Assembly: GCA_947372105.1 (NCBI GenBank)
Contig: CANBSH010000012.1
Location: 1-51,271 of the forward strand
Direction of reading: 5' to 3'
From: Chitinophagaceae bacterium
Lineage (GTDB): Bacteria > Bacteroidota > Bacteroidia > Chitinophagales > Chitinophagaceae
Length of the DNA stretch: 51,271 nt
Shown: positions 1-51,271 of the stretch, piece by piece
Layout of the letters: each line of letters opens with the position of its first letter
How positions within the stretch are numbered: the first letter of the stretch is position 1
Made by a program: the position numbers and the translations under genes
Notes under the pieces: model-generated
Told to the model about the DNA's origin: nothing
Seen by the model: only the letters and a program-made list of their open reading frames with translations
Databases searched by the model: none

Positions 1-297
1 ACTCCAATTAATATTGTCAAAGGAATTTGAGGTAATAATTTTGCCTATTTCTTGACTACCCACCACCACTGTAAAAAGTCCTAATATATTAGTGGTGACC
101 GATTTTATTTCTTGATATTCTACTTTTTTATAAGTAGTATCATTTAAAATGGTCAATCGTAGATTAATAGTTTTATCAGCAACTACAAATCCGTTACTAT
201 ACCGGGCGATACCTTGAAAATTAATGCCTTTATTTGACTGTGTATATGAATTAAGGGATAAACTGCAAAAACAAAATAGCAACAAAATATTTTTCAT
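1..297 (-). CDS. Secreted surface protein, N-terminal fragment (cut by window edge)
   Basis: The reading frame begins at the ATG at 297 and stays open to base 1, giving 99 residues of a longer protein. It starts MKNILLLFCFCSLSLNSYTQ, a Sec signal peptide ending near Q20, followed by a GINFQGIARYSNG segment and a beta-rich stretch (INLRLTILND, FTVVVGS). In Bacteroidota the motif [GI]NFQG[IV]AR...G.....[KT]v.LR.[ST]I is common at the start of exported surface or T9SS cargo proteins; that is family knowledge. Only 10 bp separate it from the upstream gene ending at 308, so the two are probably co-transcribed. The specific function cannot be read from the fragment. Confidence 0.75.
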   Translation of the reverse strand, partial: MKNILLLFCFCSLSLNSYTQSNKGINFQGIARYSNGFVVADKTINLRLTILNDTTYKKVEYQEIKSVTTNILGLFTVVVGSQEIGKIITSNSFDNINWS

Positions 298-307
298 AAA
301 TGAGCAA

Positions 308-850
308 TTACATTTTAATGACTTTGCAAATTTTGGTGCGAGTCATTGATTGCCTCACAACATAGTGAATCATTAAAAAGTAAATTCCCGTATTTACCGA
401 AGTAAATGGTATTTCATATTTAAAATATAGACCTGAAAAAGGCCCATCAACTTTTATTTTTATTCGACCCCATTGATCTGTGAGAATCATTTTTTGGATT
501 GTTACATTATTTTGGTGTGTCCAAATATGCAATGATTCTTTCACTGGAATAGGTCCCACATAAATTTGATTTCCGATACTATCTATTTGATCCATACTAA
601 AATAAAGCAGTATCTCATTTTGTAAAACCCCTGTAGTCATCATGATATTTTGAGAGGAATGCAAAGTGTTAATAGAAATAGTCTCCCCTAAACTCCAATC
701 TAGTATATAAGGGCTGGCTTGATTAGAGGTTTGACTAGATACATTCAAGGTGAAAGGGGGTTTTGTAATGGCTTTTATTTGTGCTTGACATTTAATACTT
801 GATAAAAATGGAATGGCTAGAATGCATATTCCTAAAATGATATTTTTCAT
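308..850 (-). CDS. Small exported protein with a T9SS-type C-terminal sorting domain
   Basis: 180 residues from the ATG at 850. The open frame continues upstream to 943, but MKNIILGICILAIPFLSS is a classic signal peptide and marks the start. The mature part has a Y-x-LDWSLGETISI...TTGVLQ segment, typical of short Bacteroidota surface proteins, followed by a type A-like sorting domain (PIPVKESLHIW, beta strands, GIYFLMI and a basic KICKVIKM end). The inferred role is a secreted or surface-attached protein exported by the type IX system. No enzymatic domain is visible. The next gene starts 10 bp downstream on the same strand and also encodes an exported protein, so they likely form one unit. 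Confidence 0.75.
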   Translation of the reverse strand: MKNIILGICILAIPFLSSIKCQAQIKAITKPPFTLNVSSQTSNQASPYILDWSLGETISINTLHSSQNIMMTTGVLQNEILLYFSMDQIDSIGNQIYVGPIPVKESLHIWTHQNNVTIQKMILTDQWGRIKIKVDGPFSGLYFKYEIPFTSVNTGIYFLMIHYVVRQSMTRTKICKVIKM

Positions 851-998
851 GTTTTGATAGGGGGGTAAATTGATAGAGGGTACAGTGGTAGCAAATAAAA
901 ATGTAAAATAAGACTTAAAACATTGAAAATGAAATATATACACATTGTATATTTACTCATAAGTAAGCCTATTTTCTATTTTAATCCATTTTTTTCAA

Positions 999-1029
999 TT
1001 TGCTGATATAAATATTAATAGTAATTTTA
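999..1029 (+). promoter_or_regulatory. Candidate Bacteroidota-type promoter for the lipoprotein gene
   Basis: TTTG at 999-1002, a 19-base spacer, then TAATTTTA at 1022-1029. The Bacteroidota sigma-ABfr consensus is TTTG, 19-21 bases, TAnnTTTG; the -7 box matches at all but the last base. Transcription would start near 1036, leaving a leader of about 45 nt before the ATG at 1080. Confidence 0.4.
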
Positions 1030-1079
1030 AAGTCAATAAACGTCTTTTATTGAATGAGGGCGTATAATTAAGATTGACT

Positions 1080-1553
1080 ATGAAAAAATTGACTATTGTT
1101 TTATTAAGCTTCACTTTTATTGTTGCAGCGTGTAGTAAAGGTGGTGGAACGAATGGCGGCGGTGGAACTACACCCACCCCTCCTCCAGTAGCAACGGTTG
1201 AAGTAGGAGATATTGCTTTTAAAGTTGAGATTGACACCAAGGAAGTAGATTATGCTGGTATCTATGGTGCTTTAAGTGGTAGCCAAGCAATCAACGTGAA
1301 TGTGACTTCCACTCCTTTTGCGAAAGATGGCGTTACGATAGATTTATCTGTAAAAAAAGATTCAGATAATTCAGTGGTTTCTGGATCAAGTGTTTCTAGT
1401 ACAACTGCTGGTACGAATGCATTAACTATTTCTAATTTAACTGCTGGGGTTTTATGTACTGCTACAGTGACCGTTACAGCAAAAACACTAGACACTAAAA
1501 CATGTAATTGCTATAAAACATTTTCAAAGACATTTAAGATCGCAAGAAAATAA
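1080..1553 (+). CDS. Small lipoprotein with Ig/fibronectin-like beta-rich body
   Basis: 157 residues. The frame can be opened at a TTG at 1074, but the ATG at 1080 gives MKKLTIVLLS and a lipobox IVAAC with Cys18 as the lipidation site. A Gly/Thr/Pro-rich linker (about residues 20-38) follows, then a beta-strand-rich region rich in Thr, Ser and Val, and a CNCY pair near the end (about residues 140-143). It is predicted to be anchored in the outer or inner membrane facing the periplasm or surface. No family is recognised. A promoter-like pair lies at 999-1029 and a terminator follows at 1588. Confidence 0.75.
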   Translation: MKKLTIVLLSFTFIVAACSKGGGTNGGGGTTPTPPPVATVEVGDIAFKVEIDTKEVDYAGIYGALSGSQAINVNVTSTPFAKDGVTIDLSVKKDSDNSVVSGSSVSSTTAGTNALTISNLTAGVLCTATVTVTAKTLDTKTCNCYKTFSKTFKIARK

Positions 1554-1587
1554 TTAGTTTTCAATTATTATAAATAATAATAAAAAT

Positions 1588-1624
1588 TCCCCTGCTCCTT
1601 TATTTAGAGGCAGGGGATTTTTTT
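1588..1624. terminator. Bidirectional intrinsic terminator
   Basis: CCCCTGC at 1589-1595 pairs with GCAGGGG at 1610-1616 (extended by T-A at 1588/1617). A run of T follows on the plus strand from 1618, and a run of A at 1582-1586 gives a T run on the minus strand. It sits between convergent genes, and its right arm lies inside the last codons of the minus-strand aminotransferase gene (stop at 1600-1602). Confidence 0.85.
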
Positions 1625-2904
1625 GCGATGGATTCAATCGCATTTACTAATTTATCTAAATCTTGTAAACGAGTATACACATGCGGCGTGATTCTAACAC
1701 AACTTATATTTTCCCAAACTATCCCAACGGTGTGTATTTTATAAGTATTAAATAAAGCACTGTCTAATTCACCTGGCGTCATACCATCAATACTCACGCC
1801 ACAAATAGCACATGAGTATTCGTCTTTTAATGAAGTGTTTATTTTTACTTTAGGAATTTCTTTTACTCTTGTAGCCCAATAATTTTTTAAATATCTAATT
1901 CTTTCTTCTTTTCTTTTACTACCTATGGCAGTATGAAAATTAATGGCTTCGCCAATGCCTTGTTCGATAGGAAAGCTTCTGGTACCAAGGGTTTCAAACT
2001 TTCTAATATCGGTTCCTTTAGGATTATCATTGCATACTAAAGGCCATATTTTTTCAATATTTTCTTTCTTAATCCATAACATACCACTTCCTATGGGTGC
2101 GGATAAAAACTTGTGTAAGGAAGTTCCAAAATAATCACAACCAAGTTCAGGTACTTTAAAATCCATCAATCCGAAACTATGTGCACCATCTACAATAGTT
2201 TCAATACCATGTTTTTTTGCCAATGCACATAATTTTTTGACAGGCATAATTTGCCCCACCCAATTAACCATATGTGTGATATGAAAAATTTTAGTTTTGG
2301 GTGTGATCGCTTTTTCAAAAGCGTTCACAATTTCTTCGTCATTTTCAATAGGATATTTGAAATTTAGTTGTGTATATACAATTCCTTCTCTGCTCGCTCT
2401 TTGCTTCCATGCATTAATCATGTTAGGATAATCTTGCTTAGTGCCAATGACTTCATCACCTGCTTTTAAGTTCAATCCAAATATCACAGTATTCAATGCT
2501 TCCGTTGAATTTCGGTTAATAGCAATTTCTTCGGGATCTGCACCTGCTAAATCAGCTAACTTATATCTTAGTGGTTCTCTACCTTGATCTAATATGCGCC
2601 ACATAAAATAAGAAGGTCCTTGGTTGGTCATCTTATTAAAATTTTCCACGGCTTCTTGGACGACTCTGGGACTTGGACTTACACCGCCATTATTTAAATT
2701 GATGATGGAGGGACTTACGGTATAACCTTGCTGAATCACACTCCAATAATCTTCGTCTGAGGCGAGTTGTTTGGCACTGATATCTTTTTTATTCAAATTG
2801 ATATGTTCAAATTCGGCAGCATGTGCTTGGTTAAATAAACTATTCGCCGAAAAAGCACCGGCCATTAAGCCAACTTGTTGTATAAAATTCCTACGATTTG
2901 CCAT
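1600..2904 (-). CDS. Exported class V aminotransferase (PLP-dependent, isopenicillin-N-epimerase/cysteine-desulfurase-like)
   Basis: 434 residues starting MANRRNFIQQ, a twin-Arg leader ending near residue 30 (HAAE), so the folded PLP enzyme is probably exported by Tat. The fold type I core is clear: NNGG-SPSP (about 71-79), the cofactor-binding DGAHSFG (D239, H242), and the PLP lysine in SLHKFLSAP (K265). The class V family covers desulfurases, epimerases and kynureninase-like enzymes. Tat-exported members in Bacteroidota are usually annotated only as aminotransferase class V-fold enzymes, and the substrate cannot be assigned here. The gene stands alone, convergent with the lipoprotein gene, sharing a terminator that overlaps its stop codon. 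Confidence 0.9.
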   Translation of the reverse strand: MANRRNFIQQVGLMAGAFSANSLFNQAHAAEFEHINLNKKDISAKQLASDEDYWSVIQQGYTVSPSIINLNNGGVSPSPRVVQEAVENFNKMTNQGPSYFMWRILDQGREPLRYKLADLAGADPEEIAINRNSTEALNTVIFGLNLKAGDEVIGTKQDYPNMINAWKQRASREGIVYTQLNFKYPIENDEEIVNAFEKAITPKTKIFHITHMVNWVGQIMPVKKLCALAKKHGIETIVDGAHSFGLMDFKVPELGCDYFGTSLHKFLSAPIGSGMLWIKKENIEKIWPLVCNDNPKGTDIRKFETLGTRSFPIEQGIGEAINFHTAIGSKRKEERIRYLKNYWATRVKEIPKVKINTSLKDEYSCAICGVSIDGMTPGELDSALFNTYKIHTVGIVWENISCVRITPHVYTRLQDLDKLVNAIESIAKKSPASK

Positions 2905-3074
2905 AAAATATAAATTGTATAAGTAAGTTAAAAAATATTCGGCGAATTTCCATTACCATGGATTTAAAATTTTAACCGCTCAACATTTTACAGTGCTCAA
3001 ATTCTTATTTTTTTGTTACATTTAAGCTGATAAACAAAGCCTTTAAACGAATTAAAGCTAACCAAGCAGATACA

Positions 3075-3590
3075 TTGAAAACTGTCATTGCCACCATATT
3101 ATTATTTTTTGCGATCACTAGCCAATTAGGTACTTATGCTGTGTATCTTATTCAGCAACAATGGGTAAAAGAAGATATGGCTCGACAAATAGCTAGCCAT
3201 CTTCCAGATAGCGAATTAGTTAAAATACAGGATTCAAAAAACATAGCTTGGGAAGAAGAAGGGAAAGAGTTTTATGTAGACCATCAATTTTATGATGTAG
3301 TCAAAACTGAAAAAATAAATGGAGTGGTTTGGTATTATTGCATCAATGATAATATGCAAACTAAATTATATAATGATTTTGCAAAAACAGTAAAGTCAAA
3401 TAATGAAAATACCACAAATCCCAAGGATAATAAATATCATGTGAAATTACCTACTTCTTATTTTATAGTAGATGCATTGTTGCAAAATCAATTTGCTGAC
3501 ATAGTCACCCAACACCATGAATTATTGTATCAAGAAAAAGTAATTTTTGCCCCTACTGATATTATAGTCCCCCCTCCACAGCAGATATAA
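3075..3590 (+). CDS. Conserved hypothetical exported protein upstream of the heme receptor
   Basis: 171 residues if the TTG at 3075 is the start. That gives MKTVIATILLFFAITSQLG, a hydrophobic leader or single membrane anchor; the first in-frame ATG is only at about residue 35 and would remove the leader. The body has a W-x-x-x-GKEF...YDVV segment (residues 58-76) and a Pro-rich end. Similar small proteins occur beside TonB-dependent receptors in Bacteroidota (family knowledge, no named domain). A stem-loop with a T run separates it from the receptor gene, so read-through may be partial. Function unknown. Confidence 0.65.
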   Translation: MKTVIATILLFFAITSQLGTYAVYLIQQQWVKEDMARQIASHLPDSELVKIQDSKNIAWEEEGKEFYVDHQFYDVVKTEKINGVVWYYCINDNMQTKLYNDFAKTVKSNNENTTNPKDNKYHVKLPTSYFIVDALLQNQFADIVTQHHELLYQEKVIFAPTDIIVPPPQQI

Positions 3591-3611
3591 TTATATTTTA
3601 GATTATTTATT

Positions 3612-3645
3612 TTCCGAATCATTATGCATTCGGGAATATTTTTTA
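3612..3645 (+). terminator. Stem-loop with T run between the small exported gene and the receptor
   Basis: TTCCGAAT at 3612-3619 pairs with ATTCGG(G)AA at 3628-3636 with one bulged G, followed by a T-rich stretch from 3638. It could end the upstream transcript or attenuate read-through into the receptor gene, which starts 20 bases later. Confidence 0.55.
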
Positions 3646-3664
3646 TTTTAATTAATTATATCTC

Positions 3665-6091
3665 ATGAAATTTAATATTGTTACAATTTTTCTTTTTTTA
3701 TCTTCTATATGCTTCACCTCTCAAAGTTTTGCACAAACAAAAGTGACCGGTAAAGTCCTAGATGCTATTACGCAAAAACCTTTAATCAGTGCAACTATTT
3801 CTGCAGGTGCTCAAAAAACAACCACCAATAATGAAGGTTTGTTTAGCATAACAGGAGCCACAAAAATCACGGTATCTTTTATAGGATACGAACCATTCAC
3901 ACAAATAGTGGGAACATCTTCTGACGCACTTACCATCTATTTAACACCTATTGCTTTATCCTTAGCGCAAGTAGAAGTAACAAATTCTTCCAACCCCAAT
4001 AAATCAGTTTTATACCAACCTGGATCTATCTCTAAAATTGGTAGCACCGAAATAAAACGCAATACTGGCTTATTTATGGACGACGCTATCCAAACTAATA
4101 TTACGGGAGTAGCTATGGCACGTCGTTCGGTTGCAGGCGGCCAACAATTAAATATTAGAGGGTACGGTAATGGCACACGTGGATCACGTGGAGTGAGTAG
4201 CAACTTTGATGGCCAAGGTTATAAAGTTTATTTAAACGGCATTCCTTTAACAGATGCAGAAGGCATTACTACCATGGATGATATAGATTTTGGAACCATT
4301 GCAAATGTTGAAATTTCAAAAGGTCCTGCAGGGACTTTATATGGCTTAGCCATTGCTGGAGCAGTGAACTTAACCACTGAAAAAGCTGAAAAAGGTAAAA
4401 CAAGTATTGCACAACAAATATTGACAGGTAGTTATGGATTGAGACGTTTTACGACTACTTTAAAAGCAGGTTCAGATAAATCTTCTTTACTCGTAAATTA
4501 TGGTACTCAAAAAACAGATGGCTATACGATTCATAATGCATCTCAAAAAGATTTCGTAAATGTAGTGGCAGATTTACAGCCTAACACAAAAAATAATTTT
4601 AGTGTGTATGCAGGATACAGTAATAGTTATGATCAACGTTCGGGTGAATTAACCATTGCACAATGGGAAGCCAATGATTATACTGGCAACCCTGACTATA
4701 TTAAAAGAGATGGTCATATTAATGTCGTAAGTTTTAAAACTGGAGTAAGCCATGTTTACAATCACAGTCAAAATGTCTCTATAACATCTGCTGTATATGG
4801 TGTTGGTTTTAACAGCAATGCAAGTTCGGCTGCCGGTTGGACCGATAAAAATACAGTGAACTATGGTTTAAGAACCTCTATTAATACTAAATTTCCAATT
4901 TCAAATGAAGTGACTCTTGGTGGGGTAACAGGTATTGAAACACAACAACAAGTGGGTCAAGTGGTAGGGTATAGTATGAAACAAAGCCCCTTGGATTTGG
5001 CAACTACTTGGACCTATGGATCCAATCCTTATTGGGTAATTAATACAGCCACTTCTAACGTGTATGCAACTAGTACTAATAGTCATTTATTTACAGAATG
5101 GACTTTGTCTTTACCAAAAGATTTTTCGGTGGTAGCGGGCTTGGGAACAAGTACGATGCATATTAATTTAAATGATCGCTTTAATACGGCTTTAACTAAT
5201 CGCCCAGCTACTTTTGATACTTCTTATCAATCAATGGTGTCTCCTCATTTCGCCATTAACAAAGTGATCAATAAACATATTTCATTGTATGCTTCTTATA
5301 GTACCGGATATAAAGCACCTACGAGTTCTTATTTTTATGTTACTACACCAGCAGTTACTACACCTGCAACACCAGCTACAGGAAGCTTAAATCATTTGTT
5401 ATCACCTGAAAAAGGGAATCAATTTGAATTAGGTACGAAGGGTCAATTATTCAATAATAAATTGACTTATGAGGTAGCGTATTTTAGTACCGTGTTTTCT
5501 AAAAAAATGACTGCTATTTCGGTTGTATCACCTGCGTCACCTACTACTACATTATATACTTATGTTGTGAATGGTGGAAATCAATTGCATAAAGGAATAG
5601 AAGCGATGTTAAAATATACTTTGTTTGAATCTAATAGTGGCTTTGTTAGTTCATTACGTCCTTTTGCTAATTTTACGTATTCTAACTTTACTTATGGAGA
5701 TAATTTTAAAATTCAAAAGTCAGTGGTTTTAACCGAAGATTATTCTAATAAAAATGTAGCTGGAGTACCTAAATATGTAGTGAATTTTGGTTTTGATGTA
5801 TTAACACAACCAGGTTGGTATGCAAATGTTACTTATAATTATAGAGACAAAACACCTATTACTTCCTTAAATGATTTTTATGCAACATCCTATAATTTAT
5901 TGAATGGAAAATTAGGATATCAAACTGCCTTATCTAAAAAAATAAATTTTGATGCATACATAGGAGCTACTAATATCACTGCTGTAAAATATCCTATGAT
6001 GATTTTCGCCAATCAATTACCTGATACTTATACAGCGGCGCCTAAAGAAGCAGTTATTTTTGGAGGCATCAATTTAAAATATAATTTCTAA
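3665..6091 (+). CDS. TonB-dependent outer membrane receptor (probable heme/iron receptor)
   Basis: 808 residues. Signal peptide to about residue 23 (SQSFAQ), a carboxypeptidase-D-regulatory-like domain (VTGKVLDAITQKPLISATI, about 25-105), a plug domain (about 115-235, with LNIRGYGNGTRG and VEISKGPAGTLYG), then a 22-strand-type barrel ending in a terminal Phe (NLKYNF). The segment GYKAPTSS followed about 30 residues later by LLSPEKGNQFELG corresponds to the FRAP and NPNL region of heme/siderophore receptors. It is directly followed (10 bp) by genes for a HmuT-like binding protein, permease and ATPase, so the imported ligand is most likely heme or another iron compound. Substrate assignment rests on context. 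Confidence 0.9.
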   Translation: MKFNIVTIFLFLSSICFTSQSFAQTKVTGKVLDAITQKPLISATISAGAQKTTTNNEGLFSITGATKITVSFIGYEPFTQIVGTSSDALTIYLTPIALSLAQVEVTNSSNPNKSVLYQPGSISKIGSTEIKRNTGLFMDDAIQTNITGVAMARRSVAGGQQLNIRGYGNGTRGSRGVSSNFDGQGYKVYLNGIPLTDAEGITTMDDIDFGTIANVEISKGPAGTLYGLAIAGAVNLTTEKAEKGKTSIAQQILTGSYGLRRFTTTLKAGSDKSSLLVNYGTQKTDGYTIHNASQKDFVNVVADLQPNTKNNFSVYAGYSNSYDQRSGELTIAQWEANDYTGNPDYIKRDGHINVVSFKTGVSHVYNHSQNVSITSAVYGVGFNSNASSAAGWTDKNTVNYGLRTSINTKFPISNEVTLGGVTGIETQQQVGQVVGYSMKQSPLDLATTWTYGSNPYWVINTATSNVYATSTNSHLFTEWTLSLPKDFSVVAGLGTSTMHINLNDRFNTALTNRPATFDTSYQSMVSPHFAINKVINKHISLYASYSTGYKAPTSSYFYVTTPAVTTPATPATGSLNHLLSPEKGNQFELGTKGQLFNNKLTYEVAYFSTVFSKKMTAISVVSPASPTTTLYTYVVNGGNQLHKGIEAMLKYTLFESNSGFVSSLRPFANFTYSNFTYGDNFKIQKSVVLTEDYSNKNVAGVPKYVVNFGFDVLTQPGWYANVTYNYRDKTPITSLNDFYATSYNLLNGKLGYQTALSKKINFDAYIGATNITAVKYPMMIFANQLPDTYTAAPKEAVIFGGINLKYNF

Positions 6092-6101
6092 AAAATAAAC
6101 T

Positions 6102-6995
6102 ATGAAAAAACTAGTATATATTTTGTGGAGTGTTTTGATATTCACTTCCTGTGGAAGATTTAATAACAGAGAATTAGATGGCACTAAGGATATACGTATC
6201 GTTTCTTTATCTAAACATTTAACTGAATTTACTTTTGCTCTAGGTAAAGGCCATGATTTAGTAGGGGTAGATTGGAGTAGTACTTATCCTGATAGTGCCA
6301 AACTTATCAAGCCTGTGGGTTATCATAGAGCACTTAATCCTGAAGGTATTATTTCCATCGCTCCAGATGTGGTCATACACAGTAATGACATTGGTCCTGA
6401 ATCGGTTTTGCCTCAAATACAAAAAGCAGGTTTAAAATGTAAAGCTTTTGGAAACGCCAACACTATTGATAGTGCAAAAATGTTATTAAAGGAGTTGGGC
6501 GCTTTTTTTGGAGTTCCTGAAAGAGCCGATTCTTTAACAAAATTAATGGATGCTTCATTGACACAAGCAACTGCAGCGGCGAAACAATTAACGATCAAGG
6601 ACACACCCACTGTGATGATTATTCATTTTGGTCGTGCGAGTAATGTTTATTTTGTCATGAGTGGAAGAAAAGGAGTAGGCGATCAGTTGATTAAAATGGC
6701 TGGTGCGAAAGTGGCACATTATGATGCCAAGGGGGCAAGACAAATTAGTGCGGAAGCGATTGCTGAAGCCAATCCTGATATCATTATAGCCACCGATTTT
6801 GGATTTGATCAAATGGGCAGCATGGATAAGTTTATTTTGGGGGTGCCAGGAGTGAGTTTGACCAAGGCAGGAAAAAACAAACGAATTGTGAGATTTGAAG
6901 AACATGATTTAACTTACTATGGACCTAGAACTGGAAATAATATTATGGATTTGATGCAATTATTTTATCCCAACAACAATGGCTCCAAAAAGTAG
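6102..6995 (+). CDS. hmuT: Heme ABC transporter substrate-binding lipoprotein (HmuT-like)
   Basis: 297 residues with a lipoprotein signal (FTSC, Cys17) anchoring it in the periplasm. The single periplasmic-binding-protein-2 domain shows RIVSLSKHLTEFTFALGKG near residue 30, STYP...VGYHRALNPEGI, IIATDFGFDQMGSMDKF and YYGPRTG near the end. The GVD.(S)STYP...VGY.RAL and LG..D.....PG...T.AGKNKRI patterns match the heme-binding HmuT group better than vitamin B12 or siderophore binding proteins. It would capture the ligand released by the upstream TonB receptor and pass it to the permease. Its 3' end overlaps the permease start by 17 bp, indicating translational coupling. Confidence 0.88.
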   Translation: MKKLVYILWSVLIFTSCGRFNNRELDGTKDIRIVSLSKHLTEFTFALGKGHDLVGVDWSSTYPDSAKLIKPVGYHRALNPEGIISIAPDVVIHSNDIGPESVLPQIQKAGLKCKAFGNANTIDSAKMLLKELGAFFGVPERADSLTKLMDASLTQATAAAKQLTIKDTPTVMIIHFGRASNVYFVMSGRKGVGDQLIKMAGAKVAHYDAKGARQISAEAIAEANPDIIIATDFGFDQMGSMDKFILGVPGVSLTKAGKNKRIVRFEEHDLTYYGPRTGNNIMDLMQLFYPNNNGSKK

Positions 6996-8016
6996 TTTAT
7001 TTTTTATTGTATTAACAGCTTTGCTTATTGTGATGCTCCTCATTGCAATTGCATTTGGAGCAGTATCTATATTGCCCTCCGAAATGTGGTCTGCATTGAA
7101 TCATTGGTTCACAGGAAAAGAGCCTGCTACTATTTATGAAAGTGTCTTTATACAATTAAGATTGCCCCGGGTATTACTATGTGCAATAACTGGAGCTATC
7201 TTAGCTGTTTCTGGTGTACTCATGCAAGGTTTATTTAGAAATCCAGTAGTGGAACCTGGTTTAGTAGGAACCAGTGCTGGTGCTGCATTTGGTGCATCCA
7301 TTGTTTTTAGTTTGTCGCCATTTATGTCTCCTTCTTTTAAAAGCGTATTAGGTCCCTTTATGGTTCCTCTATTTGCTTTTGTGGGAGGATTAGCAGCCAC
7401 TTATTTAGTGTATAGTATTGCAAAAGATAAAAAACATATTTCAATTCTTTCTTTATTACTAGTAGGTATGGCGATGAATGCAATTGGATTAAGTGGGGTA
7501 GGTCTTATGACTTATATCGCGCGTGATCCACAAGCAAGAAGTATAACCTTCTGGAATTTAGGAACATTTTCGGGCGCTAATTGGTTTCAAGTATTTGTAA
7601 CAGGCATGATGGCGGCAGTTTGTTTTTGGTTAGCACAAAGACAGGCTAAAAAATTAAATGTATTGTTATTGGGAGATCAAGAGGCTGGTCATTTGGGAGT
7701 GGATGTGAAAAAATTAAAAACAAATATTTTAATATTAAATACAGCGATGGTATCTGTTGCAACTGCTTTTGTGGGCGTAATTGCCTTTATGGGATTGATT
7801 GTGCCGCATGTTTTAAGATTATTAATAGGCAGTGACCATAAAAAATTAATTCCAGCTTCCATTTTAATGGGCGCTTTATTATTAACCATTGCCGATGTAG
7901 GAGCTAGACTTTTATTAGCCCCTGCTGAATTACCTATTGGCATCATTACTTCCATTGTGGGGGCACCACTCTATATATTCTTGTTAAAGAAATTTCAACT
8001 CAATCAAACGAATTAA
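6979..8016 (+). CDS. hmuU: Heme/iron ABC transporter permease (FecCD family, HmuU-like)
   Basis: 345 residues with about nine to ten hydrophobic membrane segments. Family landmarks are LRLPRVLLCAITGAILAVSG (about 52-71), a PxxEPGLVGTSAGAAFGA stretch, and the coupling region GLIVPHVLRLLIGSDHKKLIPAS before the last segments (GARLLLAPAELPIGIITSIVGAP). It forms the inner-membrane channel for heme or ferric complexes. The start overlaps the binding protein gene by 17 bp and the ATPase gene begins 5 bp after its stop, so the three form one unit. Confidence 0.92.
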   Translation: MAPKSSLFFIVLTALLIVMLLIAIAFGAVSILPSEMWSALNHWFTGKEPATIYESVFIQLRLPRVLLCAITGAILAVSGVLMQGLFRNPVVEPGLVGTSAGAAFGASIVFSLSPFMSPSFKSVLGPFMVPLFAFVGGLAATYLVYSIAKDKKHISILSLLLVGMAMNAIGLSGVGLMTYIARDPQARSITFWNLGTFSGANWFQVFVTGMMAAVCFWLAQRQAKKLNVLLLGDQEAGHLGVDVKKLKTNILILNTAMVSVATAFVGVIAFMGLIVPHVLRLLIGSDHKKLIPASILMGALLLTIADVGARLLLAPAELPIGIITSIVGAPLYIFLLKKFQLNQTN

Positions 8017-8021
8017 CAAGT

Positions 8022-8798
8022 ATGTTAGAAGTTCAAAATTTACAATATCAAATTGGGCAACATGCTATATTAAATGATATCAGTGTGCAATTTCAGCCAG
8101 GCTTATGTCATTTAATAGTTGGCCCCAATGGTTCAGGCAAATCTACTTTTATAAAAATAGTAAGCGCTGAAATTGAAGCATATCAAGGAAAGGTTTTATA
8201 TGAAGGGAAAGACGCAAAAAAAATCACTAAGCAAAATCTCTCGCAATATAGAGCAGTATTAAGTCAGCATACCGAACTTAGTTTTCCCATGCGTGTGGAC
8301 GAGGTGGTTTTATTAGGTAGAAATCCACATTTTGAAATATCTCCAAGCAAAAAAGATAATCAAATAGTACAGGATGCCTTGGAATTATTATCCTTACAAA
8401 ATTTAGCAGGTCGCAATTATCAAACCTTAAGCGGTGGTGAAAAACAAAGAGTGCAATATGCAAGAGTGCTTACTCAAATTTGGGAAACCCCTCAAGAAGG
8501 ATTGCGCTATTTATTTTTAGATGAACCTTTGAACAATCTAGATGTCTATTATCAACAACAATTTTTATCTATTGCGCAAAGCTTTAAGAATGATGCCACC
8601 ATCTTAATTGGAGTGGTTCATGATATTAATATTGCGATACGATATGCGCAACAACTATATTGTTTTTTAAATGGTAAAATTGTGGCACAAGGAGTGCCTG
8701 AAACCATTGTTCAGCCTGCTTTATTAAAACAAGTGTTTGATATTGATACCAGCATTGTGAATCATCCGCAAACGGGCAAACCTATTATTATATTTTAG
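8022..8798 (+). CDS. hmuV: Heme ABC transporter ATP-binding protein (HmuV-like)
   Basis: 258 residues with a complete ABC ATPase: Walker A GPNGSGKST (34-42), Q-loop region SQHTELSFPMRVDEVVLLGR (from 81), signature LSGGEKQR (136-143), Walker B YLFLDEP (163-169) and H-loop His200. The LSF-P-V-EVVLLGR-PH segment is characteristic of HmuV. It powers the adjacent permease from the cytoplasm. The final codons overlap the end of the convergent oxidoreductase gene by 11 bp, so no separate terminator fits between them. Confidence 0.92.
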   Translation: MLEVQNLQYQIGQHAILNDISVQFQPGLCHLIVGPNGSGKSTFIKIVSAEIEAYQGKVLYEGKDAKKITKQNLSQYRAVLSQHTELSFPMRVDEVVLLGRNPHFEISPSKKDNQIVQDALELLSLQNLAGRNYQTLSGGEKQRVQYARVLTQIWETPQEGLRYLFLDEPLNNLDVYYQQQFLSIAQSFKNDATILIGVVHDINIAIRYAQQLYCFLNGKIVAQGVPETIVQPALLKQVFDIDTSIVNHPQTGKPIIIF

Positions 8799-10098
8799 GT
8801 AAGCTATATCCGTTGTTATAGGCTTTCATAAAGTATTCTTTATTGATAGCGTCGTTGGTAAATATTTTTTTATTGTCATCCCAATTTACTTTTTGTCCAG
8901 AACGATATGCAATGTTACCCATTTGAGCAATGGTGGCAATATGAGCGCCCTCTTCAATTGAACAATGCAGTGAGTCTGGAGTATTATTTCTAATAGCGTC
9001 TGTAAAATTTTTCCAATGTAATGCCACTCCGTTATCTACACTTTTTTGCAATGGTATAGCTACTTTATTTTTGGCTTGACGTTCTTCAATGACTTCCCAC
9101 CCGCTTCTATCTAACACTAATGTTCCATTATTACCAATAAAAGCAATTCCATGGTCTCTTCCATAAGATCCATTATCAATACCCATGGCCGAATCCCACA
9201 CCAAATTAAAGTTATCAAATTCATACAATGACGTAAGTGTGTCCGGAGTTTCTTCTGCTAATTCAGGATAAGCAAATTTTCCACCTAAGGCACTTACACT
9301 TTTGGGATTGCCTGCTTTCATTCCTTGTATAGCATAATCTAATAAATGTACTCCCCAATCGGTCATCAATCCTCCTGCATAATCCCAAAACCATCTAAAA
9401 TGAAAATGGAAACGACTACTATTAAATGGCCTTAAGGGTGCAGGGCCTAACCATGTTTTATAATCAATGCCAGCAGGCACTTCACTATTAGCCACCACTG
9501 GTTGAGGGCGCATCCAACCCTGGTAACACCACACTTTAGTTGTACGAATATTTCCCAATTGTCCAGAATGAACCACATCTAAAGCATCACTAAAATGTTT
9601 TTGACTTCTTTGCCATTGTCCAACCTGAACAATACGATTGTATTTATTTTTTGCTGCAATCATAGCATTACATTCTCCGATAGAATTTCCTGCAGGTTTT
9701 TCTACATACACATGTTTTCCGGCAGAACAAGCATTGATCATTTGCAATGCATGCCAATGATCTGGTGTTCCTACGATTACAATATCAATATCTTTCCTGT
9801 CTAATATTTTACGATAATCACTAAAGGTATCTACTTGTGTGACATTAGGCTGCTTCATTAAAAGCTCTGCTTTTCTTTTTTGCAATACCGAGTTGTCAAT
9901 ATCACAAAGAGCGACTACTTCTAAATTTTTTACTGTCAATGCCGCCATGGTATTACTCCATCCCATTCCATTCACACCAATGGTGGCCACTCGTAAAGTG
10001 TCGGTACTAAAAATACTGCTTTGAGCAAATGCATTGGAAGTGAAAAGGGCACCTGACGCTAATGCCGTTTGTTTGATAAAGTTTCTGCGGTTATGCAT
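8788..10098 (-). CDS. Exported Gfo/Idh/MocA family oxidoreductase
   Basis: 436 residues from the ATG at 10098 (MHNRRNFIKQTALASG). The frame also opens at a TTG at 10104. The NRRNF leader is a twin-Arg signal ending near AFAQ, implying Tat export with NAD(P) already bound. The N-terminal Rossmann part has VATIGVNGMG, VVIVGTPDHWHALQ and the family motif EKPAG. The C-terminal part has GGLMTDWGVHLLDYA with the conserved Asp/His pair. The family oxidises or isomerises sugars and inositols; exported Bacteroidota members often act on glycan-derived sugars, but the substrate here is unknown. It runs into the end of the HmuV gene. Confidence 0.9.
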   Translation of the reverse strand: MHNRRNFIKQTALASGALFTSNAFAQSSIFSTDTLRVATIGVNGMGWSNTMAALTVKNLEVVALCDIDNSVLQKRKAELLMKQPNVTQVDTFSDYRKILDRKDIDIVIVGTPDHWHALQMINACSAGKHVYVEKPAGNSIGECNAMIAAKNKYNRIVQVGQWQRSQKHFSDALDVVHSGQLGNIRTTKVWCYQGWMRPQPVVANSEVPAGIDYKTWLGPAPLRPFNSSRFHFHFRWFWDYAGGLMTDWGVHLLDYAIQGMKAGNPKSVSALGGKFAYPELAEETPDTLTSLYEFDNFNLVWDSAMGIDNGSYGRDHGIAFIGNNGTLVLDRSGWEVIEERQAKNKVAIPLQKSVDNGVALHWKNFTDAIRNNTPDSLHCSIEEGAHIATIAQMGNIAYRSGQKVNWDDNKKIFTNDAINKEYFMKAYNNGYSLPKI

Positions 10099-10126
10099 AT
10101 ACAATCGTTTTAAGGTTAGAGCATAA

Positions 10127-10190
10127 AAAAAGCCTGTATTAAATATAATTCATTTTTTAAATTTAAAATGATATTTAATACAGGCTTTTT
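10127..10190 (-). terminator. Long intrinsic terminator of the propeller-receptor operon
   Basis: A perfect 20-base inverted repeat, 10127-10146 against 10171-10190, built on AAAAAGCCTGTATTAAATAT, with a second inner repeat CATTTT/AAAATG (10151-10156, 10165-10170). On the minus strand it follows the receptor stop codon (10206) by about 15 bases and ends in a T run. It is A/T-flanked on both sides and could also act on plus-strand transcripts. Only 28 bases separate it from the next minus-strand start codon. Confidence 0.85.
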
Positions 10191-10205
10191 GAACGGTGTC
10201 TTATG

Positions 10206-12413
10206 CTACCATTTCAAATGCATAGATAGATTTATGACTCTGCCATCCAATGGTGCCCAAATTTCAGGGAATGTGGGGTTCGTAAAAGGAGGCATTAATA
10301 TAGATCCATTTTTATTTTGACGTTTGTCAAATAAGTTTTCACAATTTAATACAAAGGAAGCCTTGCCCACATTGTACCTTAACATGACAGCTGTAAATAA
10401 GTATGGGTCGGTTTTAGTGCCATTGTCCAAATATTGAGTACCCGTGTAAGAGGATTCAATACCTACTCTAAAGTCTTCGTTAAATTCATAAGCAAATACA
10501 GTGGCAAACTTATTTTTAGCGATTAAGGGTAGTTGAGGATGAGTGGAATTGTATTCTCTGCGCGCGTCGGTATATACATAACCAAAATAGATTTCATAAG
10601 GGGCTTTAATAGCTTGTACATAGGATTCCATTCCTTTTGAAACAAGAGGCAGAGAAGCATTGGCATAATAATATAGCGGAGGAATACAACATACTAAACT
10701 TTCACGGTACACGGTTTGTAATAATACAGGCTTATCAACTTTATTGTAAAAGAAAGTTTGATTTAGTGTTAAGTTCCAACCATTCACTTTGGTTTTATAA
10801 TTCACATCATAATTAAATCCAAGTGATTTTTCTGAGACTATGTTCTTAAAATAACCCGCTAAATAATGATAGTCTCTCTCATCCATTTCGGAATTAAATA
10901 AACTAGGTGTTTTGTAACCTTCCCCACCGCCTAAACGCATAGTCACTTTATTATTGACTTTATACATGAGTGAAAGTCGAGGAAGTGCAAAAGTGCCATA
11001 CTCACTATTTTGATCTATTCTAATACCAGATTGCAAAGTAAAACCTTCTGCAAATTTCCAATCATCTTGAATAAACACACCCATAGTCTTAAAGGCTTCA
11101 TTAGGCATATAACTACTATCAGGTACCTGTTTGTTAAACTGTTCACCATTATAATTCAATCCCATGACAAGATTGTGATAATCATATTTTTTAGCATAAG
11201 AAATTTCAGAATACCAACTTGACTGTTTCCCTTTCATTCCAAAAACATTCGTAGTCATATCTCTATCAAAGAAGCTGGCATTTGTTTTTGCAGTTAATTG
11301 TCCCCCGTTTTCTAAAGGTTTCTCCCACACTAAGTCCACTGTATTTCTTACACTTTTATTTTGAATAAAAAATTGATGCTTCGCATCTTTGCTTCCAGAA
11401 AGTACTTGCATGTCTCCGCCGTTTCTATCTTCGTAGTTGAAAGTGTAACCTAGTGTTAGATTAGAATTGTCTTTTCCGTAAACAAAAAAACGAGGGTGAA
11501 CAAAAACACTTTTAACAGCAGGCACATCCGAAAATCCATCTCCATCTACATCTACTTGTTTTTGTTGCGTAGTTCCGGCATACATGGTATAACCTACTTG
11601 TTTATTTCGTCCCGAAAAAAAGGTATTAAAATTGGTTTCCTTTAAACTTGAATAATTCAATGTCAAACTTTTTTCAGGCTTATTTAATTTAGGTTTTTTA
11701 GAAATTAAATTTAACATACCTGCAATGGCGCCACCACCATATAAAGTTGAACTTGCCCCTTTTACTAATTCAATTTGTTGTAAATCCAAAGGGGGTATTT
11801 GTAAAATACTAAAGCTACCCGCATAGCCACCAAATAAGGGCATGCCATCTCGTAAAATTTGGGTGTACTTTCCTTGTAACCCTTGTATACGCATGTCCGC
11901 ATTGCCTGTTGCAGCACTAGTTTGTTGAATTTGAATACCTGCTATATCACCTAATAAACTAGCAATGTTACCTGGCTTAATGCCATTTTCTTCATGCACT
12001 TCTTCGGATCCTAATACTTCTACTTTGGTAGGTAAATCTTCAATTCTTGAGTTGGTTCTAGAGGAAGACACAATCACGACTTCTTCTAAATCTTCTTCTT
12101 CATGACCCAATGCTATTTTAAGATTTACTAAATTTTTTCCAGCAATTTCAATAGTAGTGTCTAATGTTTTATAACCCGTATGGGTAACACTGAGTTGTAA
12201 CTTCCCATTAGCTATATTAGTTAGTATAAATTCGCCTTTGTCATTTGTAACAGCTCCTTTATTAGCTGTCGTTATTTTAATAGAAGCACCTACTAAGGGC
12301 ATAGCAGTTTCTTGATCCACAATTAAACCACTTACAGAATATTGTGCTTGCACTTTTACGAACCCGCTCAATAATAGAAAGCCTAGAATAAAAAGTATTT
12401 TATTTTTCAACAT
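10206..12413 (-). CDS. TonB-dependent outer membrane receptor partnered with a YncE-like protein
   Basis: 735 residues from the ATG at 12413 (a TTG at 12419 is in frame). Signal peptide to about residue 23 (KVQAQ), carboxypeptidase-regulatory-like domain (VSGLIVDQETAMPLVGASI), a TonB-box-like EEVVIVSSSRT, a plug with GIQIQQTSA..NADMRIQGLQGKYTQIL and IELVKGASSTLYGGGAIAGMLNLI, then a barrel ending LSMHLKW. The plug resembles BtuB/colicin-I-receptor-type proteins more than SusC. A CCIPP motif lies in an extracellular-loop region (about residue 575). The upstream beta-propeller gene ends 9 bp before this start, so the two are co-expressed. The ligand is not known. Confidence 0.9.
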   Translation of the reverse strand: MLKNKILFILGFLLLSGFVKVQAQYSVSGLIVDQETAMPLVGASIKITTANKGAVTNDKGEFILTNIANGKLQLSVTHTGYKTLDTTIEIAGKNLVNLKIALGHEEEDLEEVVIVSSSRTNSRIEDLPTKVEVLGSEEVHEENGIKPGNIASLLGDIAGIQIQQTSAATGNADMRIQGLQGKYTQILRDGMPLFGGYAGSFSILQIPPLDLQQIELVKGASSTLYGGGAIAGMLNLISKKPKLNKPEKSLTLNYSSLKETNFNTFFSGRNKQVGYTMYAGTTQQKQVDVDGDGFSDVPAVKSVFVHPRFFVYGKDNSNLTLGYTFNYEDRNGGDMQVLSGSKDAKHQFFIQNKSVRNTVDLVWEKPLENGGQLTAKTNASFFDRDMTTNVFGMKGKQSSWYSEISYAKKYDYHNLVMGLNYNGEQFNKQVPDSSYMPNEAFKTMGVFIQDDWKFAEGFTLQSGIRIDQNSEYGTFALPRLSLMYKVNNKVTMRLGGGEGYKTPSLFNSEMDERDYHYLAGYFKNIVSEKSLGFNYDVNYKTKVNGWNLTLNQTFFYNKVDKPVLLQTVYRESLVCCIPPLYYYANASLPLVSKGMESYVQAIKAPYEIYFGYVYTDARREYNSTHPQLPLIAKNKFATVFAYEFNEDFRVGIESSYTGTQYLDNGTKTDPYLFTAVMLRYNVGKASFVLNCENLFDKRQNKNGSILMPPFTNPTFPEIWAPLDGRVINLSMHLKW

Positions 12414-12422
12414 GTACAATGA

Positions 12423-13424
12423 TTATTTTTTACTTACAACTAAAATTTTAAAACTACCAGACACCATTTTGGCTCTTGTGTTGGGCTTAGCATCTGCTGG
12501 CAATGGTTCAAAATCGGCAGTAGGTAAAAATATTTTATTAGAACTTTCGTCAACTGCAATGGTTCTTGCTCCTTTTAAGGTGGGTATGTTCTCTAATAAT
12601 TTAAAATGATTGGCATCTTCTTCTTTAATAATACTCATGGTACCTTCTCCATTAGAAGTGTATATCATTTTAGTATTATTATTAAATCCAACACCATCAC
12701 AACCATCCCCAATCGCTATAGTAGTTAACATTTCCCCATTTTCTGCATTTATAATTCCTAATAATTTTTCACCCCCAGCGAACAATCTTTTAGTTTTAAG
12801 ATCAATGGCTAAACCGGTCGGAGATTCAATAGGAGCAATACTCCAATGTGCTTCTACTTTCATAGTAGTGACATTGATGACTACAATTTCATTTTTATCT
12901 TCCACATTCACATATACTTTTCCTTTCTCATCACTTACTGCAGTTTCAGGTTTCCCGCCAACGTCAACCGTTCCTATTACTTGATAAGTACTTGCATTAA
13001 TAAAGGTCAAGTTTTTACTTCGACCATTACAAGTAATCATGGTTTTTGAAAAAGGTTCATACATTATGGCATCTGGATTTTCACCTGTAGCAATGGTGTT
13101 CAAAATATTATTTGTAGTAAGATCAAATGCAAATACATTATTTAAACGGCCATTACTTGTAAAACCAATTTTATGAATGGGATCAAAAGCGATTCCATGC
13201 ACTCCAGTTGCATTTGGAATAAAACCAATGGAATCTCCTGAGTTTTTATCTAAAATATTGACTTGGGTACCATGAGAAACAAATAATTTGTTTTCATAAA
13301 CACTTAAGTAGTCCCAGCCTCCGTTACTTTTAATTTGAAATTGTTGGGTGACAGAGTAGTTTGTTTTTTGCGCCAGCATACATAATGGCAAAAGCATTAA
13401 ACCAAATCCAATAAGTTTTTTCAT
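12423..13424 (-). CDS. Exported YncE-like beta-propeller protein
   Basis: 333 residues with a signal peptide (MKKLIGFGLMLLPLCMLAQ) and repeated blades of the form G-I-A-x-D...(K/T)...I-x-V (for example VHGIAFDPIHKIGFTSNG, NPDAIMYEPFSKTMITCNG, PTGLAIDLKTKRLFAGG). This is the seven-bladed 40-residue YVTN/YncE propeller pattern. In enterobacteria yncE neighbours the TonB receptor gene yncD. Here the propeller lies just upstream of a TonB receptor in one operon, which suggests a periplasmic or surface partner for that receptor. Biochemical function is unproven. Confidence 0.85.
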   Translation of the reverse strand: MKKLIGFGLMLLPLCMLAQKTNYSVTQQFQIKSNGGWDYLSVYENKLFVSHGTQVNILDKNSGDSIGFIPNATGVHGIAFDPIHKIGFTSNGRLNNVFAFDLTTNNILNTIATGENPDAIMYEPFSKTMITCNGRSKNLTFINASTYQVIGTVDVGGKPETAVSDEKGKVYVNVEDKNEIVVINVTTMKVEAHWSIAPIESPTGLAIDLKTKRLFAGGEKLLGIINAENGEMLTTIAIGDGCDGVGFNNNTKMIYTSNGEGTMSIIKEEDANHFKLLENIPTLKGARTIAVDESSNKIFLPTADFEPLPADAKPNTRAKMVSGSFKILVVSKK

Positions 13425-13536
13425 ATAAAGTATTTAATGTTGTAAAATTAGAATAAACAAGCTAAAATGAACCAAAGATGGTATGAGCGGTTGTTATTAA
13501 ATTGTTACCTCTTCTTTTGATACTAAATATCATTCA

Positions 13537-14571
13537 TTATACTAATAACAATAGTCCCATCAACCCTAAAAGGTAAATGATAACCACTAAAAAGGAATCC
13601 ACCCCCATTCTAAATATTTGTTTTTTAGAATGAATGACCATACCTGCCATATACACTCCAGTAAGGATAATACCCAATGTTGTGAGATAGATATCAGATG
13701 GTTTTAAATTAGGTAAGATGGCTTCTCCACTTATTAAAGACGCTACTAAAAACAAGACAGGCAAGAATGCGTTTCCGCCAAATATATCGCTCACTGCCAT
13801 ATTATAGTCTCTAATTTTAGCAGAAGCAATTCCTGTTGAAATTTCAGGTAATGCGGTACATAAGGCTAAAATAGTTCCGCCAAATAAAACTCCACTAATA
13901 CCCCATCTAATAGATAATATTTCACCCGTCACTTCTAAGGCCCAACCTGAAAAAAGGGTTATGATAGCTCCCAAAGCTAATACCCACCAAGCTGCAACCA
14001 CCGAACCTTTAAATGTAGATTTAGGCATACGTAAATGATGTACTAGTTCCTCTGGTTTAGGTTTTTGTTTCGTTTCAATCATACTGGCCACTAAAAATAT
14101 AGTCCCTAACCATATTCCAACAATCAACCATTCAAAGGGGGTGGATCTAAAAAATATAAGTTGATTTGAAAATTGTGCACCAAGAATCACTAAGCATAAA
14201 ATAAATATCAAAGCCACGCCTTCTAAAATTAAAATTTTGGAATGTCCTTTTTGTGTTAATGGAGCTGAACGACCCACTCCAAAAACATCAATTAAAACTA
14301 GTACCACTGTTTGTATCGCAATTCCTCCTAAAATATTACTGATAGCAATATCATAATTTTTATGAATGGCTGCAACGATTGTAATAGCGATTTCGGGCAA
14401 GTTGGTAATGATGGCTAAAAAAACCATTCCTCCAAAGGCTTCTCCTAAACCATAATGTGAAGTGATAGCATCAATCGCTTTGGTGAGTTTGATTCCGCTT
14501 ATCCAAATAGCAATAGTCGATGTTACAAATAATAATATTAAAATTAAACTGGACCAATGACTAAAATCCAT
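13537..14571 (-). CDS. Sodium/calcium exchanger family antiporter (CaCA)
   Basis: 344 residues, about ten membrane helices in two homologous halves. The alpha-1 repeat is GGMVFLAIITNLPEIAITIVAA...ISNILGGIAIQT (about 47-90). The alpha-2 repeat is LFGGTILALCTALPEISTGIASA...VSDIFGGNAF (about 225-265). Both keep the Pro-Glu pair that forms the cation site. It exchanges Na+ or H+ for Ca2+ or a related cation across the inner membrane; the exact ion pair cannot be read. It starts 60 bp after the DUF481-like gene on the same strand and is probably co-transcribed with it. Confidence 0.88.
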   Translation of the reverse strand: MDFSHWSSLILILLFVTSTIAIWISGIKLTKAIDAITSHYGLGEAFGGMVFLAIITNLPEIAITIVAAIHKNYDIAISNILGGIAIQTVVLVLIDVFGVGRSAPLTQKGHSKILILEGVALIFILCLVILGAQFSNQLIFFRSTPFEWLIVGIWLGTIFLVASMIETKQKPKPEELVHHLRMPKSTFKGSVVAAWWVLALGAIITLFSGWALEVTGEILSIRWGISGVLFGGTILALCTALPEISTGIASAKIRDYNMAVSDIFGGNAFLPVLFLVASLISGEAILPNLKPSDIYLTTLGIILTGVYMAGMVIHSKKQIFRMGVDSFLVVIIYLLGLMGLLLLV

Positions 14572-14631
14572 ATGAATGATTTGATACTTTAAAGCTAGTT
14601 ATAATTAACGGTTAAACCACAATGACGAAAA

Positions 14632-15438
14632 TCAGAAACTATAAGTCAAGGTTTGGTAAAAGTTATAATGGAAAGAATCTATAGGAACTATAGGTGCTGT
14701 ATCATAAATAAAATCAACATTTAAAGACGTGCTTAATTTCTTGCTTATGGGTAATTGAATTTGATTAAAAGCAGATGTTCTATTACTAAATTTGTTTTGA
14801 TAAGTTCCTGATTGATTAAAAATTCTAAAAATGAATTCAAAATTATTAACAGGATTTAATACAGAATATTTAGCTGTAATATTTAATTTAGGATGATTAA
14901 CTATAATTGCTTGTTGGTAAATTTTAGTTTCATCATTTACTGCAGACCAATTCCATTTTTCATTTTCCATAAACACACCAGCACCACAAAAAAAGTCTTC
15001 TGTTTGTGTATTTTTAAAATGATGAACAATATTCATCCCTAATAAATTTCGATATTCTAATCCTAATCCTCCATCCCATTGATGCTGTATGAAAGTTTCA
15101 AAAAAGAATATACTGTTTAAAACACGATTATTTTTTAATTGAAAATTTCCTACATCTTGAATTGACTGACCCCCATTACTTACTTTGTCAATCTTAGAAT
15201 AAAAAGTGGTGGCATTATTATGTTTTACAAAAGTAAAATCACCGGTATAAAATAGATCTACTAAACTTTTCTTTTGTTGATCTGTAGCAATTGATACAGA
15301 AATGGATGAATGTATTTTTTTAGAAGAGTCTAAAGCAAAGGTTTTGTCAGTATTTAATACTTGAGCTTGCCCCACTGAATAACAAAGAAGAGAAATGAAT
15401 ATAAAAATAAATCGTTTCAAATAGGGATAGAACTTCAT
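14632..15438 (-). CDS. DUF481-like outer membrane beta-barrel protein
   Basis: 268 residues with a signal peptide ending near GQAQ (residue 26), then amphipathic beta strands and a C-terminal aromatic residue (TLTYSF), as expected of an outer membrane barrel. The segment FFFETFIQHQWDGGLGLEYRNLLGMNIVHHF fits the DUF481/YdiY group (small salt-induced outer membrane proteins). It precedes a Na+/Ca2+ exchanger-like gene in the same orientation. The 5' leader (15439 onward) holds a strong hairpin at 15488-15529. The DUF481 assignment is from pattern recognition, not a search. Confidence 0.7.
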   Translation of the reverse strand: MKFYPYLKRFIFIFISLLCYSVGQAQVLNTDKTFALDSSKKIHSSISVSIATDQQKKSLVDLFYTGDFTFVKHNNATTFYSKIDKVSNGGQSIQDVGNFQLKNNRVLNSIFFFETFIQHQWDGGLGLEYRNLLGMNIVHHFKNTQTEDFFCGAGVFMENEKWNWSAVNDETKIYQQAIIVNHPKLNITAKYSVLNPVNNFEFIFRIFNQSGTYQNKFSNRTSAFNQIQLPISKKLSTSLNVDFIYDTAPIVPIDSFHYNFYQTLTYSF

Positions 15439-15757
15439 AATATTTACAATAAATGGCTTTTATAAAATAAATTCACTAAGCAGGTGAATGTACGAGCTTA
15501 CTATAAGGTTTTCTTACAAGCTCATACATACGCTTATTTCTTTAACGAAATTATGATGAATGAAGTATGTTTAAGGCCCATTCAATTTATTTTTTGTACT
15601 CATGTTGAATCTAAATAGAGCTCAACAAATTTTTGAAATTTCATTTAGATGCGTTCCCAATGACGATTTAACCTATTGATTTACAATTATTTAAAATTAA
15701 GTTATACAAAATAATATAAAAGTCTATAAAAATAGTAGACAATATAAAATTATTCCC
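15439..15757 (-). other. Intergenic leader with strong hairpins, no protein gene seen
   Basis: This 319-base stretch upstream of the DUF481-like gene has no credible protein gene. It holds a 12-base stem at 15488-15499/15518-15529 and an 8-base inverted repeat at 15609-15616/15643-15650. TTCAC/GTGAA also pairs near 15474-15490. On the minus strand these would fall in the 5' leader of the gene that starts at 15438. I do not recognise a known riboswitch class. Confidence 0.5.
15488..15529. repeat. 12-bp stem-loop in the DUF481-like gene leader
   Basis: Plus-strand ATGTACGAGCTT (15488-15499) pairs with AAGCTCATACAT (15518-15529) over 12 positions: 11 Watson-Crick pairs plus one position that is a C/A mismatch on the plus strand and a G-U wobble when transcribed from the minus strand. 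The loop contains a further TAAG/CTTA pairing. The wobble suggests that the minus-strand RNA, the leader of the gene starting at 15438, is the structured form. Confidence 0.65.
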
Positions 15758-15765
15758 TATCTTTG
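15758..15765 (+). promoter_or_regulatory. -7 promoter box for the tRNA-like RNA
   Basis: TATCTTTG matches the Bacteroidota -7 consensus TAnnTTTG exactly. No good TTTG -33 box is visible at the expected distance. Transcription on the plus strand would start near 15770-15773, just before the structured region that leads to the tRNA-like domain and the terminator at 16044-16078. Confidence 0.55.
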
Positions 15766-15946
15766 TTTTGTCATCAAGAATCCTTGAATGGATGCCAACT
15801 GAGAGAGGTATACTCCGCGGTGGTAAAATGATGAGGACAATATTGTCAAAATAAAAACATTTATATGATGCAATTTTTCATTTCACTCCCAATTAACTCT
15901 CTATATTTTTCAAGAAATTTAAAGATTAATAATATTATCAACTCAT

Positions 15947-16017
15947 TGTCATGTGGCCGAGTGGGAAGGTAAGGGTCAGCAAAACCCTCAACGATGGTTC
16001 GATCCCATCCTTGACAG
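15947..16017 (+). tRNA. tRNA-Cys(GCA)-like domain with A33, possibly a non-translational tRNA mimic
   Basis: The cloverleaf is: acceptor TGTCATG (15947-15953) with CTTGACA (16010-16016), six pairs and one T-T mismatch; D-arm GCC/GGT with AGTGGGAA loop; anticodon stem AGGGT/ACCCT (15972-15976, 15984-15988) with loop CAGCAAA; four-base variable loop; T-arm GATGG/CCATC with loop TTCGATC. U8, A14, G15-C48, G18, G19, A21, T54, T55, C56, A58 and C61 are all present. The anticodon by position is GCA (Cys). The base before it, universally U33, is A; the first pair is T-A; and the base after the acceptor stem is G, whereas tRNA-Cys needs U73. No CCA is encoded. It is therefore either a decayed tRNA-Cys copy or a tRNA-like domain of a regulatory RNA. 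Confidence 0.6.
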
Positions 16018-16043
16018 CTTCATAAGCAAGCAATCGTTAAATC

Positions 16044-16078
16044 GGGCGGTGTTTCTACACTGCCCTTTGCTTTTTTTT
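16044..16078 (+). terminator. Intrinsic terminator of the tRNA-like RNA
   Basis: GGGCGGTG (16044-16051) pairs with CACTGCCC (16058-16065) with one G-T wobble and a six-base loop, followed by TTTGC and eight T at 16071-16078. The right arm and T run lie inside the 3' end of the minus-strand gene (16055-16633), where they encode its Lys-rich KKKQRAV tail. Confidence 0.85.
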
Positions 16079-16633
16079 ATATTGATATCTTGCCCAAAAC
16101 GCAAGTAATAAAATAAGTCCACAAGCTTCTACTAATAACTTTTCTGGATCTATAAAATCAATAGGTCTATCTTTTAATAAAGGGTCCATCACTAATCCAT
16201 GTATTATAAAAATGAGTCCAGTAGCATAAGAAATCACATGAATCCATCTCCATGTTTTTTGTCCAATGGCTTTTTTTATAATTTTTTGAGTAGTAATGAT
16301 AACGACGATTAACGCGACTAAAGAAATGACTCCTAACATCACAAAAATAGGTTGATGAGGCGCCTCTAATGGTTTTAGCAAATGGGAATAACTAAATTTC
16401 GAACTTGGATCTAAAGGAATAATTAACGCATGTATTAAAACTAAAGTCAAGGCAATATAGGCGGTATAATTATGAACATCCACAATTTTAAAACGCTTTA
16501 GAAAGAGAGGAAATTTTTCCCAATAACTTGATTTTTTATAAGCTGTACTTAACATGATACCCATCAAAATATTGAGAGTTAAAACAACAGTGGCTATTAA
16601 TCCTAATATGCCAGAAAGTTCAATAGTTTCCAT
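16055..16633 (-). CDS. Ferric-reductase-like/cytochrome b membrane protein
   Basis: 192 residues with about five membrane helices and four helix-borne histidines placed as two heme-binding pairs: H54 (VDVHNYTAY), H68 (LIHALI), H132 (RWIHVISY) and H145 (IIHGLVMDPL). This is the pattern of the ferric-reductase-like transmembrane domain (MsrQ/YedZ-like). There is no FAD/NAD domain, so it would pass electrons between the quinone pool or a partner and the periplasm. It is divergent from the thioredoxin-ApbE-DUF4266-DUF3570 cluster starting at 16920, consistent with a shared redox role. Its C-terminal codons overlap the terminator of the tRNA-like RNA. Confidence 0.85.
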   Translation of the reverse strand: METIELSGILGLIATVVLTLNILMGIMLSTAYKKSSYWEKFPLFLKRFKIVDVHNYTAYIALTLVLIHALIIPLDPSSKFSYSHLLKPLEAPHQPIFVMLGVISLVALIVVIITTQKIIKKAIGQKTWRWIHVISYATGLIFIIHGLVMDPLLKDRPIDFIDPEKLLVEACGLILLLAFWARYQYKKKQRAV

Positions 16634-16919
16634 AAATTAGTTTCGGTGGTTGCTCAAAGGTAAGTAAGTGTTGAGAAGTAATAACAGACTAAAATGCATG
16701 AATGGCCCCCAATAATGGAGGCCTATAAAACATTATAAATATGTAACATGTATATATAATTACATTTGTTAGTTTTTTATTTGCTTTCTAAGTTCTACTT
16801 TCTGCAATGCTATAATTAAGTTAAAGTAAATCATAATTCATGTTCAAACATCTAATTAAACGATTTTTGTCGTAGTTTAAAGTAACTAATTTTTACACAG
16901 TTTTATTAAGAAGTAAACC

Positions 16920-17357
16920 ATGAAGTTTTTAGTATCCATTTTTTTAGTTTTTTCATTGAATGGAGTTCAATGGGGAACGAATCTTGAACAAGCGCAACAA
17001 GTAGCTCAAAAAGAGCACAAATTTATTTTATTAAGTTTTTCGGGATCTGACTGGTGCGGTCCTTGTATACGTTTACACAAAGAAATTTTTGGCTCAGATG
17101 CCTTTGAGCAATTAGCAAAAGAAAAATTAGTTTTAGTGAATGCCGATTTTCCTAGGTATAAAAAAAATCAATTGCCCGCATCGCAACAAAAAATAAATGA
17201 TGCTTTAGCAGAAAAATATAATAGGAAAGGAGAATTTCCTTTAACTGTATTATTAAATGCACAAGGTAAACTCATTAAAAGTTGGGATGGGTTTCCTTCT
17301 GCACCTAATGAATTCTTAGAAGATATTGCACAATCTATTCAAGATAACCAACAATAA
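16920..17357 (+). CDS. Exported thioredoxin-family protein
   Basis: 145 residues. A short hydrophobic leader (MKFLVSIFLVFSLNG) precedes a thioredoxin fold with the WCGPC active site (C46 and C49) and a cis-Pro region (GEFPLTVLL), followed by GKLIKSWDGF. It resembles Thioredoxin_7-type periplasmic disulfide reductases. It is the first gene of a compact operon; the ApbE gene starts 2 bp after its stop. A likely role is keeping periplasmic cysteines reduced, for example those of the Cys-Gly-Cys tail of the DUF4266 lipoprotein two genes downstream; that pairing is an inference from context. Confidence 0.88.
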   Translation: MKFLVSIFLVFSLNGVQWGTNLEQAQQVAQKEHKFILLSFSGSDWCGPCIRLHKEIFGSDAFEQLAKEKLVLVNADFPRYKKNQLPASQQKINDALAEKYNRKGEFPLTVLLNAQGKLIKSWDGFPSAPNEFLEDIAQSIQDNQQ

Positions 17358-17359
17358 TT

Positions 17360-18295
17360 ATGTCATTGTTGAACGCGCATAAGAAATCAATGAAATTAAT
17401 GGGTAACCATTTTGAAATCACAGCAGTGGGTTTCACTGAAAAATGGGCGCATGAAAAAATTGATTTGGCTGTGCGTGAGATACAAAGAATTGAAAGTTTG
17501 CTCACTACTTATCATCCTGATAGTGAAACAAATTTAATTAATGCTCAAGCTGGGATGGCGCCGGTAAAAGTGAGTGCTGAAATACTTCAACTTATTGAAA
17601 GGTCCATTCGAATTTCTTCTGTCACACAAGGGGCGTTTGATATCAGTTATGGATCGGTGGATAATAGTTTGTGGAATTTTGATACTACTATGACTCAATT
17701 GCCCGATCCTGCTATAGCAAAACAAAGAGTGCGTTTAATTAACTATAAAAATATTGTAATTAATAAAGAAGCCTCTACGGTATATTTAAGAGAAAAAGGT
17801 ATGCGTATTGGTTTTGGGGGAATTGGCAAAGGCTATGCTGCAGAGATGGCAAAAAAAGTGATGATAGAAGCGGGGGTAGAAAGCGGTGTAGTAAATGCTT
17901 CTGGAGATTTAACCACCTGGGGTAATCAACCCAACGGAGAAAAGTGGACGATAGGCATTGTGCACCCTGAATATGCCAATCAGGTTTTTTCTTACATGAA
18001 TGTGAGTGGGCTTTCGGTGGCTACTTCTGGTAATTATGAAAAATTTATTCTCATAGATGGGAAAAAATATTCTCATACCATCAATCCTAAAACTGGCTTA
18101 CCGATTACTGGCATTAAAAGTGTTACCATTGTTACTACGAATGCAGAAATAGCAGATGCTATGGCTACTCCTGTAATGATTATGGGAATTGATGCTGGCA
18201 TTGATATGATCAACCAAATTAAAGATATAGAAGCGATAGTGATTGACGACAATAATAAATTATACGCATCTAATAATATTAAACTCACCAAATAA
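17360..18295 (+). CDS. apbE: FAD:protein FMN transferase (ApbE family)
   Basis: 311 residues with the family landmarks: SLLTTYHPDSETNLIN (46-61), the FAD-binding FGGIGKGYA (152-160), NASGD (179-183), HTINPKTG (239-246) and the metal-binding ADAMAT (265-270). ApbE attaches FMN covalently to Ser or Thr in D-x-x-(S/T)-G-A-(S/T)-like motifs of exported proteins, using FAD. Unlike most Bacteroidota ApbE proteins it shows no signal peptide or lipobox: the sequence starts MSLLNAHKKSMKLMG and goes straight into the fold. The downstream DUF4266 lipoprotein, with its EGASGAN stretch, is the obvious candidate target. Confidence 0.92.
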   Translation: MSLLNAHKKSMKLMGNHFEITAVGFTEKWAHEKIDLAVREIQRIESLLTTYHPDSETNLINAQAGMAPVKVSAEILQLIERSIRISSVTQGAFDISYGSVDNSLWNFDTTMTQLPDPAIAKQRVRLINYKNIVINKEASTVYLREKGMRIGFGGIGKGYAAEMAKKVMIEAGVESGVVNASGDLTTWGNQPNGEKWTIGIVHPEYANQVFSYMNVSGLSVATSGNYEKFILIDGKKYSHTINPKTGLPITGIKSVTIVTTNAEIADAMATPVMIMGIDAGIDMINQIKDIEAIVIDDNNKLYASNNIKLTK

Positions 18296-18397
18296 TATCA
18301 CAATCAAATATTTCTAAAATTTAATTTACAATTATAAAAAACTAACAGACTAAGTTGTAAAAACTTAATAAATAAAATCACATAAAATATATTCCAT

Positions 18398-18628
18398 ATG
18401 AAAACACTCAAACAAAAAATGTATTTATTTTTTACATCTATCCTTTCTTTATTTTTTGTCACTTCTTGTGAAACCGTAAGAGAGTATCAAAAAAATAGAC
18501 TTAATGATTCAGAGATGGCTTTATCTACCAGAAGAGCAGAAAAAAATGAATTAAACTTTATGTCCTATAAGGAAGGGGCTTCGGGAGCCAATGGTGGTAA
18601 AACAGGTGGAGGTTGTGGCTGTAATTAA
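18398..18628 (+). CDS. DUF4266 small lipoprotein with a GGGCGCN tail
   Basis: 76 residues. The lipobox FVTSC places lipid on Cys24. A charged helical region (R28-N53) follows, then YKEGASGANGG and the C-terminal GGGCGCN (residues 70-76), the signature of DUF4266. The S62-G63-A64 core resembles the SGA core of ApbE flavinylation sites, preceded by an acidic residue (E59) at the usual place of Asp. The Cys73-Gly-Cys75 end could bind a metal or form a disulfide. The neighbours (ApbE upstream, DUF3570 26 bp downstream, thioredoxin two genes upstream) recur together in Gram-negative genomes; the function of the set is not firmly established to my knowledge. Confidence 0.85.
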   Translation: MKTLKQKMYLFFTSILSLFFVTSCETVREYQKNRLNDSEMALSTRRAEKNELNFMSYKEGASGANGGKTGGGCGCN

Positions 18629-18654
18629 TTATTTAAAATTTCGAATGTTATAGA

Positions 18655-19932
18655 ATGAAAAAAATATCACTTACACTTATTGGTTTATACTTATTGTTTC
18701 TACATGGGTTTTCACAAGTGACAGATCAGTACTCCAATATTTTTAAAGCTAAAAAACTAAAGTTAACAGAAGTTAATTTAGTCTCTAGTTATTACAATCA
18801 GGATGGGAATCACTCTGCAGTGACGGGAGGTATTGGCACCGAAAAATTAACGGATCTTGCTAATATGTTAGAGTTAAAATTAGTAGGGTATGGAGAAACC
18901 GGTTTAAAGCATACCATTTTAGCTGGCATTGGATTGGATCATCATACTGCAGCTTCTCAAAAATATATTTCTAAAACAGGAGCTTCTTCTCCGGATGGTA
19001 CTCGTGTATATCCTTCTGTAAATTGGACAGTAGAAAATGAAGATAAAGGAACTGAATTTGGAGTAGGAACTTACTTGTCTAATGAATATAATTACAAATC
19101 TTTTTCTTTAGATGCACATGTAGGGTATAAAAATAAATCAGGGGGAGAATTTGGTTTAAAAACTTCTGCATACTGGGATCAAGTAGTTTTAATTTATCCT
19201 TCTGAATTAATACCAACAGCAAGTACCGACGTCACACCTTATAATGTAGATGTGATTAAAACTAGTGCAAGTAGAAGTAGTGGTGGAACTACCAGTGGTG
19301 GTGGTGGATATACATTTCATAATGAATCTTCTATTCCAACGAGCCCGAGAAATACTTATACTAGCTCATTCACTTATAGCCAAGTAATTAATAAAAGTGC
19401 TCAAATGGCTATTTTGCTGGATTTAGTAAAACAAGATGGTTGGTTAGGTTTGCCATTTCATAGAGTATACTTTACAGATGGTACCGAAAAAATTGAGAAC
19501 CTACCGCATTCCAGATTCAAAATCCCACTAGGCTTTAGATTTAATTATTTTAGTGGAGATAATTTAATTGTAAGATCTTACTATAGATATTACACGGATG
19601 ACTGGGGACTCACTTCTCATACAGCTAGCTTGGAGTTGCCTTATAAAATCACTCCTTTTTTCTCTATCTCTCCATTTTATAGATACTATACCCAAACGGC
19701 TACAAAATATTTTGCTCCTTATATGAAGCATGCTCCAACTGACACTTATTTTACAAGTAATTATACTGCTGCCGCATTTAATAGTAGCTTTTTTGGAACA
19801 GGATTTAGGATTGCACCTCCTAATGGGATAGGCGATACCTATTTATCTACTTTAGAGATTCGAGTAGGGCATTATACGCAAACCACCGATTTAAATTCGA
19901 ATGTTATTTCTTTCCATTTCACTTGGAAATAA
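18655..19932 (+). CDS. DUF3570 outer membrane beta-barrel protein
   Basis: 425 residues with a signal peptide ending near FSQ (residue 21), the family segment EVNLVSSYYNQDGNHSAVTGGIGTE (about 39-63), GTEFGVGTYLSNEYNYKS, many alternating beta strands, a Ser/Thr/Gly-rich loop near residues 205-225, and an aromatic-rich C-terminus (ISFHFTWK). DUF3570 proteins are predicted outer membrane barrels found with DUF4266 and ApbE. It may be the outer membrane partner or export path of the DUF4266 lipoprotein. It closes the operon. Confidence 0.85.
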   Translation: MKKISLTLIGLYLLFLHGFSQVTDQYSNIFKAKKLKLTEVNLVSSYYNQDGNHSAVTGGIGTEKLTDLANMLELKLVGYGETGLKHTILAGIGLDHHTAASQKYISKTGASSPDGTRVYPSVNWTVENEDKGTEFGVGTYLSNEYNYKSFSLDAHVGYKNKSGGEFGLKTSAYWDQVVLIYPSELIPTASTDVTPYNVDVIKTSASRSSGGTTSGGGGYTFHNESSIPTSPRNTYTSSFTYSQVINKSAQMAILLDLVKQDGWLGLPFHRVYFTDGTEKIENLPHSRFKIPLGFRFNYFSGDNLIVRSYYRYYTDDWGLTSHTASLELPYKITPFFSISPFYRYYTQTATKYFAPYMKHAPTDTYFTSNYTAAAFNSSFFGTGFRIAPPNGIGDTYLSTLEIRVGHYTQTTDLNSNVISFHFTWK

Positions 19933-20007
19933 TAGGCATTCATTTGTTTAGAAATAATTATGGTTTAATCATATGCTCTTCTTACATTTAAAAAAAGATA
20001 GAAGACC

Positions 20008-21000
20008 ATGGATGCAATAAGATGGGGTATGATTGGTTGTGGAGATGTCACAGAGCGAAAAAGTGGCCCCGCATTTAATAAAGTACCTCAATCTAAGTTG
20101 ATCGCAGTGATGCGTCGTGATGCAGTAAAAGTACAAGAGTATGCTACACGACATCAAGTTCCTTATTATTTTACGAATGCATCTGAATTAATTCATCATC
20201 CCGAAGTGGATGCTATTTATATTGCCACACCTCCCAAGTATCATGAAGAGTATGCTATTGCTTGTATTCAAGCAGGGAAACCAGTTTATATTGAAAAGCC
20301 CATGGCATTGAATGTGGCTAGTTGTGCATTGATGGCAGAAATAGCAGATGCGAATCAAATTAAAATGGTGATAGCGCATTATAGAAGAGCCTTACCTATG
20401 TTTTTGTATGTTAAAGAATTGCTTGAAACTGGTGAGATAGGCAAAGTAGATTCTTGTGAAATTAACATGTATAAATCGGCGTATCCTAATATAGGAGATA
20501 CTTCCAATTGGAGAGTCTATCCTGAATTTTCGGGAGGCGGATTATTTTATGATTTAGCACCTCATCAAATTGATTTATTATTTTTCTATTTTGGAAAAGC
20601 GATTTCTTATAAAGGCGCTGCTGCAAATAGAGGTAATTTGTATCCAGCAGAAGATTTTGTGGAAGGCGAAATTTTATTTGAGAATGGGGTTCACTTTAAA
20701 GGTATATGGGATTTTAATGCTGACAAGGAAAGCGAAAAAGATGTATTCACAATACATGGATCACATGGAACTATTTCTTTTCCAGTTTTTGGATCTGAAA
20801 TCACACTTATGAAAAATGATGAAATAAAAGTCATTCCCTTTGAGCCACCTATGCATATACAACAAGCGATGATAGAAAAAATTGTAGCTTATTTTTTAGG
20901 AAAGGGTCATAATCCTTGCTCTGCTCATGATGCCATTTTATCTATGCAAGTGATGGAAAGTTTTGTGTATGGAAAGGATTCCCTATTTTCAATGAAATAA
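20008..21000 (+). CDS. Cytoplasmic Gfo/Idh/MocA family oxidoreductase
   Basis: 330 residues without a leader. The Rossmann motif WGMIGCGDV (6-14), YIATPPKYHEEYA (71-83) and the catalytic EKPMA (96-100) define an NAD(P)-dependent dehydrogenase of the Gfo/Idh/MocA family. GGGLFYDLAPHQIDLL in the second half holds the conserved Asp and His pair. Ten bases downstream lies an L-rhamnose mutarotase gene, so a deoxy-sugar or related aldose is the likely substrate. It differs from the Tat-exported relative at 8788-10098. Confidence 0.9.
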   Translation: MDAIRWGMIGCGDVTERKSGPAFNKVPQSKLIAVMRRDAVKVQEYATRHQVPYYFTNASELIHHPEVDAIYIATPPKYHEEYAIACIQAGKPVYIEKPMALNVASCALMAEIADANQIKMVIAHYRRALPMFLYVKELLETGEIGKVDSCEINMYKSAYPNIGDTSNWRVYPEFSGGGLFYDLAPHQIDLLFFYFGKAISYKGAAANRGNLYPAEDFVEGEILFENGVHFKGIWDFNADKESEKDVFTIHGSHGTISFPVFGSEITLMKNDEIKVIPFEPPMHIQQAMIEKIVAYFLGKGHNPCSAHDAILSMQVMESFVYGKDSLFSMK

Positions 21001-21009
21001 TCAGACGAT

Positions 21010-21339
21010 ATGACTAGATATTGTTTCGCATTAGACTTAAAAGAAGATCCCAATTTAATAGCTGCTTACGAGGAATATCATCTTTCTGTATGGCCAGAAA
21101 TTATTCAATCTATTAAAGAAGCCGATATTAAATCCTTAGAAATTTACAGAGTTTCTAATAGATTATTTATGATCATGGAAACGGGGCCTGATTTTAGTTT
21201 TGAAAAAAAGGCCCAAGCGGATGCTCATAACCCAATGGTGGTTCAATGGGAAAAATTAATGTGGGAATATCAGCAAGCATTACCCAACGCTAAGCCTGGT
21301 GAGAAGTGGATGTTGATGGACAAAATATTTAACTTTTAA
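21010..21339 (+). CDS. rhaM: L-rhamnose mutarotase family protein
   Basis: 109 residues, the full usual length of the RhaM/YiiL family. RYCFALDLKEDPNLIAAYEEYHLSVWPEI (3-31) holds the conserved Tyr-x-x-x-His and WPE residues, followed by IKEADIKSLEIYRVSNRLFMIME. The enzyme interconverts the alpha and beta anomers of L-rhamnose or a related 6-deoxy sugar. No signal peptide is visible, so it works in the cytoplasm next to the oxidoreductase gene 9 bp upstream. A FucP-like symporter gene lies elsewhere in the window (39571). Confidence 0.88.
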   Translation: MTRYCFALDLKEDPNLIAAYEEYHLSVWPEIIQSIKEADIKSLEIYRVSNRLFMIMETGPDFSFEKKAQADAHNPMVVQWEKLMWEYQQALPNAKPGEKWMLMDKIFNF

Positions 21340-21348
21340 TTTTATTTT

Positions 21349-22116
21349 ATGAAAATCCTTTTAAATTGGGTTTTATTTATATTAGTAATATCAGTAAATG
21401 CGTTAGCTAATATTTTACCTATTAATGGCTACAATACTGGACAAATTTCAGGGTTCTATCCTAATTATTTTGTTCCTGCAGGTTTTACATTTTCTATTTG
21501 GGGTGTTATATATTTAAGTTTTTTGGTGTATTCTATTGCCTATACTTATTATCAGGTGGGTAAAAACAAAGTACCCGCCATTAATAATTATCTTGACAAA
21601 ATATCGCCCTGGTATTGGGCTACTTGTATTTTAAATGCGAGTTGGATATTAGCTTGGCATTTTTTACAAGCAGAATTAAGTGTGGTCATCATGCTTGTAT
21701 TTTTATTTTCTTTGATTCAAATTTTTAAATCCACTCAAACCATTGCAAAAGAGATGAATCTCATTACAAGACTTAGTTTGGTGACTCCTTTTTCTATTTA
21801 TATAGGATGGATTAGTGTTGCAACCATTGCAAATATGACCGCTTTATTAGTGAAGTATCAATGGACAGGAGGATTGAATCCAATTTATTGGAGTGTTATT
21901 ATGATTTTTGTTGCAGTGGTGGCAGGTGTATTTTTTATTCAACAATTTAAAACAATTGCTTATCCATTAGTTATTGTATGGGCAATTTGGGGCATCAAAG
22001 CGGCACAGGGCGGAAAATCTAATTGGATTGAAACCACAACCGTCATTGGTTTATTAATCCTACTATCACTTATTATTAAGTTAGCGATTCAAAAAGCAAT
22101 TTCTTTAAGGAATTAA
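21349..22116 (+). CDS. TspO/MBR-related tryptophan-rich membrane protein
   Basis: 255 residues with seven or so hydrophobic helices and many Trp residues: PNYFVPAGFTFSIWGVIYL (44-62), SPWYWATCILNASWILAWHF and WTGGLNPIYWSVIM. The PAGFTFSIWG(V)IY motif matches the TspO/MBR-like group, although the protein is longer than classical TspO (about 160 residues). TspO proteins bind porphyrins and related ligands; function for the longer members is unknown. It is 9 bp after the mutarotase gene and probably in the same transcript, with no clear functional link. Confidence 0.75.
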   Translation: MKILLNWVLFILVISVNALANILPINGYNTGQISGFYPNYFVPAGFTFSIWGVIYLSFLVYSIAYTYYQVGKNKVPAINNYLDKISPWYWATCILNASWILAWHFLQAELSVVIMLVFLFSLIQIFKSTQTIAKEMNLITRLSLVTPFSIYIGWISVATIANMTALLVKYQWTGGLNPIYWSVIMIFVAVVAGVFFIQQFKTIAYPLVIVWAIWGIKAAQGGKSNWIETTTVIGLLILLSLIIKLAIQKAISLRN

Positions 22117-22165
22117 TTTTTACGAAAAAGTTGATGCTTTAAAATATTAATATTCAAAAAGAAGT

Positions 22166-22212
22166 TTACACTTTAACTGGTTTTATTGTATAAAAACTTA
22201 CTTAAAGTGTAA
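22166..22212. terminator. Stem-loop terminator between convergent genes
   Basis: TTACACTTTAA (22166-22176) pairs perfectly with TTAAAGTGTAA (22202-22212), and an inner TTTTAT/ATAAAA pairing lies at 22181-22186/22190-22195. It sits between the plus-strand TspO-like gene (ends 22116) and the minus-strand TauE gene (ends 22220). It lacks a strong T run, so factor-independent action is uncertain. Confidence 0.6.
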
Positions 22213-22219
22213 GATGTGT

Positions 22220-23005
22220 TTAACCTGTTATTTGCTCGATAAAAATCACCAGGGACATAGCAAACACAAACCAACCAAATCCTTTTTTAAGTTTAGCCCC
22301 ATCCATTTTTTTATTCAAGAAATTGCCGGTGATAATACCCGTGGTGGCTAATACAATGATGATGCTTAAGAATTTCCAATCAATTACGGTGTGACTAAGG
22401 TCTCCTAAAAATCCTACGATTGATTTGATACTGATGATAAATATAGAAGAAGCAATTGCTTTTTTCATAGGAAGCTTACCTAATATCACTAAAGCTGGAA
22501 TGATTAAAAAGCCACCACCAGCGCCTACTATTCCAGTTAACATGCCTTCTGCTAAACCCACCAACATGAGTGTAATTCCATAAACAGGTAATATACCTTC
22601 CTCTTCTTTTTTATTTTTTCCTAAAATCATGGATAGTGCAGAAACCAACATTAAGCTGGCAAAAAATAGCATGATAAAACTGTTCTTGGTTAAAACGTTG
22701 TTTCCAAAATGCAATAAAGATGGGATTCCAGGTAAAATAAATTTTCGAGAAATAAAAACACCCATTACAGAAGGAATCCCAAAAACTAAAATAGTTTTGA
22801 TATCTACCAAACGTTGCTTGAGCCTTGAAATGACCCCGGCGATACTACTAAAACCCACTACGCAAAGTGAATAAGTGGTTGCTAATAAAGGGTCTACATG
22901 AAATAAGTATACCAAAACAGGTACTGTTAAAATGGAGCCGCCGCTACCCATCAAACCTAGTGAAATACCAATTAAAATAGAGGCAACATATCCAATCCAC
23001 TCCAT
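22220..23005 (-). CDS. Sulfite exporter TauE/SafE family permease
   Basis: 261 residues, about eight membrane helices in two halves. The halves carry the related sequences GLMGSGGSILTVPVLVYL (18-35) and GMLTGIVGAGGGFLIIPALVIL (about 153-174), the hallmark of TauE/SafE. These proteins move sulfite, thiosulfate or sulfoacetate-type anions across the inner membrane. It is divergent from the MBL/rhodanese gene across a 147 bp region, a frequent arrangement in sulfide and persulfide detoxification loci. The pairing suggests export of the sulfite made by the persulfide dioxygenase. Confidence 0.92.
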   Translation of the reverse strand: MEWIGYVASILIGISLGLMGSGGSILTVPVLVYLFHVDPLLATTYSLCVVGFSSIAGVISRLKQRLVDIKTILVFGIPSVMGVFISRKFILPGIPSLLHFGNNVLTKNSFIMLFFASLMLVSALSMILGKNKKEEEGILPVYGITLMLVGLAEGMLTGIVGAGGGFLIIPALVILGKLPMKKAIASSIFIISIKSIVGFLGDLSHTVIDWKFLSIIIVLATTGIITGNFLNKKMDGAKLKKGFGWFVFAMSLVIFIEQITG

Positions 23006-23039
23006 CTTTTACAATTTTTTACAAACATCGTTAATAGAA

Positions 23040-23056
23040 AGTACAAGTTATGTACT
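23040..23056. promoter_or_regulatory. Short palindrome in the divergent TauE/MBL promoter region
   Basis: AGTAC (23040-23044), a seven-base spacer, then GTACT (23052-23056): a perfect five-base inverted repeat 34 bp upstream of the TauE gene start. It could be a second operator. Weak on its own. Confidence 0.3.
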
Positions 23057-23087
23057 ATTAGTCACTTTTTAATAATTTTACTCAAAA

Positions 23088-23101
23088 GTGATTTTTGTCA
23101 C
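23088..23101. promoter_or_regulatory. CRP/FNR-type operator palindrome
   Basis: GTGATTTTTGTCAC at 23088-23101 has the form GTGA-N6-TCAC, the core of the CRP/FNR family site TGTGA-N6-TCACA. It lies 51 bp before the MBL/rhodanese start codon, within the divergent region shared with the TauE gene. An overlapping repeat, TCACTTTT (23062-23069) with AAAAGTGA (23084-23091), shares one half-site. No regulator gene is in the window. Confidence 0.5.
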
Positions 23102-23152
23102 GAGATTCTCTAAATTTATATTAGATATTTGTAGCATAAAATATTAGCTCTT

Positions 23153-24577
23153 ATGAAATTGGAACAAATATATACTGGATGTTTAGCACAAGGAGCCTAT
23201 TATATAATGAGTGAGGGGGAAGTGGCTATTATAGATCCATTGAGAGAAGTAGATCCCTATATTCAAAAAGCAGCTTTAGATCATGCTCAAATTAAATACG
23301 TTTTCGAAACTCATTTTCATGCCGATTTTGTTTCAGGGCATATTGATTTAGCAAAAAAAACGGGAGCTAAAATTGTGTATGGTCCTAATGCCGCACCTGC
23401 TTTTGATTTTTATGCAGCCAAGGATGGGGAAGTGTTGACTTTAGGGAAGGTTAAAATAAAAGTAATTCATACGCCGGGTCATACCATGGAAAGTACTTGC
23501 TACTTGTTAATGAATGAAGAGGGAAAAGAATTGGCATTATTTAGTGGAGATACTTTATTTATAGGAGATGTGGGAAGACCCGACTTGGCACAAAAAATAA
23601 AATCAGATCTCACGCAAGAAATTTTAGCAGGTTATTTATATGATTCTTTACGTCTTAAAATCATGACTTTGTCGGATGATATTATCATTTATCCAGCACA
23701 TGGTGCAGGCAGTGCTTGTGGTAAAAAAATGAGTAAAGAAACTCAGGATACATTAGGGAATCAAAAGCAAACCAATTATGCTTTAGCGCCGGACATGACT
23801 AAAGAGGAGTTTGTTGCAGCAGTGTTAGACGGATTGGTAGCGCCTCCTGGATATTTTCCTTTAAATGTCATGATGAATATTCAGGGTTATGATAGTATTG
23901 ATCAAGTGCTAGAGCGTGGGAAGCATGCTTTAAGTGTGGAAGCTTTTGAAACAGCAGCGAATGAAACGGGCGCTTTAATATTAGATACGCGTGACCCACA
24001 AATATTTGCGAAAGGTTTTATTCCAAACTCTATCAATATAGGAATTGATGGAAGTTTCGCACCATGGGTAGGGGCTATGATTCCAGATATTAAACAAGAA
24101 ATATTATTAGTTGCCGAAGAGGGTCGCGAAACTGAAATTATTACAAGATTAGCAAGAGTGGGTTATGATTTTACCATTGGATATATCAATGGTGGATTTT
24201 CTGCTTGGCAGCAAGCAGGAAAAGAAGTAGACACTATCACATCTATTTCAGCAGATGAATTAGTGGCACTTCACCAAAAAGATAAAAGCGTACACATTTT
24301 AGATGTACGTAAAGCTTCAGAATATAACAGCGAACATATTAAAGGAGCACAAAATGCCCCACTTGATTTTATCAATCAAAGTATGGCCTCCATAGACAAA
24401 AATCAAACCTATTACGTGCATTGCGCAGGTGGATACCGTTCTATGATATTTGCTTCTATACTTAAAGCAAGAGGCTTTGATCATTTGATAGATATTAAAG
24501 GAGGATTTAAAGACATCAAAGATACCAAGCATTTTAGCCTTAGCGATTTCAAAATTCCTACGAGCTTACTTTTATAA
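23153..24577 (+). CDS. MBL-fold persulfide dioxygenase fused to two rhodanese domains
   Basis: 474 residues. The N-terminal metallo-beta-lactamase domain (1-250) has THFHADFVSGH (H54, H56, D58, H63), H110 in HTPGH, D133 in SGDTLF and H183 in PAHG; this is the mononuclear iron ETHE1-like type. A first rhodanese domain (about 265-355) lacks the catalytic Cys (ILLVAEEGRE), and a second (about 370-465) has it at C424 (YVHCAGGYRS). The expected role is oxidation of persulfide to sulfite and handling of sulfane sulfur in the cytoplasm. It is divergent from a TauE exporter and upstream of DsrE-like and TsdA-like genes. Confidence 0.93.
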   Translation: MKLEQIYTGCLAQGAYYIMSEGEVAIIDPLREVDPYIQKAALDHAQIKYVFETHFHADFVSGHIDLAKKTGAKIVYGPNAAPAFDFYAAKDGEVLTLGKVKIKVIHTPGHTMESTCYLLMNEEGKELALFSGDTLFIGDVGRPDLAQKIKSDLTQEILAGYLYDSLRLKIMTLSDDIIIYPAHGAGSACGKKMSKETQDTLGNQKQTNYALAPDMTKEEFVAAVLDGLVAPPGYFPLNVMMNIQGYDSIDQVLERGKHALSVEAFETAANETGALILDTRDPQIFAKGFIPNSINIGIDGSFAPWVGAMIPDIKQEILLVAEEGRETEIITRLARVGYDFTIGYINGGFSAWQQAGKEVDTITSISADELVALHQKDKSVHILDVRKASEYNSEHIKGAQNAPLDFINQSMASIDKNQTYYVHCAGGYRSMIFASILKARGFDHLIDIKGGFKDIKDTKHFSLSDFKIPTSLLL

Positions 24578-24628
24578 ATATTTTGTGTTTGGCATGCATT
24601 ATTTCCCTAATTTAATAGGATATAAATC

Positions 24629-27043
24629 ATGCTTATGAAACTTCCATTGTCCGTTTTCAAAATTTTACTAGTTGTATTATTACCTTTTGAATTAATTGCT
24701 CAAAACGTAAATACAACTTCATTCAAGGTAAAAGGGTTAAAAGCTTATGTGGAAGTGATTAGAGACCAATGGGGAGTGAATCATATTTATGCCAAAAATG
24801 AATCAGATTTATTTTTTACGCAAGGATATTTAGCAGCGAAAGACCGTTTGTTTCAGTTTGAAATTTGGAGAAGACAAGCAACCGGTACAGTGGCAGAAAT
24901 TTTAGGAGCAAGAGAACTCAAAAGAGATATTGGCACACGACTATTTAAGTATAGAGGTGATATGCAAAAAGAATTAGCACACTATCATCCTCATGGTGTA
25001 CAAATTATTAATGATTATGTAAAAGGAGTTAATACCTATATTAATGAGATTAATAAAACGCCACAAAATTTACCCATTGAATTTAAATTATTAAAAATTC
25101 AACCTAAAACATGGACGCCAGAAGTAGTCATATCAAGACATCAAGGGTTGTTGGGTAATATTAATCAAGAATTAGATTTAGCGCGCGCTGTTGATAAAGT
25201 AGGTATTCAAAAAGTAAAAGATATTGTTTGGTTTCATCCTAAGAGCCCTAATTTAAAAATGGATAGTACCATTGATGCTAGTTTATTACATCAAGATATT
25301 TTAGAACTTTACAACGCTTATCGCAAGGAGCTTAATTTTCAAAAATCAGATTTTGCAGAAGTGGATGAGGATAATGTTTCGAATCTTTTAAATAAAAAAA
25401 ATCTTCCTGATTTGTTTTTACAATCACAAGAAATGGAAGGCAGTAATAATTGGATCATTAGTGGACAAAAATCAGCTAGCGGTTTTCCCATGTTGGCTAA
25501 TGACCCACATCGTAAAATAGCTGCACCTTCATTAAGATATATTGTACACTTAGTAGCACCTGGCTGGAATGTGATTGGAGGAGGAGAACCTGAAATTCCG
25601 GGAGTATCTATTGGTCATAATGAAAAAGGAGCTTGGGGCTTAACTATTTTTGAAACAGATGGCGAGGATTTGTATGTGTATAATCTCAATCCTAAAAATT
25701 TACATCAATATTGGTATCAAGGGAAATGGGTGAATATGAAAATGATTCAGGATAGTATCCTGGTCAAAAATAGTACGACTCAAAAAGTACAATATGCTTA
25801 TACCCTTCATGGTCCTGTGACTTATATTGATTCAATCCATTTTAAAGCTTATGCAGTGAAGGCGGCTTGGATGGAGCCAGGTGGCGCTCCTTATCTAGCT
25901 TCTTTAAGAATAGATCAAGCTACTAACTGGGATGAATTTAGAAACGCTTGTACCTATAGCAATATCCCCGGAGAGAATATGATTTGGGCAGATCCTAAAG
26001 GAAATATTGGTTGGCAAGCGGTAGGAATTATTCCTATTCGAAAAAACTTTAGCGGTTATGTTCCTGTGCCGGGGGATGGCAGATATGAATGGGCCGGGTA
26101 TTTACCTATTAAACAACGTCCTTATGTGTTGAATCCGGCTAAAGGTTTTTTCGCAACAGCCAATCAAAATGTGACTCCATCTGATTATGAGCATTGGGAT
26201 GCTATAGGGTATACTTGGGCGGATCCATTTAGAGGAGATCGTATTAATCAAGTATTAACTCCTAATAATAAAGTGACTTTAGAGGATATGGGACATTTGC
26301 AAACAGATTATTTTTCTATCCCTGCAAGTAAATTAATTCCTTTATCCAAGAGTATAGTATTGAAAGATGCATTTTCTAAATTAGCTTTTGAAAAGTTAAT
26401 CAATTGGGATTATGTTTTAGATAAATCCAGTATACCGGCAGGCATTTATGCCATGTGGGAGAAAGAGATCGCAGCGGCTATGGCACAACAATTTATTCCA
26501 AAAGAAGTAAGCACACTCATTAGTTTTCAAATCACTACAATCATACAATACTTACAAAATCCTGAAAAATATTTTGGAGAGAATGCTATTCAAAAACGCA
26601 ATGCTTTATTAGAGAACTCATTTGAAACTGCCATCAAGAAATTAAAAATTAAATTAGGGGTAGATATAGCGGGATGGCAGTATGGGCAAGAAAAATATAA
26701 GCATATCACTTTTCAGCACCCACTTTCTGATTTAGTGAGCGCTGACTTAAAAAATAAATTAAATATTGGACCTTTACCTAGAGGCGGGAATGGCTCCACT
26801 CCTGGTTCTACGGGTAGTGCAGACAATCAATTAAGTGGTGCTAGCTTTAGAATTTTAATTGATACCAAAGATTGGGACAATGCTAAAATGATTAATACCC
26901 CAGGCCAATCGGGGGACTACAAAAGCCCATTTTATAAAAACCTATTTTCACTATGGGCGAATGATCAATATTTTCCAGCTTATTATTCCAAGAGCTTAAT
27001 TTTAAAATCAAGTGCAGAACATGTGTTTTTGCAACCTAATTAA
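24629..27043 (+). CDS. Penicillin acylase family (Ntn-hydrolase) protein
   Basis: 804 residues with a signal peptide ending near LIAQ (residue 25). The alpha-subunit part has VIRDQWGVNHIYAKNESDLFF and GYLAAKDRLFQFEIWRRQATG. The autocatalytic cleavage site and N-terminal nucleophile lie at EGSNNWIISG (S272), followed by the PMLANDPH motif of the beta subunit. Family members cleave penicillins, N-acyl-homoserine lactones or other amides in the periplasm; the substrate cannot be told. An AGGA box eight bases before the ATG at 24629 supports that start over the ATG two codons later. It lies between sulfur genes without an obvious link. Confidence 0.92.
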   Translation: MLMKLPLSVFKILLVVLLPFELIAQNVNTTSFKVKGLKAYVEVIRDQWGVNHIYAKNESDLFFTQGYLAAKDRLFQFEIWRRQATGTVAEILGARELKRDIGTRLFKYRGDMQKELAHYHPHGVQIINDYVKGVNTYINEINKTPQNLPIEFKLLKIQPKTWTPEVVISRHQGLLGNINQELDLARAVDKVGIQKVKDIVWFHPKSPNLKMDSTIDASLLHQDILELYNAYRKELNFQKSDFAEVDEDNVSNLLNKKNLPDLFLQSQEMEGSNNWIISGQKSASGFPMLANDPHRKIAAPSLRYIVHLVAPGWNVIGGGEPEIPGVSIGHNEKGAWGLTIFETDGEDLYVYNLNPKNLHQYWYQGKWVNMKMIQDSILVKNSTTQKVQYAYTLHGPVTYIDSIHFKAYAVKAAWMEPGGAPYLASLRIDQATNWDEFRNACTYSNIPGENMIWADPKGNIGWQAVGIIPIRKNFSGYVPVPGDGRYEWAGYLPIKQRPYVLNPAKGFFATANQNVTPSDYEHWDAIGYTWADPFRGDRINQVLTPNNKVTLEDMGHLQTDYFSIPASKLIPLSKSIVLKDAFSKLAFEKLINWDYVLDKSSIPAGIYAMWEKEIAAAMAQQFIPKEVSTLISFQITTIIQYLQNPEKYFGENAIQKRNALLENSFETAIKKLKIKLGVDIAGWQYGQEKYKHITFQHPLSDLVSADLKNKLNIGPLPRGGNGSTPGSTGSADNQLSGASFRILIDTKDWDNAKMINTPGQSGDYKSPFYKNLFSLWANDQYFPAYYSKSLILKSSAEHVFLQPN

Positions 27044-27079
27044 ATTAAATAAGTGTACATTCATGTTAAAATATATGAT

Positions 27080-27517
27080 ATGAAATTGAATAGTTTGAGA
27101 TATAGTTTTTTGACAATCCTTTTTTTAGCATCTAGTTTTTTTGTTCAAGCACAAAATGCTAAAACGATTCATCAGATTGTAATTCAGTTGAACACCTCAG
27201 ATACGAGTGCGTGGTCGTCTACGATTGGGAACATTAAAAACATACAAAAAATTTGGAGCACGAATTTGCAAATTGAAGTAGTGGTGCATGGTAAAGCCAT
27301 AGATTTTTTAGTAAAGGATAAAACACATTTAGCAAAAGAAATTGAATCTTTAACTAAAGAAGGGATTCAGTTCTCCGCTTGTGAAAATACAATGCGTAAA
27401 CATGGAATTGATAAATCTGCTATTTTGAGCTTTGCGCAAACAGTCCCTTCTGGGGTGGTGGAAGTAATATCTAAACAAGAACAAGGTTGGAGTTATTTAA
27501 AAGCGGGCGTGAATTAA
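27080..27517 (+). CDS. Exported DsrE-like sulfur-carrier protein
   Basis: 145 residues from the ATG at 27080, which gives a proper signal peptide (MKLNSLRYSFLTILFLASSFFVQAQ); the frame can be extended to 27053. The mature part has IHQIVIQLNTSDTSAWSSTIGNIKNI, LQIEVVVHGKAIDFLV and FSACENTMRKHGI, the usual DsrE/DsrF-like fold with one conserved Cys, in the position used for sulfur transfer in the family. Its export and its place 23 bp before a TsdA-like cytochrome suggest a periplasmic sulfur-handling role. The DsrE assignment is by motif only. Confidence 0.8.
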   Translation: MKLNSLRYSFLTILFLASSFFVQAQNAKTIHQIVIQLNTSDTSAWSSTIGNIKNIQKIWSTNLQIEVVVHGKAIDFLVKDKTHLAKEIESLTKEGIQFSACENTMRKHGIDKSAILSFAQTVPSGVVEVISKQEQGWSYLKAGVN

Positions 27518-27540
27518 TACCATCTTATTCTTGATTACTT

Positions 27541-28530
27541 ATGAAAAAATGGTTCCGAGCAATTGCCTTTTTATTTATTGTTGGAGTGGCATTATGGAGA
27601 ATGAGTAGCGACGATGCTATGATGCGTTCGCATGATCAAAAAGTGGCTAATTTAAAAGATAGTTCAGCTTGGGTAGGCGCCTCTCTTTATCAAATTCCAT
27701 TTCAATCCAAAGAAGGACCCTTAATTCAATATGGGTATGAATTGGTCGCGCACACTGCAAAGTATTTAGGACCTAAGGGATCGGTGATGCAAATTACCAA
27801 TGGAATGAATTGTCAAAATTGTCATTTGGAAGCCGGCACCAAACCCTGGGGTTTAAATTATGGCTCTGTGTATTCAACCTATCCAAAATTTAGGGAGCGT
27901 TCTGGTTCCATGGAAACCATTCATAAGCGAATTAATGATTGCATTCAAAGAAGTTTAAATGGGAAAGCATTAGATACGAATTCAAAAGAAATGAATGCCA
28001 TTTATGCTTATATCCAATGGCTTGGTAAGGATGTTGCAAAAGGAAAAAAAGTGAAAGGGTCGGGCATAGAAATGCTACCCGTTTTATCAATCGCTGCTCA
28101 TCCTCAAAAAGGAGCGATAGTATATTCGGTACAATGTCAAAAATGTCATGGTGCAGAAGGGCAGGGACAGATGAATCCAGATGGAGTTATGTATTTGTAT
28201 CCTCCTTTATGGGGCCCACATAGTTATAATGATGGTGCGGGAATCAATCAACTTTCTAAATTAGCTGGGTTTATTAAAAACAATATGCCTAATACTGTTA
28301 ATTATCATCAGCCTACTTTGAGCAATGAAGATGCTTGGAATGTAGCTGCATTTATTAATTCACATGAGAGACCCCAGTTTGACAAATCAAAAGATTGGCC
28401 AATACTAGCAACAAAACCATTTGACTATCCTTTTGGTCCATATGCTGATACGTTTTCGGTAGCACAACATAAGTATGGCCCTTTTGCTCCTATACAACAA
28501 GATCAATGGAGTAAGGCAATAAAAAAATAG
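27541..28530 (+). CDS. Diheme cytochrome c, thiosulfate dehydrogenase (TsdA)-like
   Basis: 329 residues with an N-terminal anchor (residues 7-19) and two heme c sites, CQNCH (91-95) and CQKCH (199-203). Around the first heme the sequence NGMNCQNCHLEAGT...YPKFRERSG...RINDCIQRSLNG follows the TsdA pattern, in which a Cys within R-I-x-x-C-x-x-S-x-NG serves as an axial heme ligand; C134 is the candidate. TsdA oxidises two thiosulfates to tetrathionate or does the reverse. The neighbours (DsrE-like protein, persulfide dioxygenase, sulfite exporter) support a sulfur role. Direction and true substrate are open. Confidence 0.87.
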   Translation: MKKWFRAIAFLFIVGVALWRMSSDDAMMRSHDQKVANLKDSSAWVGASLYQIPFQSKEGPLIQYGYELVAHTAKYLGPKGSVMQITNGMNCQNCHLEAGTKPWGLNYGSVYSTYPKFRERSGSMETIHKRINDCIQRSLNGKALDTNSKEMNAIYAYIQWLGKDVAKGKKVKGSGIEMLPVLSIAAHPQKGAIVYSVQCQKCHGAEGQGQMNPDGVMYLYPPLWGPHSYNDGAGINQLSKLAGFIKNNMPNTVNYHQPTLSNEDAWNVAAFINSHERPQFDKSKDWPILATKPFDYPFGPYADTFSVAQHKYGPFAPIQQDQWSKAIKK

Positions 28531-28558
28531 CCCTGCATTATTCATGCAAGGCTATTTT
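28524..28558 (+). terminator. Intrinsic terminator of the sulfur operon
   Basis: A 15-position stem with one C/A mismatch, 28524-28538 against 28544-28558 (core TAGCC/GGCTA and TGCAT/ATGCA), with a five-base loop and A/T-rich flanks. It includes the cytochrome stop codon TAG at 28528-28530. Confidence 0.8.
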
Positions 28559-28562
28559 AATC

Positions 28563-28586
28563 AGTAAGAATATTTTATTTCTTACT
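28563..28586 (-). terminator. Second hairpin, probably ending the peptidase transcript
   Basis: AGTAAGAA (28563-28570) pairs perfectly with TTCTTACT (28579-28586) across an eight-base A/T loop. It lies just downstream of the minus-strand peptidase gene (ends 28605) and next to the plus-strand terminator. Confidence 0.5.
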
Positions 28587-28604
28587 TATTAAAGATCTAA
28601 ATCT

Positions 28605-31088
28605 TTATTTCTTTTTCTCTATGTCTTTATTTAACTCATCAATATCTACAGGTCTTTCGGTGTTGTCACCTAACAAATATTTAGAGAAATAATCGGCGGT
28701 TCTCCAAAACCAATATTCATTCATATCCCCAAAACCGTGACGTTGTGTTGGTAAAATTAACATATCAAAGCGTTTGTTGGATTTGATTAATGCATTTACC
28801 ATACGAATGGTATTAGAAGGGTGAACATTATTATCAATTTCACCGTGAATCAATAATAATTTTCCTTTTAAGTTTTTTGCGATGTCTGGATTTTTATCAA
28901 TCATATAACTAAAAGTGGTATCACCTTTATCTGAAATATTTTCCTTCACGCCATTGTGTTTTTCACTCCACCATCTGTTGTAAACAGCGTTGTCATGATT
29001 ACCTGCATTACTTACTGCTACTTTAAAAATGTCTGGATATACTAACATAGCTGCAGTGCTCATAAATCCACCTCCACTATGTCCGTGAATACCTGCTTTG
29101 TCTCTGTCAATAAAATTATATCTATCAGCCAATTGTTCAATAGCTACTTTTCTATCAGCTAAACCATAGTCTCTTAAATTTCCATATCCATAGTTGTGAT
29201 ACCATTTACTACGAGCAGGATTACCACCACGATTACCTGTAGTCACCACTATAAAACCTAATTGAGCTAATCGATCAATACGATCCATGCCCTTACTAAA
29301 GCTTTTATTCACTGATTCAGTTTGAGGACCAGGATATACATATTCTATAATAGGATATTTTTTAGTGCTGTCAAAATCATAGGGCTTGTACATTACGCCA
29401 AAAATATCTGTGATACCATCGTCTGCTTTTATTTTAAATGTTTCTGGGAATTTATAACCTGCAGCAAACAAAGAACTTAAATCGGCAGTTTCTAAATCCA
29501 TTAATTTTTTACCTTCTCCATTGTATAAGCTAGATACTGGTGCTGTATTTACACGAGATGAATTGTTAACAAAAAAAGTTCTTTTGTCATTCACGCTAAA
29601 GCTATGATCAAAATTGCCTGGATTTAATAATTGTAAACCAGAGCCATCAAAATTCACTTTATATAAATGTAAATAGTAAGGGTCTTCTTTTGCATTACCG
29701 CTTACATTTTCGCGTCCATTCCCTGAGAAATATACAACACGCTTCTCTTCGTCAATAGAAACAATATCTTCCACATGCCAAGGGCCTTGTGTGATTTGAT
29801 TTTTTACCTTACCCTCTTTATCATGTAAGTATAAATGAGCCCAACCATCGCGTTCGCTCCATTCAATAATTTCTTCTCCATTTTTTACTAATCCTGGTTT
29901 TTTAATTTCAACATAAGTATTTAAACTTTCTTCAATTAAAGTTTTCACAGCACCAGTAGCAACGTCTACCACTACTTGATCAATTTTTTTCAAATCACGA
30001 CTGGTTCGAGATAAATAAAATTTATCATTGGTACCTAACCATATTGAGGGTCTAAATTCATCATCACGTGCGTTTGCATTAGGTGTTTTATTGTAAACCG
30101 AAACGTCTTGGTCTTTAAATAAAGAAACATCTATTTCTTTGTAATTGTGTGTGGTCATATCTACTAACATCAAATGATCCATAGGCGCTTCTTTTTCACC
30201 TGGCATCCAATATTTGTAGGTTTCTAATGTAGGTCTAGGTTCTGCGATGCTATTGATCACCCACAAATCTTTCACTTTACGATTGTCCACTTTAGTAATG
30301 GCTAAGTGTTTACTATCCTCACTCCATAAAGCCCCTACAGGTTTTCTTTTATTCTTATTTTTTTCAGCATCTACATTAGTCTCACCACCACCTCCTAAAG
30401 CACCTTCGCTATGCCAACTGTAGTTTTGAATGCCATCTTTAGTCATAGCATGTTCTACAATTGAACTATCCTCTTCATTTTTCAAAGCCTTTTCATAATT
30501 TTCTTTGTCCATGTAAAACAGGTTGTAGTTTCTTCCAAACACAATTGTTTTTTCATCTGGAGAAATGTTAGCCCACATTGGCTTTCTTTTTGGTTTTTTA
30601 AAACCCACCAATTCAGTCAATTGTTCGGTCACTAAATTGTATTCAAAATAAAATGTCTTTTTTACTTTTTCAGCTTTCGCATCTTTTTTACCACCGTCTT
30701 CTTTGGCAATTTCTAAAGTACTTTTTACTTCAAATTGAATTGAGTTTTCATCCTTGATAAATTTTAAAGAATCAATGGGCAAATGTTGACCATCAAATGG
30801 ATCTTTAATAATTTTAGTTATTTCTGCGGCAATTTTATCCTTATTAAACATTACCTTTTTTTCATTTTTGGCAGGATCCACAATCATCCATTGTTTTCCT
30901 TCACTTGTTTCGTAAGTGTACCAAAAACGGTTTGATAATTTTAACCAATGAGGCTCCACAGATAATGAAAAAATCATTTTATCCAATTTCTTTGGAGAAA
31001 ATCGAGCCGCCATAGCATAGTTTGCTTTTTGTTGGCTCATTGCCATAAAGGGCAATAAAAGAAGTAGAAGTTGTAAATATTTACGCAT
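28605..31088 (-). CDS. Exported S9 family peptidase (dipeptidyl peptidase IV type)
   Basis: 827 residues with a signal peptide (MRKYLQLLLLLLPFMAMSQ). The N-terminal two thirds form the DPP-IV-type beta-propeller, with a Lys-rich insertion (about residues 125-145). The C-terminal alpha/beta hydrolase has the triad S671 (GIHGHSGGG), D752 (HGEIDNN) and H784 (TQRHGF). YVYPGPQTESVN and GNRGGNPARSKWYHNYGYGNLRDYG are standard for the family. It cleaves X-Pro or X-Ala dipeptides from peptides in the periplasm. It stands alone, read toward the sulfur operon. Confidence 0.94.
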   Translation of the reverse strand: MRKYLQLLLLLLPFMAMSQQKANYAMAARFSPKKLDKMIFSLSVEPHWLKLSNRFWYTYETSEGKQWMIVDPAKNEKKVMFNKDKIAAEITKIIKDPFDGQHLPIDSLKFIKDENSIQFEVKSTLEIAKEDGGKKDAKAEKVKKTFYFEYNLVTEQLTELVGFKKPKRKPMWANISPDEKTIVFGRNYNLFYMDKENYEKALKNEEDSSIVEHAMTKDGIQNYSWHSEGALGGGGETNVDAEKNKNKRKPVGALWSEDSKHLAITKVDNRKVKDLWVINSIAEPRPTLETYKYWMPGEKEAPMDHLMLVDMTTHNYKEIDVSLFKDQDVSVYNKTPNANARDDEFRPSIWLGTNDKFYLSRTSRDLKKIDQVVVDVATGAVKTLIEESLNTYVEIKKPGLVKNGEEIIEWSERDGWAHLYLHDKEGKVKNQITQGPWHVEDIVSIDEEKRVVYFSGNGRENVSGNAKEDPYYLHLYKVNFDGSGLQLLNPGNFDHSFSVNDKRTFFVNNSSRVNTAPVSSLYNGEGKKLMDLETADLSSLFAAGYKFPETFKIKADDGITDIFGVMYKPYDFDSTKKYPIIEYVYPGPQTESVNKSFSKGMDRIDRLAQLGFIVVTTGNRGGNPARSKWYHNYGYGNLRDYGLADRKVAIEQLADRYNFIDRDKAGIHGHSGGGFMSTAAMLVYPDIFKVAVSNAGNHDNAVYNRWWSEKHNGVKENISDKGDTTFSYMIDKNPDIAKNLKGKLLLIHGEIDNNVHPSNTIRMVNALIKSNKRFDMLILPTQRHGFGDMNEYWFWRTADYFSKYLLGDNTERPVDIDELNKDIEKKK

Positions 31089-31311
31089 AATATAATTTTG
31101 AGTAGAGAAAGTTAAGAATTCTGTAGTAATCTACCTATTAGCAAGGCATTTTTTTGATAAATGGAAATTCCCTTTTTGAGACACTTTTTCAGAAAGGGCG
31201 ATTCTATCATATAACCACTCATTTATATGAAATTTGTTTTAAATTGAGAAGGCGTCAATGTCTATTTAAGCCTTGTCTCTTGATGTCTTTATATAATAAA
31301 ATATTAATAAT

Positions 31312-32859
31312 ATGTATATGAAAAGTACGTATCACAAATTCATACTACCTATATTTTTGTTGGGATGTAGTTTGATCTCTCAGGCCCAATTTAAATCCAC
31401 TTATACCACTCCTTCTTATAACGATGCTACCCGAAATGCACGGATTCAAAAATCTTTTCCAGTCATTGAGAAGATGTATCAAGAATATGCCGAAAAAAAT
31501 CATTTCCCGGGTTATGCTTTTGGAATAGTGGTGGACGGTGAATTGGTTTTTAAAGGCAGTGGAGGGTATGCCAATTTAGAAGAAAAAATTCCAGCTTCTT
31601 CAACTTCTATGTTTAGGGTGGCATCTATGTCAAAGAGTTTTACATCTATGGCCATTTTACAATTAAGGGACGCAGGCAAATTAAAATTAGATGATCCTGT
31701 TGAAAAATATATCCCCTCCATAAAAGGCCAAGGGTTGACGAAAGATGCACCTCCCATCACCATTCGACATTTACTAACTCATAGCGCTGGCTTTCCAGAG
31801 GATAATCCCTGGGGGGACAGACAACTGGCTGTGACAGAAGAAAATTTAATCTCCTTAATTCAAAAAGGAATTTCATTTTCTACTGCTACTGGTTTGGAAT
31901 ATGAGTATAGTAATTTAGGTTTTACTATGTTGGGATATATCATCCATAAAGTGTCGGGACTTCCTTATGATGTATACATTACAAAAAATATTCTAAAACC
32001 ATTGGGAATGCAAGGTACCACTTATGAATTTAGTAAAGTGCCTGGTACTTTATTAGCCAATGGCTATAGATATATCAATAACCAATGGAGAAAGGAAGCG
32101 TTATTGCATAATGGAATTTATGGATCTATGGGAGGCATGATTACCTCTATTGATATGTTTAGTAAATATGTTGCTTTACATGAAATGGCTTGGCCTGCTC
32201 GAAATGATAAAGAAACATTTCCTATTAAAAGAAGCAGTATTAGAGAAATGCATCAGCCTGCAAAATTTATTTCTTTAACTACTCCCTACACTTTTATGAG
32301 TGGCAGAAAATTAACTACTACTAATAGTTATAGTTATGGACTTAATTGGATGAATGACGCCGACAATCGTATTAGTATTGGGCATAGTGGCGGCTTGCCT
32401 GGCTTTGGGAGCAATTGGAGATTTCTGCCAGAGTATGGTATAGGCGTTATTTTATTTGCGAATGTTACTTATGCACCTACATCCGTATTAAATATTTCTA
32501 TATTAGACACGATCGTTCAATTGGCACAATTAAAGCCAAGAGCAGTATCTGTTTCACCTATATTAATGCTCAGACAAAATGAATTAATTGCATCGTTACA
32601 AAATTGGAATCATCCTGCTTCAATTTTTGCCATCAATTTTTTTGATGATTACCCTAAGGAAATGCTATTACAACAAAGCGCAGATTTATTCAAACAAGTG
32701 GGGAAAATTATAAAAGTAAATCCAATGGAAGCGCTCAATCAATTGAGAGGGTATTGTATTATTGACTGTGAAAAAGGACAACTCAAATTGTCATTTACAT
32801 TGAGCCCAGAAAATCCAGCACTTATACAAGAATATCATTTGACAAAAATTACGCCTTAG
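31312..32859 (+). CDS. Exported beta-lactamase-fold serine hydrolase
   Basis: 515 residues; the ATG at 31318 (MKSTYHK) is an equally likely start. A signal peptide ends near SQAQF; the LLGCS inside it resembles a lipobox, so lipoprotein processing is possible. The class C beta-lactamase/esterase fold is shown by SMSK (S105 to K108), YSN (199-201) and HSGG (358-361), with the conserved HLLTHSAGFPEDNPWGDR segment. After the hydrolase domain (to about 405) a C-terminal extension of about 110 residues has no recognised domain. The substrate is unknown; such proteins include D-aminopeptidases and esterases. Confidence 0.9.
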   Translation: MYMKSTYHKFILPIFLLGCSLISQAQFKSTYTTPSYNDATRNARIQKSFPVIEKMYQEYAEKNHFPGYAFGIVVDGELVFKGSGGYANLEEKIPASSTSMFRVASMSKSFTSMAILQLRDAGKLKLDDPVEKYIPSIKGQGLTKDAPPITIRHLLTHSAGFPEDNPWGDRQLAVTEENLISLIQKGISFSTATGLEYEYSNLGFTMLGYIIHKVSGLPYDVYITKNILKPLGMQGTTYEFSKVPGTLLANGYRYINNQWRKEALLHNGIYGSMGGMITSIDMFSKYVALHEMAWPARNDKETFPIKRSSIREMHQPAKFISLTTPYTFMSGRKLTTTNSYSYGLNWMNDADNRISIGHSGGLPGFGSNWRFLPEYGIGVILFANVTYAPTSVLNISILDTIVQLAQLKPRAVSVSPILMLRQNELIASLQNWNHPASIFAINFFDDYPKEMLLQQSADLFKQVGKIIKVNPMEALNQLRGYCIIDCEKGQLKLSFTLSPENPALIQEYHLTKITP

Positions 32860-32931
32860 TTTTTTTCCTTAGTTTTTTACTCCAAATACTTTGACAGCTT
32901 CGTTTTTTGAACATTATTTTTCGAATTTTTT

Positions 32932-33846
32932 ATGAAATGGAATAAACAAAATAGCTGGGTAGATACTTTTTTATGGAGCAATCATTTTTATGGGCTTTGT
33001 GCTATTGCATTAGCAAGTGAAACTTCTTATACGCTCTTACAACATCCGTTAACATTTTTACAATTATGTTTTATTTATGTAAGCACCCTTTTATATTACA
33101 CTTATGCTTATGTGATAGCCTCTCAAAAAGCAATAATTTCCCCTAGAGTTATTTGGTATCAAACAAATAAAAATTATTTATTCATTCGACAATGTATTTT
33201 GGCTATTCTCATTGTTTATCTTGGTTTTTTTAAATTAAATATGGGGACTATTATTCTTTCATTGAGCCTCTCTAATAAGTTGATACTATGTAGTGCATTG
33301 GTTGTTTCTTTATTATACTATTCTCCTATGAAATCCTATCCCATCAAGGATTTACGCCATTGGGGCATTGTTAAAAGCCTAAGCATTGCTTGGGTTTGGG
33401 CTATTGTCACTGTCTTTATGCCTTTATTAATGAACTCATCTATTGAGCTCATTGTCAAAAGTTTTAGCGTGCTTTATTTCAGTCATATTTTTATTTTCAT
33501 TTTAATACTTGCTATTTTATTTGATAGTAAAGATGTAGAGAAAGATCAACTACAATCCACTCATACCATCGCATTAACATTAGGAATTAAAAAAATGATT
33601 CAACAAATCATATATCCTTTGTTGGCTTTGTATTGTATGTTACTTGTTGAAATGCGACAATTTTATTCACGACAAACTCTATTTGCAGTCGTATCCTGCA
33701 TCACCATTTTATATATCATATTCTTGTGTCGACGAATTCCAAAAATGAATTCGATGCGTCAAAATATTTTTTTGATTGACGGATCTATTTTTCTAAAAAC
33801 TATACTGGGCATAGCTTTAGCCTATTTTTATGGAAGTCATACTTAA
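32932..33846 (+). CDS. UbiA-like prenyltransferase-family membrane protein
   Basis: 304 residues, eight or nine membrane helices. The second UbiA Asp motif is present as FDSKDVEKDQ (D198, D201, D205; D-x-x-D-x-x-x-D), and LYYSPMKSYPIKDLRHWGIVKSL fits the preceding conserved loop. The first Asp-rich motif (usually N/D-x-x-x-D-x-x-x-D near residue 60) is not visible in YYTYAYVIASQK, so catalysis as in UbiA may be lost or changed. Its end overlaps the convergent YgiD-like gene by 30 bp. The target, a quinone or lipid head group, is unknown. Confidence 0.75.
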   Translation: MKWNKQNSWVDTFLWSNHFYGLCAIALASETSYTLLQHPLTFLQLCFIYVSTLLYYTYAYVIASQKAIISPRVIWYQTNKNYLFIRQCILAILIVYLGFFKLNMGTIILSLSLSNKLILCSALVVSLLYYSPMKSYPIKDLRHWGIVKSLSIAWVWAIVTVFMPLLMNSSIELIVKSFSVLYFSHIFIFILILAILFDSKDVEKDQLQSTHTIALTLGIKKMIQQIIYPLLALYCMLLVEMRQFYSRQTLFAVVSCITILYIIFLCRRIPKMNSMRQNIFLIDGSIFLKTILGIALAYFYGSHT

Positions 33847-34647
33847 GGAACCTGCTAATAATTTATCATTAAACAGTTCAATGGAATCTCCTTTATTTTG
33901 TAAACCTAAAGTGTACAATAAGGGTAAATAATGATCGGGTGAAGGAATGGCCAATTTAAAAGCACTTCCTTGTTCATGGTATTGTAGTAATGGATGATAA
34001 TTACACGTAAGTAAACATTCATTAATAGTTGCTCTAGCTTCTATAGCCCAATCATATCCATAATCGTCTTTATCAAAATTGGCCCAATCGATCATTCTTA
34101 AATTATGTATAATATTTCCACTTCCAACTACTAAGACTCCTTTATTGCGCAATTTTCTTAATTGTTGGGCTAATTCGTAGTGATAGGATGCTGGCTTTGT
34201 GTAATCAATACTTAATTGTATGACCGGAATATTCGCTTCGGGATATAAATGCTTAATGACACTCCAAGCGCCATGATCTAAACCCCATTTTTCATCCAGT
34301 TCTACCGTTTTTGGTTGCAAAAGTTGTTTTGTATAGGCCGCTAAGGATGGGTCCCCATGTGCTGGATAGTTCACCTCATATAAAGCGGGCGGAAATCCTG
34401 TAAAATCATGGATAGTTTTAGGCATTTCCATCGCAGTGACCATGGTTCCTTGGGTAAACCAATGGGCTGAAACACAAAGAATCGCCGAGGGAGTGGGGAT
34501 AGATTTGGATATATTTCTAAATCCTGCTACAAACTCATTTTCTTCAATGGCGTTCATTGGACTGCCATGCCCTAAGAATAAAGTTGGCATGGTGTCCACT
34601 AATTTTAAATCATGGGCCCAACTTGATAAGCCATTAAGATTATTCAT
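33817..34647 (-). CDS. ygiD: 4,5-DOPA-extradiol-dioxygenase-like protein (YgiD/LigB family)
   Basis: 276 residues of the LigB class III extradiol dioxygenase fold. Metal or acid-base histidines are at LFLGHGSPMNA (H27), SAHWFTQG (H62), DHGAW (H125) and SGNIIHNL (H181). The sequence MPTLFLGHGSPMNAIEENEF closely follows E. coli YgiD after a 19-residue N-terminal extension. Bacterial members open catechol rings such as L-DOPA, though physiological substrates are unclear. The gene is convergent with the UbiA-like gene and divergent from the efflux operon. Confidence 0.9.
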   Translation of the reverse strand: MNNLNGLSSWAHDLKLVDTMPTLFLGHGSPMNAIEENEFVAGFRNISKSIPTPSAILCVSAHWFTQGTMVTAMEMPKTIHDFTGFPPALYEVNYPAHGDPSLAAYTKQLLQPKTVELDEKWGLDHGAWSVIKHLYPEANIPVIQLSIDYTKPASYHYELAQQLRKLRNKGVLVVGSGNIIHNLRMIDWANFDKDDYGYDWAIEARATINECLLTCNYHPLLQYHEQGSAFKLAIPSPDHYLPLLYTLGLQNKGDSIELFNDKLLAGSLSMTSIKIG

Positions 34648-34723
34648 ATATCAAAATTAATATACTAAATCGTTGTTTTGCTGTAAATTCGCCACTTAAT
34701 TCGCAAATAAACTTTTTAATAAA

Positions 34724-35761
34724 ATGGAGTCACAAAAAATTAAAAAACAAGCTATTATCCGAAAAGTGGTTATTAGTATATTATTAGTAGTAGCCGTATA
34801 TTTTGGAGGTCGCAAAGTGGTCTTTTCTATCACCCATGAAACTACCGATAATGCTCAAATTGAAACTTCTATTGTCCCTGTAATTACCCGAATTGCCGGA
34901 TACGTGAAAACATTACAAGTAAAGGATTATGATTCTGTGAAGCAAAATCAATTGCTTGTGGAATTAGATGATGCCGAATTAAAAATGCAATTAGAAGAAC
35001 AAAAAGCAGATTTGGAACAAACTATCGCAGAAGTGTCTAATGCCAAAGCGCAACTAGAAAATGCTATCCTTTCTTTAAAAAATAATAAGGGTGTCATTGA
35101 TTTAAAAAATATCAGATTAAAAAAAGTAAGCACAGATTTATCTCGTGATCAAAATTTATTTAAAGAACAAGCCATTACAAAAAAGCAATTAGAAGAAAGC
35201 GAATACCAATTATCTGCTGCTACTCAGGAAGCTACGAATGCGCAAACTGAATATGCTACAGCGAATAATAGAATTGCCGTTTTAAAAGAAAATGTGAACA
35301 GAGCTTTGGCAATGATTGACATTAAGAAAACTAAAATAAAAGAAACAGAACTTAAATTATCTTATACTACCATTTCGGCGCCTAGTTCTGGAAGAATCGG
35401 AAAGAAAAATATTAGTATTGGACAATTTGTACAAGCAGGCACTCCTTTATTTTCTATTGTAAATGATAGCAGCTATTGGATAGTTGCGAATTTTAAAGAA
35501 AGTCAATTAGATGCTTTGTATGAAGGCAAAAAAGTAAAAATCAGAGTTGACGCATTCCCTGATTTAGATATAGAAGGTTCTATTGAAAGTTTAAGTGAAG
35601 CTACTGGTGCCAAATTTTCATTATTGCCTCCTGATAATTCTAGTGGAAACTTTATTAAAGTGACTCAACGTATTCCTGTAAAAATTGCGATTCAGCAACA
35701 ACCAGCGCTTAAAAATAAATTAAGAGCAGGCATGAGCGTATTTATCACCGTTGACAAATAG
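34724..35761 (+). CDS. emrA: HlyD/EmrA-type membrane fusion protein of a drug efflux pump
   Basis: 345 residues. One N-terminal membrane helix (about 13-30) precedes TDNAQIETSIVPVITRIAGYVKTLQVKDYDSVKQNQLLVELDD, the biotinyl-lipoyl-like half-motif. Two long coiled-coil helices (about 85-195) follow, then the second half (TTISAPSSGRIGKKNISIGQFVQAGTPLF) and a beta-barrel domain. This is the periplasmic adaptor linking the inner-membrane transporter to a TolC channel. The MFS gene starts 5 bp downstream and the TolC-type gene follows it. Confidence 0.92.
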   Translation: MESQKIKKQAIIRKVVISILLVVAVYFGGRKVVFSITHETTDNAQIETSIVPVITRIAGYVKTLQVKDYDSVKQNQLLVELDDAELKMQLEEQKADLEQTIAEVSNAKAQLENAILSLKNNKGVIDLKNIRLKKVSTDLSRDQNLFKEQAITKKQLEESEYQLSAATQEATNAQTEYATANNRIAVLKENVNRALAMIDIKKTKIKETELKLSYTTISAPSSGRIGKKNISIGQFVQAGTPLFSIVNDSSYWIVANFKESQLDALYEGKKVKIRVDAFPDLDIEGSIESLSEATGAKFSLLPPDNSSGNFIKVTQRIPVKIAIQQQPALKNKLRAGMSVFITVDK

Positions 35762-35766
35762 TATAC

Positions 35767-37344
35767 ATGGCAACGCCTAAAGGATTCGCTCAAGCAATCA
35801 TTGTTATCACGACTGTATCAGCTGCCATTATGGAGTTGATAGACACTTCTATTGTGAATGTGGCGCTAAATGATATTTCAGGAAGTTTAGGCGTGAGTAT
35901 TGAAGATGTGAGTTGGGTGATTACTGCTTATGCTATTGCCAATGTGATCATCATTCCTTTAACCGGATTTTTAGCAGAATATTTTGGCCGTAAAAATTAT
36001 TACATCGTTTCGATGATCATATTTACGGCTGCTTCTTATTTGTGTGGACAATCAGACAGTTTAATAGAACTCATTATATGGCGATTTGTACAAGGGATAG
36101 GAGGCGGAGCCCTATTATCCACTTCGCAAGCTATCTTATTTGATGCCTTTGAACCAAAGGATCGTCCTATGGCAGCGGGTTTATTTGGAATGGGAATTGT
36201 ATTAGGTCCCACTTTAGGCCCCACTTTAGGCGGTTGGATTATTGAACATAATAGTTGGCCACTTATATTTTTAATCAATATCCCCATCGGAATTATAGCT
36301 ACTTTTTTAGCTTTCACGTTTATTGATAAAAAGGAAGGAGAAGGAAAGGGGAAAGATGCTATTAAAATTGATTACACCGGTATTATGTTATTGATGGCGG
36401 GTATTGGTTGCTTACAATATGTATTAGAACGTGGAGAATCTGAAGAATGGTTTAATAGTGAAACCATTCGTTATTGTTCAGGAATTGCGTTTATTGGTTT
36501 GATTTCATTTGTTCTGTATGAATTAAATATCAAACAACCCGCGGTTAATTTAAGAGTCTTAAAAAATAGAAACTTAGCTTTTACTACCATATTTACTTTT
36601 GTAGCTGGCTTTGGTTTATTTACATCGGTATTTGTGTATCCCGTATTGGCTCAGAGAGTGATGGGTTTTACAGCCTTTGAAACAGGTATATCCTTATTAC
36701 CGCCTACTTTGGCTGGAGTCATCATGATGCCCATTATTGGTAAGCTCATGAGCAAGGGAGTAACGCCTATTCCATTTGTAATAGTAGGCTTTAGTTTGTT
36801 TTCGGTCTATGCATTTTATAGTGCTTCCATGCCGCCGGATGCAGGCAAATGGGATTTCTTTTGGCCCTTATTAATCAGAGCTTTTGGGATTTCAATGAGT
36901 CAATTACCCTTAATTAATCAAGCGGTAGTGGGACTGGCACCTAAGGATTATGCAGCTGGCATTTCTTTAAATAATATGATTCGTCAATTAGGGGGAGCAT
37001 TTGGAATTGCGATTGCTAATAATTATGTAGCTCAACAATATTTCAAACACCGTACTAATTTAGTATCTAATTTACCATCAGGCGGGGCTCAATGGAATGA
37101 ACGCGTGAATGCGATCTCGCAAGGTATTATTGCAAAAACTGGTGATGTACATGGCGCCACACAGCGTGCGTATAAAATGATTGATATGTCCGTGGACAGA
37201 CAGGCTTACTACTTGTCTTATTTAGATACTTTTAGATTAGTAGGTATCTTTTTTATAGTAGTGATTCCACTTGTAATGTTTTTGAGAGTTAAAAAAACGA
37301 CCGACCCTTCTGCCGCTGCAAAAGCTGCTGCAGAGGCACATTAA
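35767..37344 (+). CDS. emrB: DHA2 family drug:H+ antiporter (EmrB/QacA type)
   Basis: 525 residues with 14 predicted membrane helices. MELIDTSIVNVALNDISGSL (about 22-41) is motif D1 of the DHA2 group, LAEYFGRKNYY is motif A, and LGPTLGPTLGGWIIEHNSWPLIFLINIPIG is motif C with the following helix. It exports hydrophobic compounds using proton flow and, with the adaptor and TolC-like protein encoded on either side, spans both membranes. The C-terminal tail is Ala-rich (DPSAAAKAAAEAH). Confidence 0.93.
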   Translation: MATPKGFAQAIIVITTVSAAIMELIDTSIVNVALNDISGSLGVSIEDVSWVITAYAIANVIIIPLTGFLAEYFGRKNYYIVSMIIFTAASYLCGQSDSLIELIIWRFVQGIGGGALLSTSQAILFDAFEPKDRPMAAGLFGMGIVLGPTLGPTLGGWIIEHNSWPLIFLINIPIGIIATFLAFTFIDKKEGEGKGKDAIKIDYTGIMLLMAGIGCLQYVLERGESEEWFNSETIRYCSGIAFIGLISFVLYELNIKQPAVNLRVLKNRNLAFTTIFTFVAGFGLFTSVFVYPVLAQRVMGFTAFETGISLLPPTLAGVIMMPIIGKLMSKGVTPIPFVIVGFSLFSVYAFYSASMPPDAGKWDFFWPLLIRAFGISMSQLPLINQAVVGLAPKDYAAGISLNNMIRQLGGAFGIAIANNYVAQQYFKHRTNLVSNLPSGGAQWNERVNAISQGIIAKTGDVHGATQRAYKMIDMSVDRQAYYLSYLDTFRLVGIFFIVVIPLVMFLRVKKTTDPSAAAKAAAEAH

Positions 37345-37373
37345 ATAGGATTAAAGCAAATGCTTTTAAAAAA

Positions 37374-38666
37374 ATGAGTATGAAAAAAATTATTGTTATT
37401 CTGTTGATGACTGTTGCTATGTTTCAAAATAGTAATGCTCAAAATTTAGTCAATGGAGAATTGAGAAATTTAATGTTACAATCCTTAAATACTTTTTCTA
37501 AAGTGAAGGAAGTGCAACAGTCTGTGCAATTAGCAGAGGATAGATTAAAACTAACCGAACTCAATCAATATCCAGATGTCACATTGGATGCAAGCTATGC
37601 GTATGTAAAACCAAAGATTGAAGTGGCATTTGGAGAGAAAACATTTCAATTTGCTCCCGAGCATAATGTATCGGCAGCTGTGAATGCTAATTATACTTTA
37701 TTTGATTTTGGAAGATTAAAAGCCAACATTGAAAAATCTAAAAATGAATTACAAGCAGCGCATCATGTAGCAGAGCAATTGAAAGTGAGCTTGTTTACAC
37801 AAATTAGCCAGGTTTATTTTCAAGTAGTGTTTGCTAAAAAAGCCATTCAAATTCAAGAACAAGTATTACAATTATTAAATGAGAACAAATCTATTTTAGA
37901 AGCGCAATTAAAAAATGGAAATGCAATTCAATTAGATGTATTAACTATACAATCTAAAATTGATAATGAAATCAATAAAAAAATTGACTTAGAGACTAAT
38001 TTAAAAAAATTATTAAACTTATTAAATTACGCAACTGGTATTAATGCAGTAAAAGATGGTACGCTTCAAATTGCTTTAAAAAAATATACATTAGAAGAAG
38101 CCATACAATTAGCGGTTCAACATAATCCCACTTATGCAGTAGCAAAAGACAGAGTAGAGGTTTCTAAATCGGAAGTGGCAATTAGTAAATTAAGTGAAAA
38201 GCCCATCGTAGGTTTAAAAGCAAGCATGGGTTCTCGAAATGGATACCTGCCAGCGATTAGTGATCCAAGGTTTAATTATAATGCAGGTATTGGGTTTTCC
38301 TTCCCCTTGTTTAATGGAGGTAAAACCAAACAGCAAATCAAAATACAGGAACATAATTTGTCTTTAACTGAAACCAATGTAAGTTCATTACTTTCTGAAC
38401 TAGAAAAAGATATTACAGCCGCACTGATTGATATTGAAAGCAATGAAAAAAGAATTAAGAATGCTGCGACTCAAATTGAACAAGCTGCTTTAGCTCAAAA
38501 ATTAAGTGTGAGCAAATTGAAAAATGGTACAGCGACTCCATTGGAAATTACTTCCACCAACGCCGATTATCAACGTGCTTTATTAAATCAATTACAATAT
38601 CAATTTCAATTATGCAATGCACAATTAGAATTGATTAAGTTAACCGGAATTAATTTAATTGACTAA
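37374..38666 (+). CDS. TolC-family outer membrane efflux protein
   Basis: 430 residues; the ATG at 37380 (MKKIIVIL) is an alternative start. A signal peptide ends near NAQN. Two outer membrane efflux repeats follow, each a long amphipathic helical hairpin with a short beta segment (for example YTLFDFGRLKANIEKSKNELQAA and FSFPLFNGGKTKQQIKIQEHNL). It forms the trimeric channel of the tripartite pump encoded with the adaptor and DHA2 transporter. The stop overlaps the end of the convergent NIPSNAP gene by 4 bp. Confidence 0.92.
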   Translation: MSMKKIIVILLMTVAMFQNSNAQNLVNGELRNLMLQSLNTFSKVKEVQQSVQLAEDRLKLTELNQYPDVTLDASYAYVKPKIEVAFGEKTFQFAPEHNVSAAVNANYTLFDFGRLKANIEKSKNELQAAHHVAEQLKVSLFTQISQVYFQVVFAKKAIQIQEQVLQLLNENKSILEAQLKNGNAIQLDVLTIQSKIDNEINKKIDLETNLKKLLNLLNYATGINAVKDGTLQIALKKYTLEEAIQLAVQHNPTYAVAKDRVEVSKSEVAISKLSEKPIVGLKASMGSRNGYLPAISDPRFNYNAGIGFSFPLFNGGKTKQQIKIQEHNLSLTETNVSSLLSELEKDITAALIDIESNEKRIKNAATQIEQAALAQKLSVSKLKNGTATPLEITSTNADYQRALLNQLQYQFQLCNAQLELIKLTGINLID

Positions 38667-39445
38667 AAGTCGCCGTAAGCTTTAGCTTTCATTAAGATCG
38701 TCTCGTTTTTGCTTACTGTTTTCAAATATTCTGGAGCTGCAGATAATTTTTTCCATTCAGGATCACTTTGAAAAGTTTTCCAATGAGCGTCTCTGTCTGC
38801 CATATTTTTAAAGCTGGTCATATAAATTAAATTGGGCGTACGTGCACCTGTAATAGCTTTGGAATAAAAAATAGCATTAAAATTTAATCTTTTAAATAAA
38901 GCAATTTCCCCGCCTTCATTAAACATATGTACTTTTCTTAAGTGCATATCTTCTGTTGCGCTTTCGTAACTACGATATTCAAAAATTTTGTCTGAAGATT
39001 TTACTAAATCAGATTTTGTTTCATACTGAGGCTGCATTTTGAAGGCCTTTGTTAAAATACTTTCAATTCTGTTATAAGGCAAGCTACTATCTTTATTATC
39101 TAAATGTATTAAAGCATCTTCTCCCATGGGATCTATTTTTTCAATGCTTGCTTCTAATTGATCTAACTGTTGTAATGACTTTAAAGGAATCCAAACAAAA
39201 ATGCGCTTATCACTACTTGTGTCGTTTCCAATAGGAGCAAAGACGCCTACTTTTTTGATGCCAGATTGATGTAAGAAAGGCAAATAAGTATTTTCTAAAT
39301 ACTGATCAATATGATTTAGTTGTTCTGCCGAACTACAGTGGTACACCTTAATCCAATAATAATCTCGAGGAGTAGCCGCTTTAGTGGGAAGATAAGTCGC
39401 TGCCAATAGACAGGTTGCCAAGAAGATAAAAAGATACTTTTTCAT
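38663..39445 (-). CDS. Exported NIPSNAP family protein
   Basis: 260 residues with a signal peptide ending near TKAA (residue 24). Two dimeric alpha/beta-barrel-like modules follow: YYWIKVYHCSSAEQLNHIDQYLENTYLPFL at 29-58, and FEYRSYESATEDMHLRKVHMFNEGGEIALFKRLNFNAIFYSKAITGARTPNLIYMTSFKNMADRD from about 154. The second matches the NIPSNAP domain. The biochemical role of exported bacterial NIPSNAP proteins is not known. The gene is monocistronic, divergent from the FucP-like gene. Confidence 0.85.
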   Translation of the reverse strand: MKKYLFIFLATCLLAATYLPTKAATPRDYYWIKVYHCSSAEQLNHIDQYLENTYLPFLHQSGIKKVGVFAPIGNDTSSDKRIFVWIPLKSLQQLDQLEASIEKIDPMGEDALIHLDNKDSSLPYNRIESILTKAFKMQPQYETKSDLVKSSDKIFEYRSYESATEDMHLRKVHMFNEGGEIALFKRLNFNAIFYSKAITGARTPNLIYMTSFKNMADRDAHWKTFQSDPEWKKLSAAPEYLKTVSKNETILMKAKAYGDF

Positions 39446-39570
39446 AAGATAGAATTCGTTAAATGTGATTTCAAATGTAGGCCATAATTAAAATTTCCAA
39501 TCATTTTTTCATAGAATCTTCTTTATTTATCATTTTGAAGAATTATATTTAATTATAATTTGATCATGCT

Positions 39571-40812
39571 ATGCAAAAAACTAAACAAGACATTCTGCCT
39601 TTTATATTAGTAACCTGTTTATTTTTCCTTTGGGGCTTTGCCCATAACCTAGATCCCATATTAATTCCTCATTTAAAAAAGTCGTTCACACTTACCACGA
39701 CGCAATCTACTTTAGTAGACTCTTCGGTGTTTATAGCCTATTTTATGATGGCCTTACCTGCGGGATATATTATGAAAAGATGGGGGTATAAAATGGGAAT
39801 TATCACAGGTTTATTATTATTTGCAGTGGGATCATTTTTATTTGTACCAGCGGCGAATCATCAATCCTATAATTATTTTTTAATAGCCCTTTTTGTAATT
39901 GCTTGCGGGTTAACTATTTTAGAAACTGCAGCTAATCCCTATGCTTCAGCATTAGGCGATCCTGCTACTTCCACTCAAAGATTAAATTTAGCACAATCCT
40001 TCAATGGCTTAGCAGTGGCATTAGCACCCGCTATTGGAGCAAGAGTGATCTTAACAAAAGGATATTCAGATACTGAATTAAGCACAATGACCGAATCGGT
40101 GCGTAAAGTGGCTTTGGCAACTGAAGCGTATACCGTAAAAACGCCTTATACCATTTTAGGAATTGTTTTATTAGTGATTGCTATATTATTTTACTTTATT
40201 CAACTTCCCGATTTAAGATCGAAAAATGAATCCAGCGAAACGCCTTCCTTATTAAAAACCTTTAGACACGCCCACTTAAGTTGGGCAGTAGTGGCGCAAT
40301 TTTTTTATGTAGGAGCGCAGGTTTGTGTTTTAAGCTTATTCATATTATACGCCACTCATTCTGCGGGGATCACGGAAGTGCAAGCTGCAGATTATTTAAG
40401 TATAGGAGGCGTCGCTTTTTTAATAGGTCGTTTTTTAGGAACCTTTTTAATGAAATATATAAAACCAGCTACCTTACTTACTATATATGCATTGTTTTCT
40501 GCAGCCTTATGTGTATTAGCAATCATGGCTAGTGGAATGATTACTATTTATGCATTAATTGGTATTTGCTTTTTTATGTCTATCATGTTCCCTACTATAT
40601 TTTCATTAGGCATAAAAAATTTAGGCACTGATACCGAAATGGCGAGTAGTTTGATTGTGATGTCTATTGTGGGTGGGGCTATCTTACCCAGAATTTTTGG
40701 GTTTATCACAGACAGTACGGGCAATATTAACTTAGGTTATTTTGTTCCTTTGATCGCTTTTTTAGTAGTCGCTTTTTTTGGCTGGAAGGGGTGTAAAGTA
40801 AAAAATGAGTGA
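39571..40812 (+). CDS. fucP: Sugar:H+ symporter, FucP-type MFS
   Basis: 413 residues with 12 membrane helices. LPFILVTCLFFLWGFAHNLDPILIPHLKKSF (about 9-39) carries the FucP N-terminal motif with the Trp-Gly-x-x-x-x-x-(N/L)-D pattern. LPAGYIMKRWGYKMGI is motif A and LETAANPYASALG is typical of the fucose permease group. It imports L-fucose or another neutral sugar with a proton. No sugar-degradation genes are adjacent. It ends 14 bp from the convergent NhaD gene. Confidence 0.9.
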   Translation: MQKTKQDILPFILVTCLFFLWGFAHNLDPILIPHLKKSFTLTTTQSTLVDSSVFIAYFMMALPAGYIMKRWGYKMGIITGLLLFAVGSFLFVPAANHQSYNYFLIALFVIACGLTILETAANPYASALGDPATSTQRLNLAQSFNGLAVALAPAIGARVILTKGYSDTELSTMTESVRKVALATEAYTVKTPYTILGIVLLVIAILFYFIQLPDLRSKNESSETPSLLKTFRHAHLSWAVVAQFFYVGAQVCVLSLFILYATHSAGITEVQAADYLSIGGVAFLIGRFLGTFLMKYIKPATLLTIYALFSAALCVLAIMASGMITIYALIGICFFMSIMFPTIFSLGIKNLGTDTEMASSLIVMSIVGGAILPRIFGFITDSTGNINLGYFVPLIAFLVVAFFGWKGCKVKNE

Positions 40813-40826
40813 TATTAATGACTTAT

Positions 40827-42149
40827 CTAAAATTGTTGCTGTAACAAAAACATAAGCATACCACTTAAGAATCCAATAAGTGCCATCCAACTTATATTTT
40901 TGAGGTACCACCCGAAACTTATTTTTTCAAGCCCCATCACCATCACACCAGCGGCAGATCCAATGATTAAACAAGACCCCCCTGTTCCCGCACAATAGCT
41001 TAATAATTCCCAAAATATATGATTCGTTGGTAATTGAACTAATGGATACATATTTTGAACGCCTGCTACCAATGGAATATTATCAAGTATTGCCGATAAA
41101 AGACCAATGCTGCCTGTTAAAACATAAACATTGTGTACGTAATGATCTAAGCCTAAAGCTATTTGTGATAAAATGCCTGTGACTTGTAATGCTGCCACAG
41201 AAAGTAAAATCCCAATAAAAAAAAGCATACTAGGTACATCTATTTTTTGCAATGCTTGTTGTGCCGATAAATGATCTTTTTCAGATTCCGTTTTTTGATG
41301 ATGTAATAATTCTGTCGTAATCCACATAATGCTTAAGCAAAATAACATACCTAAATAGGGCGGTAGATGTGTAAAAAAATGAAAAACAGGTATTGCAATA
41401 AAGCAACCTAATCCAAGAAATAATATGACATTTCGTTCATTGGACGATGCTTTTGAAGAGGATATATTTTTTATAATATTATTTTCTAAAATATGATTGT
41501 TGGAACTATCATGTAAATGATTAGATGATATTGTAATCTTACTATCTCTTAATTTATAACTAATGATACAAGTGGGAATCGCCATGCAAATAAAACTTGC
41601 TAAAAAAGTTTGGTGCATAATATTCAAACTGGTTATTTGACCCCCCATCCATAGCATGGTAGTAGTCACATCACCAATGGGACTCCATGCCCCACCTGCA
41701 TTAGCGGCAATGATCACCAAGCCAAATAAATACCATTTTGCTTTTTTATCTTCTGATACTTTATTGATAATTGAAACCATTACTATGGCGGTAGTCAAAT
41801 TATCTAATATTGCAGACAAGAAAAAAGTAATAATTGCGATCTTCCATATTAATAAAATCGGCCGATCCGTTTTGATTTTTTCTGCTATTACTTGAAATCC
41901 GTCATGCGCGTCAATAATTTCTACAATAGTCATAGCGCCAAGTAAAAAAAATACCAATTCGCTAATCGCTATTAAATGAATTTGTAAATCATTTAAAATA
42001 TTTTGTACTAAAAAAGCTTGCGTAGCGATGATGCCCCAGCTTAATGCTCCCATGAAAAGCGCTGTTGCTGCTTTATTGACACGAATTTTATTTTCTAATA
42101 TAATCGCAAGATATCCTAGAATAAAAATTACAATAATAATGTCTGACAT
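40827..42149 (-). CDS. nhaD: NhaD-type Na+/H+ antiporter
   Basis: 440 residues, about 12 membrane helices. ENKIRVNKAATALFMGALSWGI, ELVFFLLGAMTIVEIIDAHDGF, FFLSAILDNLTTAIVMV and AANAGGAWSPIGDVTTTMLWMGG are hallmark segments of the NhaD/ion-transporter superfamily. Asp and Asn residues in SAILDNLT and the repeat LSAILDNIPLVAG form the inverted-repeat ion sites. It extrudes Na+ in exchange for H+. It starts 20 bp after the amidohydrolase stop, so the two may share a transcript. Confidence 0.93.
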   Translation of the reverse strand: MSDIIIVIFILGYLAIILENKIRVNKAATALFMGALSWGIIATQAFLVQNILNDLQIHLIAISELVFFLLGAMTIVEIIDAHDGFQVIAEKIKTDRPILLIWKIAIITFFLSAILDNLTTAIVMVSIINKVSEDKKAKWYLFGLVIIAANAGGAWSPIGDVTTTMLWMGGQITSLNIMHQTFLASFICMAIPTCIISYKLRDSKITISSNHLHDSSNNHILENNIIKNISSSKASSNERNVILFLGLGCFIAIPVFHFFTHLPPYLGMLFCLSIMWITTELLHHQKTESEKDHLSAQQALQKIDVPSMLFFIGILLSVAALQVTGILSQIALGLDHYVHNVYVLTGSIGLLSAILDNIPLVAGVQNMYPLVQLPTNHIFWELLSYCAGTGGSCLIIGSAAGVMVMGLEKISFGWYLKNISWMALIGFLSGMLMFLLQQQF

Positions 42150-42169
42150 GAGCGCAATTAAATAACGAA

Positions 42170-43441
42170 TTAGTTTTTAAATACTTTACCATCTTTCATC
42201 ACCCAGTCAATTTGTTGCAATGCAGTAATATCTTTAGTAGGATCTTTTTTTAATGCTACAATGTCTGCAAAAGCACCGGCCTTGATTTCTCCTATTTTAC
42301 CTTGCATGCCTAATAGTTCTGCGGCTGTAGTAGTGGCTGTTTGAATCGCTTGCACATTGGTTAAACCCCAATCCACAAAATAAGTAAAATCTTTTGCTTG
42401 TGGTAAACCCCAATCGTATCCTCCAATATCGGTTCCATAAGCCAATCTCACTCCCATTTTAATTGCTTTTTTAAATGTTGCTTGAATGGATTGTTGAAAA
42501 TATAAATTAATAGGGCTGCCTAACTTGGCTCTTCCTTCTGCCACGTATTCATTTACAAACAAAGTTGGACACCAAAAAATTCCTTTATCAGCCATCAATT
42601 TCATACACTCTTCATCCATACCACTGCCATGTTCTATGGTACTTGCTCCTGCATTGATAGCTGCAATAATTCCATCACGAGTCATAGCGTGTGCTGCTAA
42701 TTTTTTTCTGCTCCTGAGTGTCTCATCACCAATGGCATTTATTTCATCCGTAGTAAAATTAGGAAGTGATCTAAAGGATCCATCAGCTAAACGGTAGTAA
42801 CCTCTGTCTGCATATATTTTTATCCAATCAGCACCTTGTTCAATTTGTTGACGTACTGCTTTTCTTGCTTCATCAGCCCCCGTAATTTCTTGTAATCCTT
42901 TAGGTAATTTTAATTCCCAAGCATAATCACTTGCCTTAATTGGGTAATGTCCAGTAGTATTGATTGCCAATGTGGACACCCACATTCTTGGTCCATTAAT
43001 AACTCCCTTATTCACTGCTTTTTTTAAATCCACGTCGGTAAAGCCAGCACCTTCAGTACCTAAATCTCGAATGGTAGTGAATCCGTTTAACAAAGCTCTT
43101 TCCACGCTCTTAGTACCTCTAATAGCACGATAAGGGATAGATTCTTTCAACACTTGTACATCATAGTCTTCGGAAGTGATATCTCCTTGTAATACTACAT
43201 GGGTATGACAATCTATTAAACCTGGCATTACAAAATAATTACTTAAATCGATGATTGAATCGGCAGCTACTGAACTAGAGGATATGGAAACAATTTGATT
43301 TCCTTTGATTAAAACATTTTGTTTTTCAGAAACCATTCCTGTTTTAGTATCTAATAATTTACCACATTTAATAAGAATTGTTTTTTGTGCCGAAAGGGAT
43401 ACGCTAATAATAACAAAAGCGATAGTAATGAATTGACGCAT
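42170..43441 (-). CDS. Exported amidohydrolase family metallohydrolase
   Basis: 423 residues with a signal peptide (MRQFITIAFVIISVSLSAQ). The metal site is shown by PGLIDCHTHVVLQGD (H79 and H81), the conserved DWIKIYADRGY region with the metal Lys, and H in KLAAHAMT and TIEHGSG, then D in AYGTDIGGYDWG. Sequence style matches imidazolonepropionase-like/Xaa-Pro dipeptidase-like amidohydrolases of Bacteroidota. It would act in the periplasm on a cyclic amide or dipeptide. Three TAATGAAT repeats lie upstream (43527-43568). Confidence 0.9.
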   Translation of the reverse strand: MRQFITIAFVIISVSLSAQKTILIKCGKLLDTKTGMVSEKQNVLIKGNQIVSISSSSVAADSIIDLSNYFVMPGLIDCHTHVVLQGDITSEDYDVQVLKESIPYRAIRGTKSVERALLNGFTTIRDLGTEGAGFTDVDLKKAVNKGVINGPRMWVSTLAINTTGHYPIKASDYAWELKLPKGLQEITGADEARKAVRQQIEQGADWIKIYADRGYYRLADGSFRSLPNFTTDEINAIGDETLRSRKKLAAHAMTRDGIIAAINAGASTIEHGSGMDEECMKLMADKGIFWCPTLFVNEYVAEGRAKLGSPINLYFQQSIQATFKKAIKMGVRLAYGTDIGGYDWGLPQAKDFTYFVDWGLTNVQAIQTATTTAAELLGMQGKIGEIKAGAFADIVALKKDPTKDITALQQIDWVMKDGKVFKN

Positions 43442-43526
43442 ATTTTTGAAATTTAAAAAAATTAAAATAAATAAAATAAGAAGTTAAAGGTACTAGTTTG
43501 ATTTTATACAAAAAGTTTAAAGAATT

Positions 43527-43568
43527 TAATGAATAATAGTTTAATGAATTTATTATAGTATAATGAAT
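43527..43568. repeat. Three direct TAATGAAT repeats upstream of the amidohydrolase gene
   Basis: TAATGAAT occurs at 43527-43534, 43542-43549 and 43561-43568, with start-to-start spacings of 15 and 19 bases. The region is very A/T-rich, which raises chance recurrence. It could be an operator for the gene starting at 43441 or simply low-complexity DNA. Confidence 0.35.
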
Positions 43569-43616
43569 TTATGGAATAAAGTTTTAATTTAGGTATTGTC
43601 CACGTAATTACCTTTT

Positions 43617-44525
43617 TTAAGGAGATATAATATGATTACTTTGCATCCATTTTTGCAATAAGCTTGGCCAATATATATCACTGGTTTTATTTTTCATTCC
43701 AAAACCATGCCCACCTTTTTCGAATAAGTAAATTTCGGCTGCTACTTGATGTGCTAATAATTGTTGGTAATATTCAGTACTATTTGCTACGGGCACTGTG
43801 GTGTCATCTTTTGCATGTATTAAAAATGCGGGAGGCGTTTCACTGCTTACTTGTTCTTCATTGCTAAAATAATGAACCTCATCTTCCTTAATAACTGGGC
43901 CAATTAAATTGTTACGAGAACCCATATGGCCAAAGCTATTAAAAGTAATCACAGGGTAAATAAGGATTTGAAAATCGGGTCTTAGTGAAAATCCTTCTGT
44001 ATTTGAAATATATTTTTCTTTGAAATGAGTGGCTGCTGTAGAAGCTAAGTGTCCTCCAGCAGAAAAACCCATGATCCCAATTTTATGTTCATCTATACCC
44101 CAAGCTGACGCGTTTTTTCGCGCTAAATAAATAGCTGTTTGTGCATCTTGAATAGGAGCAATACTTTTATTGATTTGTTTTTGACTATCAGGGATTCTGT
44201 ATTTTAATACAATGGCATTCACGCCAATACTATTAAAAAATTTTGCTACCTCAGTGCCTTCATGTGAAGCAGCTAGTATGCGGTACCCTCCGCCTGGACA
44301 AATAATAACACAAGGTCTTTTTTGATTGTCTTGTGCCACTCTAAAATATTGATAACCGGGGATAGATACTTTTTCGATGCGTAAAATGCCATCGGTATTG
44401 GTCACAGCTTCCTGATTTTCAGTTTGGATAAAATTAGGAATCTCAGAATATAAATTTTGATATTGCCCTAGCGAACGAGTTGTCATACATAAACAAATAA
44501 AACTTATGATAAATAATGGTTTCAT
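43617..44525 (-). CDS. Exported alpha/beta hydrolase (acetyl-esterase type)
   Basis: 302 residues with a signal peptide ending near RSLGQ. The oxyanion loop is CPGGGY (76-81), the nucleophile elbow GFSAGGH has S155, followed by AKDDTTVP (Asp near 240) and GGHGFG (H273). This layout matches esterases of the BD-FAE/xylan-acetyl-esterase-like group that deacylate polysaccharides or small esters. It starts 4 bp after the stop of the M20 peptidase gene and is co-transcribed with it. Confidence 0.88.
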   Translation of the reverse strand: MKPLFIISFICLCMTTRSLGQYQNLYSEIPNFIQTENQEAVTNTDGILRIEKVSIPGYQYFRVAQDNQKRPCVIICPGGGYRILAASHEGTEVAKFFNSIGVNAIVLKYRIPDSQKQINKSIAPIQDAQTAIYLARKNASAWGIDEHKIGIMGFSAGGHLASTAATHFKEKYISNTEGFSLRPDFQILIYPVITFNSFGHMGSRNNLIGPVIKEDEVHYFSNEEQVSSETPPAFLIHAKDDTTVPVANSTEYYQQLLAHQVAAEIYLFEKGGHGFGMKNKTSDIYWPSLLQKWMQSNHIISP

Positions 44526-44529
44526 ATTT

Positions 44530-45972
44530 TTATTTTTCTCCTTTAATTAATAAGGTATAATACTGAATACCTTTTTGTAAATCGGTAATTAATAAGCGTT
44601 CGTCAATGCCATGATATCCTTTTGCATTGGTTAGTGGACTAAAGTTCACCACACCATCACTAAGGTCTCTGTAACTTCTAGAATCAGTGGCACCTACCAT
44701 AATAACAGGCGCTATCACTACATTATCAATTGTTGCATTGATTGCTTTCTCCACTCTCTTAAAAGCACTACTATTAATATCGGTAGTGGAAGAAGGTAGG
44801 GTACTATAGTTGGGATAATAGGTTACTTTAATTTGAGTATCATTAATGGTTTTCGTTACAAAATTGAAAACATCTTGTTGCGTTTCACCAGGCAAAATTC
44901 TACTATTCACGTAAGCAGTTGCAAAAGTAGGAATCACATTGTCTCTAACACCACTATTAAATACCGTGGGTACAATAGTGGTTCTAATTAATGCATTAGA
45001 GGCAGGCGCTTCTGACATATCATTTAACACCCATTTTTCAAATAACCATAAATTTGATAATGACATCTTTTTCCAAAAATTGTCAGTATATGCACTTGTT
45101 CTTGTGAGGTAAGCCTTGATTGGAGGAATTATTTTAGCTGGCATTTCTTTTTCTCTCAATTTATAAATAGCCTTACTCAATAAATCAATGGAACTTGTTT
45201 TTCCTGGGATGGAAGAATGACCGCCTTCTTTTTGGGCAGTTAAAACCAAAGTCACATATCCCTTTTCTCCTACACCTATAGAAGCTATTGGATGCTTGAC
45301 ATCCTTCATGTCTTCTGTTGAAATTTCACCCCCTTCATCTACTACTAAATCAAATCTTTGATGCTGACTTTTGAAATATTTTACCATAGCCAATGCACCA
45401 CGTCCATTGGACTCTTCATCGGATCCGAAACATAATAAAATAGTTTGTTTAGGCTGAAAGCTTGTTTTTAAAAGTTGCTCGGTTGCTTCTAAAATACTAA
45501 CCATGCTGGCTTTATCATCTAAGGCACCTCTTCCCCATATATATCCCTCTTTCACTTCGCCACCATAAGGCTTAGCATGCCATAATTTCACGGCAGAAGC
45601 TTCTACAGGTACCACGTCATAATGGGCCATCAAAACTATAGGCAATAAGGAAGTGTCCGTGCCTTTCCATTCATAGATATAATTGAAACTATCAATGATA
45701 GTTCTAGGCAATCTTGCTTTAACAGTGGGATAAGTGAGATCCATCCACTGGCGATATTTATAAAAAATAGCACTATCGTACTTGTAATTATCATCTGGGG
45801 TTTCCGTGCTAATTTGAATGGCTTGTCCCATATGTGCAATGGCATCTATTGGCAATGGATCAAGTACGACCTTGCTGTTGTTGGCAACCGGTTTATTATT
45901 AAAGGTGTTGTATAAGGATATACTTGATAAAATAATAAAAATGCTTAAAAATCCCACTAAAACTTTTTTCAT
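44530..45972 (-). CDS. M20/M25/M40 family metallopeptidase (carboxypeptidase S-like)
   Basis: 480 residues. An N-terminal hydrophobic helix (3-22) anchors or exports it. Zinc ligands and catalytic residues are H117 and D119 (MAHYDVVPV), D152 (GRGALDDK), E186/E187 (GSDEESNGRG) and an acidic cluster in VVDEGGEIS. The dimerisation lid sits between about 235 and 375. It resembles yeast carboxypeptidase S and PM20D1-like enzymes, which hydrolyse peptides or N-acyl amino acids. It is followed by the esterase gene 4 bp downstream. Confidence 0.92.
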   Translation of the reverse strand: MKKVLVGFLSIFIILSSISLYNTFNNKPVANNSKVVLDPLPIDAIAHMGQAIQISTETPDDNYKYDSAIFYKYRQWMDLTYPTVKARLPRTIIDSFNYIYEWKGTDTSLLPIVLMAHYDVVPVEASAVKLWHAKPYGGEVKEGYIWGRGALDDKASMVSILEATEQLLKTSFQPKQTILLCFGSDEESNGRGALAMVKYFKSQHQRFDLVVDEGGEISTEDMKDVKHPIASIGVGEKGYVTLVLTAQKEGGHSSIPGKTSSIDLLSKAIYKLREKEMPAKIIPPIKAYLTRTSAYTDNFWKKMSLSNLWLFEKWVLNDMSEAPASNALIRTTIVPTVFNSGVRDNVIPTFATAYVNSRILPGETQQDVFNFVTKTINDTQIKVTYYPNYSTLPSSTTDINSSAFKRVEKAINATIDNVVIAPVIMVGATDSRSYRDLSDGVVNFSPLTNAKGYHGIDERLLITDLQKGIQYYTLLIKGEK

Positions 45973-46059
45973 AATATTGTAACTTTAAAATTAGAAGCTC
46001 AAGCTAACCTATGCAGTATTACTTGAATACTTCTGTAAGATACAAAAAGCATTAAAACA

Positions 46060-46067
46060 GGGGGGGG
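46060..46067 (+). repeat. Homopolymer tract of eight G upstream of the zinc-ribbon gene
   Basis: A run of eight G in a strongly A/T-rich intergenic region, 39 bp before the ATG at 46107. Such tracts can vary in length by slippage. Confidence 0.6.
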
Positions 46068-46106
46068 AAGATTGACTAAATTTCACCTTCTATTATATTA
46101 AATAAT

Positions 46107-46235
46107 ATGGCAATACAAATTTGTCCCATTTGCTCTCAACAAACAGAGCCCGTGATGGTTCACGGTCATTATCAGTGTAGTATATGTGGCACTAATATTA
46201 TGCCTTGCTGTGATGGAGAGAATTGCGAAAATTAA
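46107..46235 (+). CDS. 42-residue zinc-ribbon-like protein
   Basis: The ATG at 46107 opens a frame of 42 residues ending TAA at 46233-46235. It has CPIC (residues 6-9), CSIC (24-27) and then C34, C35 and C40, spaced as a treble-clef or zinc-ribbon knuckle pair, with MVHGHY between. The protein is too small for an enzyme and has no leader, so a metal-bound adaptor or sensor in the cytoplasm is possible. An intrinsic terminator follows at once, supporting a real gene. I believe small proteins of this Cys pattern recur in Bacteroidota, but that needs a search. Confidence 0.75.
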   Translation: MAIQICPICSQQTEPVMVHGHYQCSICGTNIMPCCDGENCEN

Positions 46236-46268
46236 AAAAGCGCCCTAATTTTCATTAGAACGCTTTTT
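46235..46268 (+). terminator. Intrinsic terminator after the zinc-ribbon gene
   Basis: AAAAAGCG (46235-46242) pairs with CGCTTTTT (46261-46268), and CTAAT/ATTAG extend the hairpin inside. The T run ends the stem. It also faces the end of the minus-strand gene at 46309. Confidence 0.85.
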
Positions 46269-46308
46269 ATTTTAACAATAATAACTTAAACTGAAAATTT
46301 TCATTTAA

Positions 46309-46806
46309 TTAAGAAGGCCTTTGAGGCATTCCTTTTCTGCGGAACATTTCAAAACGAACTCTACGTAAAAACTCTCTGTCTACTTTTAATGCTTCATTCA
46401 CTCTTTCATCTGTTTTCAAAATTGGCTTTAACGCAGTAGCCATTTTTTTTCTGGCAGCCAATATAGATTCTTCCATATCGATTTCCTTGTCTTTCTTTTC
46501 TTTTAAAATTGCTTGCATAGCATTTTTATGCTCATTATATACCGGCCAAAATGACTGAGCTTCTGCAGCTGTTAAATTTAATTTTTTAGTGACAAATTGA
46601 ATTTTAAACATTTCAATATTTGCCTTTTTCTCGGGGCTCATTGGTCCTCGGTCTTTTCTGTCTTGCATCATTTCACGATTGCGAGGTGGGCGTTGACCAC
46701 CTTGTTCACGTTGATCATTTGGACGTGGAGGTCTTCCAGGATCTCCTTGTGCACTAGCTGATACTATTAACAAGCTCAAACATAGTGTGTAGAATAATTG
46801 TTTCAT
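46309..46806 (-). CDS. Spy/CpxP-like periplasmic protein, sensor partner of the ECF sigma operon
   Basis: 165 residues with a signal peptide ending SASAQ (residue 19). A Pro/Arg/Gly-rich stretch (about 20-60) follows, then a helical hairpin of the LTxxQ type: IQFVTKKLNLTAAEAQSFWPVYNEHKNAM, and KTDERVNEALKVDREFLRRVR. In Bacteroidota such proteins are encoded after an ECF sigma factor and an anti-sigma-like gene and are annotated as sensors. Here it is third in that order, 60 bp after the anti-sigma-like gene. The signal sensed is unknown. Confidence 0.8.
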   Translation of the reverse strand: MKQLFYTLCLSLLIVSASAQGDPGRPPRPNDQREQGGQRPPRNREMMQDRKDRGPMSPEKKANIEMFKIQFVTKKLNLTAAEAQSFWPVYNEHKNAMQAILKEKKDKEIDMEESILAARKKMATALKPILKTDERVNEALKVDREFLRRVRFEMFRRKGMPQRPS

Positions 46807-46866
46807 AGTTGTTTATTTATTAAATGCGAATATTAAATTTGTTCAATAATTTTTTAAATATTTCCT

Positions 46867-47334
46867 TTATTCTAAATTGGTTTCAATGGTATCATTGCTG
46901 CCATTTACAGGGTCAACATGATTACTATATTTTGAAAGTTCTGACTGCCAATCTACTTCCGCTATGGATTCATTGTCGTTAACATAGGCTTCAATTTCTT
47001 CGTTAGAAATTTCTTGAATATTAATATCGGCCACTTTAGTATCTGTTATTTCTGGTTGCAAACTTTTATTTGTAATAATAAAAGTAGTAGCGACTGCTAA
47101 TAATAATGTTGCAGCTACAGCATATCTAGAAAATCTAGATAGCGTGAAAATTTTTGCTTTGCCTTGATTGGCTTTTTCTATCTTATTTAAAACGCGGGCA
47201 CTAAAATTTTCAAAGTAAAAATGGGGAGCTTCCATCTTACCTTCATTAAACTGAGAAAGGCTTTCTTTTGAAAAAAGCTGCTCAGCTAATTTTTGGTCAT
47301 TTTCAAGTTCGTTATGTAAGTGGTTTTGTTCCAT
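46867..47334 (-). CDS. Anti-sigma-like single-pass membrane protein
   Basis: 155 residues with an N-terminal cytosolic part (1-66) that would hold the sigma factor, one membrane helix (about 71-87, YAVAATLLLAVATTFII), and an acidic extracytoplasmic tail (90-155). Its place, 33 bp after an ECF sigma gene and before a Spy-like gene, is the main evidence for the anti-sigma role. No zinc-binding HxxxCxxC motif is present. Confidence 0.7.
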   Translation of the reverse strand: MEQNHLHNELENDQKLAEQLFSKESLSQFNEGKMEAPHFYFENFSARVLNKIEKANQGKAKIFTLSRFSRYAVAATLLLAVATTFIITNKSLQPEITDTKVADINIQEISNEEIEAYVNDNESIAEVDWQSELSKYSNHVDPVNGSNDTIETNLE

Positions 47335-47367
47335 TGCGCTTATTTGACAGTATATTATTACTTGGGT

Positions 47368-47910
47368 TTAATGTCCTTTTATAAATTGCTCTAATTTCTT
47401 AATAGCTTGATGATAATTGGCTTTTGCTCCGCCTACAGTCGTGCCTGTTATACTTGCAATTTTTTCATAATTCAATTCATCAAAATAACGAAGCATGAAC
47501 ACAAATCTCTGTTTTTCAGGGAGTTGCTTAATACCTTGTTCTAGTTGAATTTGAATTTCGGTGCTTTTGGGAGCGTCGGTTTGACTAGAATGAGTTTCGT
47601 AGTCCCCATTGTCTTGGTCAAAAGAGGAAGTGGCTTTGCGCTTTTCCTTGGTTATAAAATTGAGGGTTTCATTATAGGCAATCCTAAATAGCCAAGTCGT
47701 AAACTCGCTTTCCATTTTAAAACCATCTAATTTATCCCAAATCTTAATCCATACAATTTGAGCCACATCGTCCGCGTCATCATGATTTAACACCATTCTT
47801 TTTATTTGGTGATATACCTTCGCCTGATGCTTTTGCATTAACTGCGTGAAAACTTGTTCACGGTTAATATGCTGTTGAAACTGGATTATTAATTCTGAAT
47901 CGGATGACAT
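47368..47910 (-). CDS. ECF-type RNA polymerase sigma factor
   Basis: 180 residues. Region 2 spans about 15-85, with the core-binding DADDVAQIVWIKIWDKLDGF (46-65) and the -10-recognition segment TTWLFRIAYNETLNFITKEKR. Region 4 spans about 120-180, with LPEKQRFVFMLRYFDELNYEKIASITGTTVGGAKANYHQAIKKLEQF forming the helix-turn-helix for -35 recognition. It is the first gene of the sigma/anti-sigma/sensor operon and likely controls an envelope stress regulon. Confidence 0.95.
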   Translation of the reverse strand: MSSDSELIIQFQQHINREQVFTQLMQKHQAKVYHQIKRMVLNHDDADDVAQIVWIKIWDKLDGFKMESEFTTWLFRIAYNETLNFITKEKRKATSSFDQDNGDYETHSSQTDAPKSTEIQIQLEQGIKQLPEKQRFVFMLRYFDELNYEKIASITGTTVGGAKANYHQAIKKLEQFIKGH

Positions 47911-48020
47911 CGTATTATAAAATTAGACAATCTATCCGAAGAATGGTTTAAATATTAATCTCACAATGAAAATTTCAAAACTCGTTAAATGAGCCAAGAT
48001 TTACTTATAACTTCATCTCC

Positions 48021-49592
48021 TTACAACTTAATAATAGTCTTCACATATTGGTTGACTCCGTTTTGAACTCTAATATAATAGACGCCTGCATGTAAATTAT
48101 TGCCAAATAATGTATAGCTATTCATGCCTGCATAAGCATAAGTAGTGTCAATTAATATTTTAATGACTGCCCCTGTAGTATCTAATAATTGTAATAAGGT
48201 AGGTCCGCCATCGGTTTTAAATTCAATTCTTGTAAATGCATTAAATGGATTCGGATAATTGTTGATCATTGAATTTCCTGAAAATACAGAACTTTCCATG
48301 GCAACCCCACAAACGCTTGCATTGATGAGCGGAAGTGTAGGAAATTTTTTCAACATGATTTGTAACTCATTGGTTTCATTTACGCAAAACCAATTCTTCA
48401 ATATAGAATTATAGACACTTCTAAAATCATTTTGATAAGGGATATTATCATTGACGGTAGCGCTGATAGGTAGATCAGGATTATCTCCAAACACACCTCC
48501 TCTTACATTTTTACCAAATAAAAATAAAGGTGCAGCAGCCCCGTGATCGGTTCCACCACTTGCATTGGATTTAATACGTCTTCCAAATTCTGAATAAGTC
48601 ATACCAATCACTCTGTCGTCAATTTCTAAACCTTTTATATCATTTTGAAATGCATTGACAGATTCTGAAACCGCATTTAATAAATTAGCATGTACTCCAA
48701 TAGTAGTATCGGTGCTGTTAGTTTGCCCCGAATGAGTATCAAATCCACCATAGTTTACTAAGTATACTTTGGTTTGTAAACCACCTTTTATGAGTCTAGC
48801 AACAATTTTTAATTGAGATGCCAATGAGTTATTAGGGTATGTTACTTGTTGGGTGACGCTATCCGAAGCTGCTTTTATTCTTACTCCATATTTATTACTT
48901 TGTTTTGCGATTCTTCTTACAAAACTTAATTCATATCCCCCATTGGTATTAGGAACAGCTTCTTCCGTGCCATCAATTAAATTATAAAAAGAACTAGGGT
49001 CGGAAATACTCAATCCCATATTCACCACCGGTCCTTGACAAGTGAGACTGGTAATAGATCCAATTTGAATGGCTAAAGGATCAGGGTTAATATCATTAGG
49101 GTAGTCATTTGGATAATTAGCATAAGTATTGTCTAAATACCTACCCATCCATCCCGTATTAATATATTGGTTGCTATCAGAACCAGTCATCCAAATATCA
49201 GTAGCTCTAAAGTGAGAATAATTAGGTTGAGGGTATCCTACGGATTGCACCACATTTAATTTACCCTCATTAAATAATTTTTGAAAAGAAGTCATTGCAG
49301 GGTTTAGGCCTGTTGCATCATATCCGTCCAATTTTAAAACTTTATTTTCTGGAATCGCAATATTAGTTCTGGCATTATAATATTTGGAATAGCTACTAAT
49401 AGGAATGACTGTATTTAAACCATCGTTTCCGCCGCTCAATTGAATAATCACCAACACTCTATCGTTGTTCACGGAAGCCAATAATTCAGGATTAATAATA
49501 GGATGATCCTGCAAAATATGAATAGGATTACCACTAATAATGGTGGGCGTTAATAAAGCCAAACTATTTCGTATGAATTTTCTTCTTTCCAT
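48021..49592 (-). CDS. DUF1501 protein with T9SS C-terminal sorting domain
   Basis: 523 residues. The N-terminus MERRKFIRNSLALLTPTIISG is a twin-Arg-like leader. The sulfatase-like DUF1501 core includes VLVIIQLSGGNDGLNTVIPI (about 45-64), NYSHFRATDIWMTGS, VNYGGFDTHSGQ, YSEFGRRIKSNASGGTDHGAAAPLFLFG. The C-terminal 80 residues (YPNPFNAFTRIEF...KTIIKL) form a type A T9SS sorting domain. It overlaps the DUF1800 gene by one base (TAATG). The pair is common in Bacteroidota and Planctomycetota; its role is unknown. Confidence 0.92.
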   Translation of the reverse strand: MERRKFIRNSLALLTPTIISGNPIHILQDHPIINPELLASVNNDRVLVIIQLSGGNDGLNTVIPISSYSKYYNARTNIAIPENKVLKLDGYDATGLNPAMTSFQKLFNEGKLNVVQSVGYPQPNYSHFRATDIWMTGSDSNQYINTGWMGRYLDNTYANYPNDYPNDINPDPLAIQIGSITSLTCQGPVVNMGLSISDPSSFYNLIDGTEEAVPNTNGGYELSFVRRIAKQSNKYGVRIKAASDSVTQQVTYPNNSLASQLKIVARLIKGGLQTKVYLVNYGGFDTHSGQTNSTDTTIGVHANLLNAVSESVNAFQNDIKGLEIDDRVIGMTYSEFGRRIKSNASGGTDHGAAAPLFLFGKNVRGGVFGDNPDLPISATVNDNIPYQNDFRSVYNSILKNWFCVNETNELQIMLKKFPTLPLINASVCGVAMESSVFSGNSMINNYPNPFNAFTRIEFKTDGGPTLLQLLDTTGAVIKILIDTTYAYAGMNSYTLFGNNLHAGVYYIRVQNGVNQYVKTIIKL

Positions 49593-51196
49593 TATTGTAA
49601 TTGATAATCGGGCATGTTCATAATATATTTTAATAAAGTTTTTAATCGCACATTCACAATATTAAAATTGATAGTAGTCGGTGTCGTTAAATAATTATTC
49701 CATGCATCTGTCCAATAGTAATCACTTACTTGCCCACTTAATAAAATTTGTTTTTTAAGATTTGCTTTAAAAGCAGTAGTGACATCAGTAGAGAGTAAAA
49801 ACGAAAACAAATCGTCTATCAAAATATTAGGATCGCTAGGATTCGCACTTATTGATTTTGCAAAATCAATGGGGTTGATGACTACTTTTTTGGCATTTCG
49901 AGTATAACCGGTTTCTACCATTAAATCGGTGAATTTATTTCGCTTGGGTAAGGTGTCTGCATTGATCCAAAGTTCATAATATTCTGGTGTTTGATAATAT
50001 GCGGGCCAGCCTGCTACATTAGGCGGATCTGTTGGGTTTTGGCCAATACTAATCATTTGATTCAACATATTATTAAATAAGTAATAAGCGTCAGCGTAAT
50101 CGGTAACGGCATTAGGGAAGACGATATTGTATTCTCTAATACAAGTTACTACATGTTCAATGGGACTTTTTATTTGACAACCAAAATATAGTGAATCATA
50201 AAAATGCTCACTCTTAAAAAGAGCATCTAAGACTGGTTTAATTTCAAAATTATTTTTGATAAAGATGTCAGCTAAAGGAGTGATGATATTAGTTTCAATA
50301 GTATCATCAATATAGTAGTACACAAAAAACTGATAAATTTTTCGACAGATAAATTTGGCTACTTCCGGTCTTTCAAAAATCATACTAATTAACTCATCAG
50401 TTTCTGTGGCACCTGCTGCCAATGTTTTACCAGTGATGATTTTATTATTGTAATAGGCCGAAAATTGTTTGTTGGTGGTGTCGTGAACGGTAGGTTCAAA
50501 GTAAACGCTATAAGTGCTATTAATTCTCCAACCTGTAAGCACTTTAGCTGCTGCTTTTACATCATCTTCAGTATATTTTACGGCAACATTTTTTCCTAAC
50601 GTAAATAATTCTTGTAATTCTCTGCCATAATTTTCATCTGGTGCGGTTTTAGTATTTAAATAACCATTTAAATATCTTAACATACCAGCATCAGTTGTAA
50701 TTAATTTAATCAGTTGCTTAAAATTTCCCAGACAATTTTTGCGAATGGTATCGTGATGTGTAAAAACATAATTGCCATAAGCAATGACATCCGATTCCGT
50801 ACTAAAATGATTGGCCCAAAACAAACACATCTTTTCTGTGATACTTCTATCTTGATTAATCATTTGGCCCACCAGCCATTTTTTCAATCCCAATCTTCTG
50901 TAACTATTTACAGTCCCATCAGTATTGAAATTATTTACCCAAGTAGCTCCTAAAACCACAGTAGTATCAATCACAGTAGCAGAACTATAATCATTTAAAG
51001 GAGGAGCAGGGTAAGGAGTAGTAGGATTTAATAATTCATTCACCGCACCCACCATTCCTTTGCTTAGCATATAATCTATGTCCGATTTCTTGGCGCCAAA
51101 TTGCAATCGCTTTAGCAAATGTTTTGCAGTTGCCTTATTCCATGTCCCTTTATAGGGAGCTAAGCCTAATTTACTTGAAAGGGGGGTTGCAGGCAT
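49592..51196 (-). CDS. DUF1800 protein, partner of DUF1501
   Basis: 534 residues from the ATG at 51196 (MPATPLSSKLGLAPYKG); the frame continues upstream to a TTG at 51256, but that N-terminus is unlike the family. Landmarks are KHLLKRLQFGAKKSDIDYMLSKG, EKMCLFWANHFSTE, HHDTIRKNCLGNFKQLIKLITTDAGMLRYLNGYLNTKTAPDENYGRELQELFTLG, AAKVLTGWRIN and PPNVAGWPAYYQTPEYYELW. The FWANHF and GRELLELFTLG-type motifs define DUF1800. No clear signal peptide is seen. The stop and the next start share one base, so expression is coupled to the DUF1501 gene. Confidence 0.92.
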   Translation of the reverse strand: MPATPLSSKLGLAPYKGTWNKATAKHLLKRLQFGAKKSDIDYMLSKGMVGAVNELLNPTTPYPAPPLNDYSSATVIDTTVVLGATWVNNFNTDGTVNSYRRLGLKKWLVGQMINQDRSITEKMCLFWANHFSTESDVIAYGNYVFTHHDTIRKNCLGNFKQLIKLITTDAGMLRYLNGYLNTKTAPDENYGRELQELFTLGKNVAVKYTEDDVKAAAKVLTGWRINSTYSVYFEPTVHDTTNKQFSAYYNNKIITGKTLAAGATETDELISMIFERPEVAKFICRKIYQFFVYYYIDDTIETNIITPLADIFIKNNFEIKPVLDALFKSEHFYDSLYFGCQIKSPIEHVVTCIREYNIVFPNAVTDYADAYYLFNNMLNQMISIGQNPTDPPNVAGWPAYYQTPEYYELWINADTLPKRNKFTDLMVETGYTRNAKKVVINPIDFAKSISANPSDPNILIDDLFSFLLSTDVTTAFKANLKKQILLSGQVSDYYWTDAWNNYLTTPTTINFNIVNVRLKTLLKYIMNMPDYQLQ

Positions 51197-51271
51197 AATT
51201 AGAATTGATTCTTTTATGAATTTAGCAATTTTTAATGATTTTAGAAATAAAGCCAAGTATTTTTTCTGTTT

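Follow-up and report, generated by a model that had tools for sequence, protein, structure and literature searches.

The tRNA-Cys-like locus and its surroundings

The window, i.e., the whole analyzed stretch of 51,271 nucleotides (contig CANBSH010000012.1 of a Chitinophagaceae bacterium), contains a compact locus with the following features, all on the forward strand.

15722..15740 (+): palindromic predicted operator GTCTATAAAAATAGTAGAC, 0 mismatches to the shared pattern
15758..15765 (+): -7 promoter box TATCTTTG, recognized in the sequence
15766..15863 (+): SAM-I/IV riboswitch aptamer (RF01725), 49.5 bits against a gathering score of 41.1 (Rfam)
15865..15972 (+): 35-codon open frame 3' of the riboswitch that overlaps the start of the tRNA-like element (frame scan)
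15947..16017 (+): tRNA-Cys-like element with A33, U1-A72, and G73 (ARAGORN, Rfam, pairing, covariation)
16018..16018 (+): encoded C74, common to most tRNA genes of the same genome and to 36/36 A33 relatives
16026..16040 (+): conserved 3' tail GCAAGCAATCGTTAA, with the tail core at most 120 nt away in 35/36 A33 loci
16044..16077 (+): intrinsic terminator with a hairpin at 16044-16065 and a following T-rich run; hairpin pattern in 34/36 A33 loci

An earlier note on this DNA had described a nearly perfect tRNA-Cys(GCA) fold between a promoter box and a terminator. Both the box, which we take to be a -7 box of the Bacteroidetes type, and the hairpin with its T-rich run are found on the two sides of the element, but the riboswitch, the operator, and the tail had been overlooked, and the sulfur control that the riboswitch and the sulfur-linked operator suggest had been absent from that description.

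ARAGORN recognized 15947-16017 as tRNA-Cys(gca), in exact agreement with the proposed coordinates and strand, and placed the end at 16018 with C74 included; it was the only tRNA called in the window. On a short stretch around the element, the Rfam tRNA model RF00005 scored 48.5 bits (gathering score 29). The element was absent from the output of the Rfam scan of the whole window at the gathering score. Rfam scans of long loci of relatives lose true matches, and absence from them is no evidence: with locus L032, scans of the long locus gave nothing, and the short stretch gave 48.0 bits for the riboswitch and 46.2 bits for the tRNA.

The acceptor arm has six of seven pairs, with U1-A72 as pair 1-72 and U6-U67 as the mismatch, and the anticodon and T stems are fully paired (5/5 each). 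The anticodon loop reads C32-A33-G34-C35-A36-A37-A38, and the 3' end carries G73 and C74, which confirms the A33, the G73, and the single acceptor mismatch claimed before. The minimum-energy fold of the element as a single sequence is no cloverleaf, but the genome's own canonical tRNA-Cys gave none either, and this result therefore carries no weight in either direction. Bacterial cysteine identity is described to reside in U73 and G34C35A36 (PMC9976931). When the window copy is compared with a functional tRNA-Cys, the GCA cloverleaf is there, and U73 and U33 are replaced by G73 and A33. Since most tRNA genes of the genome encode C74, the C74 of the element fits a normal 3' maturation. ARAGORN labels such genes as ordinary tRNA-Cys, and annotated tRNA sets can therefore mislead.

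A gene for a ferric-reductase-like membrane protein (16055-16633, reverse strand) overlaps the terminator with its 3' end, and genes for thioredoxin-like and ApbE proteins lie beyond it (16920-18295, forward strand). A comparable thioredoxin-like frame is also present downstream at locus L111.

Second copies of tRNA-Cys within the genus

The genome to which the window belongs (2.2 Mb in 84 contigs, 97.9% complete) holds a normal tRNA-Cys gene on contig C14 (G000:C14:48232-48302) with the loop CTGCAAA, the pair G1-C72, and U73, and the tRNA-like element is therefore a second copy. The other tRNA-Cys that the earlier note had proposed to look for is this one canonical gene.

With a pattern in which GCA was fixed and C1 and C73 were excluded, tRNA-Cys(GCA) matches were found in 55 of 61 genomes of the same genus, and a non-canonical second copy was found in 35 of the 61, as counted from the strict-pattern list. 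This copy has A33 in 20 genomes, always together with G73 or A73 (20/20), and U33 in 15 genomes, always together with U73 (15/15). The same pattern detected a canonical tRNA-Cys in 17 of the 20 A33 carriers; the other three genomes (G004, G005, and G015) are 77-88% complete. Copies starting with C1 (L082, L101, and L110) were missed by the genus pattern and are present in the set of second-copy rows used below. Many of the U33/U73 second copies sit under the same operator, and some also have G1-C72 (e.g., L057 and L092); as far as their sequences tell, these copies of 15 of the 61 genomes look able to decode. U33 is present in all 21 canonical tRNA-Cys rows.

Spread beyond the genus and common traits

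We scanned the genome collection with a pattern that fixed a Bacteroidetes-like D arm and the whole loop CAGCAAA and left base 73, the tail, and the operator free. Of the 46 matches, 36 are full tRNA-Cys-like sequences, all of them in Bacteroidetes records: one each from Foetidibacter luteolus (L113) and Niastella yeongjuensis (L133), and 34 that are near the sequence of the window. Of these, 25 carry G73 and 11 carry A73, and C74 is encoded by all 36. The tail is at most 120 nt away in 35 loci, the terminator-hairpin pattern is present in 34, and 33 loci have an operator with at most one mismatch no farther than 300 nt away. The three loci without such an operator are L113, where the site has three mismatches, L142, where only 40 nt upstream are available, and L133, where the operator lies farther away and heads an operon. 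A gene of carbonic-anhydrase type (Pro_CA, L113:4519-5130) separates the tRNA-like element of Foetidibacter luteolus from the tail and the terminator.

Nine of the ten remaining matches are outside the tRNA pattern. The tenth, L132:6554-6628 from a Hyphomonadaceae record, is a tRNA-Cys according to ARAGORN, with A33, C1-G72, U73, and an encoded CCA, and a tRNA-Gln gene adjoins it. It would be either a separate A33 case outside the Bacteroidetes or a matter of sequencing or binning.

In the family, the strict A33 pattern matched 6 of 294 genomes and 3 of 101 genera. A search that had the T arm and the tail as its sole fixed parts matched 17 of the 294 genomes and 11 of the 101 genera, and the reversed pattern gave no match. 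Subtraction of the window's own copy, a tRNA-Ile (L239), and another tRNA (L233) left 14 tRNA-Cys-like sequences. As GCA was fixed in the patterns used for the genome collection, the genus, and the strict family search, its constancy there is no evidence, and only this T-arm/tail set counts: without a fixed anticodon loop, GCA was kept in 13 of the 14 sequences. Base 33 in this set is U in seven, A in three, C in two, and G in one, with the loop lost in one sequence (L238), and base 37 is C in 5 of the 14. G73 is found in 13 of the sequences, and the remaining one (L242) has U73. Of the two hallmarks that had been named, the loss of U73 thus held up, but A33 as a defining trait did not, because base 33 varies. 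A33 is therefore just one form of a broader relaxation at the decoding positions, and the loss of the cysteine discriminator is what the members more generally share.

The tail motif (CATATG)GCAAGCAATC with a terminator also occurs at L214 (C32:238-250 of the same genome), L059, L233, and L239. The combination of tail and terminator is a putative rare shared 3'-end module.

Evidence for selection

The alignment across relatives and the covariation test that the earlier note had suggested revealed a conserved locus. Over 34 distinct members, with U73 forms excluded, 97.4% of the cells in the cloverleaf are paired, and two-sided changes are found at 13 of the 20 pairs. None of 500 shuffles, which do not remove relatedness, was as high, and slid controls paired at 45.9% at most. 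With respect to further pair types, 26 of the 500 shuffles reached the observed value.

The window was also compared with 21 relatives (22 minus L138). The tRNA-like element is 87-93% identical, tail and terminator are 76-91% identical, and the operator stretch is 66-89% identical, whereas identity in the leader is 11-73% and in the downstream DNA 51-67% (20 of the 21 relatives, as L115 has no downstream value). The earlier preference for a mimic under selection over a pseudogene is borne out by the conservation within the genus and across genera, by the compensatory pair changes, and by the identity above that of the flanks.

Phage records searched with the element gave no match, the two matches of the pattern in viral contigs contained no tRNA according to ARAGORN, and one Parageobacillus plasmid record contains a 47-base match; a phage-borne or plasmid-borne element was set aside.

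Operator and sulfur control

The loci were grouped into rows, each a distinct locus defined as the tRNA plus 30-nt flanks; the rows come from related species and hence are not independent. For the 21 canonical rows we relied on a sequence motif, plus a manual assignment of L060 from another family of the order. L193, L235, and L238 are outside the row-set pattern. Of the 67 second-copy rows, 50 have an operator with at most one mismatch in the 300 nt upstream, and in 41 of them the site has 0 mismatches; because L110 entered this set through the operator search alone, the count without it is 49/66. The canonical rows have the operator in none of 21 cases, and the best site near any of them has at least four mismatches.

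In several loci, genes precede the tRNA-like element and the operator heads the whole operon, with 0 mismatches in L226 and L232, one in L133 and L053, and two in L056. In L133, the operon has two genes, with the tRNA-like element at its end. The site in L229, with three mismatches, is weaker than these, and none was found at up to three mismatches in L230 and L231 or within the examined stretch in L051, L193, L208-L210, and L242. The operator-headed operons of L133, L226, L232, and L056, which belong to several genera, contain a CarboxypepD_reg-like gene and/or a membrane protein; the latter resembles a sterol-desaturase relative by eye, and Pfam detected nothing in its first 90-100 residues. 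L096 showed just the operator and such a gene.

Operator-like sites with two mismatches are present upstream of an S-box SAM riboswitch (79.9-89.7 bits) in L109, L159, L160, and L167. What follows in L109, L160, and L167 is a frame similar to PLP enzymes of cysteine/methionine metabolism, as checked by Pfam for L109 (PF01053), and the first frame after the riboswitch in L159 is short and unrelated to such enzymes. Two-mismatch sites were also found upstream of peroxiredoxin and DUF4395 frames and of others without an evident link to sulfur. In the genome of the window, the operator pattern at two mismatches gave 6+1 matches versus 4+1 with the reversed control, and this chance background means that two-mismatch sites alone mean little.

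SAM riboswitch and the short frame

By sequence pattern, the aptamer core was found upstream in 13 of 45 A33 rows, and each of these 13 belongs to the group of 25 rows that have U1-A72 and G73. These counts rest on the sequence pattern, as Rfam scans of long loci lose true matches. L127 was missed by the pattern and scored 45.6 bits with Rfam, and L138 seems by eye to have a divergent aptamer copy. The aptamer is above the Rfam gathering score in the window, L032, L035, L037, L116, and L127. In other members of the U1-A72/G73 group (e.g., L036 and L137), only fragments are found in the leader, and the operator and the tRNA-like element remain. L039, L041, L042, L114, and L157 have no riboswitch, and the promoter box nearly abuts the tRNA-like element. 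The riboswitch between operator and tRNA-like element looks like a later addition in the subclade of the window.

L038 has a frame of 137 codons (1079-1492) between aptamer and tRNA-like element, with DUF192 at an E value of 0.045, below the cut-off. In the other 12 rows, the frame after the aptamer has 6-37 codons, and some of these frames overlap the tRNA-like element. In view of the frame in L038, the 35-codon frame of the window can be read as the probable remnant of a longer riboswitch-controlled gene, and the shorter frames in this position elsewhere likewise seem to be vestiges of the L038 frame.

Interpretation and alternative explanations

The element in the window very probably belongs to a conserved family of second-copy tRNA-Cys-like RNAs of the Chitinophagaceae that is placed in the sulfur (cysteine/methionine) regulon. 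In all likelihood, most members lack the features for charging with cysteine (U73 and G1-C72), many also lack U33 or A37, and the fold, C74, and GCA are kept. We read the family as a new one of sulfur-regulon tRNA-Cys-like RNAs that are predicted to be mostly non-decoding.

What such an RNA might do is suggested by two aspects. Depending on the lineage, the tRNA-like element is found by itself, downstream of genes, or upstream of a gene, and the operator is the constant part, which fits a product that acts in trans. Further, GCA is kept in members in which U33, A37, or U73 is lost, a set of changes that would be affordable for an RNA bound by cysteinyl-tRNA synthetase without being charged or taking part in decoding. 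A trans-acting ligand or decoy of this synthetase is therefore our best guess for the mechanism, albeit a tentative one that we would not call probable; the identity of the family and this mechanism taken jointly also fall somewhat short of being probable. According to this proposal, scarcity of sulfur amino acids would free the operator, and in the subclade of the window the SAM riboswitch, unoccupied at sulfur shortage, would allow the RNA to be made. Cysteinyl-tRNA synthetase would bind the RNA in trans via GCA and the tRNA core, and R73 would cause poor charging. Formation of Cys-tRNA would then be lowered or the enzyme redirected, and cysteine would be spared. The conservation, the covariation, the lost identity elements, and the shared operator/riboswitch context are direct observations; expression, the direction of the regulation, binding to the synthetase, and the resulting effect are inferred. 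L238, which has no GCA loop, counts against a synthetase ligand that reads GCA, and so do, for the mechanism as such, the seemingly decoding U33/U73 second copies under the same operator.

More specifically, the RNA could be a sulfur-gated brake, a dud tRNA-Cys that occupies the synthetase via GCA at low cysteine, methionine, or SAM, throttles Cys-tRNA, and saves cysteine, which we regard as possible but rather unlikely in this precise form. The same doubt applies to the variant in which the enzyme would instead be freed for side activities such as persulfide synthesis, a known side activity of cysteinyl-tRNA synthetase. To our knowledge, no naturally occurring tRNA has been described that acts as a synthetase decoy and is controlled by two metabolite-linked elements in this way. 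The genome of the window has one PF01406 match above the cut-off, i.e., one cysteinyl-tRNA synthetase; a second one was rejected as a candidate, since the only further match (19.4 bits) is below the cut-off.

The proposed synthetase ligand has to be weighed against an unlikely alternative, in which the tRNA-like element would help to structure, stabilize, or process (by RNase P or at the 3' end) a larger regulatory RNA, whose active part would be the conserved tail GCAAGCAATCG in front of the terminator, pairing with target mRNAs. The near-constant tail and its conservation together with the terminator in the 21 relatives would fit this view, and the Bacillus cereus tRNA-Other, which resembles a tRNA and is part of a longer RNA under metal control, is a precedent (PMC3399842). 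However, the tail is unspecific, as it also ends a tRNA-Ile (L239), another tRNA (L233), a non-tRNA locus in L059, and another such locus, L214, in the genome of the window; moreover, the promoter box abuts the tRNA-like element in several riboswitch-free loci, and a scaffold needs no GCA, yet the T-arm/tail set keeps it almost throughout. An improbable alternative is a special aminoacyl carrier that would be charged with cysteine or, after an identity switch, with another amino acid, and used off the ribosome. C74 and the tRNA fold are kept, the selC* tRNA-Cys with A1:U72 and a dedicated CysRS* shows that acceptor ends can be altered (PMC7609411), and the tRNA-Trp gene of the same genome starts with A and ends with GTGC and thus has A1-U72, G73, and C74 as many members do. 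Nevertheless, U73 as a major determinant of cysteine identity (PMC9976931) is absent, pair 1-72 is mismatched in part of the members, and only the one synthetase scores above the cut-off.

Even less credit can be given to a regulated tRNA-Cys isoacceptor that would still decode and tolerate A33 and G73. The U33/U73 second copies in the genus, many of them under the same operator, are in its favor, but the losses are combined, with A33 always accompanied by G73 or A73 and U33 always by U73, and C33, G33, C37, or a missing GCA loop occur in other genera. The patchy occurrence of the strict A33 pattern in the family is what could be expected if the element had no function and were a recent pseudogene or had survived by chance. 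In this case, pairing and sequence should be free of constraint, but neither is, and the covariation, the identity above the flanks, and the linkage of operator, tail, and C74 led us to reject a pseudogene as very improbable.

Comparison with known systems

Among the open-access papers listed by our literature searches, no title or abstract described this tRNA-Cys-like RNA. Most tRNAs without a role in translation have been described as single cases; here, a family is found across several genera, which reveals the released features (33, 37, 73, and 1-72) against the kept ones (fold, C74, and GCA) and ties them to sulfur control. If the reading as a synthetase ligand is true, cells would tune the charging of one amino acid by a decoy RNA.

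Staphylococci possess non-proteinogenic tRNA-Gly copies that are specialized away from the ribosome and charged with glycine. A specialization off the ribosome is also predicted for the present family, but here the determinant of cysteine charging is lost.

The nearest apparent precedent is the tRNA-Other of B. cereus, a pseudo-tRNA within a Fur-regulated RNA (PMC3399842). Both are tRNA-like elements with a non-translational role, which is a prediction in our case, on a transcript under metabolite-linked control, and the operator, the box, and the terminator give the window copy a regulated promoter and a terminator of its own at the sequence level. tRNA-Other is described in the B. cereus group only, with flanking sequence, whereas the present family spans several genera, is Cys-like, and has a sulfur operator, covariation, and, in one subclade, a SAM riboswitch.

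The selC* tRNA-Cys (PMC7609411) is likewise a non-standard tRNA-Cys, and some of its members share A1:U72. It is built on an 8/4 acceptor/T architecture with U73, and certain groups possess a dedicated CysRS*. In contrast, the present family has a 7/5 architecture and mostly R73; the window copy has a 7-bp acceptor, a 5-bp T stem, and G73. No counterpart of the dedicated CysRS* described for groups with A1:U72 was found above the cut-off in the genome of the window, the only one checked in this respect, which has one CysRS.

The leader at 15766-15863 is a member of the SAM-I/IV riboswitches (RF01725) by its score. Its position is different, as a short frame and a tRNA-like element follow in place of an intact gene of sulfur metabolism.
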